NCBI RefSeq assembly: GCF_003058225.1
Contig: NZ_QBUG01000009.1
Location: forward strand, 124,001-188,000
Direction: 5' to 3'
Length of the DNA stretch: 64,000 nt
Source of the DNA: Promicromonospora sp. AC04
GTDB lineage: Bacteria > Actinomycetota > Actinomycetes > Actinomycetales > Cellulomonadaceae
Below, one piece after another: positions 1 to 64,000 of this stretch; position 1 is the first letter of the stretch; each line of letters begins with the position of its first letter. Below the pieces are notes generated by a model. That model saw only the letters and a program-made list of their open reading frames with translations, did no database searches and had not been told where the DNA came from. The translations under genes were made by a program, and so were the position numbers.

Positions 1-1491
1 CAGGAGCGCCTTGCGGAGGCGCTCGGAGTCGACCGAACTACGATCGCTCGTTGGGAGTCTGGCGCGTCGCAACCTCAACCAGTGCTGCGGTTGCAGCTCG
101 CCTCTCGCCTTGAGATGACTCCCACGGAACTTGACCGCCTGCTCGACAGCGAGACTGTCCCGCTGGCCGAGGCGCCAGGGACAGGCCGGCCGAGTGCCGC
201 GGAACGTCGCACGATGTCGCCCGGGATGCACGCTGCGCTCGGTTGGGTCGACGATGTCGCTGGTCTCGCTTCCGGCGAGGCAAGACGAAGAGTCGAGGCG
301 CTGTCCCAAGGCAGCGACCGTCGGCCAAACGCCTTGCCGCAGGTCGTTCGGGCCGACGTTGGTCGAAGCGAGATCGTGGCTGCCCTGGGGAGTTACTACG
401 ACTTCCGCGATGGATGGCAGGCGTACTCGGCGCGGACGGAACTTGGCACGCTGACGACGAGCATCGTGACTCGACCGGACTGGCTTGACCTTGCCCTACC
501 AATCGGGAAAGACCTGGATGGCCTTCGGCTCGACACCGCACCGGTTCCAAGGCCGACGCTCGGCGTCGCCGAACTAGACGCGGCGCTCCGGCGGGTAGCA
601 GAGGTCGAGCGTTTCGGAACGACGCTGGTCAACCGTGACCTGTACCGCCTCGTCGAACTGAAGATCGGCCGCGGCGGAATGACCGGGCGCCTCGCACTGA
701 CGGACTTCGTTCACTACGCCCTCACACTGGACCTGCTCGAAAACGAACTGATCGACGCCGTCGCGAGGAAGCCTCGGCCCGTGCGCGGCGACCTACCGTT
801 GCGTGACCGGTACCTCCCGGACCTGTCAGCGGTTCTGGATGTTGGCGCTCGGCTGTGTGCTGGTGGCGCGCTTGCGTTGACCGCGATCGCTCGCCCGCGA
901 ACATGGAGACACGAAGGTGACTACCTGCTGTTGATCCAGGCGCGGTCGAATCAGGTACTGAACGGCAGCAGACGACTCTCAGTGATACCCAAGGGTTTCC
1001 ACGGCCCACTCGTCGACATCGCCGACGACGCGCCGATCGGAGCGACCCTCGCACGAGAGATGGAAGAGGAGCTGTTCGGCCGGACCGAGGTCGACTCCAC
1101 GATCGGAGAGTCCAGGCAGGCAGATCCCATGCACCTCAGCCGGCTCTCAGAACCCATGGCGTGGCTGATGGAGCGGACCGACGAGCAGGTCTGGCGCATG
1201 GAGTGCACCGGATTCGGCTATAACCTCCTGACCGGAAACTACGAGTTCGCCAGCCTGGTCGTCATCGACGACGAGGAGTGGTGGACCCGTTTCGGCGGAC
1301 AGATCGAGGCCAACTGGGAGTCCAACAACTTACGCCGCTACTCCAGTCGCGACCGCATCCTTCTGGATACACTCGCGCACGACCCTGCCTGGAGCACCGA
1401 AGGACTGTTTGCCCTGCTCCAAGGCTTCCGACGTCTCACTGAGATCGGAGAAGGGCGCGTCGATCTGCCCGCCGTCGAATGGGGAATCTGA
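1..1491 (+). CDS. XRE-family HTH regulator with Nudix-like C-terminal region (5' truncated)
   Basis: The reading frame is open from base 1, so the true start lies outside the window. The first ~45 residues read as an XRE helix-turn-helix (LGVDRTTIARWESG, then PTELDRLL), and a ~450-residue C-terminal part follows. Near residues 300-360 there is a Nudix-like pattern: a strand LLLIQARS, then SVIPKGFHGPL, then REMEEELFG. The last is one residue longer than the canonical REUxEExGU box, so hydrolase activity is doubtful and a ligand-sensing role is more likely (inference). The stop codon shares one base with the start of the cupin gene, so the two are probably translated together. Target genes and ligand are unknown. 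Confidence 0.75.
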   Translation, partial: QERLAEALGVDRTTIARWESGASQPQPVLRLQLASRLEMTPTELDRLLDSETVPLAEAPGTGRPSAAERRTMSPGMHAALGWVDDVAGLASGEARRRVEALSQGSDRRPNALPQVVRADVGRSEIVAALGSYYDFRDGWQAYSARTELGTLTTSIVTRPDWLDLALPIGKDLDGLRLDTAPVPRPTLGVAELDAALRRVAEVERFGTTLVNRDLYRLVELKIGRGGMTGRLALTDFVHYALTLDLLENELIDAVARKPRPVRGDLPLRDRYLPDLSAVLDVGARLCAGGALALTAIARPRTWRHEGDYLLLIQARSNQVLNGSRRLSVIPKGFHGPLVDIADDAPIGATLAREMEEELFGRTEVDSTIGESRQADPMHLSRLSEPMAWLMERTDEQVWRMECTGFGYNLLTGNYEFASLVVIDDEEWWTRFGGQIEANWESNNLRRYSSRDRILLDTLAHDPAWSTEGLFALLQGFRRLTEIGEGRVDLPAVEWGI

Positions 1492-1886
1492 TGTCAACGT
1501 GGTACAGCGGCAACGCCACTGACGACGCGGATCAGCACCGTGGTTGGCTCCTGGGCAACTTCATCTCCCCGGAGACTCCCGGGGCAGCTGTCCGCAACTC
1601 TGACGCACTCGAGGTGAAGTGGGGCATCCATCCGGCCGGCCAGCAACGACCCGAGTGGACTGCTGACGATCAGCGCACCACGATGCTCCTGCTCGTCAAC
1701 GGCCGGTTCCGCCTCGATCTGACCGTCAGCAGCACTGTCCTTGCGCGGCAGGGAGACTACGTTGTCTGGGGCCCCGGAATCGATCACTCCTGGCAGGCCG
1801 AGGCTGACTCCGTGGTCGTCACGATCCGGTGGCCATCCGTGAGGGAGCAGCAAGCGCCGCAAGGGCGGCCTGTGGTGAACGCATAG
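1491..1886 (+). CDS. small cupin-fold protein paired with the HTH regulator
   Basis: A 131-residue soluble protein. The run RFRLDLT...LARQGDYVVWGPGIDHSW looks like the two conserved cupin strands, with a single His near the end. Actinobacterial relatives are, as I recall, often mislabelled 'signal peptidase I', but there is no signal peptidase catalytic Ser/Lys pair and no membrane segment. I chose the ATG at 1491, whose A is the last base of the upstream TGA; an in-frame ATG at 1479 would add four residues. The coupling suggests that the cupin binds or processes the effector of the upstream regulator (inference). Confidence 0.7.
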   Translation: MSTWYSGNATDDADQHRGWLLGNFISPETPGAAVRNSDALEVKWGIHPAGQQRPEWTADDQRTTMLLLVNGRFRLDLTVSSTVLARQGDYVVWGPGIDHSWQAEADSVVVTIRWPSVREQQAPQGRPVVNA

Positions 1887-1993
1887 GGCCCAGCTCGCCG
1901 AACCTGACACTCGGTCACCGCCCGGACGGCGCCGGATTCACCCATACCCGCGTACCCTGATCCGGAGGTCTTTGTCCGGATCTGGAGGGGTGG

Positions 1994-2710
1994 ATGGCAG
2001 CAGCGTCGGGGCAGGTCGCCGCCGGAACGCCGGTGGCTGGAGTCGGGGGCGGGCGGGTCCTGGTGGTCGCCTCCGACGAGGATGTGCTGGACCTTCTGCT
2101 CACCACCCTGGGTCTGGCCGGCTACGACGTCGAGCACGTGGGTAGCGCGCCGGCGGCCGTGACTCGGGCACGTACGGAGCCGTTCGATCTCCTGGTCGTG
2201 GACACGAGCCTGCCCGGTCTGCGGCACATTCCCCGGTGGGCGCCGCAGGACCGGGAGATGCCTGTCCTGTTCCTGGTGTCGGGCAGCGAGATCGACATGG
2301 TGACGACCGAGGTCGGTTTCAGCGGTGACGACTACCTGAGCAAGCCGCTGCGCGTGGGCGACCTGCTGGCTCGCGTCCGGCTGCTGCTGCGTGGCGGTTC
2401 CTCCACGGGGCAGCACAAGGTCCTCGTTCAGGGCGACCTCCGCCTGGACGAGGCGACCTGCCGGGCGTGGCGTGGGGAGCGCGACCTCGATCTGGGTCCG
2501 GCGGAGTACCGGCTGCTGCGCACCCTCTTGCTGCACGTCGGGACCGTCCTGTCGAAGGACCAGATCGCGCGCCGGGTGTGGGGCGAGGTCCGGGACGACA
2601 ACGCGATCGAGCGGCTGGTCTCGCGCCTGCGCCGGAAGGTCGATCGCGAGCGGCCGGCGTTGATCCGCACCCAGCGCGGGTTTGGCTATTCCCTCGTCGT
2701 CGGGGACTGA
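1994..2710 (+). CDS. OmpR/PhoB-family response regulator
   Basis: A 238-residue protein with an N-terminal receiver domain (~20-125) and a C-terminal winged helix (~135-235; ending in RTQRGFGYSLV). The phosphoacceptor would be Asp70 in LLVVDTSLPG, with acidic residues at 28-30, Ser95/Ser97 and Lys117 (YLSKPLR) completing the site. The receiver is fairly divergent, and no histidine kinase is adjacent, so it may be an orphan. SD GGAGGGG precedes the ATG; a TACCCT hexamer at 1957-1962 could be the -10. It lies just upstream of a P450 operon that has 11-bp direct repeats in its leader, the spacing this regulator family binds. Confidence 0.85.
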   Translation: MAAASGQVAAGTPVAGVGGGRVLVVASDEDVLDLLLTTLGLAGYDVEHVGSAPAAVTRARTEPFDLLVVDTSLPGLRHIPRWAPQDREMPVLFLVSGSEIDMVTTEVGFSGDDYLSKPLRVGDLLARVRLLLRGGSSTGQHKVLVQGDLRLDEATCRAWRGERDLDLGPAEYRLLRTLLLHVGTVLSKDQIARRVWGEVRDDNAIERLVSRLRRKVDRERPALIRTQRGFGYSLVVGD

Positions 2711-2780
2711 TCTCGAGCCCCCGGACGGGGAGACGCCCGGCGGGCGGGTGAGATGTGAGGGTTCGCGGGTCGTATCAGCC

Positions 2781-2813
2781 GTCAGGTTCGCGTCAGGTTC
2801 GCGTCCGGTCGTC
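2781..2813 (+). promoter_or_regulatory. three 11-bp direct repeats before the P450 operon
   Basis: The unit GTCAGGTTCGC occurs twice head to tail (2781-2791, 2792-2802), followed by a degenerate third copy GTCCGGTCGTC (2803-2813). Tandem 11-bp spacing is typical of OmpR/PhoB-type operators. The site lies 54 bp before the P450 start and 71 bp after the response regulator stop. Confidence 0.55.
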
Positions 2814-2866
2814 GTCAGTCCTGCCTGGTGTGATCGGGACGACCCGATACCCCCAGGAGGCTGACC

Positions 2867-4108
2867 GTGACCGATACGACGCTCACCGACACAGGCCGGA
2901 CGCCCGACGTCGTCGACTACCCGACCCCGCGTGATCCCCGCTGCCCGTTCGCCCAGCCCGCGAACGTCCTCGCGACCACCGAGGCCGACCAGATGGCGCG
3001 CGCCCGGATCTGGGACGGCTCCACACCGTGGCTGGTGACCAAGTACGCCGACCAGCACGCGCTGCTCACGGACCCGCGACTCAGCATCGACGAGCGACGC
3101 GAGGGCTACCCGCACATGACCCGCGGCCGCAGCGTGTCCGCGCAGCACACGCCGCGGCTGATCACCAACACGGACGCCCCGGAGCACACCCAGCTGCGCC
3201 GCGTGGTGAACCTGCCGTTCACGGTGAAGCGGGTCGAGGCGATGCGCCCCAGGCTCCAGGAGCTCGTGGACGGCCTGCTCGACGAGATGCTGGCCGGGCC
3301 CAGGCCCGTCGACCTGGTGCAGGCGTTCGCGCTGCCGGTGCCGACCATCGTGATCACCGAGATGCTCGGCATGGACTACGGCAACCGCGAGGACTTCCAG
3401 CACGCCAGCCACGTCCTGGTCAGCCACGACGCCACCCCCGAGGAGTCCGCGGCAGCGGGCGCCGTCCTGGGCGGCCATGTCGCCGCGGCGATGGAGGCCA
3501 AGATGGCCGAGCCCGCCGACGACGTCATGTCCGAGCTCGCCGCACGCGTCAAGGCGGGCGAGATGACGATGCGCGGGGCGCTGTCGATGTCCACCGCCAT
3601 CCTGATCGCCGGGCACGAGACGTCGGCCAGCATGATCAGTCTCGGCACCCTCGCCCTGCTGCAGAACCCGGACCAGCTGGAGTACTTCCGGTCGATCGTC
3701 GACGACCCGAAGGCCGTGGCCGCCGCCGTCGAGGAGCTGCTGCGCTACCTCAGCATCGTGCACACCGGCGTGCGCCGGATCGCGAACGAGGACATCCAGG
3801 TGGGCGCCGACGTGATCCGCAAGGACGAGGGCCTGGTCCTCGACGTGGCCGCCGCGAACTGGGACCCCGCCCAGTTCCCCGAGCCCGATCGGCTGGACCT
3901 GACCCGCTCGGCCCGTTCGCACCACGCCTTCGGTTACGGCGCGCACCAGTGCCTGGGCCAGACCCTCGCGCGCGTCGAGCTGCAGGTGGCCTTCCGGGCG
4001 CTGGTGAGCCGCGTCCCGGACCTGAGGCTCGCGATCCCGGCCGAGGACGTGGACTTCGCCTACGAGGGCGTTGCCTACGGCCTGCACTCGCTGCCGGTGA
4101 CCTGGTGA
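2867..4108 (+). CDS. cytochrome P450 (CYP105-like)
   Basis: A 413-residue soluble class I P450. Visible landmarks are the N-terminal WDGSTPWLVT stretch common in CYP105-type enzymes, the I-helix oxygen-binding motif AGHETS (~residues 248-253), ExxR at Glu290-Arg293, and the heme loop FGYGAHQCLG with the thiolate Cys362. GTG start with a strong AGGAGG SD. The next two genes encode a matching ferredoxin and ferredoxin reductase, so the full electron chain is present, and an SDR could oxidise the hydroxylated product. The substrate cannot be read from the sequence; terpenoid or other small hydrophobic compounds are plausible. Confidence 0.93.
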   Translation: MTDTTLTDTGRTPDVVDYPTPRDPRCPFAQPANVLATTEADQMARARIWDGSTPWLVTKYADQHALLTDPRLSIDERREGYPHMTRGRSVSAQHTPRLITNTDAPEHTQLRRVVNLPFTVKRVEAMRPRLQELVDGLLDEMLAGPRPVDLVQAFALPVPTIVITEMLGMDYGNREDFQHASHVLVSHDATPEESAAAGAVLGGHVAAAMEAKMAEPADDVMSELAARVKAGEMTMRGALSMSTAILIAGHETSASMISLGTLALLQNPDQLEYFRSIVDDPKAVAAAVEELLRYLSIVHTGVRRIANEDIQVGADVIRKDEGLVLDVAAANWDPAQFPEPDRLDLTRSARSHHAFGYGAHQCLGQTLARVELQVAFRALVSRVPDLRLAIPAEDVDFAYEGVAYGLHSLPVTW

Positions 4109-4139
4109 CCCGCGGACCGGACCGGAGAGGAACGAACTG

Positions 4140-4364
4140 ATGAGTGACGAGACAGTGACCGGGACCCACCGGATCGAGCTGGACGAGCCCAAGTGCGTGG
4201 CCGCGGGCCAGTGCGTGATGGTGGCACCTGAGGTCTTCGACCAGCGGGACGAGGACGGCGTCGCCGTCGTGCTGGACGAGACGCCCGCGGCCGAGCTGCT
4301 CGACGACGTGCGGGAAGCCGTCGCCGTCTGCCCGGCGGCCGCGCTGCGCCTGGTGGCGCTGTGA
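4140..4364 (+). CDS. P450-partner [3Fe-4S] ferredoxin
   Basis: A 74-residue acidic protein with Cys19, Cys25 and Cys64 in the pattern C-x2-A-x2-C ... CP. The residue at the usual fourth-cysteine place is Ala22, which fits a [3Fe-4S] rather than [4Fe-4S] cluster. This is the small ferredoxin class that passes electrons to actinobacterial P450s. SD GGAGAGG lies ~12 bases upstream of the ATG. Its stop overlaps the GTG of the reductase gene. Confidence 0.92.
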   Translation: MSDETVTGTHRIELDEPKCVAAGQCVMVAPEVFDQRDEDGVAVVLDETPAAELLDDVREAVAVCPAAALRLVAL

Positions 4365-5608
4365 GTGACGCGGCACGCGACCCAGCGGTGCGCGACGTCG
4401 TGGTGGTCGGCGCCTCGGCGGGTGGCCTGGCCACCGCCGAAGGCCTGCGCCGGGGCGGGTTCACCGGGCGGATCACGCTGGTCGGCGCCGAGCCGCACCT
4501 GCCGTACGACCGGCCGCCCTTGTCCAAGCAGGTCCTGGCAGGGGAGTGGGAGCCTGACCGGCTCCCGCTCCGGCCCGACGCCGACATCGAGGCGCTGAAC
4601 CTGGACCTGCGACTGGGCGTGACGGCAACGGGTGTGGATCCCCGGGCCCGCACGGTCGCCCTGGATACCGGGGAAGAGGTCGGCTACGACGCCCTGGTGG
4701 CGGCCACCGGGGTGAGCCCGCGCCGGTTGCCCGGTGGCGGGGGCCATGTGCTCCGCGACCTGGAGGATGCCCTCGCCCTGCGGGACCGGCTGCGGCCGGG
4801 CCGGCGCCTGGCGGTGGTGGGTGCCGGGTTTCTCGGTGCGGAGGCCGCGGCGGTGGCCCGTGGCCTGGGCTGCGAGGTCACGGTCGTGGAGCCGGCCCCG
4901 GTGCCCCTGGCGCACGCGGTGGGTGCGCAGGTCGGCCAGGTGCTGACCCAGGCGCATCGCGAGCGGGGCGTGGACCTGCGTACCGGAGTCGGCGTCACGC
5001 AGGTGTACGACGGCGGGCTGGAGCTGGCCGACGGCACGACCGTCGAGGCCGACGACGTGCTGGTCGCCGTCGGCTCGGTGCCGAACACGGGGTGGCTGGA
5101 GCTGGGCGGGCTGCCCGTCGCGGACGGCCTGGTCTGCGACGAGTACTGCGCCGCGGCGCCGGGCGTGTACGGGGTCGGCGACGTGGCCCGGTGGGACAAC
5201 CCGCTGTTCGGGACGTCGATGCGGATCGAGCACCGCACGCACGCCGGCGAGCAGGGCCTTGCGGTGGCGCGCAACCTGCTGAACCCCGACGAGCCCCGGC
5301 CGTTCGCCCCGGTGCCGTACTTCTGGTCGGACCAGTACGACATGAAGATCCAGGCCTACGGGTACCTGCGCGGGCACGACGAGGTCCGGATCGTCGAGGG
5401 CGACCCGGCCGAGCGGCGCTTCCTGGCCGCGTACCGCACCGGCGACCGGCTCGTGGGCGTGCTCGCGATCGGTCTGCCGCCCCGGGCGCTACGCCCGTGG
5501 CGCCGGCACATCGCCGCGGGCGCCACCTGGTACGACGCCGTGGGCGACCCGCCCGCCGGCGAGACGACGGAGCCACGAGAGGTGGTCAGCGATGTCGCAC
5601 CGGCCTGA
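4361..5608 (+). CDS. FAD/NAD(P)-dependent ferredoxin reductase
   Basis: A 415-residue protein of the putidaredoxin/rhodocoxin reductase type. The FAD-binding start is VVVGASAGGLATAE (~residues 12-25); a second dinucleotide fold VVGAGFLGAEAAA lies near residue 150; the FAD ribityl-contact motif YGVGDVAR is near 270; PYFWSDQYD, typical of this family's C-terminal domain, follows. It would move electrons from NAD(P)H to the upstream ferredoxin and so to the P450. The GTG start overlaps the ferredoxin TGA as GTGA, showing translational coupling. Confidence 0.92.
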   Translation: MSDAARDPAVRDVVVVGASAGGLATAEGLRRGGFTGRITLVGAEPHLPYDRPPLSKQVLAGEWEPDRLPLRPDADIEALNLDLRLGVTATGVDPRARTVALDTGEEVGYDALVAATGVSPRRLPGGGGHVLRDLEDALALRDRLRPGRRLAVVGAGFLGAEAAAVARGLGCEVTVVEPAPVPLAHAVGAQVGQVLTQAHRERGVDLRTGVGVTQVYDGGLELADGTTVEADDVLVAVGSVPNTGWLELGGLPVADGLVCDEYCAAAPGVYGVGDVARWDNPLFGTSMRIEHRTHAGEQGLAVARNLLNPDEPRPFAPVPYFWSDQYDMKIQAYGYLRGHDEVRIVEGDPAERRFLAAYRTGDRLVGVLAIGLPPRALRPWRRHIAAGATWYDAVGDPPAGETTEPREVVSDVAPA

Positions 5609-6428
5609 CATGCAGGAGGAGGTGGTGGTCGTCACCGGCGCCGGAGGCATGGGCGAGGCCATCGCCCGCAGGATCGGCACCGGCCGCCGCCTGCTGCTGG
5701 CGGACTACTCGGACCACGCGCTCCAGCGCGCGGTACAGGCACTGGACGAGTCCGGGTACGCCGTCACGGGCGTGGTCACCGACGTCTCCGACCGCGCCTC
5801 CGTGGACCGGCTGGCCAAGGCGGCTGCCGACGCCGGCCGGCTGGTCGCCGTCGTGCACACCGCCGGCGTCTCCGCCGCCACCGCCACGCTCGAGCAGGTG
5901 CTCGCCGTCGACCTCGTCGGCACCGCGCACGTGATCGACGCGTTCGAGGAGGTGGCCGCGCCAGGGCTCGTGCTCGTGTGCATCGCGAGCATGGCCGGGC
6001 ACTACGCGCAGCTGACCGGGCAGCAGGAGCGGGAGCTCGCGACGACCCCGGCCGGCGAGCTCAGGGACCTGCCGGTCGTGCAGGCGCTCGCCGACCCCAT
6101 GCAGGCCTACATCCTGGCCAAGCGCGCCAACCAGGTCCGCGTCCAGGCGGCAGCGCTCGCCTGGAACCTGCGTGGCGCCCGGGTGAACACCGTGAGCCCC
6201 GGGGTGATCTCCACGGCCATGGCCAAGGCCGAGGCCGCCTCGGCGTCGGGCAGCCACATGCTCGGGATGCTCGATGCCTGCGGCATCGGCCGCATGGGCA
6301 GCACGGGCGAGCTCGCCGAGGCCGTCGCGTTCCTGGTCGGGCCCGGTTCGCGGTACGTCACCGGGACGGACCTGCTGGTCGACGGCGGACAGGCCGCGTG
6401 GATCCGGCACCACATGCCCGTCCCATAG
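5592..6428 (+). CDS. short-chain dehydrogenase/reductase (SDR)
   Basis: A 278-residue classical SDR. The cofactor loop is TGAGGMGEA (~residues 15-23), and the catalytic residues are Ser133 (CIASMAG) with Tyr173 and Lys177 (YILAK). VNTVSPGVI and the C-terminal VTGTDLLVDGG are normal for the family. The Asp at the end of the second strand (LLADYSD) would favour NAD(H) over NADP(H). The start overlaps the reductase gene by 17 bp, so it belongs to the P450 operon, where it may oxidise the alcohol made by the P450 to a ketone (inference). Confidence 0.88.
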   Translation: MSHRPDMQEEVVVVTGAGGMGEAIARRIGTGRRLLLADYSDHALQRAVQALDESGYAVTGVVTDVSDRASVDRLAKAAADAGRLVAVVHTAGVSAATATLEQVLAVDLVGTAHVIDAFEEVAAPGLVLVCIASMAGHYAQLTGQQERELATTPAGELRDLPVVQALADPMQAYILAKRANQVRVQAAALAWNLRGARVNTVSPGVISTAMAKAEAASASGSHMLGMLDACGIGRMGSTGELAEAVAFLVGPGSRYVTGTDLLVDGGQAAWIRHHMPVP

Positions 6429-6442
6429 GACGAGCGTCATCC

Positions 6443-6476
6443 GACCAGCCCGGGCCGACGTCGGCCCGGGCTGGTC
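6443..6476. terminator. perfect 34-bp palindrome between convergent genes
   Basis: Arms of 17 bp meet at 6459/6460 with no spacer; GACCAGCCCGGGCC starts the left arm. It sits between the SDR (+) and the secreted protein gene (-) and could end transcription in both directions. There is no T-tract on either side. Confidence 0.55.
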
Positions 6477-6497
6477 CGCTTCGAGCTGCTCGCGGTG

Positions 6498-7823
6498 TCA
6501 CGGGCAGCGGGGCACCGGCCAGCTCCAGGTGGTGTTCGACCGGTTCGAGACGTAGTAGTCGCTGACCCAGCGATCGCCGAGCAGCTTGTTCCACACCGAG
6601 GTGGTGCCGACCGTGCTGCCACTCTTCTGGCACGTCACGTAGGCCAGAGCGCCGCGGCGCAGCGGGCTGCCGGTGGTCGGGTACGACGTTCCCGGTCCGG
6701 TGCGTGCGTTGAGTGAGTCCACGGCCACCTGACCCGGGTAGATGCACCGCGGCAGCTCCGCGGAGAACCCGGTGTTCGACGGGGTCGAGACGTAGTAGTC
6801 GCTCGCCCATGCTCCGTTGGTCAACCGATCCCACACCGCGGTCGTGCCGACCTTCTGCCCCGTGGTCTGGCACACCACGAACAGCGTGGCACCCGGCGCG
6901 TAGGTACGAACGGCGGGGTAGGAGGATGCCGGGCCGCTGCGGACGTTCAGCGACGTCGCGCTCGTCACCTGATAGGTGCGTGCGACCGTGGCGACGGGCG
7001 CCTTGACGGCGTCGGAGTCGATGTTGATCGTCACTCCGCCCCAGGTCTCGTTGTGGTCGCCCAGGTACTGCTTCGCGCGCTGGTAGTTGGACCAGTGCGT
7101 GTTCGGCGCCGTCGGCCAGTTGGTCAGCGAGCTGTTGCCGTCCCAGCGGGCCATCCATACGGCGTCCGGTCGGGCGTACGTCGTCCAGCTGTAGGAGTCG
7201 GAGAGGTCGCGCAGCCCCGAGTCCTGGTGTGCGTACACGCCTGCCAGGTACCCCGCCGCGTGCAGGGTCTTCGTCCACGCCGAGACGTACCTGCGCACCG
7301 CGACCCGGCAGTTCGGGTCGGTGCGGTCGTAGTGCTCCACGTCCGCGTAGAGGCCGCTCCCTGGCCGCACTCCCAGGGCCGTGGCCTGCGTGACCGCGTC
7401 TTCGGCGTCCGAGGTTCCCCGGGACGTGGCGTTGGTGGCGGTGTAGCGGTTCGGCTTGTTCCCGAACATGCAGTACGGCTGGTTGCCGAAGTACGTGGGC
7501 AGCAGCTTCCAACCGCCCACGACGGCGTCGCGTACCCACGTCCTGGTCAGGTTCGGCTGGGTGCAGCCGCGGTTGTTGCCGCCGAAGTAGATGTTCACGA
7601 CCTTGTACGGCGACGTACCCTGCCAGGCCTGCAGTGCAGCGAGCGACGGTGCGGTACAGGCATCGAACCCGAGGCCGTTGGCCCGCGTCACCGTCGAGCC
7701 GGAGGTGTAGACCACCGGGGTCTCTGGCTCGGCAGCGGCAGGGAGGGCGAGACCGGCGAGCAGGACGGCCAGGCCGCTGCCGAATGCCGCCAGGCCCCTG
7801 AAGAACCCATGCGTGGCGGACAT
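6498..7823 (-). CDS. secreted DUF1906 (glycoside-hydrolase-like) protein with two SH3 domains
   Basis: A 441-residue exported protein. A Sec signal peptide (GLAVLLAGLALPAAA) ends near residue 32. The Rv2525c-like DUF1906 domain follows (~40-270; GLGFDACTAPS, KVVNIYFGG, LYADVEHYD, GVYAHQDSG), then two bacterial SH3-like repeats (~285-365 and ~370-440), each with a LNVRSGP or LNARTGP start and a VSDYYVS end. Such proteins are thought to bind or cut cell-wall glycans. I chose the ATG at 7823 because it has GGAGG seven bases upstream and opens directly into the signal peptide; the frame stays open further upstream but without signal-like sequence. Confidence 0.85.
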   Translation of the reverse strand: MSATHGFFRGLAAFGSGLAVLLAGLALPAAAEPETPVVYTSGSTVTRANGLGFDACTAPSLAALQAWQGTSPYKVVNIYFGGNNRGCTQPNLTRTWVRDAVVGGWKLLPTYFGNQPYCMFGNKPNRYTATNATSRGTSDAEDAVTQATALGVRPGSGLYADVEHYDRTDPNCRVAVRRYVSAWTKTLHAAGYLAGVYAHQDSGLRDLSDSYSWTTYARPDAVWMARWDGNSSLTNWPTAPNTHWSNYQRAKQYLGDHNETWGGVTINIDSDAVKAPVATVARTYQVTSATSLNVRSGPASSYPAVRTYAPGATLFVVCQTTGQKVGTTAVWDRLTNGAWASDYYVSTPSNTGFSAELPRCIYPGQVAVDSLNARTGPGTSYPTTGSPLRRGALAYVTCQKSGSTVGTTSVWNKLLGDRWVSDYYVSNRSNTTWSWPVPRCP

Positions 7824-8001
7824 GGCGTACCTCCATGGACGGATCCAGTCGCCTACCTGGAAGTTTCCGTCTCTCGAAGTTGCTGCGTCAAGGGCCAAGG
7901 CGCTCGTGCGTTCGCGACGTCGCGGACGCGGGCACAGGATGGTGGCGAGGGACAGGTCCCGAACACGAGGGACTGGGTACCCGAGAACACTGGAGGCTGA
8001 C

Positions 8002-8331
8002 GTGGGGTCCAGAAAGTCTGCGACGCACGACGACGGCACGGTCAAGCACCGCCGGGGTGGCCTGAGGAAGATCATCACGCTCGTGACGCTTGGTCTGGCG
8101 GTGGCGGCGGTCGTCAAGGAGCTGCGGACGCCGGAGGACGAGCGCGAGTGGAACGGCAAGGTGGCGTCGGTGGTCCCCTACGACTTCCGCTTCCCGACCC
8201 CGGCACGGTTCCGCGAGCGGATGTGGAACCCCGAGGCCGACCATGTGATCGGTCCGCGCGTGTTCGGGGTGGGCTGGACGGTCAACGTGGGCAAGGTCGT
8301 GGCGCTGCTGCGCGAGAAGCTTGCCGTCTGA
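8002..8331 (+). CDS. small basic protein, DUF5808-like
   Basis: A 109-residue protein with a hydrophobic stretch near residues 30-40 (ITLVTLGLAVAAVVKEL) and a C-terminal part PRVFGVGWTVNVGKVVALL that resembles the DUF5808 pattern of a short FGIGW-N segment. The GTG start is supported by TGGAGG six bases upstream. It lies divergent from the secreted DUF1906 gene. No function is known to me; the family link is from memory. Confidence 0.6.
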   Translation: MGSRKSATHDDGTVKHRRGGLRKIITLVTLGLAVAAVVKELRTPEDEREWNGKVASVVPYDFRFPTPARFRERMWNPEADHVIGPRVFGVGWTVNVGKVVALLREKLAV

Positions 8332-8396
8332 CCCGGGGCCCGAACCGGCACCGACATTTCGGGCATGGACCCCGACGACGGCGGTAGCCTGCCGCC

Positions 8397-8915
8397 ATGA
8401 TCGAGCACCCCATGGCCGGGCAGATCCCGGTCGAGCGCAAGCCGCTGTACCGCCGGGTGTGGTTCTGGATTGTGCTGGGCGTGCTGGTGCTGCCGGTGCT
8501 TGGGTTCGGCGCGATGGTCGTGTGGTTCCTGACGACCGGCGGCTGGAGCGCCCCAGAGCCCGAGTCCGTCGACTGCGCGGAAGCCATGCGCTCCGCCGGG
8601 TTCGAGACCTTGCCCGTGCCCACCGGAACCGGCACCGACGGCACCGGCTCAGGCGCAACCTGCGCAGGCGGCGGCTTCCAGGACCCGTTCGTGACCATCA
8701 ACTTCGTCGCACCCCAGGACGACGTCGACGCGTGGCTGAGGGCCGAGCTCCCCGAGACCGAGCTGCAGGCGGAGCCCTGCGTCGACGTCGACGCGTGCCT
8801 GCAGGTCAGCTACGGCGAGCCGGACGCGCCGGAGAGCGGCTGGAACCTGGACGTCAGCACGACCGATCAGGGCGACGGGAAGGTCGCCGTCGCGATCATG
8901 GCCTTCTCGATGTAA
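8397..8915 (+). CDS. single-span membrane-anchored protein of unknown function
   Basis: A 172-residue protein with one transmembrane helix (~23-47; WFWIVLGVLVLPVLGFGAMVVWF) and an external C-terminal part with four cysteines that could form disulfides (CAEAM, CAGGG, CVDVDACL). I do not recognise the family. TAGCCT at 8385-8390 lies six bases before the ATG, with no SD, so the mRNA may be leaderless. The 3' end overlaps the end of the convergent SARP gene by 20 bp. Confidence 0.7.
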   Translation: MIEHPMAGQIPVERKPLYRRVWFWIVLGVLVLPVLGFGAMVVWFLTTGGWSAPEPESVDCAEAMRSAGFETLPVPTGTGTDGTGSGATCAGGGFQDPFVTINFVAPQDDVDAWLRAELPETELQAEPCVDVDACLQVSYGEPDAPESGWNLDVSTTDQGDGKVAVAIMAFSM

Positions 8916-11900
8916 CGGTCTGGGCGGCCGTCGCGAGCAGTGTGTACCCGCGCTCGTGGGCGACGGCCCCCGCGCGCTCGGCGGCGAGCCGTGCCGCCTC
9001 GTCGTCCCCCGCCAGCCGGAGGGAGCGGGCCAGCCCGAGCTGCGCCCTGGCCTCGAGGTAGGTGTAGGAGTACTCCACGGCGATGTCGACGCTGGTTCGT
9101 AGGTGGTCGATCGACTGGGCGAGCTCACCGCAGTCCCTCAGCGCGTTCCCGAGCGTGCAGGCGGTCATGGCGCGGGCCCGGTTGTCGTTCACCCTGAGGG
9201 CGAGCTCGTGGGCCTGCCGGGCCAGGGTCAGCCCCAGGGCCAGGTCGTTGCGGTCGGTCGCCAGCCGGCCCATCTCGTCGAGCGTCGAGAGCTCGCCCCG
9301 CATGTCGCCGCGGCGGCGGTAGCCGTGCAGCGCGACGTCGAGGTGGCTGCTCGCCTGCTCCAGGTCACCGCTCCGCCGCAGGGCGCTCGCGAGGTTGCCC
9401 CGGTTGGCGAGGGCGGACGCCTCCCGGCCCGCGGCCTCGTTGATCGCCAGCGCCGCTCCGAGCTGCGTGGCGGCCTTGTCGAGGATCCCTCGGTCGAGCT
9501 GCACCATGCCCGAACCGTTGAGCGACGCCGCGCGCACGTGCCCGTTCGGGTCGTCGGCGGTGAGGTCGAAGGCCCGGCCGAACCACGTGTCGGCGTCCGC
9601 CAGCATGCCGAACTCGTAGTACTGCCAGCCCACGTTGTGGGAGAGATAGGCGGCCGCGGCCCTCCAGCCGCACTGCTCGGCCATCTCCTGCGCCTCGAGC
9701 ATGGCGTCGAGCGCATCGGCGTCGCGTCCGGCCGCGCTGAGGGCCTGCCCCCGGCCCAGCAGGGCCGCGACGCGCACCCGTGGCTCGTCCGATCCGGCCG
9801 CGGCGTGCCACCCGGCGTCCGCCACCCGCTTCCAGCCGTCCACGTGGCGCCGGATCAGGAAGTAGCCGCGCAGCTGGTCGGCCACCGTCCAGGCGAAGGA
9901 TGCATAGCGGTCGTCGGCGGCCGCCCGTTCGACGAGCCGGATCAGGGCGCCGGCCTCCGTGTCGAGCCAGTCGAGGGCCTGCGTCTCGTCGTCGAACCAC
10001 CGCCCGCGGTCCGGATGGCTGCTGAGCCGGACGAGCTGGGGGTAGACCCATTCCATCGCGGCGGTCACCAGCTCGGAGTACCACTCCAGGAGGTGGTCCA
10101 GCGCGGCGTCCGCCTCGCTCCGCTCGGGTCCGGTGCCGGCCAGCCTGCGGGAGTACAGCCTGAGGAGGTCGTGGAACCGGAAGCGGTCTGGCGTGTACTG
10201 GAGGAGCATGTTCGCGTCCAGCAGCTCGTCCAGCAGGCGTTCCGCGGACGCCGGGTCGACGCCGAGCAGGACGGCGGTCGCCGGGACGCCGAAGTCCTCC
10301 CCGGGGTGTACCGAGCAGAGCCGGAACGCCCGTCGTGCCGAGTCGTCGAGCCGGTCGTAGCTGAGCTGGAAGCTCACGAGCACGCTCGACGCCCCGTCGT
10401 CGAGCTGGGCGAGCCGGCCGTTCTCGTCGCGCAGGCGGTGCGCGAGGTCGCTGACGGCCCACGACGGCCTGCTGGCGAGGCGCGCGGCGGCGATCCGCAG
10501 TGCGAGCGGGAGGTGCCCGCAGGCCGCGCCCAGCTCGCCGGCGGCAGCGCCGTCGACGCCGGTCCGGTCCCTGCCGGCGACGAACGCGATGAGGTCCACC
10601 GACTCCTCGGGAGACAGCGTGCCGAGCCCGATCACCGCCGCGGCGTCCAGGCCGCGGATCAGGTGGCGGCTGGTCACCAGGACGTCGCTCCGCCCGGTTC
10701 CGGGGAGCAGGTGGCGCACCTGGTCGGCGTCGCGCGCGTTGTCGAGCACCACCAGCATCTGGCGGTCGGCCAGCTCGCTGCGGAAGTGGGAGGCGGCCTC
10801 GCCGGGGTCCCGCCCGACCTGGTGCCCGGGGACGCCGAGCGTCCGGAGAAACCGGTCGAGGACGCTCATCGGCTCGATGGCGGTCCCTGACGCGCCGCCG
10901 AGGTCGGCATAGAGCTGACCGTCCGGGTACTGCGGCCGGAGCCGGGTCGACGCCGCGTGCGCGAACGCCGTCTTGCCGATGCCCGCCGGGCCGTGCACCA
11001 GGACGAGCCGGGACGACGCCTCGTGCGCCTCGGACGCCGGCCGGGCGAGGCTCGCGGCGACGCGGTCGAACTCGCCCTTCCGGCCGACGAACCCGGACGG
11101 CGCCGCCGGTACCTGCTGGATCACCGGACGGGGACTCGCCTCGGAGAGGTGCCAGCGTTGCCGGAGCACGCCGAGATGCGTCTCGCGCAGCTCCTGCCCG
11201 GGGTCGAGGCCGAGCTGGTCCGCGAGGCTGGACCGGATCCGTTCGTATGCCGCAAGCGCCTCGGCCTGCCGGCCGCCGGCGGCGAGCGTGATGATGAGCT
11301 CGGCGTGCACCGGCTCGTTGAGCTCGAGCTGCGACGCCAGCCGGCGCAACGGCCCCAGCGAGTACTCCGGCCGGCCGATGTCGCGGGCGATCGCGGCGAA
11401 CTGGCGCAGCACCGCGACGTACTCGTCGGTCATCGCGGCCGCCAGCGGGGTCTCGCGCAGCTCGTCGAGATCCGGCTCGCCCCGCCAGAGGCCGACGGCC
11501 TCCAGGAGGAGGCCGAAGGCCGCCTCGGGCGCGACGGTCTCGGCCTGCCGGGCGAGCGCGCGGAACTGGAGGAGGTCGAGCATGTCGGGCGCCACCTCGA
11601 GCCGGTATCCGGTGCGCGACGCGACCAGCAGCCTCGCGCCGGACGGCCCCAGGAGGCGGCGAAGGCGGGCGACGTGCGTACGGAGCAGCTTCGTCGCCTC
11701 GTCCGGCGGCTCCTGGCCCCAGAGGAGGTCCACCAGCTCGTCCCGTCCGACGGGCTGGCCGACGCCGAGGGCCAGCCTGGCCAGCAGGAGATGCTGCATG
11801 GTGGAGCCGAGCGCCGTCCGGGAGTCGCCGTGCCACAGCTCGACGGGCCCGAGAACCTTGATGGAGACCGGTTCGGCGGAGTCCGGGTGCCGGTTCGGCC

Positions 11901-12237
11901 GCTGCTCCTGTGCGGTCTCCGTGATCGTCGTCCGGAGGGCCGCCAGCGCCGTGGCGTCGAGGTCGAGGGCCGTGGCCATCGCCTGGACGGAGCTCAGCCG
12001 AGGGTGGTTGCTCCTGCCCTGCTCGATGTCCCGCACCGCGCCCACGCTGAGCTCGGCGCGTTCGGCCAGGTCCCGTTGGGTCAGCCCGAGCCGGCGGCGG
12101 TGCGCGCGAAGCAGCTCACCGATCGTCGATGCAACGTCCTCGGTGCCGACAGCCGCATCCTGCTCATGATCGACGACCACACGGGCGATTGTATGGCAGG
12201 CGGCACTTTCGGAGGTCTGGCCTGCAGGTTCATCCAC
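8896..12237 (-). CDS. AfsR/SARP-type regulator: HTH + SARP + NB-ARC + TPR
   Basis: A 1113-residue regulator. The domains in order are: an XRE HTH (~40-95; LTQRDLAERAELSVGAVRD), a winged helix plus BTAD domain (~125-365) as in SARP activators, an NB-ARC ATPase (~385-700; P-loop HGPAGIGKTA near 412-421, then MLVVLDNARD and an LLVTSRH-like LVTSRH), and TPR repeats (~790-1105). The extra N-terminal XRE domain makes two DNA-binding units in one chain, unlike AfsR itself. ATP and a TPR-sensed partner would gate DNA binding (family knowledge). The ATG at 12237 has only a weak GGTGG SD, so a start up to ~35 codons later is possible. It follows the NlpC/P60 gene by 46 bp on the same strand. Confidence 0.9.
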   Translation of the reverse strand: MDEPAGQTSESAACHTIARVVVDHEQDAAVGTEDVASTIGELLRAHRRRLGLTQRDLAERAELSVGAVRDIEQGRSNHPRLSSVQAMATALDLDATALAALRTTITETAQEQRPNRHPDSAEPVSIKVLGPVELWHGDSRTALGSTMQHLLLARLALGVGQPVGRDELVDLLWGQEPPDEATKLLRTHVARLRRLLGPSGARLLVASRTGYRLEVAPDMLDLLQFRALARQAETVAPEAAFGLLLEAVGLWRGEPDLDELRETPLAAAMTDEYVAVLRQFAAIARDIGRPEYSLGPLRRLASQLELNEPVHAELIITLAAGGRQAEALAAYERIRSSLADQLGLDPGQELRETHLGVLRQRWHLSEASPRPVIQQVPAAPSGFVGRKGEFDRVAASLARPASEAHEASSRLVLVHGPAGIGKTAFAHAASTRLRPQYPDGQLYADLGGASGTAIEPMSVLDRFLRTLGVPGHQVGRDPGEAASHFRSELADRQMLVVLDNARDADQVRHLLPGTGRSDVLVTSRHLIRGLDAAAVIGLGTLSPEESVDLIAFVAGRDRTGVDGAAAGELGAACGHLPLALRIAAARLASRPSWAVSDLAHRLRDENGRLAQLDDGASSVLVSFQLSYDRLDDSARRAFRLCSVHPGEDFGVPATAVLLGVDPASAERLLDELLDANMLLQYTPDRFRFHDLLRLYSRRLAGTGPERSEADAALDHLLEWYSELVTAAMEWVYPQLVRLSSHPDRGRWFDDETQALDWLDTEAGALIRLVERAAADDRYASFAWTVADQLRGYFLIRRHVDGWKRVADAGWHAAAGSDEPRVRVAALLGRGQALSAAGRDADALDAMLEAQEMAEQCGWRAAAAYLSHNVGWQYYEFGMLADADTWFGRAFDLTADDPNGHVRAASLNGSGMVQLDRGILDKAATQLGAALAINEAAGREASALANRGNLASALRRSGDLEQASSHLDVALHGYRRRGDMRGELSTLDEMGRLATDRNDLALGLTLARQAHELALRVNDNRARAMTACTLGNALRDCGELAQSIDHLRTSVDIAVEYSYTYLEARAQLGLARSLRLAGDDEAARLAAERAGAVAHERGYTLLATAAQTVTSRRP

Positions 12238-12283
12238 CCACCGGTCCGGGCTCCGGAGACGACGCCGGAGCGGGGGCCGCCGG

Positions 12284-13042
12284 TCAGCTCACGCCGATGA
12301 CGCGGTAGACGGCGACGACCTCCGGGGAACCCAGCTGCCGCGCGTGGAGGCCTGCCGGGCTGCTCGGGCCCGGTGCGTCGTAGACGTAGCCCTCCGACCA
12401 GTAGAAGGCCACGTGGTCGACGACGGGATCCGCGTCGATGGTGGAGAAGATCAGGTCGCCCCGCTGGACGTCCGCGATGCTCACCCGGATCGCATCGACC
12501 TTCGTCCGCCTGCCGTCGTTCGCCAGACCGTCCAGCCAGGCCTGCTGTGATCGTGAGTCGCGCTCGAAGTGCCCGAACCCGGGGAGCTGGGTGAAGGACC
12601 ACTGCACGAGGCATGAGCAGTCGATGCGCTCGCCGGGCTCGCACCCCAGCCCGTAGGGGGTGCCCTCCTGGAGCTGCGCCGACCGGAGCGCGTCCTTGCC
12701 CCAGTTCCAGACCCGCTTGCTGGTCGTGCACGTGGAGCGGGACCCGTCGTCGGCGTCGAGCGGCATGACCTTCCTGCCGCCGCCGCATCGCAGGAGCGCG
12801 CCGCGGATGCCCGGGTCGGCCGGGGACGCCTGCGCCCCGGCCTCTGCCTGCGCGGGCACCTCCGCCTGCGCGGGCACCTCCGCCTGCGCGGGCACCTCCG
12901 CCTGCGCGGGCACCTCCGCCTGCGCGGGCGCCTCCGCCCGTGCCGGCGGCGCGAGGGCGGGCTCGGTGCCGAGCGAGCCGGCAAGAGCCGCGGTGACCAG
13001 GGCGAAGGCTGCCGCCGTCCGGCCGAGCTTCTCGATGAGCAT
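12284..13042 (-). CDS. secreted NlpC/P60-like peptidase
   Basis: A 252-residue exported protein: signal peptide (~1-25), then a linker of AEVPAQ hexapeptides (~35-65), then an NlpC/P60-like domain. The catalytic Cys would be in ERIDCSCLVQWSF (normally DCSGLVQ) and the His in VDHVAFYW; GDLIF between them is typical. Four further cysteines could form disulfides. I chose the ATG at 13042 (AAGGA upstream; direct entry to the signal peptide); a GTG 15 bases earlier is possible. Four 11-bp repeats lie 60-97 bp upstream, and the SARP gene follows on the same strand, which suggests one regulated operon. Confidence 0.8.
   Translation of the reverse strand: MLIEKLGRTAAAFALVTAALAGSLGTEPALAPPARAEAPAQAEVPAQAEVPAQAEVPAQAEVPAQAEAGAQASPADPGIRGALLRCGGGRKVMPLDADDGSRSTCTTSKRVWNWGKDALRSAQLQEGTPYGLGCEPGERIDCSCLVQWSFTQLPGFGHFERDSRSQQAWLDGLANDGRRTKVDAIRVSIADVQRGDLIFSTIDADPVVDHVAFYWSEGYVYDAPGPSSPAGLHARQLGSPEVVAVYRVIGVS
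12841..12947 (-). repeat. 18-bp tandem repeat inside the NlpC/P60 gene
   Basis: About five copies of an 18-bp unit (plus-strand core CCTCCGCCTGCGCGGGCA) encode the AEVPAQ linker. Copies are nearly identical at the DNA level, which suggests recent expansion by slippage. Spacing and frame stay in multiples of three. Confidence 0.85.
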
Positions 13043-13101
13043 CACGTGGTCCTTCACTGTCGGTGCGCTCAACGTAGGAATCCGGCCGCTCGGGGAAGTT
13101 C

Positions 13102-13139
13102 CCGTACTCGGCCCGTACCTCGTCCGTATCTCCTCCGTA
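13102..13139 (-). promoter_or_regulatory. four 11-bp direct repeats (SARP-type operator)
   Basis: CCGTA starts at 13102, 13113, 13124 and 13135, exactly 11 bp apart; on the minus strand each reads TACGG. Direct repeats at 11-bp spacing are the known site type for SARP activators and other OmpR-fold regulators. A possible -10 TACGTT (13076-13071, minus) lies between the repeats and the NlpC/P60 start. Confidence 0.65.
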
Positions 13140-13190
13140 CCGGACCGCACCGGTCGACGAGGTCACCGTTCGATCAAGCCGGGTCCTGTT

Positions 13191-13206
13191 TGTGGCGGGC
13201 GTCACA
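13191..13206. promoter_or_regulatory. Crp-like palindrome before tctC
   Basis: TGTGG-CGGGCG-TCACA matches the Crp/GlxR consensus TGTGA-N6-TCACA at nine of ten positions. A TACTGT hexamer at 13217-13222 could be the -10 of the tctCBA promoter, which puts the site close to the -35 region. Confidence 0.5.
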
Positions 13207-13301
13207 TGCTCGGCGGTACTGTCACGGTCTCGACGCGATCAGCTCGCACGTCTGGTTCCACCTGGATCGCCCTGCCGGATCAACGATGATCGGAGACGGA
13301 C

Positions 13302-14306
13302 ATGACCCCCGCCGGACCTCGGAAGGTGGCCGCGTACCTCGCTGCGCTGGCCGGACTCAGCCTCACCCTGGCCGCCTGCTCCTCGGGCGGCGGTGGCGAC
13401 CCCGCCGCCTACCCCGAGGACGACATCGAGGTGATCGTGCCGTTCTCCGCCGGCGGCCCCACCGACACCGTGACGCGCATGGTCGCCGAGCCCATGTCCG
13501 AGGAGCTGGGCGTGCAGCTGGTGGTGCAGAACGTCGACGGCGCCGGCGGCACCGTCGGGGCGGGCCAGGCCGCGGCGGCCGACCCCGACGGCTACACGGT
13601 GCTCATGCACCACATCGGCATGTCGACGGCCCCCGCGCTCTACGACGACCTCGCCTACGACCCGGTGACCGACTTCAAGCCGGTGGGCCTCGTCACCGAG
13701 GTGCCCATGACGATCATCGCGCGCTCCGACTTCGAGCCGGAGACGTTCGAGGACTTCGTGACCTACGTCCAGGAGAACGCCGACACGGTGACGATGGCGC
13801 ACGCCGGCGACGGCTCCGCGTCCAACCTGTGCGGCCTGCTCCTGATGGACGCTCTCGGCGTCCAGGTGACGGCGGTGCCCTACGACGGCACGGGCCCCGC
13901 GATGACCGAGCTCGTCGGCGGCCAGGTCGACTTCATGTGCGACCAGACCACGAACACGACCGGCCAGATCACGGCGGGCGAGGTCAAGGCGTACGCGGTG
14001 ACCACGCCGGAGCGCATCGAGGCCCTGCCCGACCTGCCCACCACGGCGGAGGGCGGCCAGCCCGACGTCGAGGTCAGCGTGTGGCACGGCCTGTACGTCC
14101 CGGCCGAGACGCCGGACGAGGTGGTCAGCACCCTCACCGACGCCCTCCAGGTAGCGCTGGCGGACCAGGCGGTGATCGACCAGATGGCCGACCTCGGCAC
14201 GGCCCCCGTGAGCGAGGACCAGGCCACCCCGGAGGCGCACGCGGCGCTGCTCGAGGAGCAGATCGCGACCTGGGGCGAGATCATCGGCGCCGGACAGGGA
14301 GGCTGA
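13302..14306 (+). CDS. tctC: tripartite tricarboxylate transporter substrate-binding lipoprotein
   Basis: A 334-residue TctC/Bug-type protein. A lipoprotein signal ends in LAAC with Cys26 as the lipidation site, followed by a Ser/Gly linker. Bug-family landmarks are IVPFSAGGPTDTVTR (~47-61), GAGGTVGAGQAA (~80-91) and the PYDGTGPAMTELVGGQVDF segment (~193-211). It captures a carboxylate outside the membrane and hands it to TctA/TctB. The three genes lie in the order C-B-A with short gaps. The ligand is likely a di- or tricarboxylate, but Bug proteins vary widely. Confidence 0.93.
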   Translation: MTPAGPRKVAAYLAALAGLSLTLAACSSGGGGDPAAYPEDDIEVIVPFSAGGPTDTVTRMVAEPMSEELGVQLVVQNVDGAGGTVGAGQAAAADPDGYTVLMHHIGMSTAPALYDDLAYDPVTDFKPVGLVTEVPMTIIARSDFEPETFEDFVTYVQENADTVTMAHAGDGSASNLCGLLLMDALGVQVTAVPYDGTGPAMTELVGGQVDFMCDQTTNTTGQITAGEVKAYAVTTPERIEALPDLPTTAEGGQPDVEVSVWHGLYVPAETPDEVVSTLTDALQVALADQAVIDQMADLGTAPVSEDQATPEAHAALLEEQIATWGEIIGAGQGG

Positions 14307-14313
14307 GATCGGC

Positions 14314-14934
14314 GTGCTCCGGCCCCGCTCGACGGGCGACCTCGTCGCGGGCCTGATCTTCGTAGGGCTCGGCGCGGCCTTCGCCATCGGGGCGCTCGGG
14401 TACGACCTCGGCTCCCTCCTCGAGATGGGGCCGGGGTACGTGCCGCTCGTCCTCGGCCTGGTGCTCGCAGCGCTCGGCGTCGCCATCGTCGTGAAGGCGT
14501 ACGTCGCCCCGGACCCGGCGCCGGGCGAGGTGTCCGACGCCGCAGGGTCCGGCCGCGCGGTGCCTGACGCCGAGGTGCCGGACGGCGGGGCGCCCGACAC
14601 CGAGGTGCCGGACGCTGCGGCGTCCGACGGGGTGGCGTCCGACCGGGTACCGACCGACGCCGACGTCCCGGACCCCCGGCCGCTCGCCGGGATCCAGTGG
14701 CGTCCGACGGTAGCGATCTTCGCCGCCGTGGGGTTCTTCGCGCTCACCGTCGACGGTCTCGGGCTGCTGCCCGCGACCTTCGGCACCGGCCTGCTCGCGG
14801 CGATGGCGCGGCCCGGCACCAGAGTGCTGCGGGCGCTGCTCATCGCCGTCGGGCTGACGCTGACGAGCTGGATCATCTTCGCAGTCCTCCTGCAGCTGCG
14901 CCTTGCGCTGTTCGGCGACTGGCTCGGCGGGTAG
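14314..14934 (+). CDS. tctB: tripartite tricarboxylate transporter small membrane subunit
   Basis: A 206-residue protein with four predicted transmembrane segments (~8-28, ~38-60, ~130-150, ~160-195), as expected for TctB. Between the second and third segments is an unusual ~60-residue hydrophilic loop (~65-127) built of short repeats such as EVPDGGAPDTEVPDAAASDG; most family members are about 150 residues and lack it. GTG start with GGAGG upstream. It pairs with TctA in the membrane. Confidence 0.85.
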   Translation: MLRPRSTGDLVAGLIFVGLGAAFAIGALGYDLGSLLEMGPGYVPLVLGLVLAALGVAIVVKAYVAPDPAPGEVSDAAGSGRAVPDAEVPDGGAPDTEVPDAAASDGVASDRVPTDADVPDPRPLAGIQWRPTVAIFAAVGFFALTVDGLGLLPATFGTGLLAAMARPGTRVLRALLIAVGLTLTSWIIFAVLLQLRLALFGDWLGG

Positions 14935-14943
14935 GAGGCCCCG

Positions 14944-16452
14944 ATGGACCTGCTGGACAACCTCGCGCTCGGGTTCTCCGAAGCGCTGCAGTGGCACAAC
15001 GTCCTGTTCTGCCTGCTCGGCGTGGCGCTCGGCACCGCCGTCGGCGTGCTGCCCGGCATCGGGCCGACGGCGACCATCGCGCTGCTGCTCCCGATCACGT
15101 TCGGGTTCGACGACCCGACGTCGGCCCTCATCATGCTCGCGGGCATCTACTACGGCGCCCAGTACGGCGGGTCGACGACGGCGATCCTGCTCAACCTGCC
15201 AGGGGAGTCGTCGGCTGCCGTGACGGCGATCGACGGGCACGAGATGGCGCGCGCCGGGCGGGCCGGCGTCGCGCTCGCCGTAGCGGCGATCGGGTCGTTC
15301 GTGGCCGGGACCGTCGCGACGGTGGTGCTCGCCGTCGCCGCCCCCGTGCTGGCCCGCGCCGCGCTGTCGTTCGGCTCCGCCGAGTACTTCTCGCTGGTGG
15401 TGCTGGGCCTCATCGCGTCGATCGCGCTGGCGAGCGGGTCCATGCTCAAGGCGCTCGCGATGATCGTGCTCGGTATCCTGCTCGGCACGCTGGGACAGGA
15501 CATGTACACCGGCACGCCGCGGTTCACGTTCGGCGTGCGCGAGCTGTACCAGGGCCTGAACTTCGTGGCGCTCGCCGTCGGCATGTTCGGCATCGCGGAG
15601 ATCCTGCGCAACCTGCACGACCCGCGCACCAGGACCCGCTTGGTGAGCCGCGTGACGAACCTGTGGCCCAGCCGGACCGAGCTGCGGCAGATCGCCGGCC
15701 CGGTGCTCCGCGCGACCGGGCTCGGTTCGCTGCTCGGCGTGCTGCCGGGCGGCGGGCACGTCCTCGCCTCGTACGCCTCCTACGCGGTGGAGAAGCGGGT
15801 CTCACGGAACCCGAGCGAGTTCGGGCACGGCGCGATCGAGGGCGTGGCCGGGCCGGAGTCGGCGAACAACGCGGCGGCGCAGACGTCGTTCATCCCGCTG
15901 CTGACGCTCGGCCTGCCCGCCAACCCCGTGATGGCGCTCATGGCCGGGGCGTTCATCATCCAGGGCATCACGCCGGGGCCCGACGTGATGACCGAGCAGC
16001 CCGCCCTCGTCTGGGGCCTGATCGCGTCGATGTGGATCGGCAACGTGCTGCTGGTGCTGCTCAACCTGCCGCTCATCGGACTCTGGGTGCGCATGCTCTC
16101 GGTGCCGTACTCGGTGCTGTTCCCGGCCATCGTGGTGTTCGCCTGCATCGGGACCTACTCGCTGAGCCAGAACCCGTACGACGTGCTCGCGGTCGCCGTC
16201 TTCGGCGTGCTGGGCTTCGTGCTGATCCGGTCCGGGTGCGAGCCGGCGCCGCTGCTGCTCGGGTTCGTGCTCGGACCACTCCTGGAGGACAACCTGCGCC
16301 GGGCGCTGCTCCTCTCGCGCGGCGACCCCACGGTCTTCGTCACGCGACCCATCTCGGGGGTCCTGCTGGCGCTCGCGGCGGTCGCGCTGGTGGTCACGGT
16401 GCTGCCGATGATCCGGCGCAAGCGCGACGTGGTCTTCGCGGAAGACGACTGA
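14944..16452 (+). CDS. tctA: tripartite tricarboxylate transporter large membrane subunit
   Basis: A 502-residue polytopic protein with the TctA signatures GTAVGVLPGIGPTATIALL (~26-44) and YYGAQYGGSTTAILLN (~69-84), and a mirrored half containing LLGVLPGGGHVLAS (~260-275), which reflects the family's internal duplication. It forms the sodium/proton-coupled channel for the substrate delivered by TctC. SD GGAGG lies six bases before the ATG. It is the last gene of the tctCBA operon and is followed by a long inverted repeat. Confidence 0.93.
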   Translation: MDLLDNLALGFSEALQWHNVLFCLLGVALGTAVGVLPGIGPTATIALLLPITFGFDDPTSALIMLAGIYYGAQYGGSTTAILLNLPGESSAAVTAIDGHEMARAGRAGVALAVAAIGSFVAGTVATVVLAVAAPVLARAALSFGSAEYFSLVVLGLIASIALASGSMLKALAMIVLGILLGTLGQDMYTGTPRFTFGVRELYQGLNFVALAVGMFGIAEILRNLHDPRTRTRLVSRVTNLWPSRTELRQIAGPVLRATGLGSLLGVLPGGGHVLASYASYAVEKRVSRNPSEFGHGAIEGVAGPESANNAAAQTSFIPLLTLGLPANPVMALMAGAFIIQGITPGPDVMTEQPALVWGLIASMWIGNVLLVLLNLPLIGLWVRMLSVPYSVLFPAIVVFACIGTYSLSQNPYDVLAVAVFGVLGFVLIRSGCEPAPLLLGFVLGPLLEDNLRRALLLSRGDPTVFVTRPISGVLLALAAVALVVTVLPMIRRKRDVVFAEDD

Positions 16453-16454
16453 CC

Positions 16455-16528
16455 CCGCTTGTCGTGGGCGGGATCGCTGCGCCTGAAGCGGGCGTGGAGT
16501 CGCAACGATCGCGCCCACGACAAAGCGG
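16455..16528. terminator. inverted repeat between tctA and the TauE-like gene
   Basis: Left arm 16455-16470 and right arm 16512-16528 pair along 16 bp with one bulged T (CCGCTT-GTCGTGGGCG against CGCCCACGACAAAGCGG). The right arm abuts the stop codon of the convergent gene. No T-tract. Confidence 0.5.
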
Positions 16529-17275
16529 TTAGACGGTGAGGAGGCCGCGCAGGAGGGCTGTGATCGCGCCCGCGACGGCTACCGTCAGGGCGATGGCCGA
16601 CGCGACCCGGGTCGGGACACGGCGGGCCAGGACGGTGCCGAGCGCGACCCCGGCGAGCACGGCGACGAGCAGCACGGGCCAGACCCACCAGGCGGGTGCG
16701 GATCCGGCCGGGATCGCGCCGAGGGCCAGCTTGGTGACCACCGACATGGTGTTCATGACCACGAGCAGCGGCTGCATGGTCGCCGCGAACGACCGGTGGT
16801 CCCAGCGGGTGGCCAGCGCGTACGCGGTCCAGGCGGGCGCCGCGACACCGGAGGTGGTGTTCATGAAGCCCGCCGCCAGGCCGGTGGCGACCGCGACGGA
16901 CCGGCCCTCGATCCGGACCCGCCGGCGCAGGAGCGCCGAGGCGGCCAGCGCGACCAGCACCGACCCGCCAACGATCACGTCGAGCCACGCGGCGTCGGCC
17001 TCGCGGACCGTCAGCGCACCGAGGATCGAGCCCACGAGCATGAGCGGCAGGATCGTGACGACCCGCCGCCAGTCCACCCGGTCCCGGAGCGCCCGCAGGA
17101 TGAGCAGGGCCGTGACGATCGCCGCCACGTTGCTGACCAGCACGCCCACCGACGCGCCGAGGAACACCGTGAGCACCGGCGCGGCGACCAGGCCCAGGCC
17201 CATCCCGGCGACCCGCTGCAGGCCGGCCCCGAGGACGACGGCCACGCAGGCTGCGATCAGGGCCGTCGTCTCCAC
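16529..17275 (-). CDS. TauE/SafE-family membrane exporter
   Basis: A 248-residue protein with about eight transmembrane helices. The two half-domains start with GLQRVAGMGLGLVAAPVL and GFMNTTSGVAAPAWTAYAL, the repeated signature of the TauE/SafE family, whose members export sulfite, sulfoacetate and other organic anions. GTG start; TATCGT (17287-17282) lies six bases before it with no SD, so it may be leaderless and separate from the cox-type operon just upstream on the same strand. The substrate is unknown. Confidence 0.85.
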   Translation of the reverse strand: METTALIAACVAVVLGAGLQRVAGMGLGLVAAPVLTVFLGASVGVLVSNVAAIVTALLILRALRDRVDWRRVVTILPLMLVGSILGALTVREADAAWLDVIVGGSVLVALAASALLRRRVRIEGRSVAVATGLAAGFMNTTSGVAAPAWTAYALATRWDHRSFAATMQPLLVVMNTMSVVTKLALGAIPAGSAPAWWVWPVLLVAVLAGVALGTVLARRVPTRVASAIALTVAVAGAITALLRGLLTV

Positions 17276-17331
17276 GCCGCCACGATATCCGGGCCGTCAC
17301 GTATCCGGCGGGAACGGGCGGCGGGGACGGG

Positions 17332-17799
17332 TCAGGTCAGCTTCTTCTCCAGGCAGTCCGTGAAGCGGCCCAGCATCTTGTCGGAGACCTCCTGGACCAG
17401 GCCGCGGCCCATGCTCGCGACCTTGCCGCCGATCTGGAGGTCCGTCGTCACCTCGACGTCGGTCGTCGGGCCGTCCGCCGCGTCGCCCCCGGGTGCGAGC
17501 ACGACGACGGCCTCCGCGCCGGCCGTGCCGTTGCCGCGCCTGTCCTTGCCCTTCGCGGACAGGACCATGCGCCCGGAGCTGCCGTCCGCGGCGAGCTCCT
17601 TCTCCGTGAACTCACCCTCGCCGTTGAACGTCAGCGCGATCGGGCCGAGCTTGATCTTCACCGACCCCGTGAACGCGTCGCCGTCCACCGACGTGACCTC
17701 CGCGCCGGGGAAGCACTCGGCCATCGACTCCACCCGCGAGAACGCCGCGAACGTGGTCGCGACGTCGGCCGGCACGGTGAACTCGTGGGTCAGCTCCAC
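17332..17799 (-). CDS. coxG: CoxG-like SRPBCC protein
   Basis: A 155-residue START/SRPBCC-fold protein of the CO dehydrogenase subunit G type: HEFTVPADVATTFAAFSRVESMAECFPGAEV at the N-terminus and the C-terminal amphipathic helix typical of CoxG, which anchors the enzyme to the membrane in Oligotropha (family knowledge). The GTG at 17799 has AAGGA ~11 bases upstream. It is the last gene of the D-E-F-S-L-M-G order and lies 31 bp after coxM. Confidence 0.82.
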   Translation of the reverse strand: MELTHEFTVPADVATTFAAFSRVESMAECFPGAEVTSVDGDAFTGSVKIKLGPIALTFNGEGEFTEKELAADGSSGRMVLSAKGKDRRGNGTAGAEAVVVLAPGGDAADGPTTDVEVTTDLQIGGKVASMGRGLVQEVSDKMLGRFTDCLEKKLT

Positions 17800-17830
17800 G
17801 CGAAGCCGTCCTTCCCGGTGCCCCGCGCCC

Positions 17831-18697
17831 TCACGCCGCCCCCGCCGCCGCGAGCACTGCCCGCCGGGCGAGCACGGTCGCGAGGTGCCGCCGGTAGTCG
17901 GCGTCCCCGTTGAGGTCCGACGGCGGGCTGGTGCCGTCGGCCACGGCGGCGCAGGCCGCGCCAACGGCCTCCGCCGTCGGCGTCATGCCCACGAGCGCCT
18001 CCTCCACCGCGCGCGCCCGCAGCGGCGTCGGCCCCATGTTGGTCAGGCCGATCCGCGCCTCGGAGATCGTCTTCCCGTCGGCCATGCGCACGCATGCGCC
18101 GACCGCGATGATGGGCCAGTCCTGAGCGGTGCGCACGAACTTCTCGTACCTGGAACCCCATCCGGGGTACCCGGGGAACCGGACCGCGACGAGCAGCTCG
18201 TCCTCCCCGACGGCGGTGGTGAACAGGTCCTGGAAGAACTCGTCGGCGGGAACCACCCGCTCGCCGCCGGGCCCGGCGATGACCATCTCGGCCCCGAGCG
18301 CGAGCGCCACCGCGCCGCAGTCCCCGGCGGGGTCGGCGTGGGCGAGCGATCCGCCAAGGGTGCCGCGGTGCCGGACCTGGGGGTCCCCCACCTCGGCGAC
18401 GGCGTCGTGCAGGAGGCGGAGCCCGGTGCGGATCTCGTCGGAGGCGAGGATCTCGTGGTACGGCGTCATGGCGCCGATCTCGATGGCGCCGCCACCTCCG
18501 GCGACCTCGCGGATGCCGCGCAGCGCGTCGATGCGGCCGATGTCGACCACGAGCTCGGGCGCGTTGAGCCGCATGCGCAGCACGGACAGGAGGGACTGGC
18601 CGCCGGCGAGCACCTTGGCGTCGTCGGACCCGGCGAGCAGGCCGAGCGCCTCGTCGACGCTGGTGGGCCTGGCGTACTCGAACGGTGCGGGGATCAT
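17831..18697 (-). CDS. coxM: molybdenum hydroxylase FAD subunit (CoxM type)
   Basis: A 288-residue FAD-binding medium subunit. The flavin motifs are AGGQSLL (~33-39) and TLGGSLAHADPAGD (~110-123), followed by the CO_deh_flav_C domain (~175-285). It takes electrons from the two [2Fe-2S] clusters of CoxS and passes them to an acceptor. Its ATG overlaps the coxL TGA as ATGA, so expression is coupled. It is the third structural subunit in the S-L-M order seen in form II enzymes. Confidence 0.9.
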   Translation of the reverse strand: MIPAPFEYARPTSVDEALGLLAGSDDAKVLAGGQSLLSVLRMRLNAPELVVDIGRIDALRGIREVAGGGGAIEIGAMTPYHEILASDEIRTGLRLLHDAVAEVGDPQVRHRGTLGGSLAHADPAGDCGAVALALGAEMVIAGPGGERVVPADEFFQDLFTTAVGEDELLVAVRFPGYPGWGSRYEKFVRTAQDWPIIAVGACVRMADGKTISEARIGLTNMGPTPLRARAVEEALVGMTPTAEAVGAACAAVADGTSPPSDLNGDADYRRHLATVLARRAVLAAAGAA

Positions 18698-21114
18698 GAA
18701 GCGCTCCCATCCTGGATGGCGCGCCAGACGCGCGCTGGCGTGCAGGGCATCTCGACGTCGTGCACGCCGTAGGGCCGCAGCGCGTCGACGACGGCGTTCA
18801 CCACTGCAGGCGTGGACGCGATGGTCCCGGCCTCGCCGACGCCCTTGGCGCCCAGCGAGTTCGAGGTGGCGGGGGTGCTGCGGATCGCGGTGTCGAAGCT
18901 GATGAGGTCGGCGGCGCTGGGCACGAGGTAGTCGGCGAGGGTGCCGGTGAGCAGGGTGCCCGCGTCGTCGTACACCGCCTCCTCCCACAGGGCCTGGGCG
19001 ATGCCCTGCGCGAGCCCGCCGTGCACCTGCCCGGCGACGATGAGCGGGTTGATGACCGTGCCGACGTCGTCGACGCACACGTACTTGCGCAGGCGCACGG
19101 CGCCGGTCTCCGTGTCCACCTCGACGGCGCACAGGTGCGTGCCGTGCGGGAAGGAGAAGTTCACCGGGTCGAACGTGACCTCGGCGTCGATGCTGGGTTC
19201 GATGCCCTCGGGGTAGTCGTGCGCGGCGAAGGCGGCCAGGGCGATCTCCTGGATCGTCTTGGCCTCGCTCGTGCCCGCCACGGTGAACTTCCCGTGCGCG
19301 AACTCGACGTCGTCGGCGCTGGCCTCCAGCAGGTGGGCGGCCCACGGCTTGGCCTTGGCCACTACCTTGTCCGCCGCGAGTGCCAGCGCCTCGCCGCCGA
19401 CGGTGAGGGACCGGGACCCGTAGGTGTCCAGGCCGCGCGGGGCGACCTGGGTGTCGCCGTGCAGGACCTCGACGTCCTCGAAGGGGACGCCGAGGCGGTC
19501 CGCGACGATCTGGCTGAACGCGGTCTCGTGCCCCTGGCCGTGGGCGCTGGAGCCGGTGACGACCTCGACCTTGCCCGTGGGGAGCATGCGGATCTCGGCG
19601 TGCTCCCAGCCTCCGGCGCCGTAGTCGAGGCTGCCGAGCACGCGGGAGGGCGCGAGACCGCACATCTCGGTGAACGTGGAGATGCCGATGCCGAGCTGGA
19701 CGGGGTCGCCTTCCGTGCGCCGTCGCGCCTGCTCGGCGCGGAGGTCCTCGTAGCCGAAGGCATCCACGGCCTGGGCGGTCGCGGACTCGTAGTCGCCGGA
19801 GTCGTAGGTGAGCCCGGCGACGGTGGTGAACGGGAACTCGTCGTGCGTTATCCAGTTCTGGCGGCGGACCTCGAGCGGGTCGCGGCCGAGCTCGACGGCG
19901 AGCTCGTCCATGAGGCGTTCGATGGCGAACGTGGCCTCGGGGCGTCCGGCGCCGCGGTAGGCGTCGGTCCAGGTCTTGTTGGTCAGGACCGTGCGGCAGT
20001 CGAATCGGTAGGCGGGAAACTTGTAGATGGCGTTGTACATGAAGGCGCCGAGGACGGGCACGCCGCCGCCCACGAGGGCGACGTAGGCGCCGAGGTCGGC
20101 GAGCAGCTCCACCTTGAGGCCGGTGACGGTGCCGTCGGCACGGGCGGCGAGGGTGAGCTTCTGCCACTGGTCGCGGCCGTGGTGGGCGGCGAGCAGCGAC
20201 TCGGAGCGGGTCTCGGTGTACTTGACTGGCTTGCCGAGGCGGCGCGCGACGGCGAACGCCGTCCACTCCTCGGGTGTGGTCTGCAGCTTGCCGCCGAATC
20301 CGCCGCCGACGTCGGGCGCGATGACCCGGATCTTCGACTCGGGCACGCCCGTTGTGGCGGCCAGGAGGAAGCGGGTGATGTGCGGGATCTGGGTGGCGGA
20401 CCACATGGTGATCTGCTCGCCGGTGGGGTCGACGACGACGGAGCGGGGCTCCATGAAGGCCGGGATGAGCCGCTGCTGGCGGTACTCGCGCTCGATGACT
20501 ATGCCGTCCGTGCGGGCGGCGGCGATGGCGTCCTCGACGTTGCCGCCGGTGCCGGCCTCGCCGGAGTCGAAGATCCACCGGGCGGAGTTGTTGGTGCCCA
20601 GGCCGGGGTGCGCGATGGCACCGCCGTTCTCGGGGGTCGCGTCGGCGGCGGCCCTGAGGTCGAGGGCGGCGGGCAGCGGGTCGTAGTCGACGTCGACTAG
20701 CTCGGCGGCGTCGGCGGCCGTGGCGGCACTGCGGGCGACGACGACGGCGACGATCTCTCCGGCGAACGCGACCCGGTCGACGGCGATCGGCTTGTGCTCG
20801 GGCGCGACCTGGTCGGGCGTGATGGGCCAGGCGTTGGCGAGGACGCCCTGCGTGTCGGCGAGGTCGGCGCCGGTCAGTACGGCGACGACGTTCGGGGACT
20901 GGGCCGCGGCCCGGGTGTCGATCCCCGAGATGTTCGCGTGCGCGTACGGGCTGCGCACCATGGCCAGGTGCAGGGTTCCGGGCGGCGCGATGTTGTCGGT
21001 CCAGCGGGTGCGTCCCGTGATGAGCCGCCGGTCCTCCTTGCGGCGCCGGTCGCGGCCGATCTCGCCGTCGTGGGCGGCCTCGGCGGTGGCGGGGGCTTCT
21101 TCCGTCGTGGTCAT
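18694..21114 (-). CDS. coxL: molybdenum hydroxylase large subunit, form II CO-dehydrogenase type
   Basis: An 806-residue molybdopterin-cytosine-dinucleotide subunit of the xanthine oxidase family. GGGFGGK (~269-275) and the catalytic Glu in GVGEAG (~Glu761) are present. The active-site loop reads AYRGAGR (~385-391), which marks form II enzymes; true CO dehydrogenases (form I) have AYxCSFR with the Cu-binding Cys. CO oxidation is therefore doubtful, and another aldehyde, heterocycle or carbon substrate is possible. Start and stop both overlap the neighbouring subunit genes as ATGA, so stoichiometric expression is expected. Confidence 0.92.
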
Positions 21115-21599
21115 GCCGCACCTCCGTCGGTGGTGGCGGACGTCGCGTCAGCCGCGTACCGCACCGCGCGCACGATGTTCTGGTAGCCGGTGCACCGGCA
21201 GAGGTTGCCCTCGAGGCCCTCGCGGATCTGGGCCTCGGTCGGGTGGGGGTTCTCGGCGAGCAGGTCCGCAGACTGCATGATCATGCCGGGCGTGCAGAAC
21301 CCGCACTGCAGTGCGTGGCACTCGCGGAACGCCTCCTGGAGGGGGTGCAGCTCGCCGTTGGTGGCGATTCCCTCGATGGTGGTGACCTCGGCGCCGTCGG
21401 CCTGTACGGCCAGGACGTTGCACGACTTCACGCTGTGGCCGTCGAGATGGACGGTGCAGGCGCCGCAGCTCGCGGTGTCGCAGCCGATCACGGTGCCGGT
21501 CTTGCCGAGCTGCTCGCGCAGGTACTGCACGAGCAGCAGGCGGGGTTCGACGTCGTCGACCACCTTCGCGCCGTCGACGGTGAGCTCGATCCTGGTCAT
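21111..21599 (-). CDS. coxS: molybdenum hydroxylase iron-sulfur subunit (CoxS type)
   Basis: A 162-residue protein with two [2Fe-2S] clusters: the plant-type cluster on Cys40, Cys45, Cys48 and Cys60 ([12 protein letters not shown]), and the second on Cys99, Cys102, Cys134 and Cys136 ([16 protein letters not shown]). It carries electrons between the Mo site and FAD. I chose the ATG at 21599 (GAGGAG five bases upstream) over a GTG two codons earlier that would touch the SD. A Crp-like site with a possible -10 lies just upstream, so structural genes may have their own promoter inside the operon. Confidence 0.93.
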
Positions 21600-21629
21600 G
21601 GACACTCCTCAGCCACTTCGTTGTGACGG

Positions 21630-21645
21630 TGTGACACGCATCACG
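21630..21645. promoter_or_regulatory. Crp-like palindrome before coxS
   Basis: TGTGA-CACGCA-TCACG matches the Crp/GlxR consensus at nine of ten positions. On the minus strand it overlaps a possible -10 TACCGT (21648-21643). It lies in the 77-bp gap between coxF and coxS. Confidence 0.5.
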
Positions 21646-21676
21646 GTACGCCGAGCCGTCCGGGCTCCGCCAGCGC

Positions 21677-22855
21677 TCACGTACTGCGTGGTGGGCGGTG
21701 GATCCTGCCGCCGGTCGTCGCGAGGGGCTCGCCCGAGCCGCCCCAGCGGGCCGCGACGATCTCCGCGGCGATGCTGACGGCGGTCTCCTCGGGCGTGCGC
21801 GAGCCCAGGTCGAGGCCGATCGGGCTGTGCAGGCGCGCCAGCCGCGCCTCGGGCACACCGGCATCGACGAGCCGGGCCAGGCGGTCGTCGTGCGTGCGGC
21901 GCGAGCCCATCGCGCCCACGTAGGCCAGGTCGAGGCGCAGCGCCAGCTCCAGTACGGGCACGTCGAACTTCGGGTCGTGGGTGAGCACGCAGACCACCGT
22001 CCGGCCGTCGATCCGGCCCGCGTCCGCTTCGGCCGCGAGGTATCGGTGGGGCCAGTCGGTCACCACCTCGTCCGCGTCCGGGAAGCGCGTAGCGGTCGCG
22101 AAGACCGGCCGGGCGTCGCACACCGTGACCCGGTAGCCGAGGAACGAGCCGACCCGCGCCGTCGCCGCCGCGAAGTCGATGGCGCCGAACACGAGCATCC
22201 GCGGGCGCGGCGCGTAGGAGGAGACGAACACGCGGCAGCCCTCGCCCCGCCGCTCGCCGTCGGGGCCGTAGGTGAGGGTCTCGCTGATCCCGCCGGTGAG
22301 CAGGCCGAGGGCGTCGTCGGTCACGGCGTCGGTCAGCCGCGCGGTGCCGAGGCTCCCGGACACGCGGGGGCTGTCGGGCAGGATGTTGTCGGGCCCCGTG
22401 CTGTCGGGCCGGATGACGAGGCGCCGGCCGAGAACCTGCTCGTCGGGGTGCTCCACAACCGTTGCGACGGCGACCGGACGGCCGGCGGCGATGTCCTCGG
22501 CGACCTCGCCGAGCTCGGGGAAGCTGACGCGGTCCACCCGTTCCACGAACACGTCCAGGATCCCGCCGCAGGTCAGGCCGACGGCGAACGCGTCGTCGTC
22601 GGAGATGCCGTACCGCTCCAGCACCGGCTTGCCGGTCGTGACCACCTCGCTCGCGAGGTCGTACACCGCGCCCTCCACGCAGCCGCCCGAGACCGAGCCC
22701 ACCGCGACGGGCGGCGCGCCGTCGTCCCCCGGTCCGACCAGCATCGCCGCACCCGGCGGGCGCGGCGCCGACCGGAACGTGGCCACTACCGTGCCCATCC
22801 CGACCGCGTGGCCCGCCCGCCACCACGTCAGCAGCTCGTCCAGCACGTCACGCAC
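21677..22855 (-). CDS. coxF: XdhC/CoxF-type molybdenum cofactor insertion factor
   Basis: A 392-residue XdhC/CoxI-family protein. The N-terminal part has [14 protein letters not shown] (~52-65) and [13 protein letters not shown] (~92-104), whose cysteines are conserved in XdhC proteins; the C-terminal Rossmann-like part starts near [11 protein letters not shown] (~220) and includes THDPKFD. Family members sulfurate or insert the molybdenum cofactor of these hydroxylases. GTG start overlaps the coxE end by 8 bp. Confidence 0.88.
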
Positions 22856-24047
22856 GTGCCACCACCTCCAGTGCTTCTTCGAACGTACCCAGCGAATGTC
22901 CCGCGAGGAAGTGGTCCACGTGCGGCAGCACCGCCAAGATCCCCGACTGCACCGGCCGGTAGCCGTCCTTCCCGCGATGCGGGTTCACCCAGACCACGGT
23001 GTGGGCCAGGCGGTGCAGCCGGGCGGCGCGGTCGGCCAGGTCCGCGGGGTCGCCCCGCTCCCAGCCGTCGCTGCACACCACGACCACCGCCCCGCGCAGC
23101 CGCGCGCCGTGGCGGTCCATCAGCGTGGCGAGCGCCTCGGCGAGCCGCGTGCCGCCCGCCCAGTCCGGGACGAGCTCGCCGGCGCGAGCCAGCGCACGCT
23201 CCGGGTCGGCGGTGCGCAGGGCGTCGGTGACGCGGGTCAGGCGGGTGCCGAGGGTGAACGCCTCGGCGCGGAAGCGGGTCCCCACGCGGCGCGTCCCCGC
23301 GGTCGCCCCCGACCGCACGACGGCGTGCGCGAGCCGTAGCAGCGCCTCCGCGTACGGCCGCATGGAGCCCGACACGTCCACCAGCAGCACCACGCGGCGC
23401 GGCGTGCGGGTCCGGCGGCGACGCTCGACCTGGGCCGGCTCGCCGGCCCGGCGCAGCGACGCGCGCAGCGTGCGGTGCAGGTCCGGCCGCCCGCGCCGCC
23501 ACGGCACGGCGCGGGCGGCGCGGCGCAGCGGCGGGCGCGGCCGGAGGGCGGCGATCTGCGCGGCGAGGACGCGGCGCTCCGCCTCGGTGAGGCCGGCGAT
23601 GTCGCGGTGGCGGAGGGTCTCGCGGTCGTCGGCGAGCACGGGGACGACGTCGGGATGCCGTTCGTCCTGTCCGGGCTCGGCGCCGGGGGGCGTGGTGTCG
23701 CTGCCGGACGGGAGCACGGCGGCGGAGGGCTCGGCGTCGGCGCGGTCGGTGGTGCGCGTCGAGACCGCCGCGGCGCCGGCCGACGAGCCCGCCCTGGCCC
23801 GCGGCGCCGGCAGCCCGACGGTCGAGGCCTCGAACCACGCGGCGAACACCTGGTCGAAGCGCACCAGGTCGTCGGGCCCCGCGCACAGCGTCGCCCGGCC
23901 CGCGCGATAGGTGGCGACGGCGCTTCCCGCTCCGAGTACCGAGGTGGCCTGCAGGAACGCGGTGGCCCGGTCGTGTGTCACCGAGACCCCGGCCGCCCGC
24001 AGCGCCCGTGCGAACCCGAGCAGCACCCGCTCGCCGCCGTCGGACAC
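22848..24047 (-). CDS. coxE: VWA-domain protein (CoxE type)
   Basis: A ~399-residue protein with a C-terminal von Willebrand factor A domain. The MIDAS motif is VDVSGSMRPY (DxSxS), and VVVCSDGWERGD holds the distal Asp. CoxE works with the CoxD AAA+ ATPase in maturing the active site of the Mo hydroxylase (family knowledge). The start is uncertain: GTG at 24047, used here, follows the coxD stop by one base; a TTG at 24059 would overlap coxD. A Pro/Ala-rich middle part (~65-125) is low in complexity. Confidence 0.85.
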   Translation of the reverse strand: MSDGGERVLLGFARALRAAGVSVTHDRATAFLQATSVLGAGSAVATYRAGRATLCAGPDDLVRFDQVFAAWFEASTVGLPAPRARAGSSAGAAAVSTRTTDRADAEPSAAVLPSGSDTTPPGAEPGQDERHPDVVPVLADDRETLRHRDIAGLTEAERRVLAAQIAALRPRPPLRRAARAVPWRRGRPDLHRTLRASLRRAGEPAQVERRRRTRTPRRVVLLVDVSGSMRPYAEALLRLAHAVVRSGATAGTRRVGTRFRAEAFTLGTRLTRVTDALRTADPERALARAGELVPDWAGGTRLAEALATLMDRHGARLRGAVVVVCSDGWERGDPADLADRAARLHRLAHTVVWVNPHRGKDGYRPVQSGILAVLPHVDHFLAGHSLGTFEEALEVVARA

Positions 24048-24048
24048 C

Positions 24049-24930
24049 TCAGGTCCCAAGGATCCGGGTCAGCGCCTCGCGGGCGCGGATCGTGTCCTCG
24101 CGGTACTTGACCACGGCACCGAGCGTGCGGGACGCCGCGTCGAGGTCGAGCGACGTGGCGCCCAGGCGCTCCAGGGCGCGGGCCCAGTCGAGCGTCTCCG
24201 CGACGCCCGGCGGCTTGAGCAGCGGTTCTGCACGCAGGCGCTGCACGCAGCCGGCGACCTGGCGGGCGAGGGCCTCGGCGACCTCGGGCAGCCGGGCACG
24301 CACGATCGCGACCTCGCGCTCCAGGCCGGGGTGGTCGATCCAGTGGTAGAGGCAGCGGCGCTTGAGGGCGTCGTGCAGCTCGCGCGTGCGGTTCGACGTG
24401 AGGACGACGGTGGGCGGCGTCGCCGCGCGGATCGTGCCGAGCTCCGGGATCGTCACCGTCCAGCCGGACAGGACCTCCAGGAGGAACGCCTCGAACTCGT
24501 CGTCGGCGCGGTCGATCTCGTCCACGAGCAGCACGGACGGGGTGGTCCGCAGCGCCTGGAGGACGGGCCGGGCCAGGAGGAAGCGCTCGTCGAACAGGGA
24601 GCGCTCGGTGGCCTCGACCTCCAGGGCGTTCGTGTCCGACGACGCCGCTGCCGCCTCCAGCGTCCGCAGGTGCAGGATCTGCCGGCCGAAGTCCCAGTCG
24701 TACAGGGCCTGGGTCGCGTCGATGCCCTCGTAGCACTGCAGCCGGATCAAGGGCGCGTCGGTGACCTGGGCCAGCGCCTCGGCGAGCGCTGTCTTGCCGG
24801 TTCCCGGCTCCCCCTCCAGGAGCAGCGGACGCTCCATGGACCGGGCAAGGTACACGACGGTGGCGAGGTCCTCGTCAGCGAGGTAGCGCGCCTCCCCGAG
24901 CGCTGCCGCGAGGGCCTCGGGTGAGTTCAT
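24049..24930 (-). CDS. coxD: MoxR-family AAA+ ATPase (CoxD type)
   Basis: A 293-residue AAA+ ATPase with Walker A GEPGTGKTAL (~40-49), Walker B LLVDEID (~134-140), the sensor VLTSN and the arginine region LKRRCLYHW. CoxD unfolds or remodels apo-enzyme during assembly of the active site in Oligotropha (family knowledge). First gene of the coxDEFSLMG order. TAACCT (24942-24937) lies six bases before the ATG with no SD, so the operon transcript may start at the AUG itself. Confidence 0.88.
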   Translation of the reverse strand: MNSPEALAAALGEARYLADEDLATVVYLARSMERPLLLEGEPGTGKTALAEALAQVTDAPLIRLQCYEGIDATQALYDWDFGRQILHLRTLEAAAASSDTNALEVEATERSLFDERFLLARPVLQALRTTPSVLLVDEIDRADDEFEAFLLEVLSGWTVTIPELGTIRAATPPTVVLTSNRTRELHDALKRRCLYHWIDHPGLEREVAIVRARLPEVAEALARQVAGCVQRLRAEPLLKPPGVAETLDWARALERLGATSLDLDAASRTLGAVVKYREDTIRAREALTRILGT

Positions 24931-25006
24931 TCGTTCAGGTTACGGGGTGGCGGGCGCCTTACGAGCGGCGGGCCGTGTCAGCCCCGATGCTCGGCCGGTC
25001 CGGTAC

Positions 25007-26410
25007 TCAGCCGGACCGGGGCCAGACGACGGTGAACCGGGCGCCGCCGTCGGGCGACTCGCCGACGGCGACCCGGCCGCCCCGCCGGCGGACGAGCTCG
25101 GCGACCAGTGCCAGGCCGAGGCCGGCGCCGCCGGAGGACCGCGCGCGGTCGTCCGAGGCTCGGTAGAAGCGGTCGAAGACCTGCGCGCGGTGCTCCGGCC
25201 GGACGCCCGGGCCGTCGTCGTCGACGAGCACGCGGACGGTGGACCGGCTCGCGAGGACCGACACCACCACCCGCGTGCGGGTGTACCGGCAGGCGTTGCG
25301 CAGCAGGTTGTCGAGGACGAGCTCGGTCTCGGTGTGCGCCGCGGCCGCCCAGGCCTGGCCGGTCATGGCGTTGACCGCTATCGGTACAGGCTGCTCCCCG
25401 GCGCGCGCCACCGCCGCACGTACCTCGCCGACCAGGTCGACGGAGTCGGCCGGCGGCAGCTCCCCGGCGTCCGACCGCGCCAGCGCCAGCAGCCCGTCGA
25501 GCAACGCCGACAACCGTTCGGCGTCGGCGAGGACGTCGGCGTGCACCTCCTGCGAGAGCTGGGGATCGGGGTTGGCCACCGCGACCTCCGACTGCAGGCG
25601 GATGGACGCCACGGGGGAGCGCAGCTCGTGCGCCGCGTCACCCGTGAACCGCCGCAGTCGTTCCATGGCGGCGTCCTGCCGGTCCAGCAGGACGTTGAAG
25701 TCGTCGGCCAGGGCGCGCAGCTCGCCTGCCGCGGCGTCGGGCACCTCCACCCGGGCGCCGGGTGCGAGACGGCGGACGGACCGGCGCATCCGGGCGACCG
25801 GGAGCAGCGCCGACCCGACGGCGAACCAGATCGCGACCCCGGCCACCACGGTCCCGACGAGCGCGGTGCCCAGCAGCCATCGGCTGCCCGACTCCTTGGC
25901 GGCTCGCTGCCCCACGAGACCCGTCCCGACGACCACGAGCCGTTGGCTCCCGTCGGGCGCGGTGACGACGGCGCCGTGCCAGCGGACCGGCTGCCGGTCG
26001 CCCGCGGTGACCGGGGTGCCGGCCTTCAGCGCGCGAACCTCGTCGCGTCGCAGGATCGGCGGCGCGCCGTCGTCGGCGGATCCGCCCGCGGTGTCGCCTG
26101 CTGTGTCGCCTGCGTTGTTGCCGACGGCGTCGCCTGCGGTGTCGAGCACCCGGACCTCCAGGCCGTCGGGCGAGTCGGGCGCCCGGCCGGCGACGACGTC
26201 GCGGGCGGCGCCGCTCAGCGCCGCCTGGAGCTCGTCGTCCACCGCGTCCGTCAGGAGCGGCCCGAGGCCCTGGCCGGCGACCATCGCCAGACCCAGCAGG
26301 CAGGCCAGCGTGACCGCCGTCGCGAGGGCGGTGATCCGCAGGCGCAGCGAGACGCCCGCCCAGCGCCCGCCCGACTGTCCGCCGGACCTTCCGCCCGACG
26401 ACGTCGCCAC
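25007..26410 (-). CDS. sensor histidine kinase
   Basis: A 467-residue kinase. Two transmembrane helices (~15-40 and ~165-190) flank an external sensor domain that contains an unusual DTAGDTAGDTAGG-type repeat (~88-108). HAMP follows, then the H-box DAAHELRSP with His261, the N-box LLRNACRYT, and G-boxes DDGPGV and GAGLGLALV. GTG start overlaps the response regulator TAG by one base (TAGTG), so the two are coupled. It probably senses a cell-envelope signal and controls the divergent LolA-like/ABC operon (inference). Confidence 0.92.
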   Translation of the reverse strand: MATSSGGRSGGQSGGRWAGVSLRLRITALATAVTLACLLGLAMVAGQGLGPLLTDAVDDELQAALSGAARDVVAGRAPDSPDGLEVRVLDTAGDAVGNNAGDTAGDTAGGSADDGAPPILRRDEVRALKAGTPVTAGDRQPVRWHGAVVTAPDGSQRLVVVGTGLVGQRAAKESGSRWLLGTALVGTVVAGVAIWFAVGSALLPVARMRRSVRRLAPGARVEVPDAAAGELRALADDFNVLLDRQDAAMERLRRFTGDAAHELRSPVASIRLQSEVAVANPDPQLSQEVHADVLADAERLSALLDGLLALARSDAGELPPADSVDLVGEVRAAVARAGEQPVPIAVNAMTGQAWAAAAHTETELVLDNLLRNACRYTRTRVVVSVLASRSTVRVLVDDDGPGVRPEHRAQVFDRFYRASDDRARSSGGAGLGLALVAELVRRRGGRVAVGESPDGGARFTVVWPRSG

Positions 26411-27093
26411 TAGTCAGCGCCTCCGAGCTGGTACCCGTGTCCCCGGACGGTCCGCACCAGGCCCTCGGCACCGGCGGCGGACAGCTTGCGACGCAGGTAG
26501 CCGATGTACACCTCGACGACGTTCCGGGTCGCGGCGTGCTCGTCGCCCCAGACCTCGTCCAGCAGCTCCTGCTTGGTCCACACGGTCCCGGCCCGCGTGG
26601 CCAGCGCCGCCAGCAGCGTGTACTCGCGCGGGCTCAGGGGCACGTCGACGTCGTCGTACCGCACCGTGCGTGCCCCGCGGTCGATGGTCAGCGGTCCGAG
26701 CCGGATCCGGCCGCGCGCGGTTCCCGGCGCCGCGCGGCGCAGGAGGGCGCGCAGCTGGGCGAGCAGCACCACGAAGGAGAACGGCTTGACCAGGTAGCCG
26801 TCGGCGCCGAGGTCCAGCCCGTCGGCCTGGTCCACCTCGCCGTCCTTCGCCGACACGAGCAGCACCGGCGTCGCGACCCCGGCGGACCGCAGCTCCTGGA
26901 GCACGCGGTACCCGGACAGGCCGGGGATCATGATGTCCAGCAGGATCGCGTCGAACGATCCGGTGCGCGCCAGCCGGAGCGCCGTCGGCCCGTCCGCGGC
27001 GACCGCGACGTCCATCCCCTCGGCGCGCAGGCCGCGGTCCAGCGCCTTGCGCACGCCCGGCTCGTCGTCGACCACGAGTATCTGCGGTCTCAT
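26410..27093 (-). CDS. OmpR-family response regulator
   Basis: A 227-residue regulator with a full receiver (acidic pocket DDE at 9-11, phosphoacceptor Asp53 in LLDIMIPG, Thr/Ser in LLVSAKD, Lys in YLVKPF) and a winged helix (~125-225; ending TVRGHGYQLG). I chose the ATG at 27093 because family members begin at RPQILVVDDE; its SD (GGCAGG) is weak, and an ATG four codons earlier has none. CTCAG repeats in the 203-bp divergent gap are its likely operators. Confidence 0.93.
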   Translation of the reverse strand: MRPQILVVDDEPGVRKALDRGLRAEGMDVAVAADGPTALRLARTGSFDAILLDIMIPGLSGYRVLQELRSAGVATPVLLVSAKDGEVDQADGLDLGADGYLVKPFSFVVLLAQLRALLRRAAPGTARGRIRLGPLTIDRGARTVRYDDVDVPLSPREYTLLAALATRAGTVWTKQELLDEVWGDEHAATRNVVEVYIGYLRRKLSAAGAEGLVRTVRGHGYQLGGAD

Positions 27094-27190
27094 GCCTGCC
27101 AGCATGCCGCACGTGGCGGCGCTGCGGAGCATTTCCACAGGGAGGACTCCGACGGGGAGAGCACTTCGACCAGGGTGCGTTCCGGTCGCC

Positions 27191-27235
27191 CTCAGCATGA
27201 TCTCAGCCGGCGCCGCCTTCTCAGGGGGATCTCAG
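27191..27235. promoter_or_regulatory. paired CTCAG direct repeats in the divergent two-component/ABC gap
   Basis: CTCAG starts at 27191, 27202, 27220 and 27231: two pairs, each at 11-bp spacing, 18 bp apart. The longer unit GATCTCAGCCGGC occurs twice. The layout is that of two OmpR-dimer sites serving the divergent promoters. Confidence 0.55.
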
Positions 27236-27296
27236 CCGGCAGGGGGCATTGTCAGAGGTATCGAGCACACTGGTTTCACGAGCGAAGGAGCGGGAC

Positions 27297-28415
27297 ATGA
27301 GGCCGAGGACGAAGGCGCTGGTCGCTGCCGGGTCGGGCATCGCCGCCGGGCTCGCGGGTCTGGCGCTGACGGCGCTGCCGGCGGGGGCGGACGACGATCC
27401 GGTGCTGCCCGCGATCGGCGCGGAGGAACTGGTCACCTCGGCCCTGGCGGCCGAGCCGCCCGCGTTCGCGGGTGTGGCCGAGGTGCAGAACGAGCTCGGG
27501 CTGCCCGCGCTGCCCGCGACGACAGGCACGGAGTCCGCGGCGGAGCTGCTCGACTTCGACGAGGTGCGGGTCTTCCACGACAGCGAGGAGAACGCCAGGG
27601 TCCAGGTAGAACGGCGGACGTCCGAGCTGACGTTCGTGAAGAACGCGAACGAGGCCTGGGCCTACGACTCGAAGAAGAACGCGGCCAAGCACGTCACCTG
27701 GGACGACGCCGACGTCGCCGCCGCGCGGGAGCGCGCCGGGGCGTGGACGGCGGACGGGATGACTGACGGGATGGCCGACCCGTCGCAGGCGGCGGCCGAG
27801 ATCATCGAGCGCCTTCGCCCGACCAGCGACATGGTCGTGGACGGCACGGCGCGCGTCGCGGACCGGGCGGCGTACGAGCTCGTGCTGACGCCGAAGCCGT
27901 CGGAGAAGACGCTGCTGCGGGAGATCACGGTGGCGATCGACGAGGAGACGCGCGTCCCGCTGCGGTTCGACGTGTACGCCAACGGCCGGTCCGAGCCCGT
28001 CCTTTCGCTCGGCTTCGTCGAGTTCGAGGTCGGCGCGCAGGACGCGGGCCTGTTCGAGTTCACGCCGCCGGAGGGTGCCGAGGTCGAGACCACCGACGCA
28101 GGCGATGCCGCGCGGGCGGCCGGCGAGCGTGCCGGCGCCGAGGACATCGAGCAGAGCACGACGACGGTCGGCGACGGCTGGGACGCGGTGGTGGTCGGCG
28201 AGGCCCCTGCTGAGGCGCCGTCCGAGGCTCCCGCCGAGTACGGGCAGGATCTCGACGGGTTGCTGGGCCAGTTCGGTGAGCCGGTGTCGGGCGAGTTCGG
28301 TTCCGGCACCCACGTCCAGATCACCGTCGGCGGCGTCATCCTGACCGACGACGGCCGGTTCGCGGCCGGCGCGGTGCCGCAGCAGGTGCTCGTCGACGCC
28401 CTGGACGGCCAGTGA
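27297..28415 (+). CDS. exported LolA/RseB-like protein
   Basis: A 372-residue exported protein with a Sec signal peptide (KALVAAGSGIAAGLAGLALTALPAGA, cut near residue 30; no lipobox). Segments such as VQVERRTSELTFVKNANEAWAYD, YELVLTPK and VAIDEETRVPLRFDVY read like the open beta-barrel of LolA/LppX/RseB lipoprotein-binding folds, common beside actinobacterial envelope-stress systems. The ATG at 27297 has AAGGAG seven bases upstream. Its stop overlaps the ABC ATPase GTG, so it is the first gene of a three-gene operon divergent from the two-component system. Confidence 0.8.
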   Translation: MRPRTKALVAAGSGIAAGLAGLALTALPAGADDDPVLPAIGAEELVTSALAAEPPAFAGVAEVQNELGLPALPATTGTESAAELLDFDEVRVFHDSEENARVQVERRTSELTFVKNANEAWAYDSKKNAAKHVTWDDADVAAARERAGAWTADGMTDGMADPSQAAAEIIERLRPTSDMVVDGTARVADRAAYELVLTPKPSEKTLLREITVAIDEETRVPLRFDVYANGRSEPVLSLGFVEFEVGAQDAGLFEFTPPEGAEVETTDAGDAARAAGERAGAEDIEQSTTTVGDGWDAVVVGEAPAEAPSEAPAEYGQDLDGLLGQFGEPVSGEFGSGTHVQITVGGVILTDDGRFAAGAVPQQVLVDALDGQ

Positions 28416-29437
28416 CCACAGCGCGCGCCGAAGTGGCGGTACCGGAGGCGGAGAATGCTTCCGGTACCGCCCTCGCGGCGCGCACCCGGGGGCTGCGCAA
28501 GGTCTATCGCGGCACGGTCGCCGTGGACGGCGTCGACCTGGAGGTCCCGGAGGGCGCCGTCGTCGGGATGCTGGGGCCGAACGGCTCCGGCAAGACGACG
28601 ACCATTCGGATGCTGCTCGGGCTCGTGCAGCCGACCGAGGGCGAGATCGAGCTGCTGGGCGTGCCGGTGCCGGGGGCCGCCGACCGGGTGCTGCCGCACG
28701 TCGGGGCGCTGGTGGAGGGCCCGGGTTTCCACCCGTTCCTGTCCGGCAGGGAGAACCTGCTGCGGTTCGCCGCCGCCGAGCCGCTGCTGGCCCGCGGCGA
28801 GCTGGACGGCGCCGTGTCCACTGCGCTGGAGCGGGTAGGCCTCACGGCCGCGGCCAGGAGGAAGTACCGCGCGTACTCGCTCGGTATGAAGCAGCGACTG
28901 GGGCTCGCCTCGGCGCTGCTGGCGCCGCGCAGGCTCGTCGTGCTGGACGAGCCGACGAACGGCCTCGACCCGGCCGGTACGCAGGAGGTCCGCCGGATCA
29001 TCGAGGAGCTGCACGCCAACGGCGTGACGGTGCTCGTCTCGTCGCACCTCCTGGCGGAGGTCGAGGCGACCTGTACCCACGTGGTCGTGCTGAACGAGGG
29101 CGTGGTCGTCGCGCAGGGTGCGCTGGACGACCTGCTGGAGTCCGGCAGCCCCACGCTGCTCGTGTCCACGCCCGACGGCGCGCGGGCGGTGGAGGTGCTG
29201 CGGGACCAGCGGATCCCCGCGCGGCTCGCGCCGGACGGCGTGCGGGTGGACGTCGCGACGACGCCGCCGGCGAGGGTGATCGAGACGCTGGTCCGGTCCG
29301 GCATCGGCGTGGACGAGGCCCGGCGGGAGCGGACCGGGCTGGAGGAGGCCTTCGCGCGGCTGACGCACGACGTCGGCGAGGTGGTTGGTGACGTGGCCGG
29401 CGAGCTGGATGCCGACGAGCCGGAGGTGGCGCGATGA
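28412..29437 (+). CDS. ABC transporter ATP-binding protein
   Basis: A 341-residue ATPase. Walker A is GPNGSGKTTT (~54-63), the signature is YSLGMKQRLGLA (~152-163; a common variant of LSGGQ in the ABC-2 drug/antibiotic group), Walker B is VVLDEPTNGLDP (~174-185), and the H-loop is SSHLLAEVE. The long C-terminal part with ARRERTGLEEAF is typical of BcrA/NatA-type exporters. GTG overlaps the upstream TGA (GTGA), and the end overlaps the permease start (ATGA). Confidence 0.92.
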   Translation: MTTARAEVAVPEAENASGTALAARTRGLRKVYRGTVAVDGVDLEVPEGAVVGMLGPNGSGKTTTIRMLLGLVQPTEGEIELLGVPVPGAADRVLPHVGALVEGPGFHPFLSGRENLLRFAAAEPLLARGELDGAVSTALERVGLTAAARRKYRAYSLGMKQRLGLASALLAPRRLVVLDEPTNGLDPAGTQEVRRIIEELHANGVTVLVSSHLLAEVEATCTHVVVLNEGVVVAQGALDDLLESGSPTLLVSTPDGARAVEVLRDQRIPARLAPDGVRVDVATTPPARVIETLVRSGIGVDEARRERTGLEEAFARLTHDVGEVVGDVAGELDADEPEVAR

Positions 29438-30336
29438 CTACCCTGCCGACGGCTGACACCGCCCTGTCGGGGACGCTGCCCGCCCGGCGCCGGGCCCCGA
29501 TCGTCCGCCTGCTGCGGGCCGAGATCCGGTGGATCTTCCGGCGGCCGAGGACGCTGGTCGTGCTCGGCCTGCTTGCCGCGCTCCCGGTGATCACGGGCGT
29601 GGCCGTCAACCTCACTGTGGATCCGGGTGCGTCCGCTCCGCCCGGCCCCGGTCCGATCGGGCCGGGCGGGGAGGCGCCGATCTTCGTGACGATGGCCACC
29701 AGCGCTTTTGTGCTGCCGCTAGGTTCGCTGATGACGCTGCTGATACTCATGCTGCCGCTCACGGTGGCGATGGCGGGCGGTGACGCACTGGCCGGCGAGC
29801 AGTCCACCGGCGCGCTGCGCGGCTGGCTGCTCGCGCCCGTGGCCCGTGGCCGGCTGCTGGTGGTGAAGTCGGTGGGCGTGCTCGCCGTCGCCCTGGTCGC
29901 CTCCGCGCTGGTCGTCACGTCCGGCCTGGTGACGGGGCTCGTCCTCGCCGGTACCGACGGCCTGGTGTCGATGTCCGGGACGGAGCTGTCGGTCGGGGAC
30001 GTGTTGTGGCGGCTCGCCTTCGCGATCGCTTGGTCGACGGTCTACCTGATGGGGGTCGGGGCCGTCGCGCTGGCCATCTCGGCGTCCACCGAGCACCCCA
30101 TGCTGGTGGTGGTGAGCGTGCTCGGTGGACTGATCGTCTCCCAGGTGCTGCTGCAGTTCTCGGCGCTGGACTGGCTGCACCCGTATCTGCTGCCGACGTC
30201 GGTGAACAGCCTCGTCGACCTGATCCGGGACCCGGTGTCGTTCGACGGCCTGGCCGAGGGAGCGGTCCGGGCGCTGTGCTATCTCGTGATCGGCATGTCA
30301 TTGGCCTATGCCCGGCTGACCACCAAGGACGGGTGA
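29434..30336 (+). CDS. ABC-2 type transporter permease
   Basis: A 300-residue membrane protein with about six transmembrane segments: one near 45-65 ahead of an external Pro/Gly-rich loop (ASAPPGPGPIGPGG), two near 90-125, and three between 145 and 290. GDALAGEQSTGALRGWLLAPV is the conserved cytoplasmic stretch of ABC-2 permeases. With the upstream ATPase it would form an exporter for a peptide, lipid or antibiotic. Its stop is one base from the stop of the convergent methyltransferase gene. Confidence 0.87.
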   Translation: MTTLPTADTALSGTLPARRRAPIVRLLRAEIRWIFRRPRTLVVLGLLAALPVITGVAVNLTVDPGASAPPGPGPIGPGGEAPIFVTMATSAFVLPLGSLMTLLILMLPLTVAMAGGDALAGEQSTGALRGWLLAPVARGRLLVVKSVGVLAVALVASALVVTSGLVTGLVLAGTDGLVSMSGTELSVGDVLWRLAFAIAWSTVYLMGVGAVALAISASTEHPMLVVVSVLGGLIVSQVLLQFSALDWLHPYLLPTSVNSLVDLIRDPVSFDGLAEGAVRALCYLVIGMSLAYARLTTKDG

Positions 30337-30337
30337 G

Positions 30338-31240
30338 CTAGCCCGCTCCAGCTACGGCACGAGCGATGTTGCCGATATCGGCAGGGCTCACTCGACAACA
30401 TCCGCCCACTATTCGCGCGCCGTCGGCTACCCACTGCTGTGCCTGCACAGCGGAAAACCCCGACGACCCGATCCAGGTGCGTCGCTGGGCGTCCCAGCCC
30501 TCGCCGCTGTTCGGGTAGGCGATCACCGGCTTCCCGGTGACCTCGCCGGCGGTGGCGATCGCCGCCGACACATCGGACGGAGCACAGCAGTTGACGCCCA
30601 CCGCCACGACCTCGGGTACGTCCCGTGCGAGCGCGAACGCCTCGGCCAGCGGTTGCCCGGCGCGTGTGCGGTCCCCGTCGATGCTGTACGTCAGCCACAC
30701 CGGAAGGCCGATCCCGGAAACCACGGTCATCAGCGCTTCCGCCTCGTCCATGTCCGGGATGGTCTCCAGCGCCAGCACGTCCGGCCTCGCGCCGGCCAGC
30801 ACCTCCAGGCGGGGGCGGTGCCACGCCGCCAGCTCGGCCACGCTCAACCCGTATCGGCCCCGGTACTCCGATCCGTCGGCCAGCGCCGCACCGTAGGGGC
30901 CGACCGAGGCCGCCACCCAGCGCTCCCGCCCGTCCTCGGCCATCTCGTCGCGGGCCGCCTGGGCCAGCTCGACGCTGCGCCGCAGCAGCCGCACGGCGTC
31001 GTCCCGACCGATACCGTGCGCCGCGAACCCGTCGAACGACGCCTGGTAGCTCGCCGTCGTCGCGATCACCGCTCCGGCCCGGAAGAACGCCAGGTGCGCG
31101 GCCATGATCTCCTCGGGGGCGTCGGCCAGCAAGCGTGCCGACCACAGCTGGTCCGAGAGATCATGGCCGCGCGCCTCGAGCTCCGTGGCCAGGCCGCCGT
31201 CCGTGACCAGGACGGCGCCGTTCGGATCGAGGAAGCCCAC
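30338..31240 (-). CDS. mmuM: homocysteine S-methyltransferase
   Basis: A 300-residue enzyme of the MmuM type, which moves a methyl group from S-methylmethionine (or SAM) to homocysteine. The zinc ligands are Cys in GVNCC (~220) and the Cys pair in GGCCR (~280). TDGGLATELEARG at the N-terminus is the usual start. GTG start with TAGAGT (31252-31247) six bases upstream and no SD: a leaderless pattern in which the -10 begins with the stop codon of the upstream transporter gene. The two genes lie 9 bp apart on one strand and may also be read together. Confidence 0.92.
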   Translation of the reverse strand: MGFLDPNGAVLVTDGGLATELEARGHDLSDQLWSARLLADAPEEIMAAHLAFFRAGAVIATTASYQASFDGFAAHGIGRDDAVRLLRRSVELAQAARDEMAEDGRERWVAASVGPYGAALADGSEYRGRYGLSVAELAAWHRPRLEVLAGARPDVLALETIPDMDEAEALMTVVSGIGLPVWLTYSIDGDRTRAGQPLAEAFALARDVPEVVAVGVNCCAPSDVSAAIATAGEVTGKPVIAYPNSGEGWDAQRRTWIGSSGFSAVQAQQWVADGARIVGGCCRVSPADIGNIARAVAGAG

Positions 31241-31249
31241 GTGGTGACT

Positions 31250-32632
31250 CTAGGCCGCTACGTTGTCGTCGTACTCGACGTCGCGCGTCTCGCGGGTCAG
31301 AAGCAGCGCGACGAGCGTGATCACCGCCATCGCGGAGAGGTAGACGCCCACGAGGACCGGCGAGCCGTCGGCCTGGGCCCAGAGCCACACCGCGATGAAC
31401 GGCGCGACGGCGGCGCCGAGCACCGACGACAGGTTGTACGAGATCCCGGAGCCCGTGTACCGGACGTTGGCCGGGAACAGCTCCGGCAGGACGGCGGCCA
31501 TCGGGCCGAACGTGAGGCCCATGAGCGTGAAGCCGACGATCAGCAGGGTCTGCACGCCGATCTGGCCCGCGGCGAACAGCGGCACGAACAGCCCGCCGAA
31601 CACGACGATCGCCACCGTGACCCAGATGAGGTGCTTGCGACGGCCGAACCTCTCCGCCATCGGCCCGGACACCAGGGTGAAGATGCCGAAGAACACGACG
31701 CCCACGATCAGCATCCAGAGGAAGTCGATCTTCTCGTAGCCGAGGCCGGCGGGGGAGCCGTCGGTGGGCTCGGTCAGCGCGACGCCGTAGTTCAGGGTGA
31801 ACGTCGTCATCAGGTAGAACAGCGCGTACGTGGCCAGCATGATGAACGTGCCGGAGACGATCTGCCGCCACGACGTCCGGAACACGCGGGCCACCGGCAC
31901 CCTGGTGACGGCCTCGGCCTCGATCACCTTGCGGAAGGCGGGCGTCTCGAGCAGCGAGAGCCGCACCCACAGGCCGACGATCACGAGGATCGCGGACGCG
32001 AGGAACGGGATGCGCCAGCCCCAGTCGGCGAACTGCTCGGGCGTCAGAGAGGTCGACAGGGCGATGAACACCGTGTTGGCGAGTATGAAACCGATGGGTG
32101 CGCCGAGCTGCGGGAACGTTCCGTAGATGGCGCGCTTGCCCTGCGGCGCGTTCTCCGTGGCGAGCAGCGCTGCGCCGCTCCACTCGCCGCCGAGGCCCAG
32201 GCCCTGGCAGAAGCGCGCCAGCACGAGCACGGCAGGGGCGGCCACTGCCCAGCCGGGCGTGGCCGCCGCGGGGATGAGGCCGATCAGGATCGTCGCGATA
32301 CCCATCGTGAGCAGCGAGGCGACGAGGGTCGCCTTGCGGCCGACGCGGTCGCCGAAGTGCCCGAACAGCACCGAGCCGACGGGCCGCGCCACGAAGGCGA
32401 CGCCGAACACGGCGAACGACGACAGGAGCTGCGTGGTCGGGTCCTCGGCGTTCGGGAAGAACAGCGCGGGGAAGACCAGCGAGGCGGCGGTCGCGTAGAT
32501 GTAGAAGTCGTAGAACTCGATGGACGTACCGATGAGGGAGGCGACGACGACGCGGCCGCGGGGGTTCCCGGCCGGCGCGTCGCTCTGCCCGCCGTCGGCG
32601 GTGCCGACGGTCGGCGTTGCGGAGGTGCTCAT
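31250..32632 (-). CDS. MFS transporter, metabolite:H+ symporter (MHS/ShiA) type
   Basis: A 460-residue protein with 12 predicted helices. The MHS signatures are present: GTSIEFYDFYIYATAA in helix 1, FGHFGDRVGRKATLV after helix 2, and RFCQGLGLGGEWSGAA in helix 4. Relatives import shikimate, proline betaine, alpha-ketoglutarate or dicarboxylates. The ATG at 32632 has no SD, but TAATCT lies seven bases upstream (32645-32640), so the mRNA is probably leaderless. Its position just ahead of mmuM suggests a methylated amino acid or betaine as substrate, but that is a guess. Confidence 0.88.
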   Translation of the reverse strand: MSTSATPTVGTADGGQSDAPAGNPRGRVVVASLIGTSIEFYDFYIYATAASLVFPALFFPNAEDPTTQLLSSFAVFGVAFVARPVGSVLFGHFGDRVGRKATLVASLLTMGIATILIGLIPAAATPGWAVAAPAVLVLARFCQGLGLGGEWSGAALLATENAPQGKRAIYGTFPQLGAPIGFILANTVFIALSTSLTPEQFADWGWRIPFLASAILVIVGLWVRLSLLETPAFRKVIEAEAVTRVPVARVFRTSWRQIVSGTFIMLATYALFYLMTTFTLNYGVALTEPTDGSPAGLGYEKIDFLWMLIVGVVFFGIFTLVSGPMAERFGRRKHLIWVTVAIVVFGGLFVPLFAAGQIGVQTLLIVGFTLMGLTFGPMAAVLPELFPANVRYTGSGISYNLSSVLGAAVAPFIAVWLWAQADGSPVLVGVYLSAMAVITLVALLLTRETRDVEYDDNVAA

Positions 32633-32959
32633 GCGGGTGAGATTAGGCAATCTGTCCGCGATCCGGGAGGCGCGTCTCAGAGTCTGGGAGGGGGCTTGAC
32701 GTAGGCTGCCGACGTCGAGATGGCGTGGGTACGGCCCTCGCGCCGCGCGGGCAGGTGCAGGCCCTGTGCGGGAGCGGCGTGTCGAACTGCGGCAGGGTGC
32801 GTCGCGAGTGAAGGTGTAGTGAACGGTGAATACTCCCGCCGCTCCACGTGTTGGCACGACCGGCGGTGGGGGGCAGGATCGACCGGGCGCCCAGAGCCGC
32901 CAACGCAAGCTCCGCTATCGGAAATCCATCATCGGAACGAACGAGACGACGACGAGGAT
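32633..32959. other. 327-bp divergent gap before murA
   Basis: It holds the leaderless promoter of the transporter on the minus strand at its left end. On the plus strand, TTGACG (32696-32701) and an extended AATACT hexamer near 32828-32833 are candidate promoter parts for murA, which would give the latter a leader of about 120 nt. I see no riboswitch or convincing gene. Confidence 0.4.
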
Positions 32960-34276
32960 ATGAACGATCTGCTGTATGTGAACGGCGGCAACCCGTTGAA
33001 CGGGACCATCACCGTTCGAGGCGCAAAGAACTTCGTGTCGAAGTCCATGGTGGCTTCCTTGCTGGGGGAGACCCCGAGCGTGCTGCGGAACGTCCCGCAG
33101 ATCCGTGACGTCAAGGTCGTCTCGGGGCTCCTGGACCTGCACGGCGTGAACGTCAAGTACGACACCGACGCCGGCATCCTGGACCTCGACCCGTCCAACG
33201 TCGAGTCCGCCCACGTGGCAGACATCGACGCCCACGCCGGCTCCAGCCGCATCCCGATCCTGTTCTGCGGGCCGCTGCTGCACCGCCTCGGCGAGGCGTT
33301 CATCCCGGACCTGGGCGGCTGCCGCATCGGCGACCGCCCGATCAACTACCACCTCGACATCCTGCGCCAGTTCGGCGCCGTCGTGGACAAGCGGCCCAAC
33401 GGCATCCACCTGCGGGCGCCGCGCCGCCTGCAGGGCACCAAGATCTCGCTGCCCTACCCGTCGGTGGGCGCCACGGAGCAGACGCTCCTGACGGCGGTCC
33501 GCGCCGACGGCATCACCGAGCTCTCGGGCGCGGCGATCGAGCCCGAGATCATGGACCTCATCGCGGTGCTGCAGAAGATGGGCGCCATCATCTCGGTCGA
33601 CACCGACCGCGTGATCCGCATCGAGGGCGTCGACCGCCTCGAGGGGTACAGCCACACCGCCCTGAACGACCGGATCGAGACCGCGTCCTGGGCCTCGGCG
33701 GCCCTGGCCACGGGCGGCGACATCACCGTCAAGGGCGCCACGCAGCCCGAGATGATGACGTTCCTCAACACCTTCCGGAAGGTCGGCGGCCGGTTCGAGG
33801 TGCAGGACGACGGCATCCGCTTCTGGCACGCCGGCGGCGACCTCAAGTCCATCGTGCTGGAGACCGACGTCCACCCGGGCTTCATGACCGACTGGCAGCA
33901 GCCGCTCGTCGTCGCGCTCACGCAGGCCACCGGCCTGTCCATCGTGCACGAGACCGTGTACGAGAACCGCTTCGGCTTCACCGACGCGCTGCGCAAGATG
34001 GGCGCCACGATCCAGGTCTACAAGGAGTGCCTGGGCGGTCGCGACTGCCGGTTCGGCCAGCGCAACTTCCACCACTCCGCCGTCGTCTCCGGCCCGACGC
34101 CGCTCTCCGCGGCGGACATCGAGGTCCCGGACCTGCGCGGCGGGTTCAGCCACCTCATCGCGGCGCTGGCCGCCAAGGGCCAGTCGACGGTGCGCGGCAT
34201 CGGCCTGATCGACCGCGGCTACGAGAACTTCCAGGACAAGCTGGAGGCGCTGGGCGCCGAGGTCGTCCGCGGCTGA
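32960..34276 (+). CDS. murA: UDP-N-acetylglucosamine 1-carboxyvinyltransferase
   Basis: A 438-residue EPSP-synthase-fold enzyme making UDP-GlcNAc-enolpyruvate, the first committed step of peptidoglycan synthesis. GGNPLNGTITVRGAKN at the N-terminus binds UDP-GlcNAc, and the active-site loop reads GGCRIGDRP with Cys121. Mycobacteria have Asp here and resist fosfomycin; the Cys version is the sensitive type. The ATG is preceded by GAGG only two bases away, which is close for an SD. The conserved C-terminal stretch TVRGIGLIDRGYENF is intact. Confidence 0.95.
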   Translation: MNDLLYVNGGNPLNGTITVRGAKNFVSKSMVASLLGETPSVLRNVPQIRDVKVVSGLLDLHGVNVKYDTDAGILDLDPSNVESAHVADIDAHAGSSRIPILFCGPLLHRLGEAFIPDLGGCRIGDRPINYHLDILRQFGAVVDKRPNGIHLRAPRRLQGTKISLPYPSVGATEQTLLTAVRADGITELSGAAIEPEIMDLIAVLQKMGAIISVDTDRVIRIEGVDRLEGYSHTALNDRIETASWASAALATGGDITVKGATQPEMMTFLNTFRKVGGRFEVQDDGIRFWHAGGDLKSIVLETDVHPGFMTDWQQPLVVALTQATGLSIVHETVYENRFGFTDALRKMGATIQVYKECLGGRDCRFGQRNFHHSAVVSGPTPLSAADIEVPDLRGGFSHLIAALAAKGQSTVRGIGLIDRGYENFQDKLEALGAEVVRG

Positions 34277-34292
34277 GGTTTCTTCCCTCGTG

Positions 34293-34341
34293 CGTGTCAG
34301 ACGCTCAGGTCACTCCCCCCGTGACCTGAGCGTCTGACACG
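34293..34341. terminator. 21-bp perfect inverted repeat after murA
   Basis: Arms 34293-34313 and 34321-34341 pair perfectly around a 7-base C-rich loop; the core CAGACGCTCAGGTCAC is repeated inverted. No T-tract. It separates murA from the plsC-gpsA pair. Confidence 0.55.
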
Positions 34342-34388
34342 TCAGGCGGGGGCAGGGGTTCGCGGTTCGGCCGAGTATTCTTTCGGCC

Positions 34389-35144
34389 GTGTCCATCCCA
34401 CGCCCTGAGTCACGCATGTATCGCTTCGTCGCGTTCATCGTGCGGAACCTCATGTTCGCGCTGTGCAAGTACGAGTGGAAGGGCGGCGAGAACTTCCCGG
34501 CCAAGGGCGGGTTCATTGCCGCGGCCAACCACGTCACGGAGCTCGACGCGCTGACGCTGGCGCACTACCTCTTCGACATGGGCCGTGAGCCCCGCATCCT
34601 GGCCAAGCGCGGCCTGTTCGACTCGCCGCTGACGGGGTGGGCGCTGCGGGGCACCAAGATGATCCCGGTGGACCGCGACTCCACGAAGTCCGCCGAGTCG
34701 CTGAAGGACGCCGCGAGCCAGCTCGGCGACGGCGCCTGCGTGGCGATCCTGCCGGAGGGAACGCTGACACGGGACCCCGACTACTGGCCGATGGAGGGCA
34801 AGACGGGCGTGGCCCGCATCGCGCTGACGACGCGCCTGCCGGTGCTGCCGGTCGCGCAGTGGGGCGTCACGGAGATCCTCGGCCGGTACAGCCGCGTGCT
34901 CAAGCCGTTCCCGCGCAAGAAGGTGACCATCCAGACCGGCCCGCCCGTGGACCTGAGCGACCTCTACGACCGGCCGCAGGACACCGCCACGCTCCGCGAG
35001 GCCACGAGCCGCATCATGGACGCCATCACCGCCGAGCTGGAGCAGATCCGCGGGGAGGTCGCGCCCAAGCCGCGCTTCGACCTGCGCAAGCACCCCGAGT
35101 ACGAGGCCAAGATGACGAACTACCCGCCGGTGGAGCGCCCGTGA
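34389..35144 (+). CDS. plsC: 1-acyl-sn-glycerol-3-phosphate acyltransferase family protein
   Basis: A 251-residue acyltransferase with the NHxxxxD motif (NHVTELD, ~47-53), a substrate-binding RGTKMIPVDR (~86-95) and the LPEGT motif (~120-124). It would make phosphatidic acid for membrane lipids; its coupling to gpsA (glycerol-3-phosphate supply) fits. GTG start with TATTCT seven bases upstream (34376-34381) and no SD: a leaderless pattern. Its TGA overlaps the gpsA GTG. Confidence 0.92.
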   Translation: MSIPRPESRMYRFVAFIVRNLMFALCKYEWKGGENFPAKGGFIAAANHVTELDALTLAHYLFDMGREPRILAKRGLFDSPLTGWALRGTKMIPVDRDSTKSAESLKDAASQLGDGACVAILPEGTLTRDPDYWPMEGKTGVARIALTTRLPVLPVAQWGVTEILGRYSRVLKPFPRKKVTIQTGPPVDLSDLYDRPQDTATLREATSRIMDAITAELEQIRGEVAPKPRFDLRKHPEYEAKMTNYPPVERP

Positions 35145-36217
35145 GCGCCCCGGCAGAGCAGACGCAGCCGGAGCAAGCACAGCCGGAGCAGACCCCCGCA
35201 GCGCAGCCCAAGGTCGCAGTGCTCGGTGCAGGCTCGATGGGCACCACGTTCGCGATGGTCCTGGCCGACGCCGGGTGCGACGTCACCCTGTGGGGCCGCG
35301 ACGCCGACGTGCTCGACGCCGTCGACCGGAAGCACCGCAACGAGAAGTACCTGCCGGGCGTGCAGCTGCCCGCGATGCACGGCACCATCGACCCGGCCGT
35401 CGCCCTGCGGGGCGCGTCGATAGTGGTCGTGTCGGTGCCGTCCCAGGTGGCGCGCGCGACCCTGGAGTCGATGAAGGACCTGGTGCGCGAGCTGGCGACG
35501 CCGGACGCGGTCTTCGTCTCCCTGATGAAGGGCGTGGAGCTCGGCACGGACAAGCGCATGAGCCAGGTCATGGCCGAGGTGCTGGACCTGCCCGACGAGC
35601 GCGTCGCCATCGTCTCGGGCCCCAACCTGGCTCCGGAGATCGCGCAGCGGCAGCCGACGGCGACCGTCGTCGCCTCGCGCAGCGAGGCCACGGCCCAGCT
35701 CGTCGCGTCCGCGTGCGTGACCAGCTACTTCCGCCCCTACACGAACACCGACGTCGTGGGCGTCGAGCTGTGCGGCGCGGTGAAGAACATCATCGCGCTA
35801 GCTGCGGGCATGGCGCAGGGCCGCGGGTTCGGCTGGAACACGATCGCGACGCTCATCACCCGCGGCCTCGTGGAGATCACGCGCCTCGGCCTCGCGCTGG
35901 GGGCCGACGCCGCCACGTTCTCCGGGCTGGCCGGAATGGGCGACCTGATCGCGACGTGCGCGTCGCCGCTGTCGCGCAACCACCGGCTCGGCAAGCACTT
36001 CGGTGAGGGACTCACCGTCGCAGAGGCCATCAAGGCGACCGGCGGCACGGCCGAGGGCGTCAAGTCGTCGGAGTCGGTGCTCGAGCTGGCGCGGGCGCAC
36101 GGAGTCGAGATGCCGATCACGGAGGGCGTGGTCGAGGTGCTGGCGGGCAGGCTTCCCCTGTCCGACCTCGCGGCCACGCTGTTCTCGCGGCCCCAGAAGT
36201 CGGAGGTCGCCGGCTGA
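35141..36217 (+). CDS. gpsA: NAD(P)-dependent glycerol-3-phosphate dehydrogenase
   Basis: A 358-residue enzyme that reduces dihydroxyacetone phosphate to sn-glycerol-3-phosphate. The cofactor loop is VLGAGSMGTTFA (~28-39), and the C-terminal domain has VELCGAVKN, with its catalytic Lys, and GLAGMGDL. A ~23-residue N-terminal tail of QPEQ-type repeats is added to the normal fold, if the GTG at 35141 (GTGA overlap with plsC) is the true start. The tail has no obvious function. Confidence 0.94.
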   Translation: MSAPAEQTQPEQAQPEQTPAAQPKVAVLGAGSMGTTFAMVLADAGCDVTLWGRDADVLDAVDRKHRNEKYLPGVQLPAMHGTIDPAVALRGASIVVVSVPSQVARATLESMKDLVRELATPDAVFVSLMKGVELGTDKRMSQVMAEVLDLPDERVAIVSGPNLAPEIAQRQPTATVVASRSEATAQLVASACVTSYFRPYTNTDVVGVELCGAVKNIIALAAGMAQGRGFGWNTIATLITRGLVEITRLGLALGADAATFSGLAGMGDLIATCASPLSRNHRLGKHFGEGLTVAEAIKATGGTAEGVKSSESVLELARAHGVEMPITEGVVEVLAGRLPLSDLAATLFSRPQKSEVAG

Positions 36218-36230
36218 GCGGCTGCCCTGG

Positions 36231-36253
36231 TGACCGGTCGAGCTGACCGGTCA
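36231..36253. terminator. hairpin between gpsA and the AMIN-like lipoprotein gene
   Basis: TGACCGGTC (36231-36239) and GACCGGTCA (36245-36253) pair over 9 bp around a 5-base loop. It lies between convergent genes and has no T-tract. Confidence 0.45.
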
Positions 36254-36287
36254 TCCGGCACGCTGCGCCCGCCGCAGGCGTGGCCGG

Positions 36288-36992
36288 TCAGTGCTGGATG
36301 TCGACCACGACGCGCGTCGGGTTCTCCAGGAGGAACACGCGGAACGGGTGCTCGGTCTCGTCCACCCCGATGAACGCCGTCGTGTACCCCTCGAACCAGT
36401 AGCGGTACACGATCTCGTCGATCGTCTCCGTGTCGGCGGGCTCGATGCGGTCGCCCGCGAACTCCTCGACGCCGCTGTCCGTCGGGGCCGCCGTGCCCGA
36501 CAGCGACACGCGCAGGATCGCGTCGCCGTCGACCGCGACGGCGTGCCCGGAGCCGTCGTCGGTCGCCTTGTCCACGTACTCGACGCGCCAGCCCGGCTTG
36601 CCGCTGCCCTTGCCGTCGAGGTCGAACACGACGCGGTCGTAGCCGTCGTGCCTGGCGGCGCGCACGTCCGTGACGGAGAGGAAGGTCTCGCCCGCGCCCG
36701 TGGGCTCGGCCGTGTCGGGCTCCGTGTTCGCCGCGAAGGGCGGGCCCGGGGCGGCCTCGGTCGCCGTGGCGGCCGGCTCGGGTGTGTCGTCGCCCGTCTC
36801 CGGATCCTCGGTGGCTTTCGTGTCCGACGGCGTCGGCTCGGCAGGCTCCGAGACGATCGGCGCGGGGCTCGACTCGCCGGGCAATCCGTCGTTGGCGTGC
36901 TCGTCGCCACCCAAGGTGCACCCGGCCAGGAGCAGTGCGGCGAGCAGTACCCCGGCCTGCATGAACGTGGTCGTTCTCCGTTGCGTCCGCAT
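36288..36992 (-). CDS. lipoprotein with AMIN-like C-terminal domain
   Basis: A 234-residue lipoprotein. The lipobox LLAGC gives Cys25 as the lipidated residue, followed by a ~80-residue Pro/Glu/Thr-rich linker and a ~130-residue domain (VRAARHDGYDRVVFDLDG ... NPTRVVVDIQH) that matches the AMIN-like pattern of actinobacterial surface lipoproteins. It probably sits on the outer face of the membrane near the cell wall. TAATCT (37004-36999) lies six bases before the ATG without an SD, so it may be leaderless. Confidence 0.85.
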   Translation of the reverse strand: MRTQRRTTTFMQAGVLLAALLLAGCTLGGDEHANDGLPGESSPAPIVSEPAEPTPSDTKATEDPETGDDTPEPAATATEAAPGPPFAANTEPDTAEPTGAGETFLSVTDVRAARHDGYDRVVFDLDGKGSGKPGWRVEYVDKATDDGSGHAVAVDGDAILRVSLSGTAAPTDSGVEEFAGDRIEPADTETIDEIVYRYWFEGYTTAFIGVDETEHPFRVFLLENPTRVVVDIQH

Positions 36993-37062
36993 GGTTCGAG
37001 ATTAGTCCGATCAAGGGCTACGCGGACACGAAAGGCCACGGGCGGCGCCGACCCGCAACTTA

Positions 37063-37097
37063 GCCGTTCGCCTTGTCTGGTCCCCTTGGCGAACGGC
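37063..37097. terminator. hairpin downstream of the GlxA-type regulator gene
   Basis: Perfect 10-bp arms GCCGTTCGCC (37063-37072) and GGCGAACGGC (37088-37097) around a 15-base loop, placed after the stop of the minus-strand regulator and before the next minus-strand gene. Confidence 0.45.
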
Positions 37098-37131
37098 ACC
37101 GGATACGTGATCCGGGTCGCCGTGTCGGCGT

Positions 37132-38133
37132 TCAGGCCGCGGCGCGGAACGTCCTGCGGTAGGCCGACGGCGTCACGCCGAGGGTCGCCTGGACGTGCGC
37201 GCGCAGCGACTGCGCCGTCCCGAAACCGCACCGTTGCGCCACCTGCTCCACCGAGAGGTCGGAGGACTCCAGCAGGGTCCGCGCATGCTCGACCCGCTGC
37301 CTCAGGAGCCACTGGCCGGGGCTCTCGCCGGTCTCGTCGCGGAACCGGCGGGTGAACGTCCGCACCGACATCGCGGCGTGCCGGGCCATTGCGGCCAGCG
37401 TGACGGGCTCGGCCAGCCGTTCCGCGGCCCAGGCGCGAGTCGCGGCGGTACCGGGCCCGTCGGCGTCGGGCAGGGGGCGCGCGATGTACTGCGCCTGGCC
37501 GCCGTCCCGGTGCGGGGGCACCACTGTGCGGCGGGCGACGTCGAGCGCGATCGCGGCGCCGTGATCACGCCGCACCACGTGCAGGCACAGGTCGATCCCG
37601 GAGGCGACGCCCGCCGCGGTGAGCACGTCGCCGTCGTCCGTGTACAGCACACCTGAGTCCAGCTTGACCTGGGGAAAGAGGCTATGGAAGTGCTCGGCAG
37701 AGCTCCAGTGCGTGGTGGCCGGGCGGCCGTCGAGGATCCCGGCGGCGGCGAGCGCGAAGGCGCCGATGCAGATCGACATGAGCCGCGTGCCCGGCCGGAT
37801 GCGCCGGAAGGCGTCCTCGAGCTCCGGGGTGAGGCGGCCCTCGTCGTACACCGGCCCGAACTCGTGCGACGCGGGGACGACCACCGTGTCCGCCGTCTCC
37901 AGGGCCTCGGGGCCGTTAGCCACCTGGACCACCACGTCCGAGTCGGACTGCACGGCGCCGGGTTTGCCGGCCGTGCAGGTCACTACCTCGTAGAGGGGCC
38001 GGCGCTCGGCGTCGCGCGCCGTGCCGAAGATGCGGTGCGCGATCCCGAGCTCGAACGGGATGAACCCGTCGACGATCAGCACGACGACACGGTGCGGGAC
38101 GGGTGCCGGTGGAGCTGTGAGTGATCGGGCCAT
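37132..38133 (-). CDS. GlxA-type transcriptional regulator (DJ-1/PfpI + AraC HTH)
   Basis: A 333-residue regulator with an N-terminal glutamine-amidotransferase-like fold (~15-185; the nucleophile elbow reads SICIGAFALA, with a Cys) and a C-terminal AraC HTH pair (~225-325; MSVRTFTRRFRDETGESPGQWL, then VEQVAQRCGFG). The divergent MFS gene 70 bp away is the likely target. TAGGAT (38145-38140) lies six bases before the ATG with no SD, a leaderless pattern. A 16-bp palindrome in the gap could be an operator. Confidence 0.9.
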   Translation of the reverse strand: MARSLTAPPAPVPHRVVVLIVDGFIPFELGIAHRIFGTARDAERRPLYEVVTCTAGKPGAVQSDSDVVVQVANGPEALETADTVVVPASHEFGPVYDEGRLTPELEDAFRRIRPGTRLMSICIGAFALAAAGILDGRPATTHWSSAEHFHSLFPQVKLDSGVLYTDDGDVLTAAGVASGIDLCLHVVRRDHGAAIALDVARRTVVPPHRDGGQAQYIARPLPDADGPGTAATRAWAAERLAEPVTLAAMARHAAMSVRTFTRRFRDETGESPGQWLLRQRVEHARTLLESSDLSVEQVAQRCGFGTAQSLRAHVQATLGVTPSAYRRTFRAAA

Positions 38134-38152
38134 GGCCCGATCCTATTGCACC

Positions 38153-38168
38153 GTGACCTTCCGGTCAC
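38153..38168. promoter_or_regulatory. 16-bp palindrome in the regulator/MFS divergent gap
   Basis: GTGACC-TTCC-GGTCAC is a perfect inverted repeat 8 bp upstream of the regulator -10 and 36 bp before the MFS start, so a bound protein could control both genes. Confidence 0.4.
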
Positions 38169-38203
38169 TGTCCCCGATCGCGCCGCTCCAGCAGGCTGAG
38201 CCC

Positions 38204-39523
38204 ATGACGCAGCTCAGCACCCCAGTGCCCGACGCCGAGGGCACGTCGGCCCCGCCGTCGGACCCCCGCCGCCCCACCCCGCGCATCCACCCCGCCTGGT
38301 GGGTGGCCCTGGTCAGCTTCGTGACCGTCATGTGCGCCGCCGCGTTCACCGCGGCTCCAGGCCTGTTCGTGGACCCGCTGAACGCGGAGCTCGGCTGGTC
38401 GCGCGCGACCATCGGCTTCGGCATCGGCCTGCAGGTAGTCCTGTACGGGCTGACGGCGCCGTTCGCCGCCGCGCTCATGGACCGGTTCGGCATGCGGCCC
38501 GTCGTCACCGCTGCGCTGGTCGTCATCACCGGCGGGGCACTGTCGACGGTGTGGATGTCGGAGCCGTGGCAGTTCGTGCTCGGCTGGGGGGTCCTGGTCG
38601 GGGTGGGGAGCGGCAGCATGGCGCTCGCCTTCACCGCGACGGTGACCGGGCGCTGGTTCGTGGCCCGGCGCGGCCTGGTCAGCGGCGTGCTGACGGCGGC
38701 GACGGCGTCGGGCCAGCTCGTTTTCCTGCCGCTGCTCGCGTGGATCGTCGAGAACCAGGGCTGGCGGCCGGCGTCGGTCACGGTTGCCATCGCCGCGCTC
38801 GTGGCGATCCCGCTCGTGCTCTTCCTGCTGCGCGACCACCCTGCGGACATGGGGCTCGCGCCCTACGGCGGCGAGTACGCCCCCAAGCCCGCGCCGGCCC
38901 GCGGTGCGGCCCGGCGCGCGGTCACCGCCCTGTTCGACGCCGCCCGCACCGGCCCGTTCTGGCTCCTGGCGGGCGCGTTCGCCATCTGCGGCGCGACGAC
39001 GAACGGGCTGGTCCGCACCCACTTCGTGCCCGGCGCGCACGACCACGGCATGCCGATGACCGTGGCCGCGAGCCTGCTCGCCGTGATCGGGGTCGTGGAC
39101 GTGATCGGCACCATCGGGTCGGGCTTTCTGACCGACCGCTACTCGCCCCGCGTCCTGCTGGGCGTCTACTACACGCTGCGCGGCGTCTCGCTGCTGTTCC
39201 TGCCGTCGCTCATGGCTCCGTTCGTCGAGATGCCGATGATCTTCTTCATCGTGTTCTACGGGCTGGACTGGGTGGCGACCGTGCCGCCCACGCTCGCCCT
39301 GTGTCGCGAGTTCTACGGCGAGGACGCGCCGATCGTGTTCGGCTGGGTGCTCGCCGCGCACCAGGTCGGGGCGGGGATCGTGGCGTTCGCGGGCGGCCTG
39401 GTCCGGGACATGACCGGCTCGTACGACGCCGTCTGGTACGGCGCGGGCGCCCTGTGCGCGGGGGCCGCGCTCATGTCGCTGGTGATCCGGCGGGTCAAGC
39501 AGGGGAGCGAGGTCGCGGCCTGA
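38204..39523 (+). CDS. MFS transporter
   Basis: A 439-residue protein with 12 predicted helices. The cytoplasmic loop 2-3 motif is MDRFGMRPVV, and GSGFLTDRYSPR is its counterpart in the second half. The N-terminal ~35 residues are Pro/Ser-rich and cytoplasmic. It resembles the oxalate/formate or monocarboxylate branch in helix layout, but I cannot assign the substrate. No clear SD precedes the ATG at 38204. It is divergent from a GlxA-type regulator that probably controls it. Confidence 0.85.
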   Translation: MTQLSTPVPDAEGTSAPPSDPRRPTPRIHPAWWVALVSFVTVMCAAAFTAAPGLFVDPLNAELGWSRATIGFGIGLQVVLYGLTAPFAAALMDRFGMRPVVTAALVVITGGALSTVWMSEPWQFVLGWGVLVGVGSGSMALAFTATVTGRWFVARRGLVSGVLTAATASGQLVFLPLLAWIVENQGWRPASVTVAIAALVAIPLVLFLLRDHPADMGLAPYGGEYAPKPAPARGAARRAVTALFDAARTGPFWLLAGAFAICGATTNGLVRTHFVPGAHDHGMPMTVAASLLAVIGVVDVIGTIGSGFLTDRYSPRVLLGVYYTLRGVSLLFLPSLMAPFVEMPMIFFIVFYGLDWVATVPPTLALCREFYGEDAPIVFGWVLAAHQVGAGIVAFAGGLVRDMTGSYDAVWYGAGALCAGAALMSLVIRRVKQGSEVAA

Positions 39524-39666
39524 GGTCCCCGGCGGTGGGCGGGGTGCCTGGCGCGCGGGCGAGGCCCGGCTCGGCCCGGCCGCGTCGGCTCCGGAGGCCA
39601 GGAGGTCCAGGCCACGCTCCGGGACGGCTGCGGCCCGGGCGCTCGCGCGGACGTATTCTCGCGCCC

Positions 39667-41109
39667 ATGAGCACCACCCCTGAGCACCGTGCGCCGTCCG
39701 CGCTTTCGCCCGCCACCGTCGTCGTCACTGCCGGACGCCCCGACCGTGAGCAGGGCGGGCACGTGAACCCGTCCGTCCCAATGAACTCGACGTACGTCTC
39801 GCGCGGCGTGATCACGCCCGGCGAGCTGTCGTACGCGCGCGGCGACAACGACGCGTGGCACCCGTTCGAGGCGGCGCTCGTCGCGCTGGAGTGCGGCGAC
39901 GGCGGGGCTGCCGGCGGCGATGGCGGGACCGCCGACGGCGATGGCGGGGCCGCCGGCAGCGACGGTGGGGCCGACGGCGGAACGGCCCGCGGCGAAGGGA
40001 TCGTCTTCGGCTCGGGCATGGCGGCGATCGCCGCCGTCTTCTCCCTGGTGCCCGACGGCGGCACGATCGTGCTGCCGCGGCACGCCTACCAGGCGGGCAT
40101 GGTGCTCGCCGACCAGATCAGGGACCGGCACGGGGTGACCCTGCGGCACGTCGACATCGCGGACACCGACGCCGTGGTCGCGGCCCTGGACGGCGCCGAC
40201 CTGCTGCTCGCCGAGTCGCCCACCAACCCCATGCTGGAGGTCGCGGACCTGCCGGCGGTGCTGGCCGCGGCGCGGGAGCGCGGGGTGCGCTCGGTGGTGG
40301 ACAACACGTTCGCGACGCCGCTGGGTCAGCGGCCGCTGGAGCACGGCGCCGACATCGTGCTCCACTCCGTCACGAAGTACCTGGCCGGCCACTCCGACGT
40401 CGTCCTGGGTGCGCTCGTGACGCGCGACGCCGCCCTGGCCGCCACCCTGCGCGAGCACCGCACGCTGCACGGCGCGATCGCCGGACCGTTCGAGGTGTGG
40501 CTCGCCCTGCGCGGCCTGCGCACCCTGGCCCTGCGCTTCGAGCGCGCCCAGGCGAACGCGGCCGAGCTCGCCCGGCGTCTCGCGGAGCATCCCGAGGTCG
40601 CCGAGGTGCGGCACCCCTCCCTGCCCGGCGATCCCGGCCATGAGCGCGCCAAGGCCCAGATGAACGGTTTCGGCGCGATCCTCGGCGTCCGGCCGGCGCC
40701 GCGTCCCGGGGTCGCGGGGTCAGCCGGGGTCGCGGGGTCTGCCGGATCCGCAGGTTCTGCTGGGTCCGCGGGTTCTGCCGGTTCTGCCGAGTCGGCGGGT
40801 TCTGCCGGTTCTGCCGGGTCCGCAGGTTCTGTCGGGGCTGCCGGGTCCGCGGGTTCTGCCGGTTCTGCCGAGGCTGCCGATTCTGCCGGGACGGGGGCGG
40901 ACGCCGTCGAGCGCGCCGACGCCGTCGTCGACGCCGTGCGCCTGTGGCTTCCCGCCACGTCGCTCGGCGGGGTGGAGTCCATGCTGGAGCGCCGCCGCCG
41001 CTGGGGTACCGAGGCGGCGACGGTACCCGAGGACCTGCTGCGCCTGTCGGTCGGCATCGAGGACGTCGAGGACCTCTGGGCGGACCTGGACCAGGCCCTC
41101 CGCTCCTGA
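39667..41109 (+). CDS. PLP-dependent trans-sulfuration enzyme (cystathionine gamma-synthase/lyase family) with repeat insertions
   Basis: A 480-residue Cys/Met-metabolism PLP enzyme. The PLP lysine is Lys237 in SVTKYLAGHSD; SPTNPMLEV and VDNTFATP bind cofactor; SLGGVESM is the family C-terminal signature. Relatives are ~380-400 residues. The extra length comes from two in-frame low-complexity insertions: a GDGG-type stretch (~78-112) and a SAG-repeat stretch (~352-408). Both fall between conserved blocks, so activity may be kept. TATTCT (39654-39659) lies seven bases before the ATG: a leaderless pattern. Synthase, lyase or methionine gamma-lyase cannot be told apart here. Confidence 0.88.
   Translation: MSTTPEHRAPSALSPATVVVTAGRPDREQGGHVNPSVPMNSTYVSRGVITPGELSYARGDNDAWHPFEAALVALECGDGGAAGGDGGTADGDGGAAGSDGGADGGTARGEGIVFGSGMAAIAAVFSLVPDGGTIVLPRHAYQAGMVLADQIRDRHGVTLRHVDIADTDAVVAALDGADLLLAESPTNPMLEVADLPAVLAAARERGVRSVVDNTFATPLGQRPLEHGADIVLHSVTKYLAGHSDVVLGALVTRDAALAATLREHRTLHGAIAGPFEVWLALRGLRTLALRFERAQANAAELARRLAEHPEVAEVRHPSLPGDPGHERAKAQMNGFGAILGVRPAPRPGVAGSAGVAGSAGSAGSAGSAGSAGSAESAGSAGSAGSAGSVGAAGSAGSAGSAEAADSAGTGADAVERADAVVDAVRLWLPATSLGGVESMLERRRRWGTEAATVPEDLLRLSVGIEDVEDLWADLDQALRS
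40720..40890 (+). repeat. tandem GSA/SAG-coding repeat in the trans-sulfuration gene
   Basis: Units of 9 and 15 bp built on GGTTCTGCCGGTTCTGC and GGGTCCGCA encode SAG/GSA repeats. TCT codons are frequent here but rare in the surrounding genes, so the tract differs in codon use. Confidence 0.85.
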
Positions 41110-41126
41110 ACCCGACCGCGCTGCCC

Positions 41127-41378
41127 GACCCGCAAGCTGCCGGTGACCGAGTCCGTCGAACCGAACAGCAAGTTGCCGGTCGATCCGTCGACGCCGAACC
41201 GCAAGTTGCCGGTGAGCGGGGGGCGCCGAACCGCAAGACACGCCGATGTCGCTGAGCGGATTCGGCGTGTCGTTTCGGTTCGGCGGACGGGGCTACCGTC
41301 AACCTGCGGTTCGGCGCAACCGGTCACCAGTGACTTGCGGTTCGGCGGGCTCGGTCACCAGTGACTTGCGGTTCGGCG
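41127..41378. repeat. BIME-like cluster of forward and inverted CCGAACCGCAA repeats
   Basis: The 304-bp gap between two convergent genes holds about four forward copies of a unit near CCGAACCGCAAGTTGCCGGT (around 41127, 41160, 41194, 41226), then about three inverted copies (around 41300, 41321 and 41352; GTCACCAGTGACTTGCGGTT). The two sets mirror each other about ~41250, so long alternative hairpins can form. No gene is seen here. Confidence 0.75.
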
Positions 41379-41413
41379 CCAGGCTTCGGCGGGGTGGGGT
41401 CCGGCGAGGGCTG

Positions 41414-42592
41414 CTATTCCAACGGGCCCAGGAGGGACTGGGCTACCGTTGCGTGGGCCGCGTCGTCGCTGGACGGGTGGAAGATTCCCGCGAGCACGTC
41501 CCGGTAGAGGCGGCCGAGCTCGGACCGGTTGAAGTAGGTAGAGCCGCCCGCCACCCGGATCGCCTGGTCCACGACCTCCCGCGCGGCCTCGGTGACGCGC
41601 ACCTTCAGCCCGGCGGTCGCCCGGAACCAGCCCGCGCCACGGTCCAGCGTGGGGTCCGACGCCGACGCGTCGAGGTCCCGGGTGATCCCGTCGAGCTGGA
41701 GCCAGACGCTGTCCTGCGCCAGCGCCATGTCGGCGATGCGGCGCCGGACGTCGGGGTCCTGCGAGTACGCCTTGCCGGTCTTCATCGACGTGCGCTTCCC
41801 GGCGGCCTCGACGGCGAGCTCCAGCGCCCGGTCCGCGATTCCCGCGTACACCGAGGCGAGCAGCACCTCGAACGACGTGAAGATGCCCAGGACGTACGGG
41901 TCCAGCGACGGCCCGGGCGGCAGCAGGCGCAGCACCCGGTCGGCGGGCGCATGGGCGCCGTCGAGCACCGTGGACCGCGACTGGGAGGCGCGCATGCCGA
42001 TCGTGTCCCAGTCGTCGAGGATCTCGAACCCGCCGCCGTCGCGCGTGACGAACGCGTGCACGAGCCGCGGCTCGCGGCCCCTTCCGGGGTGGCCGCCGCC
42101 CGACGAGTCGAGCCCCAGCACGCCAAGGCGCGTCCAGGCGGGGGAGTTGGACGTGAAGATCTTGGTGCCGTGGAACGAGTACCCGCCGGCGCCGTCGGGC
42201 CGTGCCTCCGTGCGCGAGCCGAGCAGCACCAGGTCGTTGCCCGGCTCCGAGTAGCCGAAGCCGAACACCTCGCCCGACGCCGCCTCCTCCAGCAGCCAGT
42301 CCAGCGAGGAGTCACCGCGTTCGTGCAGGTAGCGGCCGACGCCGACCCACACGTGGTGCATGTTCACGGCCAGCGCCGTGGCGGGCGCGTGCGCGGCCAT
42401 CCGGGCCTGTTCGTGGGCGGTCTCGCGCAGGGTGAGCCCCGCGCCGCCGAAGGCCGCTGGCACCATCGCGGCGAGGTAGCCGACGGCCTGGAGGTCGGCG
42501 AGGTCCTCGACGAAGAAGGCGTTGTCGCGGTCGTTGTCGGCGGCACGCTCGCGCAGGCCGGCCAGCAGCTCGTCGGACAGGAGGTGAGTCAC
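41414..42592 (-). CDS. acyl-CoA dehydrogenase family protein
   Basis: A 392-residue flavoprotein of the acyl-CoA dehydrogenase fold: N-terminal helical domain, a beta-domain with GFGYSEPGND and FHGTKIFTSNSP (~115-160), and a C-terminal helical domain with RVTEAAREVVDQAIRVAGGSTYF (~330-352). Sequences with this start (DNAFFVEDLADL) can also be related to DszC-like monooxygenases, so the reaction is open. GTG start; TAACCT (42604-42599) lies six bases before it, and its first three bases are the stop codon of the upstream regulator gene. Confidence 0.85.
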   Translation of the reverse strand: MTHLLSDELLAGLRERAADNDRDNAFFVEDLADLQAVGYLAAMVPAAFGGAGLTLRETAHEQARMAAHAPATALAVNMHHVWVGVGRYLHERGDSSLDWLLEEAASGEVFGFGYSEPGNDLVLLGSRTEARPDGAGGYSFHGTKIFTSNSPAWTRLGVLGLDSSGGGHPGRGREPRLVHAFVTRDGGGFEILDDWDTIGMRASQSRSTVLDGAHAPADRVLRLLPPGPSLDPYVLGIFTSFEVLLASVYAGIADRALELAVEAAGKRTSMKTGKAYSQDPDVRRRIADMALAQDSVWLQLDGITRDLDASASDPTLDRGAGWFRATAGLKVRVTEAAREVVDQAIRVAGGSTYFNRSELGRLYRDVLAGIFHPSSDDAAHATVAQSLLGPLE

Positions 42593-42601
42593 GCCACGAG
42601 G

Positions 42602-43906
42602 TTAACCCGGGGAAGGATCCCGATGGGTCTGGTTTGTGGTGGGATGTGCGGCGGGAAGTGCGGTAGGGCGAACCGCGCCGACGGGGGCCGGCCGGAGGCG
42701 GCGGGCGCGCACCGCCGCGTACAGCTCGGCGGCGGCGCGCGGGTCGGTGATGTCGCGGCCGGTCAGGTCGGCGACGCGCGCCAGCCGGTTCAGCACGGTG
42801 TTCCGGTGGCAGTGCAGCGCCGCGGCGGCCCTGGTGCCGGACCCGCCGTGCTCGAACCACGCCTCGAGGGTGCCGAGCAGCAGCTCCTCGTCCCGGGGGT
42901 CGCGGTCCTTGAGCCCGCTGAGGACGGCGGTGGCGAGCTCGGCGGCGCGTTCGTCGTCGGCCGCCAGCAGGGCGTCCAGCGGGTGGTCCCCGTAGCGGGA
43001 GAGCCCGACCCGCCCCAGGGGCAGGGACCGCACCGCGGTGCGCGCCTGGGCCAGGGCGGCGGGTGCGTCGGCGAGGTTCGTGAACGGGCGGCTGGCGCCG
43101 GTCCGGGCGTGCGTGGCGAGATCGGCCAGCGCGTCGTGGGCGTCCTCCGAGGTGGGCGCGGTCACCAGCGTCAGCCGGTCGCCGTTGTGGGTCAGCCAGC
43201 GCGTGGTCACCTGCACGGGACCGGGGGCGGCGTCGGCGTCGGGCGGCCCGACGCCGGCCCCGCCGTCGCGCCGGACGGGCGCCGTGCCCTGGGTCGGGGC
43301 AGGCCGCGGGATCGCCGTCAGGATCGGCGACGGGATCAGCGGTGTGCCGGGGACCGTGATCGCGACCACCAGCATCACGTCGGCGGGCAGGCCGAGCGCG
43401 CGCCGCGCGGTCTCGAGGTCGTGCACGGCCCCGGTGAGGACCCCGCGCAGGAGCTCGGTGCGGGCCATGTTCTCGCCGAGGCCGGCGGCGGCCTCCAGGT
43501 GGGTCCGCACCGCGACGTTCGACGAACGGTCGATCGCGGACCAGACCCGCGAAGAGGCGCGCAGCAGGGCGGTGGTGTCGGTCTGGTTGCGCAGCCGCCG
43601 GGCGAGCTCCTCCCAGATGCGCAGGCCGGCCAGCCGGTAGGCGTGCTGCAGCAGGTCCAGCGGCAGGCCCTCGGCAGCCGTGACCCGGCCGGTCTCCCGA
43701 GCCGGTGCGAGCGACGACGTCTCACCGGCGAGGGCGGCGAGAATCTCCGCCACGTTGGCCCGGACCAGGGGCTGGACGACGGCGGCCGGGAGCCGCGTCT
43801 CGCGGTAGACCGGCTCGGCGTGCAGGATGCCGTCGGCGATCTGCTCGCTCAACAAGTCGAGCGCATCGCGGAGGTCATGACGTCCAGTCGCGACGATGTC
43901 CGACAT
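42602..43906 (-). CDS. PucR/CdaR-family transcriptional regulator
   Basis: A 434-residue regulator with an N-terminal helical sensor region, a GGDEF-like middle part (~145-300) and the C-terminal PucR HTH (~350-420; [22 protein letters not shown]). Such proteins activate purine, amino acid or carboxylate catabolism genes. I chose the ATG at 43906 because TACGCT lies seven bases upstream (43919-43914), a leaderless pattern; the frame stays open further. It sits between an acyl-CoA dehydrogenase and a divergent aldehyde dehydrogenase, its likely targets. Confidence 0.88.
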
Positions 43907-44088
43907 ACCAGGCAGCGTAACGGCGGCAGGCCCGTTGTGCACTGAAGGTCGAGATGTCAAGTTGCATTGGGACTGGGACCGGGTCTCGCCCCGGACCGCC
44001 GCCGACCCATAGGCTGGGCCCGAGGTTATTGCAGTGCCGGTCAGTGAGGCCTGGCAGTCGGACGTAGTGCGGTCGAAGGAGACAGCTG

Positions 44089-45792
44089 ATGAGCGTGACG
44101 GACACGCAGGCCACCACGGAGCGCGAGCTCGACCGGGCGGTCGAGGAGCTCAAGGTCGGCGCGGAGCGGTGGGCGCAGCTGCCCGTCGCGGACAGGGGAG
44201 CGCTGTTCCGCAAGGTCCACGCGTCGATCGCCGGGGTCGCCGAGGAGTGGGCGACGGCGGCCGCCGAGGCCAAGCAAGTCGCACCGTCCGCCCCGTACGC
44301 GGGCGAGGAGTGGATGACCGGGCCGTACGGCGCGCTGGAGAGCGCGGCCACCTACGCGCGGTCCTACGAGGCGCTCGCGGCAGGCAGGTCACCGGTCGAC
44401 GGGCTCGGCTTCGGCGCTGCCCCTGGCAACCGCGTGGCGGTGCGGGTGCTGCCGCGCACCGCCAAGGAGTGGGTGCTGTTCAACGGCTTCAAGGCCGAGG
44501 TCTGGATGCCGCCGGGCGTGACCGAGCAGCGAGTGCGCAGCGAGGCGGGCCTGGGTGCGGCCAAGGTGGGCGAGCACGGCGGTGTCGGGCTGGTGCTGGG
44601 CGCGGGCAACATCTCGTCTATCGCGCCGCTGGACGCGTTCTACGAGCTCGTCGCGCACAACCGCGCGTCCCTCGTGAAGCTCAACCCCACGTTCGGCGCG
44701 CTGCTCGGGGTGTACCGCAGGGCGCTCGCGCCCCTGATCGAGGCCGGCGTGGTCCGGATCGTCAACGGCGACGGCGCCGTCGGGGCCTACCTCACGCAGC
44801 ACAGCGGTATCGACAAGGTGCACATCACCGGCTCCGCGGTCACGCACGACGCCATCGTGTGGGGCACGGGAGAGGAGGCCGAGCGGCGTCGGGCGGCGAA
44901 CGAGCCCAGGCTGCGGGTGCCGATCACGAGCGAGCTGGGCGGCGTCGCGCCGATGATCGTGGTGCCCGGCCGGTGGAGCGCCGCCGACCTGCGGTTCCAG
45001 GCCGAGCACCTGGTCTCCATGCGCCTGCACAACGCGGGCCACAACTGCATAGCGGGCCAGCTGGTCGTGCTGTCGGCGGACTGGGCGCAGAAGGACGCGT
45101 TCCTCGCCGAGCTGCGCCGCGCGCTGGCGAGGATGCCGGCCCGCGACCCGTGGTACCCGGGCACCGACGCGAAGGTCGCTCGGGCGAACGACGCCCACCC
45201 GGGCGCCGAGCACCTGGCCGGCCGGATTCTGATGGAGGTCGCCCCGGACGACCCGGCCTGCACCGACGAGTACTTCGCGCCCGTGCTGGCGTGGACGCAG
45301 CTGCCCGGCGAGGGTGCCCAGTTCCTGCGCGCCGCCGTCGGCTTCGCCAACGACTCCCTGTACGGGACGCTGGGTGCCAACGTCGTGGTGCGGCCGAGGG
45401 ACCGCAGGGCGATGGGTGCCGCGTTCGACGGCGCGATCGCCGACCTGCGGTACGGCAACATCGCGATCAACGCGTGGACGGGCGTCGGCTTCCTCCTGTC
45501 GGGCGCCACGTGGGGCGCGTTCCCGGGGCACACGGTGGCCGACGTCGGCTCCGGCATCGACGTCGTGCACAACGGGCACCTGCTGTCCGAGCCCGAGCGC
45601 AGCGTCCTGACCGGGCCGTTCCGCGCGTTCCCGCGCAGCGTGCTGCACGGCGAGCTCTCGCTCTTCCCGAAGCCGCCGTGGTTCAGCGGCTCGCGGAGCG
45701 CGACGGACACGGGCCGGCAGCTGACCCGCTTCGCGGCGGCGCCGTCGTGGGGCAGGCTGGTGCCGGTCCTGCTCGCGGCCTTCCGTGCCTGA
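44089..45792 (+). CDS. aldehyde dehydrogenase family protein
   Basis: A 567-residue NAD(P)-dependent dehydrogenase. The general base Glu282 is in TSELGG, and the catalytic Cys320 is in [19 protein letters not shown] and LKLNP-like VKLNPTFG bind cofactor. It is longer than usual (about 500), with extra N-terminal helices and a C-terminal tail ([10 protein letters not shown]). SD GGAG lies before the ATG. It is divergent from the PucR regulator and followed by an acyl-CoA ligase gene, so the set may oxidise an alcohol or aldehyde and activate the acid. Confidence 0.9.
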
Positions 45793-45859
45793 CCCGAGGG
45801 TGACCCGTGCGTTTCGGAGCACTGTGACGCCACAATGCTCTTGCGCCGGACCAATGGGG

Positions 45860-45891
45860 GTTCGGCGACCGAACGAATGCGACCGAACGAA
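45860..45891 (+). promoter_or_regulatory. operator-like repeats before the acyl-CoA ligase gene
   Basis: GTTCGG-CGA-CCGAAC (45860-45874) is a perfect palindrome, and CGACCGAACGAA occurs twice 14 bp apart (45866-45877, 45880-45891), the second copy running into the SD. A TetR-like or other repressor site is possible. Confidence 0.4.
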
Positions 45892-45902
45892 GGAGACCAA
45901 CG

Positions 45903-47498
45903 ATGGTTGTCCGGAGCCCGCTGCCCGACGTGGAGATCCCGTCCGTCAGCGTTCACGAGTACCTGTTCGGCGGCATCACCGACGACGAGCTGGACCGCGT
46001 GGTGGTGGTCGACGGCGTCAGCGGGGCGGAGACGACGTTCCGCTCCCTGCTCGCGCAGATCGACGCCGTGGCGGGCGCCGTCGCGGCGCGGGGTCTCGGG
46101 GTGGGCGACGTCGTCGCCCTGCACGCGCCGAACGTGCCCGCCTACGTGACGGTCTTTCACGGCCTGCTGCACGCCGGGGTGACAGTGACCACCGTCAACG
46201 CCCTGGCCAGCGCCCCGGAGATCACCAAGCAGCTGGTCGACTCCGGCGCGCGGCTGATGATCACCGTCTCGCCGCTGCTCGCGGCGAGCGAGGCCGGGGC
46301 CAAGGGCGCAGGCCTCGCCGAGGAGCAGATGGTGGTGCTCGACGGCGGCGCCGAGGTGGCCCCGGGCTACACGTCCCTGGCCGACCTGCTGGCCGAGCCG
46401 CACCCGGCCCCGGACGTCTCGTTCGACCCGGCGACGCACCTCGCGGTGCTGCCGTACTCGTCGGGCACGACGGGCCGCCCCAAGGGCGTCATGCTGACGC
46501 ACACCAACCTGGTGGCGAACGTGGCGCAGTCCCTCGCGATCGGCGTCGGGCCCGACGACGTCGTGCCGTGCGTCCTGCCCTTCTTCCACATCTACGGGAT
46601 GACCGTGCTGCTCAACCTGGCCCTGCGCACCCGGGCGAGGCTCGTGACGCTGCCCCGGTTCGACCTGGCGCAGTACCTCGGGGTGATCCAGGAGCACCGG
46701 GCGACGTTCCTGTTCGTCGCGCCGCCCATCGCGCTCGCGCTCGCGAAGCATCCGCTGGTCGACTCCTACGACGTCTCCAGCGTGCGGGCCGTGCTGTCCG
46801 GCGCGGCGCCGTTCGACGAGAAGCTCGCCCAGGCCGTGCGCGACCGGCTCGGCGGCGTGCGGGTGCTGCAGGGCTACGGCATGACCGAGATGTCGCCGGT
46901 CTCGCACTGCATCCCGATCGACCGCACGGACATCCCGTCCGGTTCGGTGGGGCTGCTCGTGGCCAACATGGAGGCCAGGATCGTCGACCCGGCGACCGGC
47001 GCGGAGATCGAGCAGCCGGCCGAGGGCGTCTCGGCCCCGGGCGAGCTGCTGTGCCGCGGGCCGAACGTGATGGTCGGTTACCTCCGCAACCCCGAGGCGA
47101 CAGCGGACACGCTCGAACCGGACGGGTTCATGCACACCGGCGACATCGTCACGGTCGACGCCGACGGTGTGTTCCAGGTGGTGGACCGGCTCAAGGAACT
47201 CATCAAGTACAAGGGCTACCAGGTGCCGCCGGCGGAGCTGGAGGCGCTCCTGCTGTCCCACCCGAAGATCGCGGACGTCGCGGTGATCGGCCTGCCCGAC
47301 GAGGAGGCGGGCGAGATCCCGAAGGCGTTCGTCGTGCCGGCGCCCGGGGAGTCGCTGACCGAGGACGAGGTCATCGCGTTCGTCGCCGAGCAGGTGTCCC
47401 CGTACAAGAAGGTGCGCGCCGTGGAGTTCATCGAGGCGGTGCCGAAGTCGGCGTCGGGGAAGATCCTGCGCAAGGACCTCAGGGCAACCCCCGCCTGA
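45903..47498 (+). CDS. acyl-CoA ligase / AMP-binding enzyme (4-coumarate-CoA ligase-like)
   Basis: A 531-residue adenylate-forming enzyme. Its motifs in order: PYSSGTTGRPKGVMLTH (~180-196), GYGMTEMSPVS (~323-333), HTGD (~408), and the C-terminal PKSASGKILRKDL (~513-525) with the adenylation Lys. The layout matches the 4-coumarate/medium-chain acyl-CoA ligase branch. SD AAGGAG lies nine bases before the ATG. It would activate the acid made by the upstream aldehyde dehydrogenase, or a phenylpropanoid acid, to its CoA thioester. Confidence 0.92.
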   Translation: MVVRSPLPDVEIPSVSVHEYLFGGITDDELDRVVVVDGVSGAETTFRSLLAQIDAVAGAVAARGLGVGDVVALHAPNVPAYVTVFHGLLHAGVTVTTVNALASAPEITKQLVDSGARLMITVSPLLAASEAGAKGAGLAEEQMVVLDGGAEVAPGYTSLADLLAEPHPAPDVSFDPATHLAVLPYSSGTTGRPKGVMLTHTNLVANVAQSLAIGVGPDDVVPCVLPFFHIYGMTVLLNLALRTRARLVTLPRFDLAQYLGVIQEHRATFLFVAPPIALALAKHPLVDSYDVSSVRAVLSGAAPFDEKLAQAVRDRLGGVRVLQGYGMTEMSPVSHCIPIDRTDIPSGSVGLLVANMEARIVDPATGAEIEQPAEGVSAPGELLCRGPNVMVGYLRNPEATADTLEPDGFMHTGDIVTVDADGVFQVVDRLKELIKYKGYQVPPAELEALLLSHPKIADVAVIGLPDEEAGEIPKAFVVPAPGESLTEDEVIAFVAEQVSPYKKVRAVEFIEAVPKSASGKILRKDLRATPA

Positions 47499-47533
47499 TC
47501 GGCCCGGGGCTGGTTCCGGTAGTGTCGAGCGCG

Positions 47534-48730
47534 ATGTCGCACCACACACCTGAACCAGCCTCCGCCGGGGACTCGACGAGCCTCGTGCCGGCGCCGGTCG
47601 CCGCCGACGGGACGCGCGCCGCCAGGACGCGCGTCGTGATCCTGTTCGGCGGCCGCTCCGGCGAGCACGGGATCTCCGTCGCCACCGCCGGTGGTGTGCT
47701 GGGCGCCATCGACCGCTCGAAGTACGAGGTGGTGCCCGTGGGCATCAACCCGAACGGGCGCTGGGTGGTCGCCGCCGACGAGCCCGAGCGCTGGGTCATC
47801 ACCGACGGCAAGGCCCCCGAGGTCCCCGCGTCCGACGCCGAGGTGGTGCTCCCGCTGACCGTGGGCGACGCCGGCCTGCGCGTGCTGGAGCCGGGCCGCG
47901 TGCCGGCGGTCCTGAGCGACGTCGACGTCGTGTTCCCCCTGCTGCACGGGCCGTACGGCGAGGACGGGACCGTCCAGGGCCTGCTCGAGCTCGCCGACGC
48001 GCGGTACGTCGGGTCCGGCGTGCTGGCGTCCGCTGTCGGCATGGACAAGCACTTCATGAAGATGATCTTCGCCGCGCAGGGCCTGCCGATCGGCCGGTAC
48101 ACGGTGATCAAGCCGGGCGACTGGGACGCCCGCCGCGACGTCGTCCTGCAGGTCATCGAGCCGCTGGGGCTGCCGCTGTTCGTCAAGCCGGCGCGGGCCG
48201 GGTCGTCGCTCGGCGTCTCCCGGGTGGACTCGCTGGACGACCTGCCCGCGGCCGTCGAGGAGGCGCGCAGGCACGACCCCAAGGTGATGGTCGAGGCCGC
48301 CGTCGTCGGCAGGGAGATCGAGTGCGCGGTGCTCGGCGGTCGCGGCGGGGGGCGCCCGCGCGCGTCCCTGCCGGGCGAGATAGTGGTCACCGACGAGACC
48401 GAGAACCGCTTCTTCGACTACGAGGCCAAGTACTTCGACGAGTCGGCGGTGGAGCTCACCTGCCCGGCCGACCTGCCGGACCACGTCACCAAGGAGGTCC
48501 AGGAGATCGCCGTGCGGACGTTCGAGGCCGTGGGCGCAGAGGGGCTGGCGCGCGTGGACGTGTTCGTGACGCCCGACGGCGAGGTGGTGGTCAACGAGAT
48601 CAACACGATGCCGGGCTTCACGCCGTTCTCGATGTATCCGCGCATGTGGGAGGCCTCGGGGGTGAGCTATCCGGAGCTGATCGACGAGCTCATCCAGCTC
48701 GCCCTGGAGCGGCCCACCGGTCTGCGCTGA
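47534..48730 (+). CDS. ddl: D-alanine--D-alanine ligase
   Basis: A 398-residue ATP-grasp enzyme making D-Ala-D-Ala for peptidoglycan. Landmarks are FGGRSGEHGIS (~38-48), HGPYGEDGTVQG (~138-149), KPARAGSSLGVS (~219-230) and the metal-binding VNEINTMPGFTPFSMYP (~356-372). It has a ~33-residue N-terminal extension. TAGTGT (47520-47525) lies eight bases before the ATG, with no SD, so the mRNA may be leaderless. In many actinobacteria ddl sits near gpsA and thiL; here a catabolic group separates it from gpsA. Confidence 0.94.
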   Translation: MSHHTPEPASAGDSTSLVPAPVAADGTRAARTRVVILFGGRSGEHGISVATAGGVLGAIDRSKYEVVPVGINPNGRWVVAADEPERWVITDGKAPEVPASDAEVVLPLTVGDAGLRVLEPGRVPAVLSDVDVVFPLLHGPYGEDGTVQGLLELADARYVGSGVLASAVGMDKHFMKMIFAAQGLPIGRYTVIKPGDWDARRDVVLQVIEPLGLPLFVKPARAGSSLGVSRVDSLDDLPAAVEEARRHDPKVMVEAAVVGREIECAVLGGRGGGRPRASLPGEIVVTDETENRFFDYEAKYFDESAVELTCPADLPDHVTKEVQEIAVRTFEAVGAEGLARVDVFVTPDGEVVVNEINTMPGFTPFSMYPRMWEASGVSYPELIDELIQLALERPTGLR

Positions 48731-48820
48731 TCGCCTGTACTCTGCCTCTCACCACTGGCGGGACGACCACCAGCACCGATGCCTGGTAGCGACGTCCGGC
48801 GAGGGCTCTGAGGAGGCGGG

Positions 48821-49351
48821 ATGTGGGGCCGGCAGCGCTATGAGTACGCCGCGCGTGAGGTGCGGGTCGCCAACGGGATGCTCACCATCGGGTTGACCAC
48901 CTTTGCGCTGAGCAACATCGTGCGGGTCGAGGTGGTCGGTGTGGCGAAGCCCCAGCCGATCGGTCCATGGGCGAACCAGGTGGCCTACCCGTTCGGCATA
49001 CTCGCCGTGGTGGCCCTGCTGCTGGGGCTCGTGGGCGCCGAGGTGCCGTGGGAGGCCGCCGTGGCCCTGGCCTGTGCAGGCCTCGGCTGGCCGGCGGCGC
49101 GGGCGTGGCAGCTCACGAAGTTCTGGAAGCCGGTGTGGCGGTACCCGGTCTTCGCCCTGCAGCTGGTCACCGCCACCCAGCACGTGCACCGCATCTGCGC
49201 GCACGACCCCCGGCATCTCGGGGCCCTGGCCGAGCTGCTGGGCGCGGCGATGAAGAACCCGGCCCTGTCCTACAACGGGACCATCCAGGTGATCTCGAAC
49301 GCCGACGCGCTGCACAAGATGGAGACCGGCAAGGAGTCGATGGCGCGCTGA
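48821..49351 (+). CDS. two-helix membrane protein of unknown function (DUF6232-like)
   Basis: A 176-residue protein with an N-terminal strand-rich part (EVRVANGMLTIGLTTFALSNIVRVEV), two adjacent transmembrane helices (~53-90; PFGILAVVALLLGLVGAEV, then AVALACAGLGWPAA), and a soluble C-terminal part (FALQLVTATQHVHRI). The layout resembles DUF6232 proteins of actinobacteria; I recall that name without certainty. GAGGAGG lies upstream of the ATG, and a TACTCT hexamer at 48738-48743 could be its -10. Confidence 0.6.
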   Translation: MWGRQRYEYAAREVRVANGMLTIGLTTFALSNIVRVEVVGVAKPQPIGPWANQVAYPFGILAVVALLLGLVGAEVPWEAAVALACAGLGWPAARAWQLTKFWKPVWRYPVFALQLVTATQHVHRICAHDPRHLGALAELLGAAMKNPALSYNGTIQVISNADALHKMETGKESMAR

Positions 49352-49410
49352 GCCGCTGGCGCTCTGATCTGACTGCGGGCTGATCTGACGGCGGGCCGCC
49401 GTGCGCCGGC

Positions 49411-50202
49411 TCAGTGCACGGTCGGGTGCGGATCCAGGCCGAACCGCACCAGCAGCGAGGAGACGAGGTCCTCGTGGAGCGCCACGTGGTCGCCGAACGC
49501 GAACTCCTGGTGCCCGTACACGGCCATGCACTGCAGGCCGTAGACCTGCCGCCAGCTGGTCACCATGAGGTGGGCGACGCCGAGCGGCAGGTCGTGCCCG
49601 CCCACCGCGTCGCGGTAGCGGCGCACCTGCTCGGCCAGCTCCGGGTCGAGCTCGTCGTCGGCCGCGTACTCGATGCCCGACGCCGCCAGCTCGCGGAAGA
49701 GCGGCACGTAGTGGCCGCCGACCATCTCGGCCATGCGGCGCTGGAGCGCGCGGCTGTCGGCGAGCTCCGAGCGGATGCCCGAGCCGATGACCAGGTCGAA
49801 CTCCGCCGGGTTCCGGACCGCCCAGTCGAGCGAGGTCCGGGTCGAGGCCACCAGGGCCGCCGCGATGTCGCCGGGCTCCTGCCGGGCGACGGCGGCGCCG
49901 AGCTGGTCCAGCACCTCCTCGACGATCAGCACGCAGAGCTGCGCTATGACGTCCTGCCGGTTCTCGAAGTGCCGGTACAGCGCGGGCGGGGTGACGCCGA
50001 CCTCCTTCGCGACGGCGGCCATCGTGAGCTTGCTCAGGCCGTGCTGCCCGGCCAGCTGGTGGCGCGCCGCGGCGAGCACCTCACGCCGCAGCTCGTCGCG
50101 CAACCGTTCGCGCCGGGACTGCACCGGCGGGGCGACTGCGCCGGCCGGCGCCGCGGCGGGTGACGCGGACGGTGCTGCAGCCGAGGTTGCGGTCGGGCTC
50201 AC
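49411..50202 (-). CDS. TetR-family regulator
   Basis: A 263-residue regulator with a Pro/Ala-rich ~28-residue N-terminal tail, a TetR HTH (~32-80; LSKLTMAAVAKEVGVTPPALYRHFENRQDVI) and a C-terminal ligand domain of the TetR_C WHG type. GTG start overlaps the stop of the DUF3515 gene (GTGA), with GGAG five bases upstream. Targets are unknown; the adjacent lipoprotein is co-transcribed, and the membrane protein gene lies convergent. Confidence 0.85.
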   Translation of the reverse strand: MSPTATSAAAPSASPAAAPAGAVAPPVQSRRERLRDELRREVLAAARHQLAGQHGLSKLTMAAVAKEVGVTPPALYRHFENRQDVIAQLCVLIVEEVLDQLGAAVARQEPGDIAAALVASTRTSLDWAVRNPAEFDLVIGSGIRSELADSRALQRRMAEMVGGHYVPLFRELAASGIEYAADDELDPELAEQVRRYRDAVGGHDLPLGVAHLMVTSWRQVYGLQCMAVYGHQEFAFGDHVALHEDLVSSLLVRFGLDPHPTVH

Positions 50203-50690
50203 TGACACTCCTTCGTGGCAGGTATCTGCGTCACGGCGCCGGCGAGGTCCGCGATGAACGACGTCGAGTGGTCCTCGGTGACCGTTGGCGGCACGACCAC
50301 CTCGACCGCGGGGTCGCGGCCGTAGGTGACGAACGACCAGGTGCCCTCGTCGTCGGTGGTGACTATCCAGTCGACGGTGGTCCCGTCGCCCGAGTCCACG
50401 TGCTGGCAGTCCCCGGAGGGGCCGAGCTGCTCGACGCCGCAGCGCATGGTGACGGCGCCGCCCGGCTCGCCCCAGGCCGCGGTGGCCTGGGCATTGGTCC
50501 GTACCTTCGGCAGGTCCGGTCCGAGCTCGTCCGGGACGGCGAGCAGTACTTCCGCGCACTTCGGGTCGGCGGCGTCCGGCGCGACCTCCACGCCGATCGT
50601 CCGTGCGCATCCGCCCAGCGCCCCGATCGTGAGAGCGGCGGTGGTCACTGCGGCGACGACTCGAGGGGCGTTGATCCGGGCGGGAAGCAC
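50199..50690 (-). CDS. DUF3515 lipoprotein
   Basis: A 163-residue lipoprotein: lipobox GALGGC (Cys28) and the DUF3515 pattern TAAWGEP ... MRCGV ... VDWIVTTDD ... VTYGRDPAVEVVVP. The family is actinobacterial and usually lies beside thiL, as here (divergent). The function is not known. GTG start with TAACGT (50702-50697) six bases upstream: a leaderless pattern. It is coupled to the following TetR gene. Confidence 0.82.
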   Translation of the reverse strand: MLPARINAPRVVAAVTTAALTIGALGGCARTIGVEVAPDAADPKCAEVLLAVPDELGPDLPKVRTNAQATAAWGEPGGAVTMRCGVEQLGPSGDCQHVDSGDGTTVDWIVTTDDEGTWSFVTYGRDPAVEVVVPPTVTEDHSTSFIADLAGAVTQIPATKECQ

Positions 50691-50812
50691 GGAGATACGT
50701 TACCCGCCTGCGGCGAGTGCCCGTCCCCGGCGACCCGCACACCACCCGCGCGCCCGGGTCCGCATGGCGCGCCCGGTCGGGGTCGGCCGGGGCGGGCCTT
50801 TAAGGTCTACCA

Positions 50813-51892
50813 GTGACCCGCGTCCGTGACCTCTCCGAGGAGCAGATCCTCGAGCGCATAGTTCCCCTGCTTCCCCGGGGGAGCGCCACGGTGCTCGGAC
50901 CCGGCGACGACGCCGCCGTGCTCGCGGCGCCCGACGGCAGGTTCGTGGTCTCGACCGACGTGCTCGTCGAGGACCGCCACTTCCGCGCCCGCTGGTCCAC
51001 GGGGTACGACGTCGGACGGCGGGCCGCCGCGCAGAACCTCGCCGACATCGCGGCGATGGGCGCGCGGCCCACCGCGCTGGTCACGTCCCTCGTGGTGCCC
51101 GGCGACACCGACCTGGAGTGGGTGACGGGGCTGGCCAGGGGCCTGGCCGACGCCTGCGCGCCCGTCGGTGCGGGCGCCGTCGGCGGCGACCTGTCGGGTG
51201 GCCCGTGCCTGGTCGTGAGCGTCACCGTGCACGGTGACCTGGAGGGACGCCCGCCGGTGCTGCGGTCGGGCGCGCGGCCGGGCGACGTCGTCGCGCACGC
51301 CGGAGTGCGGGGCTGGTCGGCTGCCGGGCTGGCGCTCCTGGAGGCGGGGCTGGTGCGGGCGCCGCTCTCCCCGGCGCCGCTGGAGGTCACAAACGGCGTG
51401 CTGCTCGAGGACGCGTGGGAGCGGCTGGTGGCCGCGTACCTGCGGCCCGACCCGCCGCTCGCCGCGGGCATCGCAGCGGCCCGGGCGGGGGCGACCTCGA
51501 TGCTGGACCTCTCCGACGGCCTCCTGCGCGACGCCGGGCGGATCGCCGCCGCGAGCGGCGTGCGGATCGACCTCGACACCGGGACGTTCGCCGCGGACCG
51601 GGAAGCGCTGCGCTCGGCGGCACGGGCGGTCGCCGCGGCCACGGGGCTGGGCGACCCGGGATGGGGGCCGGGCAACTCGGACATCGACGGGGTGGTCGAC
51701 CGATGGGTCTGGGCCGGGGGAGAGGACCACGGCCTGCTCGCGACGTTCCCGGCCGCCACCGAGCTGCCGGAGGGCTGGGCCGCCGTCGGCCGAGTGCTGG
51801 ATGCCGAGCACGCGGGGCCTGGGGTGCCGCCCGTCACGATCGGCGGCCAGGAGCCCGCCGTCGGCCCGGGCTGGGACCACTTCCGGGCTTGA
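50813..51892 (+). CDS. thiL: thiamine-monophosphate kinase
   Basis: A 359-residue PurM-fold kinase that phosphorylates thiamine phosphate to thiamine diphosphate. GPGDDAAVL (~28-36), DVLVEDRHFR (~50-59), AQNLADIAAMGARP (~72-85) and SMLDLSDGLLRD (~231-242) are the expected motifs. GTG start with TAAGGT (50801-50806) six bases upstream and no SD: a leaderless pattern. The middle part (~262-285) is a little longer than usual. Confidence 0.94.
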   Translation: MTRVRDLSEEQILERIVPLLPRGSATVLGPGDDAAVLAAPDGRFVVSTDVLVEDRHFRARWSTGYDVGRRAAAQNLADIAAMGARPTALVTSLVVPGDTDLEWVTGLARGLADACAPVGAGAVGGDLSGGPCLVVSVTVHGDLEGRPPVLRSGARPGDVVAHAGVRGWSAAGLALLEAGLVRAPLSPAPLEVTNGVLLEDAWERLVAAYLRPDPPLAAGIAAARAGATSMLDLSDGLLRDAGRIAAASGVRIDLDTGTFAADREALRSAARAVAAATGLGDPGWGPGNSDIDGVVDRWVWAGGEDHGLLATFPAATELPEGWAAVGRVLDAEHAGPGVPPVTIGGQEPAVGPGWDHFRA

Positions 51893-51907
51893 GGCCGGCA
51901 GTTTCCC

Positions 51908-51978
51908 GCGAGGTCGTGACTCTGCATCGAGATCGGTCCAGGCCTGTGCCGATCTCGATGCGGTGTGCCGACCTCGCG
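51908..51978. terminator. two-part inverted repeat between thiL and the GNAT gene
   Basis: Inner arms GCATCGAGATCGG (51924-51936) and CCGATCTCGATGC (51949-51961) pair perfectly over 13 bp; outer arms CGCGAGGTCG (51908-51917) and CGACCTCGCG (51969-51978) over 10 bp. Convergent genes on both sides; no T-tract. Confidence 0.55.
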
Positions 51979-52001
51979 AGGCGGCCGGGGCTGCTGGTGG
52001 G

Positions 52002-52511
52002 TCAGCGCTTGCGGAAGCGGAGCTGGGTGAGCGGGCGGCCGCCGATGTCGTCGATGCGCTCGGTGCCGTCGTGCTGGAACCCGTGCCGCCGGTAGAAGTG
52101 CTGCGCGCGGTCGTTGCCCTGGAGGATCCAGAGGGACACGACAACGCCCGGCTTCAGGCCGTCGAGCACGGTGCGCATCAGGTCGCGCGCCACGCCGCTG
52201 CCCCACGCGCGGGGATGCAGGTAGATGGCGTAGATCTCGAGGTCGCCGGGTTCGGCGTCCTCGTCGCGGGACGGGCCCACGCTGGTGAACCCGACGGTGC
52301 CGCTCTCGTCCTCGGCGACGAGCACTGTGGTGTCGGGCGCGGCCACGGCCGCGGTCCACTGCCGGGCCCGGTCGGTGACGTCGAGCGAGGCCAGGTAGGA
52401 GTCGGACAGGATCTCTGAGTAAGCACCACGCCAGGAGGCGATGTCGACACGAGCGATGGCTTTGGCGTCGGTCGTCGTTGCTGGGCGGATGGTCACGTCT
52501 TCCGGTGCCAT
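52002..52511 (-). CDS. GNAT-family N-acetyltransferase
   Basis: A ~169-residue GNAT protein. The acetyl-CoA site is YLHPRAWGSGVARDLM (motif A with R/Q-x-x-G-x-G/A pattern, ~102-117), followed by LWILQGNDRAQHFYRRHGF (~133-151). The substrate is unknown. Two ATGs are adjacent (52514 and 52511); the second has GAGG at five bases and is used here. Confidence 0.85.
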   Translation of the reverse strand: MAPEDVTIRPATTTDAKAIARVDIASWRGAYSEILSDSYLASLDVTDRARQWTAAVAAPDTTVLVAEDESGTVGFTSVGPSRDEDAEPGDLEIYAIYLHPRAWGSGVARDLMRTVLDGLKPGVVVSLWILQGNDRAQHFYRRHGFQHDGTERIDDIGGRPLTQLRFRKR

Positions 52512-52585
52512 CATGACCTCACCTTTTCACCGCGGGGTGCTAAGCGCAACTACTTCTTTGGTTTCAGATGAAGGTTCGGGAACGT

Positions 52586-52617
52586 CAAAAACGCCCGCCG
52601 GGATGACCCGGCGAGCG
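52586..52617 (-). terminator. intrinsic terminator of rpmB
   Basis: On the minus strand, a 12-bp stem with one mismatch (ACGCTCGCCGGG ... CCCGGCGGGCGT, loop TCAT) is followed by TTTTT (52590-52586). This is one of the few hairpins in the window with a true T-tract. Confidence 0.85.
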
Positions 52618-52665
52618 TCTTCGTCAAGCATTGCGGGTCGCGTCAGCGACCCGGCTGCGGCAGCG

Positions 52666-52863
52666 TCAGGCCGAGACCTTGCGCGTGACCTTGCCGGCCT
52701 TGAGGCAGGAGGTGCACACGTTGACGCGCTTGGGCGTTCCGGCCACGATCGCGCGGACGCGCTGGATGTTCGGGTTCCAGCGGCGCTTGGTGCGGATGTG
52801 AGAGTGCGAAACGCTGTGCCCGAAGCCCGGGCCCTTGCCGCAGACGTCGCAGTTGGCAGCCAC
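52666..52863 (-). CDS. rpmB: 50S ribosomal protein L28
   Basis: A 65-residue ribosomal protein: AANCDVCGKGPGFGHSVSHSHIRTKRRW... is the L28 start. Two CxxC pairs (CDVC near residue 5 and CTSC near 50) mark the zinc-binding (C+) form. The GTG at 52863 has AGGAG eight bases upstream. A consensus-like promoter and a ~115-nt leader lie upstream, and an intrinsic terminator follows, so it is its own unit. Confidence 0.95.
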   Translation of the reverse strand: MAANCDVCGKGPGFGHSVSHSHIRTKRRWNPNIQRVRAIVAGTPKRVNVCTSCLKAGKVTRKVSA

Positions 52864-52984
52864 GGTGTCTCCTGAATGTCGTGCACGTGTGCAGAACGAC
52901 AGCACGACGTGATGGATGGTCTGAGGGGGACGCCCGGACGCTTCGGAGCAATCAACGCTTCTTGGCGGACCAGGCAACTTCGAC

Positions 52985-53014
52985 AGAGTACCTGATCGCA
53001 GGCCGCGCCCTCAA
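52985..53014 (-). promoter_or_regulatory. promoter of rpmB
   Basis: Minus strand: TTGAGG (53014-53009), an 18-bp spacer, then TACTCT (52990-52985). Transcription would start near 52978 and give a leader of ~115 nt. This is the best two-box promoter seen in the window. Confidence 0.6.
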
Positions 53015-53149
53015 ACCGTAGCCGCGGGGTGGTGCGTCACACCCGGTTCGGGGCCGGGCCTGTGGATGGCCGGACGCTATCGCCTCCGCCGCTGGGTACG
53101 GTGGGATCCGTCCGAGCGGGTTGTAGCGCCAGGTGCAGGAGGGCAGAGC

Positions 53150-54931
53150 GTGACCGACGTCGACAGCGGCAGCCGGACGGCTGGTCCTGGTCCGGAGCCG
53201 TTCCCGTCCGGTGTCCGGCTCGAGGATCCGGGCCTGGTACGGGCCTGGACCCGTGGTGCGACGGCGGCCCTGCGGCGGGAGCGCGACGCGATCGACCGGG
53301 TCAACGTCTTCCCCGTCGCCGACGCCGACACCGGCACCAATCTCTACCTGACGCTCCGCGAGGGTGACCTGGCGGTCGCTGGTGCGCCGGCGGATGCGAC
53401 GGGAGCGCAGCTGCTGGCGACGCTCGCCCGGGCCGCCCTGCTGGGCGCGCGCGGCAACTCCGGCGTGATCCTCAGCGAGTGGCTGCGCGGGCTTGCGGTC
53501 GCGGCCCGGCGCGGAGGCGGCGCGGCGGACCTGCTCACGCGGGCGGCGACGTCGGCCAGGTCCGCGGTGGCGCGGCCGGCCGAGGGCACCATCCTCACGG
53601 CCGCCGACGCCGCGGCGGCCGCCGCGCGTGCGTCCGACGGGGTGGCCGGACCGCTGCAGGCCGTGACCGCCGCCGCTGCCGCCGCGCGGACGGCCGCCCG
53701 GGCGAGCCGCGACGAGCTCGACGCGCTGCGCACGGCGGGCGTGCTCGATGCCGGAGCGCTGGGGCTGGTCCTCGTGCTCGACGCGCTCGTCGTCGCGGCG
53801 GCCGAGGCGGAGGCGGCGGGTGGCGCGGCGAGCGGGCCGGCCGGGAGTGGGCCCGCAGCGGGCGGAGTGTCAGTGGTGGGCGGCACCATGGATGCCGTGA
53901 ACCTGGACCAGCTCCTCGACGCCGGTGCGCTGCCGAGCGCTCCGGGTCCTGTCGCGTCCGCGGCGCCGGTACCCGAGGCGTCCGGCATCGAGCCGCACGA
54001 TGCCGACGCCGGCGCGGGTGCGCTCGAGCTCATGTTCGTGCTCACCGGGCCGCCCGGGGAGGCGTCGGAGACCGTCGCGGCCCGGTTGCGGGGCTCGCTC
54101 GCCGAGGTCGGCGACTCGGTGGTCGTGGTCGGTGGGGACGCCGGCACCGGGGCGGCCGTCTGGCAGGCCCACGTGCACACCGACCACCTCGACCAGGCGC
54201 TCGCGATCGCGGCGTCCGCGGCGCGCGCGGGATCCCTTGCCCAGGTGTACGTGCGGCACCTGGCGGCGGCCGGTCAGCACGAGTGGGGCGTCGTGGCGGC
54301 GACGTCGGCCCCCGGGCTGGCCGCGGAGCTGGCGCACGCGGGCGCCGTCGTGCTCCTCACGGGTGGGGTCGACAGCACCGTGGAGGCCCTGACCCCCGAC
54401 GACGTCGGCCGCGCCGCCGCGTCGACCGGAGCCCGCCGGGTGCTGCTCCTGGGGGCGCCGGACGTGACGGCCGGGGCCGAGGAGCACCTCGACGTCGACG
54501 AGATGATCACGGTGCCGACGCCGACCGACGTGCATGCGGTAGTGGCGCTCGCCGCCCTGGGCACGCTGCTGCCGATCGGCCTGCCGGACCTGTCCGGTGG
54601 CCCGGACCCCGTCGATGCGCGCGCCATAGTGGACGAGGCGCTCGCCGGGCTGGGGGTGGTGGCCGTGCGGGGCTCCGATGCGATCGACGCGCTGCGAGCG
54701 GCGGCCGGCCCCGAGACCACCGTGGCGACGGCGCTGCTCGACGCCGACGTTCCTGACGGCCTGCCGGAGCGGCTCGCCGCGGTCCTCGCGGAGCGCGCGC
54801 CCGACGCGGAGCTCGTCGTCCTGGCGACCGGACGTCCTGGCGACGGGGTGTGGCTGGGCACGGAGTCCGGCGTCGGCCAGGGTCTGGGCGAGGACGGTCT
54901 GGAGGGGCACGGCCTGGAGGGGGACGCATGA
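53150..54931 (+). CDS. DAK2-domain protein (fatty-acid-kinase FakA-like)
   Basis: A 593-residue protein with a DAK2 domain (~20-225) and a C-terminal FakA-type domain. The nucleotide/metal loop reads NVFPVADADTGTN, where most relatives have NVFPVPDGDTGTN; the Asp residues stay, but Pro and Gly are both Ala. GARGNSGVILSEWLRG is conserved. Relatives in Firmicutes phosphorylate fatty acids with FakB; actinobacterial copies sit next to recG, as here. The GTG at 53150 has AGGAGGG ~8 bases upstream. A Gly/Ala-rich linker (~225-245) joins the domains. Confidence 0.85.
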   Translation: MTDVDSGSRTAGPGPEPFPSGVRLEDPGLVRAWTRGATAALRRERDAIDRVNVFPVADADTGTNLYLTLREGDLAVAGAPADATGAQLLATLARAALLGARGNSGVILSEWLRGLAVAARRGGGAADLLTRAATSARSAVARPAEGTILTAADAAAAAARASDGVAGPLQAVTAAAAAARTAARASRDELDALRTAGVLDAGALGLVLVLDALVVAAAEAEAAGGAASGPAGSGPAAGGVSVVGGTMDAVNLDQLLDAGALPSAPGPVASAAPVPEASGIEPHDADAGAGALELMFVLTGPPGEASETVAARLRGSLAEVGDSVVVVGGDAGTGAAVWQAHVHTDHLDQALAIAASAARAGSLAQVYVRHLAAAGQHEWGVVAATSAPGLAAELAHAGAVVLLTGGVDSTVEALTPDDVGRAAASTGARRVLLLGAPDVTAGAEEHLDVDEMITVPTPTDVHAVVALAALGTLLPIGLPDLSGGPDPVDARAIVDEALAGLGVVAVRGSDAIDALRAAAGPETTVATALLDADVPDGLPERLAAVLAERAPDAELVVLATGRPGDGVWLGTESGVGQGLGEDGLEGHGLEGDA

Positions 54932-57231
54932 CCGAGCGAGTGGACGAGCGGCTGGAGCGGGCCTTCGACAAGCGGACGGCTACCGCGCTGGGCAAGCTCG
55001 GGCTGGCCACCGTCGGCGACCTGCTGGGCCACTACCCGCGCCGGTACGCCGACCCGGGCGCGCTCTCGGACATCGCGGCGCTGCAGGTGGGCGAGCACGT
55101 GACGATCCTGGCCCGCGTGGAGCAGGCGACCGTCCGGCCGATGCGCAACCGCAACGGCGCGCTCATGGAGGCGGTGGTGACGGACGGGAGCAGCCGGCTG
55201 TCGCTCACCTTCTTCGGCAAGCACCGCGGCTCGCTCTACAACCACGAGAAGCGCCTGGTCCCGGGGGCGAAGGGCCTGTTCACGGGCACCGTCGGCCTGT
55301 ACAGAGGGACGCGGCAGCTCACGCACCCGGACTTCACGCTGATGGGGGAGGAGTCCGACCTCGACAGCGACGAGGCGCTGCTGGAGCACGCGACCAAGCC
55401 CATCCCGATCTACCCGGCCGCCGCGGGCATCCCGAGCTGGAAGGTCCAGGGCGCGCTGCGCGTAGTCCTCGACACGCTGGCCGACGACGACGTGCCGGAC
55501 CCGGTGCCCTCCGATGTAAGGCAGCGCCAGGGCCTGCCCGGCCGGGCCGCCGCGCTGCGCAGCCTGCACCGGCCGGCGACGCTGCAGGAGGCGTACCAGG
55601 CCCGGCACCGGATGCGGTTCGAGGAGGCGTTCGTGCTCCAGGCCGCGCTCGCGCAGCGCCGCGCCCGCACCGCGGCCGAGGACGCCACCGCCCGGCCTCC
55701 GCTGCCCGAGGGGAAGCCGAGCATTCTCGCGGACTTCGACGCGTCCCTCCCGTTCACGCTCACCGACGGCCAGCGCCAGGTGGGCGACGAGATAGCGGCC
55801 GAGCTCGCCAGCCCCCGCCCGATGCACCGGCTGCTGCAGGGCGAGGTCGGCAGCGGCAAGACGGTGGTCGCGCTGCGGGCCATGCTCCAGGTGGTCGACG
55901 CCGGCGGCCAGGCCGCGCTGCTCGCTCCCACCGAGGTGCTCGCCGCGCAGCACGCCAGGACTCTGCGCGCCCTGCTGGGCCCGATGGCCGACGGCGGCAC
56001 GCTGTTCGGGGCGGAGCGCACGGGTGCGAGCACCCGGGTGGCGCTGCTGACCGGCTCGCTCGGCGCGAAGGCCCGCAAGGAGGCCCTGCTGCAGGCCGCG
56101 AGCGGCGAGGCCGGGATCGTGGTCGGCACGCACGCGCTGCTGTCGGAGCACGTGCAGTTCGCCGACCTGGGCCTGGTCGTCGTGGACGAGCAGCACCGGT
56201 TCGGCGTCGAGCAGCGGGACGCGCTGCGCGCCAAGGGGCGCGTGTCGCCGCACCTCCTGGTCATGACCGCCACGCCCATCCCGCGCACGGTCGCGATGAC
56301 GGTCTTCGGCGACCTCGAGACGTCGTCCCTCACGGAGGTGCCTGCCGGGCGCGCTGGCATCACCACCGTCGCGGTCCCCGCGGGGAACGTCCGCTGGACC
56401 GACCGCACCTGGGCCCGCGTACGCGAGGAGGTCGACGCCGGCCGCCGCGCCTACGTCGTCTGCGCGCGGATCCACCCGGACGAGGAGCCGGCCGCGGGCC
56501 CCGGCGGTCTTAAGGGCACCGGAGCAAAGGGCACGGCCACGACCAGGGACTTCGACGACGTGCCGGAGTTCCTGGACCCGTCCGGCCCGGGCGCCGAGGG
56601 CGCGGCGGACCGCCCGCCGTTGCGCGCCGTGCTCGAGGTGGTCGAGGAGCTGCGCTCGCGGCCCGAGCTGGCGGGCGTCGAGATCGGCGTCCTGCACGGG
56701 CAGATGCCGCCCGACCAGAAGGACGCGGCCATGGCCCGGTTCGCCTCGGGCGAGGCGCCCGTGCTGGTCTCCACCACGGTGGTCGAGGTGGGTGTGGACG
56801 TCCCCGAGGCCACCGCCATGGTGATCTTCGACGCCGACCGCTTCGGCATCTCCCAGCTGCACCAGCTGCGCGGGCGGGTAGGGCGTGGCACCGACCCGGG
56901 CCTGTGCCTCCTGGTGTCCGACGCCGAGCCCGGCTCACCCGCCTACGCCCGGCTGGAGGCCATGACCCAGACCACCGACGGCTTCAAGCTCGCGAACCTC
57001 GACCTCGAGCTGCGCAGCGAGGGCGACGTGCTCGGCGCCGCGCAGTCCGGCCGGGCCAGCTCGCTGCGCCTGCTCAGGGTGGTCAAGGACGCCGGCCTCA
57101 TCGAGGAGGCACGCACCGCGGCAGCCGACGTCGTGAGCGCGTCCCCCGACCTGACGGAGTTCCCGGAGCTCGCCAACGCGATCCGCGCCCAGCTCGACGA
57201 GGACCAGGAGGAGTTCCTGGAGCGCGCGTGA
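54928..57231 (+). CDS. recG: ATP-dependent DNA helicase RecG
   Basis: A 767-residue helicase that remodels stalled forks and Holliday junctions. It has an N-terminal wedge/OB part (HYPRRYADPG, ~30-40), Walker A GEVGSGKTVV (~307-316), the DEQHRFG box (~427-433), and helicase C motifs (STTVVEVGVDVPEA; QLRGRVGRG). A ~30-residue Gly/Ala/Thr insertion (~525-555) lies between the helicase lobes. ATG overlaps the upstream stop as ATGA. Confidence 0.95.
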   Translation: MTERVDERLERAFDKRTATALGKLGLATVGDLLGHYPRRYADPGALSDIAALQVGEHVTILARVEQATVRPMRNRNGALMEAVVTDGSSRLSLTFFGKHRGSLYNHEKRLVPGAKGLFTGTVGLYRGTRQLTHPDFTLMGEESDLDSDEALLEHATKPIPIYPAAAGIPSWKVQGALRVVLDTLADDDVPDPVPSDVRQRQGLPGRAAALRSLHRPATLQEAYQARHRMRFEEAFVLQAALAQRRARTAAEDATARPPLPEGKPSILADFDASLPFTLTDGQRQVGDEIAAELASPRPMHRLLQGEVGSGKTVVALRAMLQVVDAGGQAALLAPTEVLAAQHARTLRALLGPMADGGTLFGAERTGASTRVALLTGSLGAKARKEALLQAASGEAGIVVGTHALLSEHVQFADLGLVVVDEQHRFGVEQRDALRAKGRVSPHLLVMTATPIPRTVAMTVFGDLETSSLTEVPAGRAGITTVAVPAGNVRWTDRTWARVREEVDAGRRAYVVCARIHPDEEPAAGPGGLKGTGAKGTATTRDFDDVPEFLDPSGPGAEGAADRPPLRAVLEVVEELRSRPELAGVEIGVLHGQMPPDQKDAAMARFASGEAPVLVSTTVVEVGVDVPEATAMVIFDADRFGISQLHQLRGRVGRGTDPGLCLLVSDAEPGSPAYARLEAMTQTTDGFKLANLDLELRSEGDVLGAAQSGRASSLRLLRVVKDAGLIEEARTAAADVVSASPDLTEFPELANAIRAQLDEDQEEFLERA

Positions 57232-57292
57232 CCTGCGGGTCGATCCTCAGCAGGGTGAAATTCCACGGGTGAAAGGGATGGCCCGTTCCATG

Positions 57293-57324
57293 GAGGCTCC
57301 GTCGGTGGGCACCGACGGAGCCTC
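57293..57324 (+). terminator. terminator after recG
   Basis: Perfect 15-bp arms GAGGCTCCGTCGGTG (57293-57307) and CACCGACGGAGCCTC (57310-57324), followed by TTA only. It lies between recG and the next plus-strand gene. Confidence 0.6.
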
Positions 57325-57361
57325 TTACGCCTGAAACACACAGCCGATAGAGTCCCCGCCA

Positions 57362-58339
57362 ATGACGGTCGACGCGAGGCATGCGATCCACACCGGCAGG
57401 CCCGCGAAGACCGCCTGGCAGCGCGGGAGGCTGCTGGCACTTGGCTCCGTCGTGGCCGCCGTATTGCTCGTGGCCAACGAATTCGTGCCGAACCGCTGGG
57501 GAAACCTTGGCAGCCTCGTCCAGTCGTTCCTGCCATGGCTCGGCCTCGCGGTGCCGCTCGGGGTCCTCGCGGCGCTGCTGAGGCGGTCTGCCCTCGCGGT
57601 TCTTGCCGTCCTGCTGCCGCTGGCCGCTTGGATCTGGGTCTTCCTGCCGCAGGTGCGCCAGGTGGAGACGGATCCGGGCGACCTGACCGTGGTGCAGCAC
57701 AACGTCAGCGACACCAACACCGACATCGCGGGCACCGCGGAGGTGCTGCTCGCCGCCGAGCCGGATGTCGTGACGCTCACCGAGGTGTCCGACGCGACGG
57801 CGGAGCAGTTCACGCAGGCGTTCGGCGAGACCCTGCCGCATCACGAGACGCAGGGCACCGTCGGCGTCTGGTCGAAGTACCCGCTCAAGGGGGCGCGGGC
57901 CGTGGACATCCGGCCGGAGGGCATCGACGCCTCGTGGGACCGCGGCCTGCGCGTGGTGATCCAGCGCGACGACGCTGCCGCCGCGTTGTACGTGGCACAC
58001 CTGCCGTCCGTCCGGTTCGGGCCAGGCGGCTTCGAGACTGAGCTGCGCAACGCGAGCGCGCAGCAGCTGGCGGACGCGGTCAACGCCGAGAAGAACGAGA
58101 CCGTCATCGTCTCGGGGGACCTGAACGCAGTCCTGGCCGACGACGCGATCGCGCCGCTGACCAACCTCGTCACCGCGCCGACCACCGGCTTCGAGTTCAC
58201 CTACCCGGCGGTCTTCCCGGTGGCGCAGATCGACCACGTCCTCGCGCGCGGCGCCACGGTGACGGATGTACGGGCCCTGGGCCGGACGGCCAGCGACCAC
58301 CTTCCGGTAATAGCCCACGTGGACACGCCCTGGTCGTAG
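57362..58339 (+). CDS. membrane-anchored endonuclease/exonuclease/phosphatase-family protein
   Basis: A 325-residue protein with three N-terminal transmembrane helices (~25-42, ~50-72, ~75-95) and a C-terminal EEP domain outside the membrane. The catalytic set is visible: QHNVSDTN, the metal Glu in LTEVSD (~139), SGDLNAV (Asp/Asn), and SDHLPV with the terminal His. Such proteins act on phosphoesters in lipids, nucleotides or polymers at the cell surface; the substrate is unknown. TAGAGT (57348-57353) lies eight bases before the ATG: a leaderless pattern. Confidence 0.87.
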   Translation: MTVDARHAIHTGRPAKTAWQRGRLLALGSVVAAVLLVANEFVPNRWGNLGSLVQSFLPWLGLAVPLGVLAALLRRSALAVLAVLLPLAAWIWVFLPQVRQVETDPGDLTVVQHNVSDTNTDIAGTAEVLLAAEPDVVTLTEVSDATAEQFTQAFGETLPHHETQGTVGVWSKYPLKGARAVDIRPEGIDASWDRGLRVVIQRDDAAAALYVAHLPSVRFGPGGFETELRNASAQQLADAVNAEKNETVIVSGDLNAVLADDAIAPLTNLVTAPTTGFEFTYPAVFPVAQIDHVLARGATVTDVRALGRTASDHLPVIAHVDTPWS

Positions 58340-58350
58340 CCCAAGGCTGC

Positions 58351-58474
58351 TCGACTGCAGACCTGGTCACGGTCGTGAGCGCCCACTGCAGACTTTGCTG
58401 CGGCTAGGGGCCCTCAAACCGCAACCAAGTCTGCAGTCGACGAATGGGCGCCGACCAGCTATGCAGTCGGCGGG
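58351..58474. repeat. intergenic cluster of CTGCAG inverted repeats
   Basis: Perfect arms TCGACTGCAGAC (58351-58362) and GTCTGCAGTCGA (58429-58440), with further partial copies at 58384-58393 and 58461-58470. The cluster fills most of the gap between two plus-strand genes and can fold as nested hairpins. Confidence 0.55.
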
Positions 58475-58525
58475 GGGGGTCAGGTGGAGGGGGGCGGTGT
58501 GGCGTTGTCCGTTACGCTCGCGGGC

Positions 58526-59314
58526 GTGACCAGGATCGTCGCGGGCTCCCTTGGCGGCCGCACCATCGCGGTGCCACCCAAGGGCACCCGCCCCACGAGC
58601 GACCGCGTCCGCGAGGCGATCTTCTCCCGCCTGGAGCACCTCGGCGTGCTCGACGGCGCCCGCGTGCTCGACCTCTACGCCGGCTCCGGCGCGCTCGGGC
58701 TGGAGGCCGCCAGTCGTGGTGCGGCGTCGGTGACCCTCGTGGACAGCGCGCGCCCCGCGGCCGACGTCGCGCGCAAGAACGTCGCCGCGCTCGGGCTGAC
58801 CGCGGTGCGCGTCGCCACGGAGACCGCAGAGCGGTTCGCGGCGGCGCTGGCGGGCGCGCGGCCGGGGGCGGCGCCAGCCTCAGGCGCCACGTCGGGTTCA
58901 CGCGCGGCGTCGGACCCAGGCGCGGCGTCACGCACCGTGGGAGCGCTGGACCTCGTCTTCCTCGACCCGCCCTACGACCTCGCCGAGGACGCGCTCGCGG
59001 TCGTCCTGACGCACCTGGCCGCGCCGGGCGTGCTGGCCGACGGCGCCGTCGTGGTCGTCGAGCGCTCGACCCGCACCCCCGAGCCGGCCTGGCCGGACGG
59101 CCTGGCCGCGTTCGCGCGCAAGGACTACGGGGAGACGGCGGTCTACTACGCGGAGCCGACGGACGCGGAGTCGATCGACACAGGGCCGTCAGACACAGGG
59201 CCGTCAGACACAGGGCCGTCAGACACAGGGCCGTCGGACACAGGGCCGTCGGACACTGGCCCGTCGGACACTGGCCCGACGGACATACGACCGTCGGATA
59301 GCGTGGACGCGTGA
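58526..59314 (+). CDS. rsmD: 16S rRNA (guanine(966)-N2)-methyltransferase
   Basis: A 262-residue SAM-dependent methyltransferase: RIVAGSLGGRTIAVP at the N-terminus, the SAM loop LDLYAGSGALGLEA (~51-64), and the catalytic LDPPYD (~153-158). Relatives end near residue 190-200. Here an extra ~30-residue Ala/Ser-rich insertion (~112-140) precedes the catalytic motif, and the C-terminus carries seven DTGPS repeats. The GTG at 58526 has TACGCT seven bases upstream, a leaderless pattern. Its stop overlaps the coaD GTG. Confidence 0.9.
   Translation: MTRIVAGSLGGRTIAVPPKGTRPTSDRVREAIFSRLEHLGVLDGARVLDLYAGSGALGLEAASRGAASVTLVDSARPAADVARKNVAALGLTAVRVATETAERFAAALAGARPGAAPASGATSGSRAASDPGAASRTVGALDLVFLDPPYDLAEDALAVVLTHLAAPGVLADGAVVVVERSTRTPEPAWPDGLAAFARKDYGETAVYYAEPTDAESIDTGPSDTGPSDTGPSDTGPSDTGPSDTGPSDTGPTDIRPSDSVDA
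59177..59281 (+). repeat. 15-bp tandem repeat (DTGPS x7) at the end of rsmD
   Basis: Seven head-to-tail copies of GACACAGGGCCGTCA (later copies read GACACTGGCCCGTCG) encode DTGPS; an eighth, decayed copy follows. The -10-like TAGCGT of coaD lies in the decayed end. Confidence 0.9.
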
Positions 59315-59823
59315 CCACCGTCGTCTGCCCCGGGTCGTTCGATCCCATCACTCTCGGCCACCTCGACGTGGTGCGCCGCGCTGCCACCATGTTCGACGAC
59401 GTCATCGTCGGCGTCGCCAAGAACCCCGGCAAGTCCGGCCTGCTCGACCTGGAGACGCGCGCGGAGCTCGTCCGCGCGGCCGTGTTCGGCGCCGCGCAGA
59501 CCGAGCCCACGATGGCGCGCGTGCACGTCGCCGTCGTGCCGGGACTGCTGGTGGACTTCTGCCGGGAGGCCGGCGCGGTCGCCGTCGTGAAGGGCCTGCG
59601 TGGGGGCGCGGACTTCGATGCCGAGCAGCCCATGGCGCTCATGAACCGGCACCTGTCGGGCGTCGAGACGATCTTCCTGCCGGGCGACCAGCGGTACGCG
59701 CACATAGCGTCGTCGCTGGTCAAGGACATCGCACGGCACGGCGGCCCGGTCGACGACCTGGTTCCGGCGGGGGTCACGGAGGCCCTGCGGTCCGCACTGG
59801 GGCAGCTGCCCACCGGCTCGTGA
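59311..59823 (+). CDS. coaD: phosphopantetheine adenylyltransferase
   Basis: A 170-residue nucleotidyltransferase, the fourth step of coenzyme A synthesis. The adenylyl site is PGSFDPITLGHLD (T/HxGH motif, ~6-18), RG at KGLRGGAD (~88-95), and the family's ISS-type motif IASSLVKDIA (~132-141). Length is normal. GTG overlaps the rsmD TGA (GTGA); TAGCGT (59299-59304) six bases upstream could also drive a leaderless transcript from inside rsmD. Confidence 0.95.
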   Translation: MTTVVCPGSFDPITLGHLDVVRRAATMFDDVIVGVAKNPGKSGLLDLETRAELVRAAVFGAAQTEPTMARVHVAVVPGLLVDFCREAGAVAVVKGLRGGADFDAEQPMALMNRHLSGVETIFLPGDQRYAHIASSLVKDIARHGGPVDDLVPAGVTEALRSALGQLPTGS

Positions 59824-59868
59824 GGCCTCTCACTCGCCACGGGCGCGCGTGAGGCCCGATCCATGTCG

Positions 59869-59874
59869 TAGGAT
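59869..59874 (+). promoter_or_regulatory. possible -10 of the DUF177-rpmF-rnc-mutM operon
   Basis: TAGGAT lies in the 152-bp gap after coaD; transcription would begin near 59881. A second candidate, GATACT (59951-59956), lies closer to the DUF177 start. No clear -35 is seen for either. Confidence 0.35.
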
Positions 59875-59975
59875 TGGCCTTTGGTCCGTGGCGTGAGGTT
59901 ATGCGCCGGTCCACCCCCCTTCATCGTCCACTCGGGCGCTGCCCCTGTTGGATACTGCCCTCATCGGAGCCTGCT

Positions 59976-60560
59976 ATTTCCCGCGAACCGAACTCGCCGC
60001 TCGTGCTCGACACGCACGAGCTCTCTCGGCGTGCCGGATCGATGCGTACGCACAGCATGACCGTGCAGGCGCCGTCGGACCTCGGCACCGCCGTGATCGG
60101 TATCCCGGAAGGCTCTGACCTGGAGCTGGACCTGCGGCTCGAATCCGTGATGGAGGGCGTGCTGGTCTCCGGCACGGTCCGCGGCACGGCCAAGGGCGAG
60201 TGCAGCCGCTGCCTCGACGACATCACCCGTGAGCTCACGGTCGACGTCACCGAGCTGTTCGCCTACCCCGAGAAGGCCGCTGCGTCGGCCAAGGCGGGGG
60301 ACGACGACGTAGAGGACGAAGAGTCAGTCCTGAACGAGGACGACATGGCCGACCTGGAGCCTTCGCTTCGGGATTCGGTCGTGACTGCACTACCATTTCA
60401 ACCGCTGTGCCGGGAGGACTGCCCGGGCCTGTGCTCCGAGTGCGGAGCCCGCCTGGCTGACGACCCCGGTCATCACCATGACGTAGTCGACCCTCGCTGG
60501 TCGGCGCTACAGAGCATGCTCGAATCTACGAGCGTGTCGGACGAGACGAAAGAGAGCTAG
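59976..60560 (+). CDS. DUF177 (YceD) family protein
   Basis: A ~194-residue protein of the YceD/DUF177 family, linked to 23S rRNA/L32 expression in other organisms and nearly always placed before rpmF, as here. LVLDTHELSRRAGSM, VLVSGTVRGTAKGECSRCLD and the zinc-like CREDCPGLCSECG are visible. The start is unclear: ATT at 59976 has GGAG six bases upstream and gives the usual N-terminal length; ATG 59901 would add 25 residues, and GTG 60003 would cut into the conserved start. I use the ATT with low certainty. Confidence 0.85.
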   Translation: MSREPNSPLVLDTHELSRRAGSMRTHSMTVQAPSDLGTAVIGIPEGSDLELDLRLESVMEGVLVSGTVRGTAKGECSRCLDDITRELTVDVTELFAYPEKAAASAKAGDDDVEDEESVLNEDDMADLEPSLRDSVVTALPFQPLCREDCPGLCSECGARLADDPGHHHDVVDPRWSALQSMLESTSVSDETKES

Positions 60561-60562
60561 CC

Positions 60563-60757
60563 GTGGCTGTTCCGAAGCGCAAGATGTCGCGCAGCAACAC
60601 CCGTGCGCGTCGCTCGCAGTGGAAGACCACCGCAGCGACCCTCACCACTTGCCCGCAGTGCCAGGGCAACAAGCTGCCGCACACGGCGTGCCCGACGTGC
60701 GGCACCTACAAGGGCCGCACGTACCGCGACGCCCTGAAGACCGTTCACGCGGGCTGA
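60563..60757 (+). CDS. rpmF: 50S ribosomal protein L32
   Basis: A 64-residue ribosomal protein: AVPKRKMSRSNTRARRSQWK is the L32 start. Two CxxC pairs (CPQC and CPTC, ~30-46) form the zinc site, so it is the zinc-binding form. GTG start two bases after the DUF177 stop; AAGAGAG serves as SD. Confidence 0.95.
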   Translation: MAVPKRKMSRSNTRARRSQWKTTAATLTTCPQCQGNKLPHTACPTCGTYKGRTYRDALKTVHAG

Positions 60758-60758
60758 C

Positions 60759-61559
60759 GTGGCCAAGGGCGGGACGTCGCCGGCGAGGCCGGAACCTACC
60801 GCGCTGCTCGAGAAGCTCGGGGTCCATCTGGACCCCGAGCTTCTTGTGCTGGCACTGACCCACCGGTCGTTCGCGCACGAGGCCGGGGGCATCCCCACCA
60901 ACGAGCGTCTGGAGTTCCTGGGCGACACGGTGCTGGGGCTGGTGGTCACCGAGGCGCTGTACCGGCGTCACCCGGACCAGTCGGAGGGCGACCTGGCGCG
61001 CATGCGCGCCGCGACGGTGTCGCAGCGAGCGCTCGCCGCGATCGCGCGCACCCTCGGCCTGGGCAAGTACGTGCTGCTCGGCAAGGGCGAGATCCGCACG
61101 CGCGGCTTCGAGAAGGACTCGATCCTGTCCGACACGGTCGAGGCCCTGATCGGCGCGACCTACCTGTCGCACGGTCTGGAGACCTCCCGCGCGCTGGTGC
61201 ACCGGCTCGTGGACTCGACGCTCGACGTCGCCGCCGGCCTGGGCGCAGGGCTGGACTGGAAGACGTCGCTTCAGGAGGCCTCCGCCGAGCGCGGCCTGGG
61301 CTCACCCGACTACGTCGCCACGTTCGAGGGTCCCGAGCACGCGCGGATCTTCCACTCGACGGTCGTGATCGACGGCGTCACCTACGGCTCCGGCTCCGGC
61401 AGCGCGAAGAAGCATGCCGAGCAGGGCGCCGCCGAGGAGACCTACCGGGCCCTGCTGGAGAAGTTCCCGCTGCCCAAGGCCGGGGACGGCGACGCGGCCG
61501 CGCCGGGGAGCGGCTCCGGGAACGCCTCCGGGAGCAAGACCCCGGCCTCCGGTGCCTGA
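60759..61559 (+). CDS. rnc: ribonuclease III
   Basis: A 266-residue double-strand RNA endonuclease. The signature [13 protein letters not shown] (~48-60) carries the catalytic Glu/Asp; a second acidic pair is in [11 protein letters not shown] (~125-135). The dsRNA-binding domain follows (~165-235; DWKTSLQE ... [22 protein letters not shown]). A Gly/Ala/Ser-rich tail ends the protein. GTG start one base after the rpmF stop; the end overlaps mutM by 8 bp. Confidence 0.95.
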
Positions 61560-62610
61560 GCTTCCCGAGGTCGAGACCGTCCGGGACGGTCTCGACCGCC
61601 TCGTCGTCGGCGCAGTGGTGCGCGACGTCGAGGTGTTCCGCGAGTACAGCGTCCGGCGGCACGACGGCGGTCCGGACTCGTTCCGTGACCAGCTCACCGG
61701 CCGACGCCTGACGGCCGCGGTGCGCCGCGGCAAGTTCCTCTGGCTGCCGCTCGCGGAGCCCTCCTCACTGCCCGAGCCTGCTCCCGCGGCCGAGTCCGCT
61801 CGGGCCGCCAGGTCCTCTACGCCGGCAGAGCCTGCGCCGGTGGCCGAGCCCTCCTCGCCAGCAGAGTCCGCTCCGACGGCCGAGCCAGTCGAGTACCGCC
61901 CTGCGGCGGCGCTCCTGGCGCACCTGGGCATGTCGGGGCAGCTGCTGGTGCGCGGTGCGGAAGCGGACCCTGGGGACAACTGGCAGCACCCGCACCTGCG
62001 TGTCCGCCTGCATCTGGACGGCGCGCCGTCCGGCGCGCGATACCTCGACTTCGTGGACCAGCGGACGTTCGGGCACCTGAGCGTCCACGACCTGGTGCCC
62101 GACGGCGGCGCACTTCCCGCCGGGCACGGCTCGGACCTGCCGGTGCTGCCGGAACCCGTGGCGCACATCGCCCGTGACCTGCTCGACCCGAGCCTCGACC
62201 TGGACGATCTCGTGCGGCGGGTGCGCCGCCGTCGGACCCAGGTGAAGCGGGCGCTCCTGGACCAGACCGTAGTGTCCGGCGTGGGCAACATCTACGCCGA
62301 CGAGGCGCTGTGGCGGGCCAAGGTGCACTGGGCCCGGGCGACCGACAAGCTGAGGGCCGCGGACGTGCGCCGCGTGCTGGAGTCGGCGGCCGAGGTCATG
62401 CGCGAGGCACTCGCCCAGGGCGGCACGAGCTTCGACGAGCTGTACGTCAACGTGAACGGGCAGTCGGGATACTTCGACCGGTCGCTGGCGGTGTACGGGC
62501 GCGAGAACGAGGAGTGCCGGCGCTGCGGCGCACTGGTGCGCCGCGACGCGTTCATGAACCGTTCCTCGTTCAGCTGCCCGGTCTGCCAGCCCCGCCCGCG
62601 CGGCCTCTGA
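61552..62610 (+). CDS. mutM: formamidopyrimidine-DNA glycosylase
   Basis: A 352-residue base-excision repair enzyme. Pro2-Glu3 (PELPEVET) form the catalytic N-terminus after Met removal, RRGKFLW holds the conserved Lys, and the C-terminal zinc finger is CRRCG ... CPVCQ. Relatives are ~280-300 residues; here a ~45-residue Pro/Ala/Glu repeat (~69-113; units like [12 protein letters not shown]) sits between the conserved Lys strand and [11 protein letters not shown], where the normal protein has a short loop. GTG start lies inside the rnc end. Confidence 0.93.
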
Positions 62611-62641
62611 CCGCCGGCTGGGCGTCGGGTCCTCTGATGGC

Positions 62642-62699
62642 CCCAACCGGGGGTTACGAGTCCATCGGCCCGTCGGTGGACTCGTAACCCCCGGTTGGG
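62642..62699. terminator. 23-bp perfect inverted repeat between mutM and the dehydrogenase gene
   Basis: Arms 62642-62664 and 62677-62699 (CCCAACCGGGGGTTACGAG...) pair perfectly around a 12-base loop between convergent genes. It is the longest such hairpin in the window. No T-tract. Confidence 0.6.
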
Positions 62700-62740
62700 C
62701 AACCGTCAGCACGTGACAGGTTCGGCCGTCTCGTGCCGTC

Positions 62741-63718
62741 CTACCGTGCGGTGACGTTGCGGAGCTCGCCGCCGGCGCGCCAGGCCGTCAGCTGCTCGGC
62801 CAGGAACCGCGCCGCGCCGCGGGGCCGCCCGCCCGCCACGTGCGGCGTCAGGATCAGGTTCGGCACGTCCCACAGCGGCGAGTCCTCGGGCAGCGGCTCG
62901 GTCTCCATGACGTCGAGCGCGGCGCCGGCGAGTCGCCCGGTACGAAGGGCGTCGATGAGCGCCGCCTCGTCCACGGTCGCCCCCCGGCCGACGTTGACGA
63001 AGCGCGCGGCCGGCGGCAGCAGGCTCAGCAGGCGGGCATCAAGGGCGTGCCGGGTCGCGGGCACGGCCGGCAGCAGCGAGACGAGCAGGTCGGTCTCGGC
63101 CAGCAGCGCGTCGAGGCCGCCGGCGTCCACCACGGCGTACCCGGAGCGTTCGCCCGCGCGCGAGGCGACGCCCGTGACCTGCGCGCCGAGCGCGGTCAGC
63201 AGGGGCGCCAGCCGCAGGGCGATCGACCCGAAGCCCCAGATCGTCACGCGCGCGCCGTCGAGCGTGTACTCGGGGCCGGTGACCGGGTCCGCCTGGGCGA
63301 ACGCGATCTCCTTGGCCCAGTGGTGCTCCCGCTGCGCGGCGAGGGAGACGTCGATCCGCCGGACCGTCGCCAGGATCAGGGCCAGGGCGTGCTCGGTGAC
63401 GGTGTCGTCGTGCAGGGACTGGCCGGAGGAGATGACGACGTCGGGCCCGAACCCGGCGCGCAGCGCGACGTCGGGCCCCGCGGACAGGGTCTGCACCCAG
63501 CGCAGCTTCGTGAGCCGGCGGGCGGCGTCGGCGAGCAGCTTGGGCGGGTTGGCCCAGGTGATCAGCGCCTCGGCGTCGGTGTGCTCCTCGGGGACCGGCT
63601 CGTTCATCGTGTAGGCGACGACGGTGTCGGTGCCGCCGGGCCCGAAGGAGGCTCCGGCGTCGGGCAGCAGAGACGGGAAGTCGAGGTCGAACGGCACGTC
63701 CGGTACGAGGATCTTCAC
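62741..63718 (-). CDS. D-isomer-specific 2-hydroxyacid dehydrogenase
   Basis: A 325-residue NAD(P)-dependent dehydrogenase. The cofactor loop is IWGFGSIALRLAPLL (~162-176; GxGxxA). The catalytic residues are Arg in VNVGRGATVDE (~237), Glu in DVMETEPLPEDSPLW (~266) and His in LTPHVAGG (~284). This set fits the glyoxylate/hydroxypyruvate reductase group; the substrate is open. I chose the GTG at 63718, with TAACGT seven bases upstream (63731-63726), a leaderless pattern; an ATG seven codons earlier is possible. Confidence 0.9.
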   Translation of the reverse strand: MKILVPDVPFDLDFPSLLPDAGASFGPGGTDTVVAYTMNEPVPEEHTDAEALITWANPPKLLADAARRLTKLRWVQTLSAGPDVALRAGFGPDVVISSGQSLHDDTVTEHALALILATVRRIDVSLAAQREHHWAKEIAFAQADPVTGPEYTLDGARVTIWGFGSIALRLAPLLTALGAQVTGVASRAGERSGYAVVDAGGLDALLAETDLLVSLLPAVPATRHALDARLLSLLPPAARFVNVGRGATVDEAALIDALRTGRLAGAALDVMETEPLPEDSPLWDVPNLILTPHVAGGRPRGAARFLAEQLTAWRAGGELRNVTAR

Positions 63719-63753
63719 GCCGGGGACGTTACCGGACATGGCCGGTCCACCGA

Positions 63754-63792
63754 GCACGGGGTGCGTCGCGCTGCTGGGCGCACACCCCGTGC
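63754..63792 (-). terminator. hairpin after the NlpC/P60 gene at the right edge
   Basis: Perfect 10-bp arms GCACGGGGTG (63754-63763) and CACCCCGTGC (63783-63792), placed after the stop of the minus-strand NlpC/P60 gene and before the dehydrogenase promoter. Confidence 0.45.
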
Positions 63793-63828
63793 CCGGGGAC
63801 GGGCAGGTCGGGCCGGCTGGGGGAAGCC

Positions 63829-64000
63829 TCAGCCCGTCACCCGGATGAACACCGGGTTCGTCTGCCACATCTCGGTGTACTGCACCGGGACACCCTCCTG
63901 CTGGGCCTCGACGACCATGCCGTCGCCCGCGTAGAGCGAGACGTGGCCGGACGTCCACACGATGTCGCCCGGCTGGGCGTTCGCGGCGGAGACCTGGTAG
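63829..64000 (-). CDS. NlpC/P60-family hydrolase, C-terminal end (truncated by window)
   Basis: Only the last ~57 codons are in the window. They read ...QPGDIVWTSGHVSLYAGDGMVVEAQ..., the second half of an NlpC/P60 domain: GDIV before the strand carrying the catalytic His (GHVSLYAG), then a third polar residue region. The Cys half lies beyond base 64000. This would be a cell-wall peptidase like the one at 12284-13042 but without close similarity to it. Confidence 0.75.
   Translation of the reverse strand, partial: YQVSAANAQPGDIVWTSGHVSLYAGDGMVVEAQQEGVPVQYTEMWQTNPVFIRVTG

Follow-up and report, generated by a model that had tools for sequence, protein, structure and literature searches.

A candidate SARP operator of four in-phase 11-bp repeats before an NlpC/P60-regulator gene pair in Promicromonospora, and related predicted promoters in other genera

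The window, a stretch of 64,000 nucleotides from Promicromonospora sp. AC04, contains four direct repeats with a period of 11 bp upstream of a gene pair encoding a predicted secreted NlpC/P60 protein and a SARP-type regulator. This array is very probably the operator-promoter of the NlpC/P60-SARP operon and is most likely bound by the adjacent XRE-SARP-NB-ARC-TPR protein, an assignment that comes from sequence comparison. The sequence-only reading of the same DNA had proposed a SARP operator here, and the candidate is now supported by the layout in a relative of the same genus (G007), by the flanks of regulator orthologs, and by the co-occurrence of site and regulator in Kribbella. The features are listed in Table 1.

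Table 1. Features of the candidate operator-promoter and its neighbours, in window coordinates
Feature	Position	Strand	Remarks
Candidate operator, four in-phase 11-bp repeats	13102..13139	-	Similar arrays at regulator orthologs
TACGG cores (CCGTA on +)	13135-13139, 13124-13128, 13113-13117, 13102-13106	-	
Possible fifth, degenerate 11-bp repeat TCCCCGAGCGG over the -35 region	13086..13096	-	Suggested by register with the third Kribbella repeat
-10 box TACGTT	13071..13076	-	25 nt past the last TACGG, 28 nt from the ATG
Predicted target, secreted NlpC/P60 protein, 252 aa	12284..13042	-	ATG at 13042, GAAGGA before the ATG
Predicted regulator, XRE HTH - Trans_reg_C - BTAD (SARP) - NB-ARC - TPR, 1113 aa	8896..12237	-	Pfam
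Divergent tctC, first of the TctC-TctB-TctA transporter set	13302..14306	+	Pfam TctC

On the plus strand, CCGTA is present at 13102, 13113, 13124, and 13135, a period of exactly 11 bp. The array is read on the minus strand, where its units are GTACGGAGGAG, ATACGGACGAG, GTACGGGCCGA, and GTACGGGAACT. The 5-bp core TACGG is the same in all four units, and the 6-bp GTACGG is found in three of the four. Originally described as four perfect 11-bp repeats, the array has the positions and exact phase then given, as borne out by pattern match, but the 11-mers are not perfect, only the 5-bp core being identical. The four-copy pattern matches the array with 0 mismatches and has 0 matches in 100 dinucleotide shuffles (up to 3 mismatches allowed). 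When all 5-mers of the window are compared, CCGTA at 13102 is the only one with four copies at period 11, and a search of all 6,848,551 bases of the genome places the exact three-copy pattern in this array only, as two overlapping matches. The opinion that four in-phase copies are hard to obtain by chance agrees with the shuffles and with the uniqueness of the array in the genome. The two-copy pattern TACGG-N6-TACGG has 6 genome matches, 3 in the array and 3 elsewhere, and the reversed control pattern also has 6. A genome-wide scan for a regulon, as the same reading had suggested, therefore gives chance-level matches in the window's own genome, where the flanks shown for the other 3 lack a TAnnnT at the expected position; in Kribbella it gives many sites.

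The array is located in a 259-bp intergenic region common to the NlpC gene and tctC, with its near end 162 bp from the tctC start. The NlpC/P60 gene and the regulator gene form a minus-strand pair, with the regulator second after a 46-bp gap, in agreement with the claim that a SARP gene lies in the operon just downstream. The NlpC/P60 protein has a Pfam NLPC_P60 match (E 2e-9, 37.8 bits, cut-off 23) and, as read by eye, a signal-like N-terminus and the motifs DCSC and DHVAFYW. With the domain above cut-off and the Cys and His motifs present, it is a predicted member of the NlpC/P60 family. The Cys of DCSC and the His of DHV are presumably the catalytic residues of this protein, whose activity is a prediction. 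Within the gene, an 18-bp tandem repeat (12828-12930, minus strand) encodes PAQAEV units that sit between the signal sequence and the catalytic domain. A plasmid search with the NlpC gene and the intergenic region returned one irrelevant 84-bp match.

The regulator has the domain order of the SARP family, an OmpR-type winged helix (Trans_reg_C, 35.6 bits, cut-off 26.2) followed by BTAD (78.2 bits, cut-off 22.1). Behind the SARP part it carries NB-ARC (29.0, cut-off 23.5) and TPR_12 (48.5, cut-off 30.1), as large SARPs do. Its best PDB matches are the AfsR structures 8k60 and 8jke (E 4e-95 and 2e-94). The protein is not an AfsR ortholog, scoring 465.8 bits against a cut-off of 1430 for NCBIfam NF053617 and possessing an extra XRE domain. 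AfsR residues T88 and R92 contact DNA, according to the available portion of PMC10936776, and in the alignment their counterparts in the window protein are the T and R of LLRTHVARLRRLL. T and R also occupy these positions in all 15 near orthologs from other genera, where the segment reads LL(H/Q)T(H/R/Y/Q)(V/I)(A/G/T)RLRR. In the window's own family, the regulator orthologs L061 and L063 keep R and have I or A at the T88 position, and their sites are window-like. Because several distant SARPs share T and R as well, the match fits a SARP and not this clade specifically.

Among relatives, G007, of the same genus, retains the regulator (45% identity) and the adjoining NlpC gene with the whole layout, namely GTACGGGCGGGGTACGG, then 25 nt, then TACCTT, before the NlpC gene. 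The sequence-only reading would have taken close relatives with both genes and no repeats as evidence against an operator, and the opposite is seen in this genome. G176 encodes the regulator (49%) and has two arrays GTACGG-N5-GTGCGG, in which the second copy is GTGCGG and not GTACGG, each 25 nt before TACCTT. One precedes a protein with B_lectin and NlpC/P60 domains adjoining the regulator; the other precedes predicted genes left unclassified, of which the one scanned has no Pfam match. In G173, of the same family, an NlpC homologue is present, the regulator has no ortholog at E<=1e-100, and the stretches fetched show no array of this kind.

The regulator is rare in the window's family, with matches at E<=1e-100 in 5 of 221 genomes: the window's own, G176 and G007 (45-49%), and two more at 33-38%. 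The NlpC protein has a match in 2 of the 13 genomes of the genus, the window's own included, these being the window's and G007 only. In a class-wide sample, the regulator was found at E<=1e-150 in 1 of 394 genomes, the window's own. With this single match the sample is useless for a test of distribution, and Kribbella was therefore used instead.

A scan of named genomes gave 44 SARP loci, made up of 15 near orthologs (L006-L019 and L022, 48-54% identity) and 29 more distant ones (L020, L021, and L023-L049). GTACGG-N5-GTACGG is present in the fetched flanks of 11 of the 15 near orthologs. At the 29 distant loci there is no perfect adjacent TACGG pair and none with a pair at the -10 spacing; L047 has one weaker three-copy match. 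In Nonomuraea (L006, L008, L017, L018) and Prauserella (L007), the site lies 25 nt before TAnnnT and precedes an NlpC-like protein, as judged by BLAST with the window NlpC. The arrays of L006 and L017 extend to four copies, with a single mismatch overall.

Glycomyces departs from this spacing. At L009, L010, and L013 the site precedes Tat-type secreted proteins with a DCSGF motif, of which L009 alone has an NLPC_P60 match, below cut-off. The -10-like TAG box of these loci and of L262 and L263 is 34 nt away, not 25. No local GTACGG pair is found at L012, L015, L019, and L022, and remote matches are present in their genomes. For L012, also Glycomyces, these are two sites with the 34-nt spacing before similar proteins. 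In the L015 genome (Actinophytocola, G622), the plain two-copy pattern has 4 matches against 6 for the reversed control. Three of the four Actinophytocola matches (L264, L265, L266) are spaced at 25 nt, and a rough choice of ORFs places them before response regulator, ParB-like, and membrane-protein genes, not secreted proteins.

Kribbella offers a natural contrast of presence and absence, as 19 of 38 genomes encode the regulator (called at E<=1e-180). The extended site GTACGGNNNNNGTACGGNCAG is found in 18 of the 19 genomes with the regulator (92 matches) and in 3 of the 19 without it (4 matches); its reversed control matches 3 times over the 38 genomes together. For the association between site and regulator the Fisher test gives p=1.3e-6, a value that overstates independence owing to the kinship of the genomes. 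The exceptions were inspected individually. G659, with the regulator and without an exact site, has a one-mismatch site beside the regulator. G632 has two good sites and no full-length ortholog; pieces of the ortholog, 51-56% identical and spread over more than one reading frame, persist as a remnant located at L246 (G632:C27), about 4700-6120. G647 and G657, both without the regulator, have a single site match apiece, whose spacers depart from the consensus. At three Kribbella loci (L174, L175, L176) the site immediately precedes the regulator gene itself.

A promoter consensus was derived by stacking 93 of the 96 Kribbella extended-site matches without gaps, 91 from regulator genomes and 2 from G632. 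The three not stacked are the sole matches in G647 and in G657 and a match of G627 that departs from the consensus. The consensus reads GTACGGGYGnR, GTACGGGCAGn, GnngYGtCRgc, nine bases, and TAnnnT. In 75 of the 93 sites the distance from the second GTACGG to TAnnnT is exactly 25 nt; it is 24 and 26 nt in one site each. The degenerate third unit, GnngYGtCRgc, covers the -35 region, with 9 nt between its end and the -10. The search pattern fixed both GTACGG copies and the CAG and left the third unit and the -10 free, so the conservation of these two is independent evidence.

Direct repeats with an 11-bp period upstream of the target promoter, the mark of a SARP operator, are thus observed in both the window array and the 93-site consensus. 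The repeat over the -35 region is seen in Kribbella and weak in the window itself, and the Glycomyces spacing differs. Published SARP sites overlap the -35 and may comprise three heptamers, as stated in the available part of PMC10972967, and the layout therefore reads as a SARP promoter with extra upstream units.

The predicted targets in Kribbella are mostly of secreted type. One of the 93 sites gave no ORF, leaving 92 predicted proteins, of which 66 have a strongly hydrophobic N-terminal stretch, compared with 44 of 212 control genes. Signals were called by a hydropathy threshold and not by a trained predictor, and the control genes were required to have a coding score >15, which the targets were not. 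The figure of 66/92 is probably low, because several start codons look picked too far downstream. Pfam matches among 20 target representatives include PG_binding_1, Amidase_6, inhibitor I36, BNR, polysaccharide lyase, TAP-like hydrolase, DUF4333, and fibronectin type III, and 9 of the 20 have no Pfam match. Three of the Kribbella targets are the regulator genes themselves.

One large target family without a Pfam match is found in 15 of the 19 regulator genomes and 2 of the 19 others. Of its 34 matches, 30 were retrieved as loci, and one of these was unreadable, giving 29 upstream regions. A pair matching the core at 11 or more of 12 bases is present in 17 of the 27 upstream regions from regulator genomes, the remaining 10 readable copies being without a site, and in 0 of the 2 readable regions from genomes without the regulator. 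The second-largest target cluster (18 members, single linkage) has a representative without a Pfam match and only a weak tachylectin-2 match (E 0.041), and no function is claimed for it.

On the operator-promoter reading, the SARP part of the regulator, at about residues 115-365, would bind the tandem 11-bp repeats as side-by-side winged-helix protomers, with the most promoter-proximal protomer over the -35 region. Once bound, the regulator would bring RNA polymerase to the -10 box TACGTT, with transcription predicted to start near 13064 on the minus strand, and the secreted, putatively wall-acting NlpC/P60 enzyme would be switched on. The regulator may also switch on itself, a proposal made because its gene is second in the same operon. 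The NB-ARC and TPR parts could gate activation in response to a signal.

The repeats might instead be bound by another OmpR/PhoB-type winged-helix regulator or by a SARP paralog, with the adjacent regulator as a bystander. Such sharing has a precedent, as PhoP recognizes the same direct repeats as AfsR at afsS (available part of PMC10972967), and SARP-like paralogs are numerous in Kribbella, with 8 to 32 matches at E<=1e-20 in each of the four genomes covered by a lower-threshold search (G632, G647, G657, G659). This explanation is nevertheless unlikely, since the extended site is almost confined to Kribbella genomes with an ortholog, while G632, G647, and G657, which have no intact ortholog, still have paralogs. 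Sites also occur near the ortholog in several genera and, at the three Kribbella loci, directly before its gene.

From its position in the shared intergenic region, the array could be taken to control the divergent tct transporter genes, either by themselves or along with the NlpC gene; this is highly improbable. The conserved 25-nt spacing to TAnnnT reads towards NlpC, and G007 keeps NlpC and the site while its divergent gene, judged by eye, is not tctC. On this site geometry, which indicates the other strand, and on the evidence of the relative, tctC was set aside as a candidate and is probably not the target. A functionless tandem repeat, neutral or arisen by chance, could be argued from the other period repeats of the window, such as the 18-bp tandem from 12828, and has a very slim likelihood indeed: the shuffles give none, and core, phase, and -10 distance recur across several genera though the intervening bases differ.

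The operator architecture proposed for the NlpC/P60-SARP pair is classical for SARPs. The closest known system is AfsR and the afs box of the Streptomyces coelicolor afsS promoter, in which a large SARP with NB-ARC and TPR binds tandem 11-bp direct repeats over a poor -35, close to the -10, the box spanning -40 to -19 (PMC10936776, in the portion available). The afs box sequence differs, being CGTT(T/C)ATCGNN in the accessible text of PMC10972967 as against GTACGG here, and the array has up to four good copies and one degenerate copy. The XRE domain of the window regulator, absent from AfsR, is N-terminal. The sites of DnrI, ActII-ORF4, VlmI, FdmR1, and PimR consist of heptamers with 4-nt spacers, again an 11-bp period (same portion of PMC10972967). 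For AfsR, Aur1PR4, and FdmR1 the distance from site to -10 is 8 bp, as given in part of PMC7040171, compared with 9 nt for the proximal degenerate copy here. The three-heptamer sites are described for antibiotic gene clusters, in contrast to the predicted targets here, which are mostly secreted and in several cases wall-related. The target resembles the RipA/RipB/RipC-type NlpC/P60 peptidoglycan hydrolases in its NlpC/P60 domain above the Pfam cut-off. Its similarity to RipC is weak (18.8 bits, far under the NCBIfam cut-off of 425), and it differs from that type in being paired with a SARP-NB-ARC-TPR regulator.

Most medium and large SARPs are said not to be well investigated (PMC10972967, available part). 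A literature search found no description of this regulator subfamily, the GTACGG motif, or the secreted target set, and the portions seen of the literature treating XRE together with SARP do not describe this fusion. The present comparison adds a putative XRE-bearing SARP subfamily with a GTACGG motif and predicted targets that are mostly secreted and often wall-related. The apparent regulon size ranges from one dedicated hydrolase in some genera to up to 17 sites in a Kribbella genome, where sites mostly precede secreted-type proteins, including peptidoglycan-binding, amidase, peptidase-inhibitor, and sialidase-like proteins, among others. Judged from the target proteins, an adjacent NlpC/P60 protein and mostly secretion-signal-like Kribbella proteins, this is probably not an antibiotic-cluster system.

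A broader interpretation, tentative and at somewhat less than even chances, is that XRE-fused SARPs with an NLR-like sensor made of NB-ARC and TPR form a distinct subfamily in control of a "wall-active secretome", by way of GTACGG promoters of at least three repeats, the whole serving as an inducible extracellular antibacterial arsenal and not as an antibiotic-cluster switch. That the purpose is antibacterial or competitor-sensing is guessed from the kinds of target protein. SARPs are known chiefly as antibiotic-cluster switches, and here a computed operator links a sensor-bearing subfamily to secreted, often peptidoglycan-related proteins in several genera. The promoter consensus is exact enough for regulon prediction, and together with the Kribbella contrast it makes the signal and purpose of such regulators directly testable.

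Some further observations concern the surroundings of these genes. Near the Tct genes, the minus strand encodes a TauE/SafE exporter (16529-17275) and a molybdopterin-binding xanthine-dehydrogenase-like subunit (18694-21114). Other short-period repeats of the window have periods of 15 bp (near 59177) and of 27 and 9 bp (near 40771-40857). At L063, the predicted target protein (10870-11751, minus strand) is composed of a bulb-type lectin domain and NlpC/P60, and its lectin part is weakly similar to putidacin-type lectin-like bacteriocins (45.7 bits, cut-off 275).
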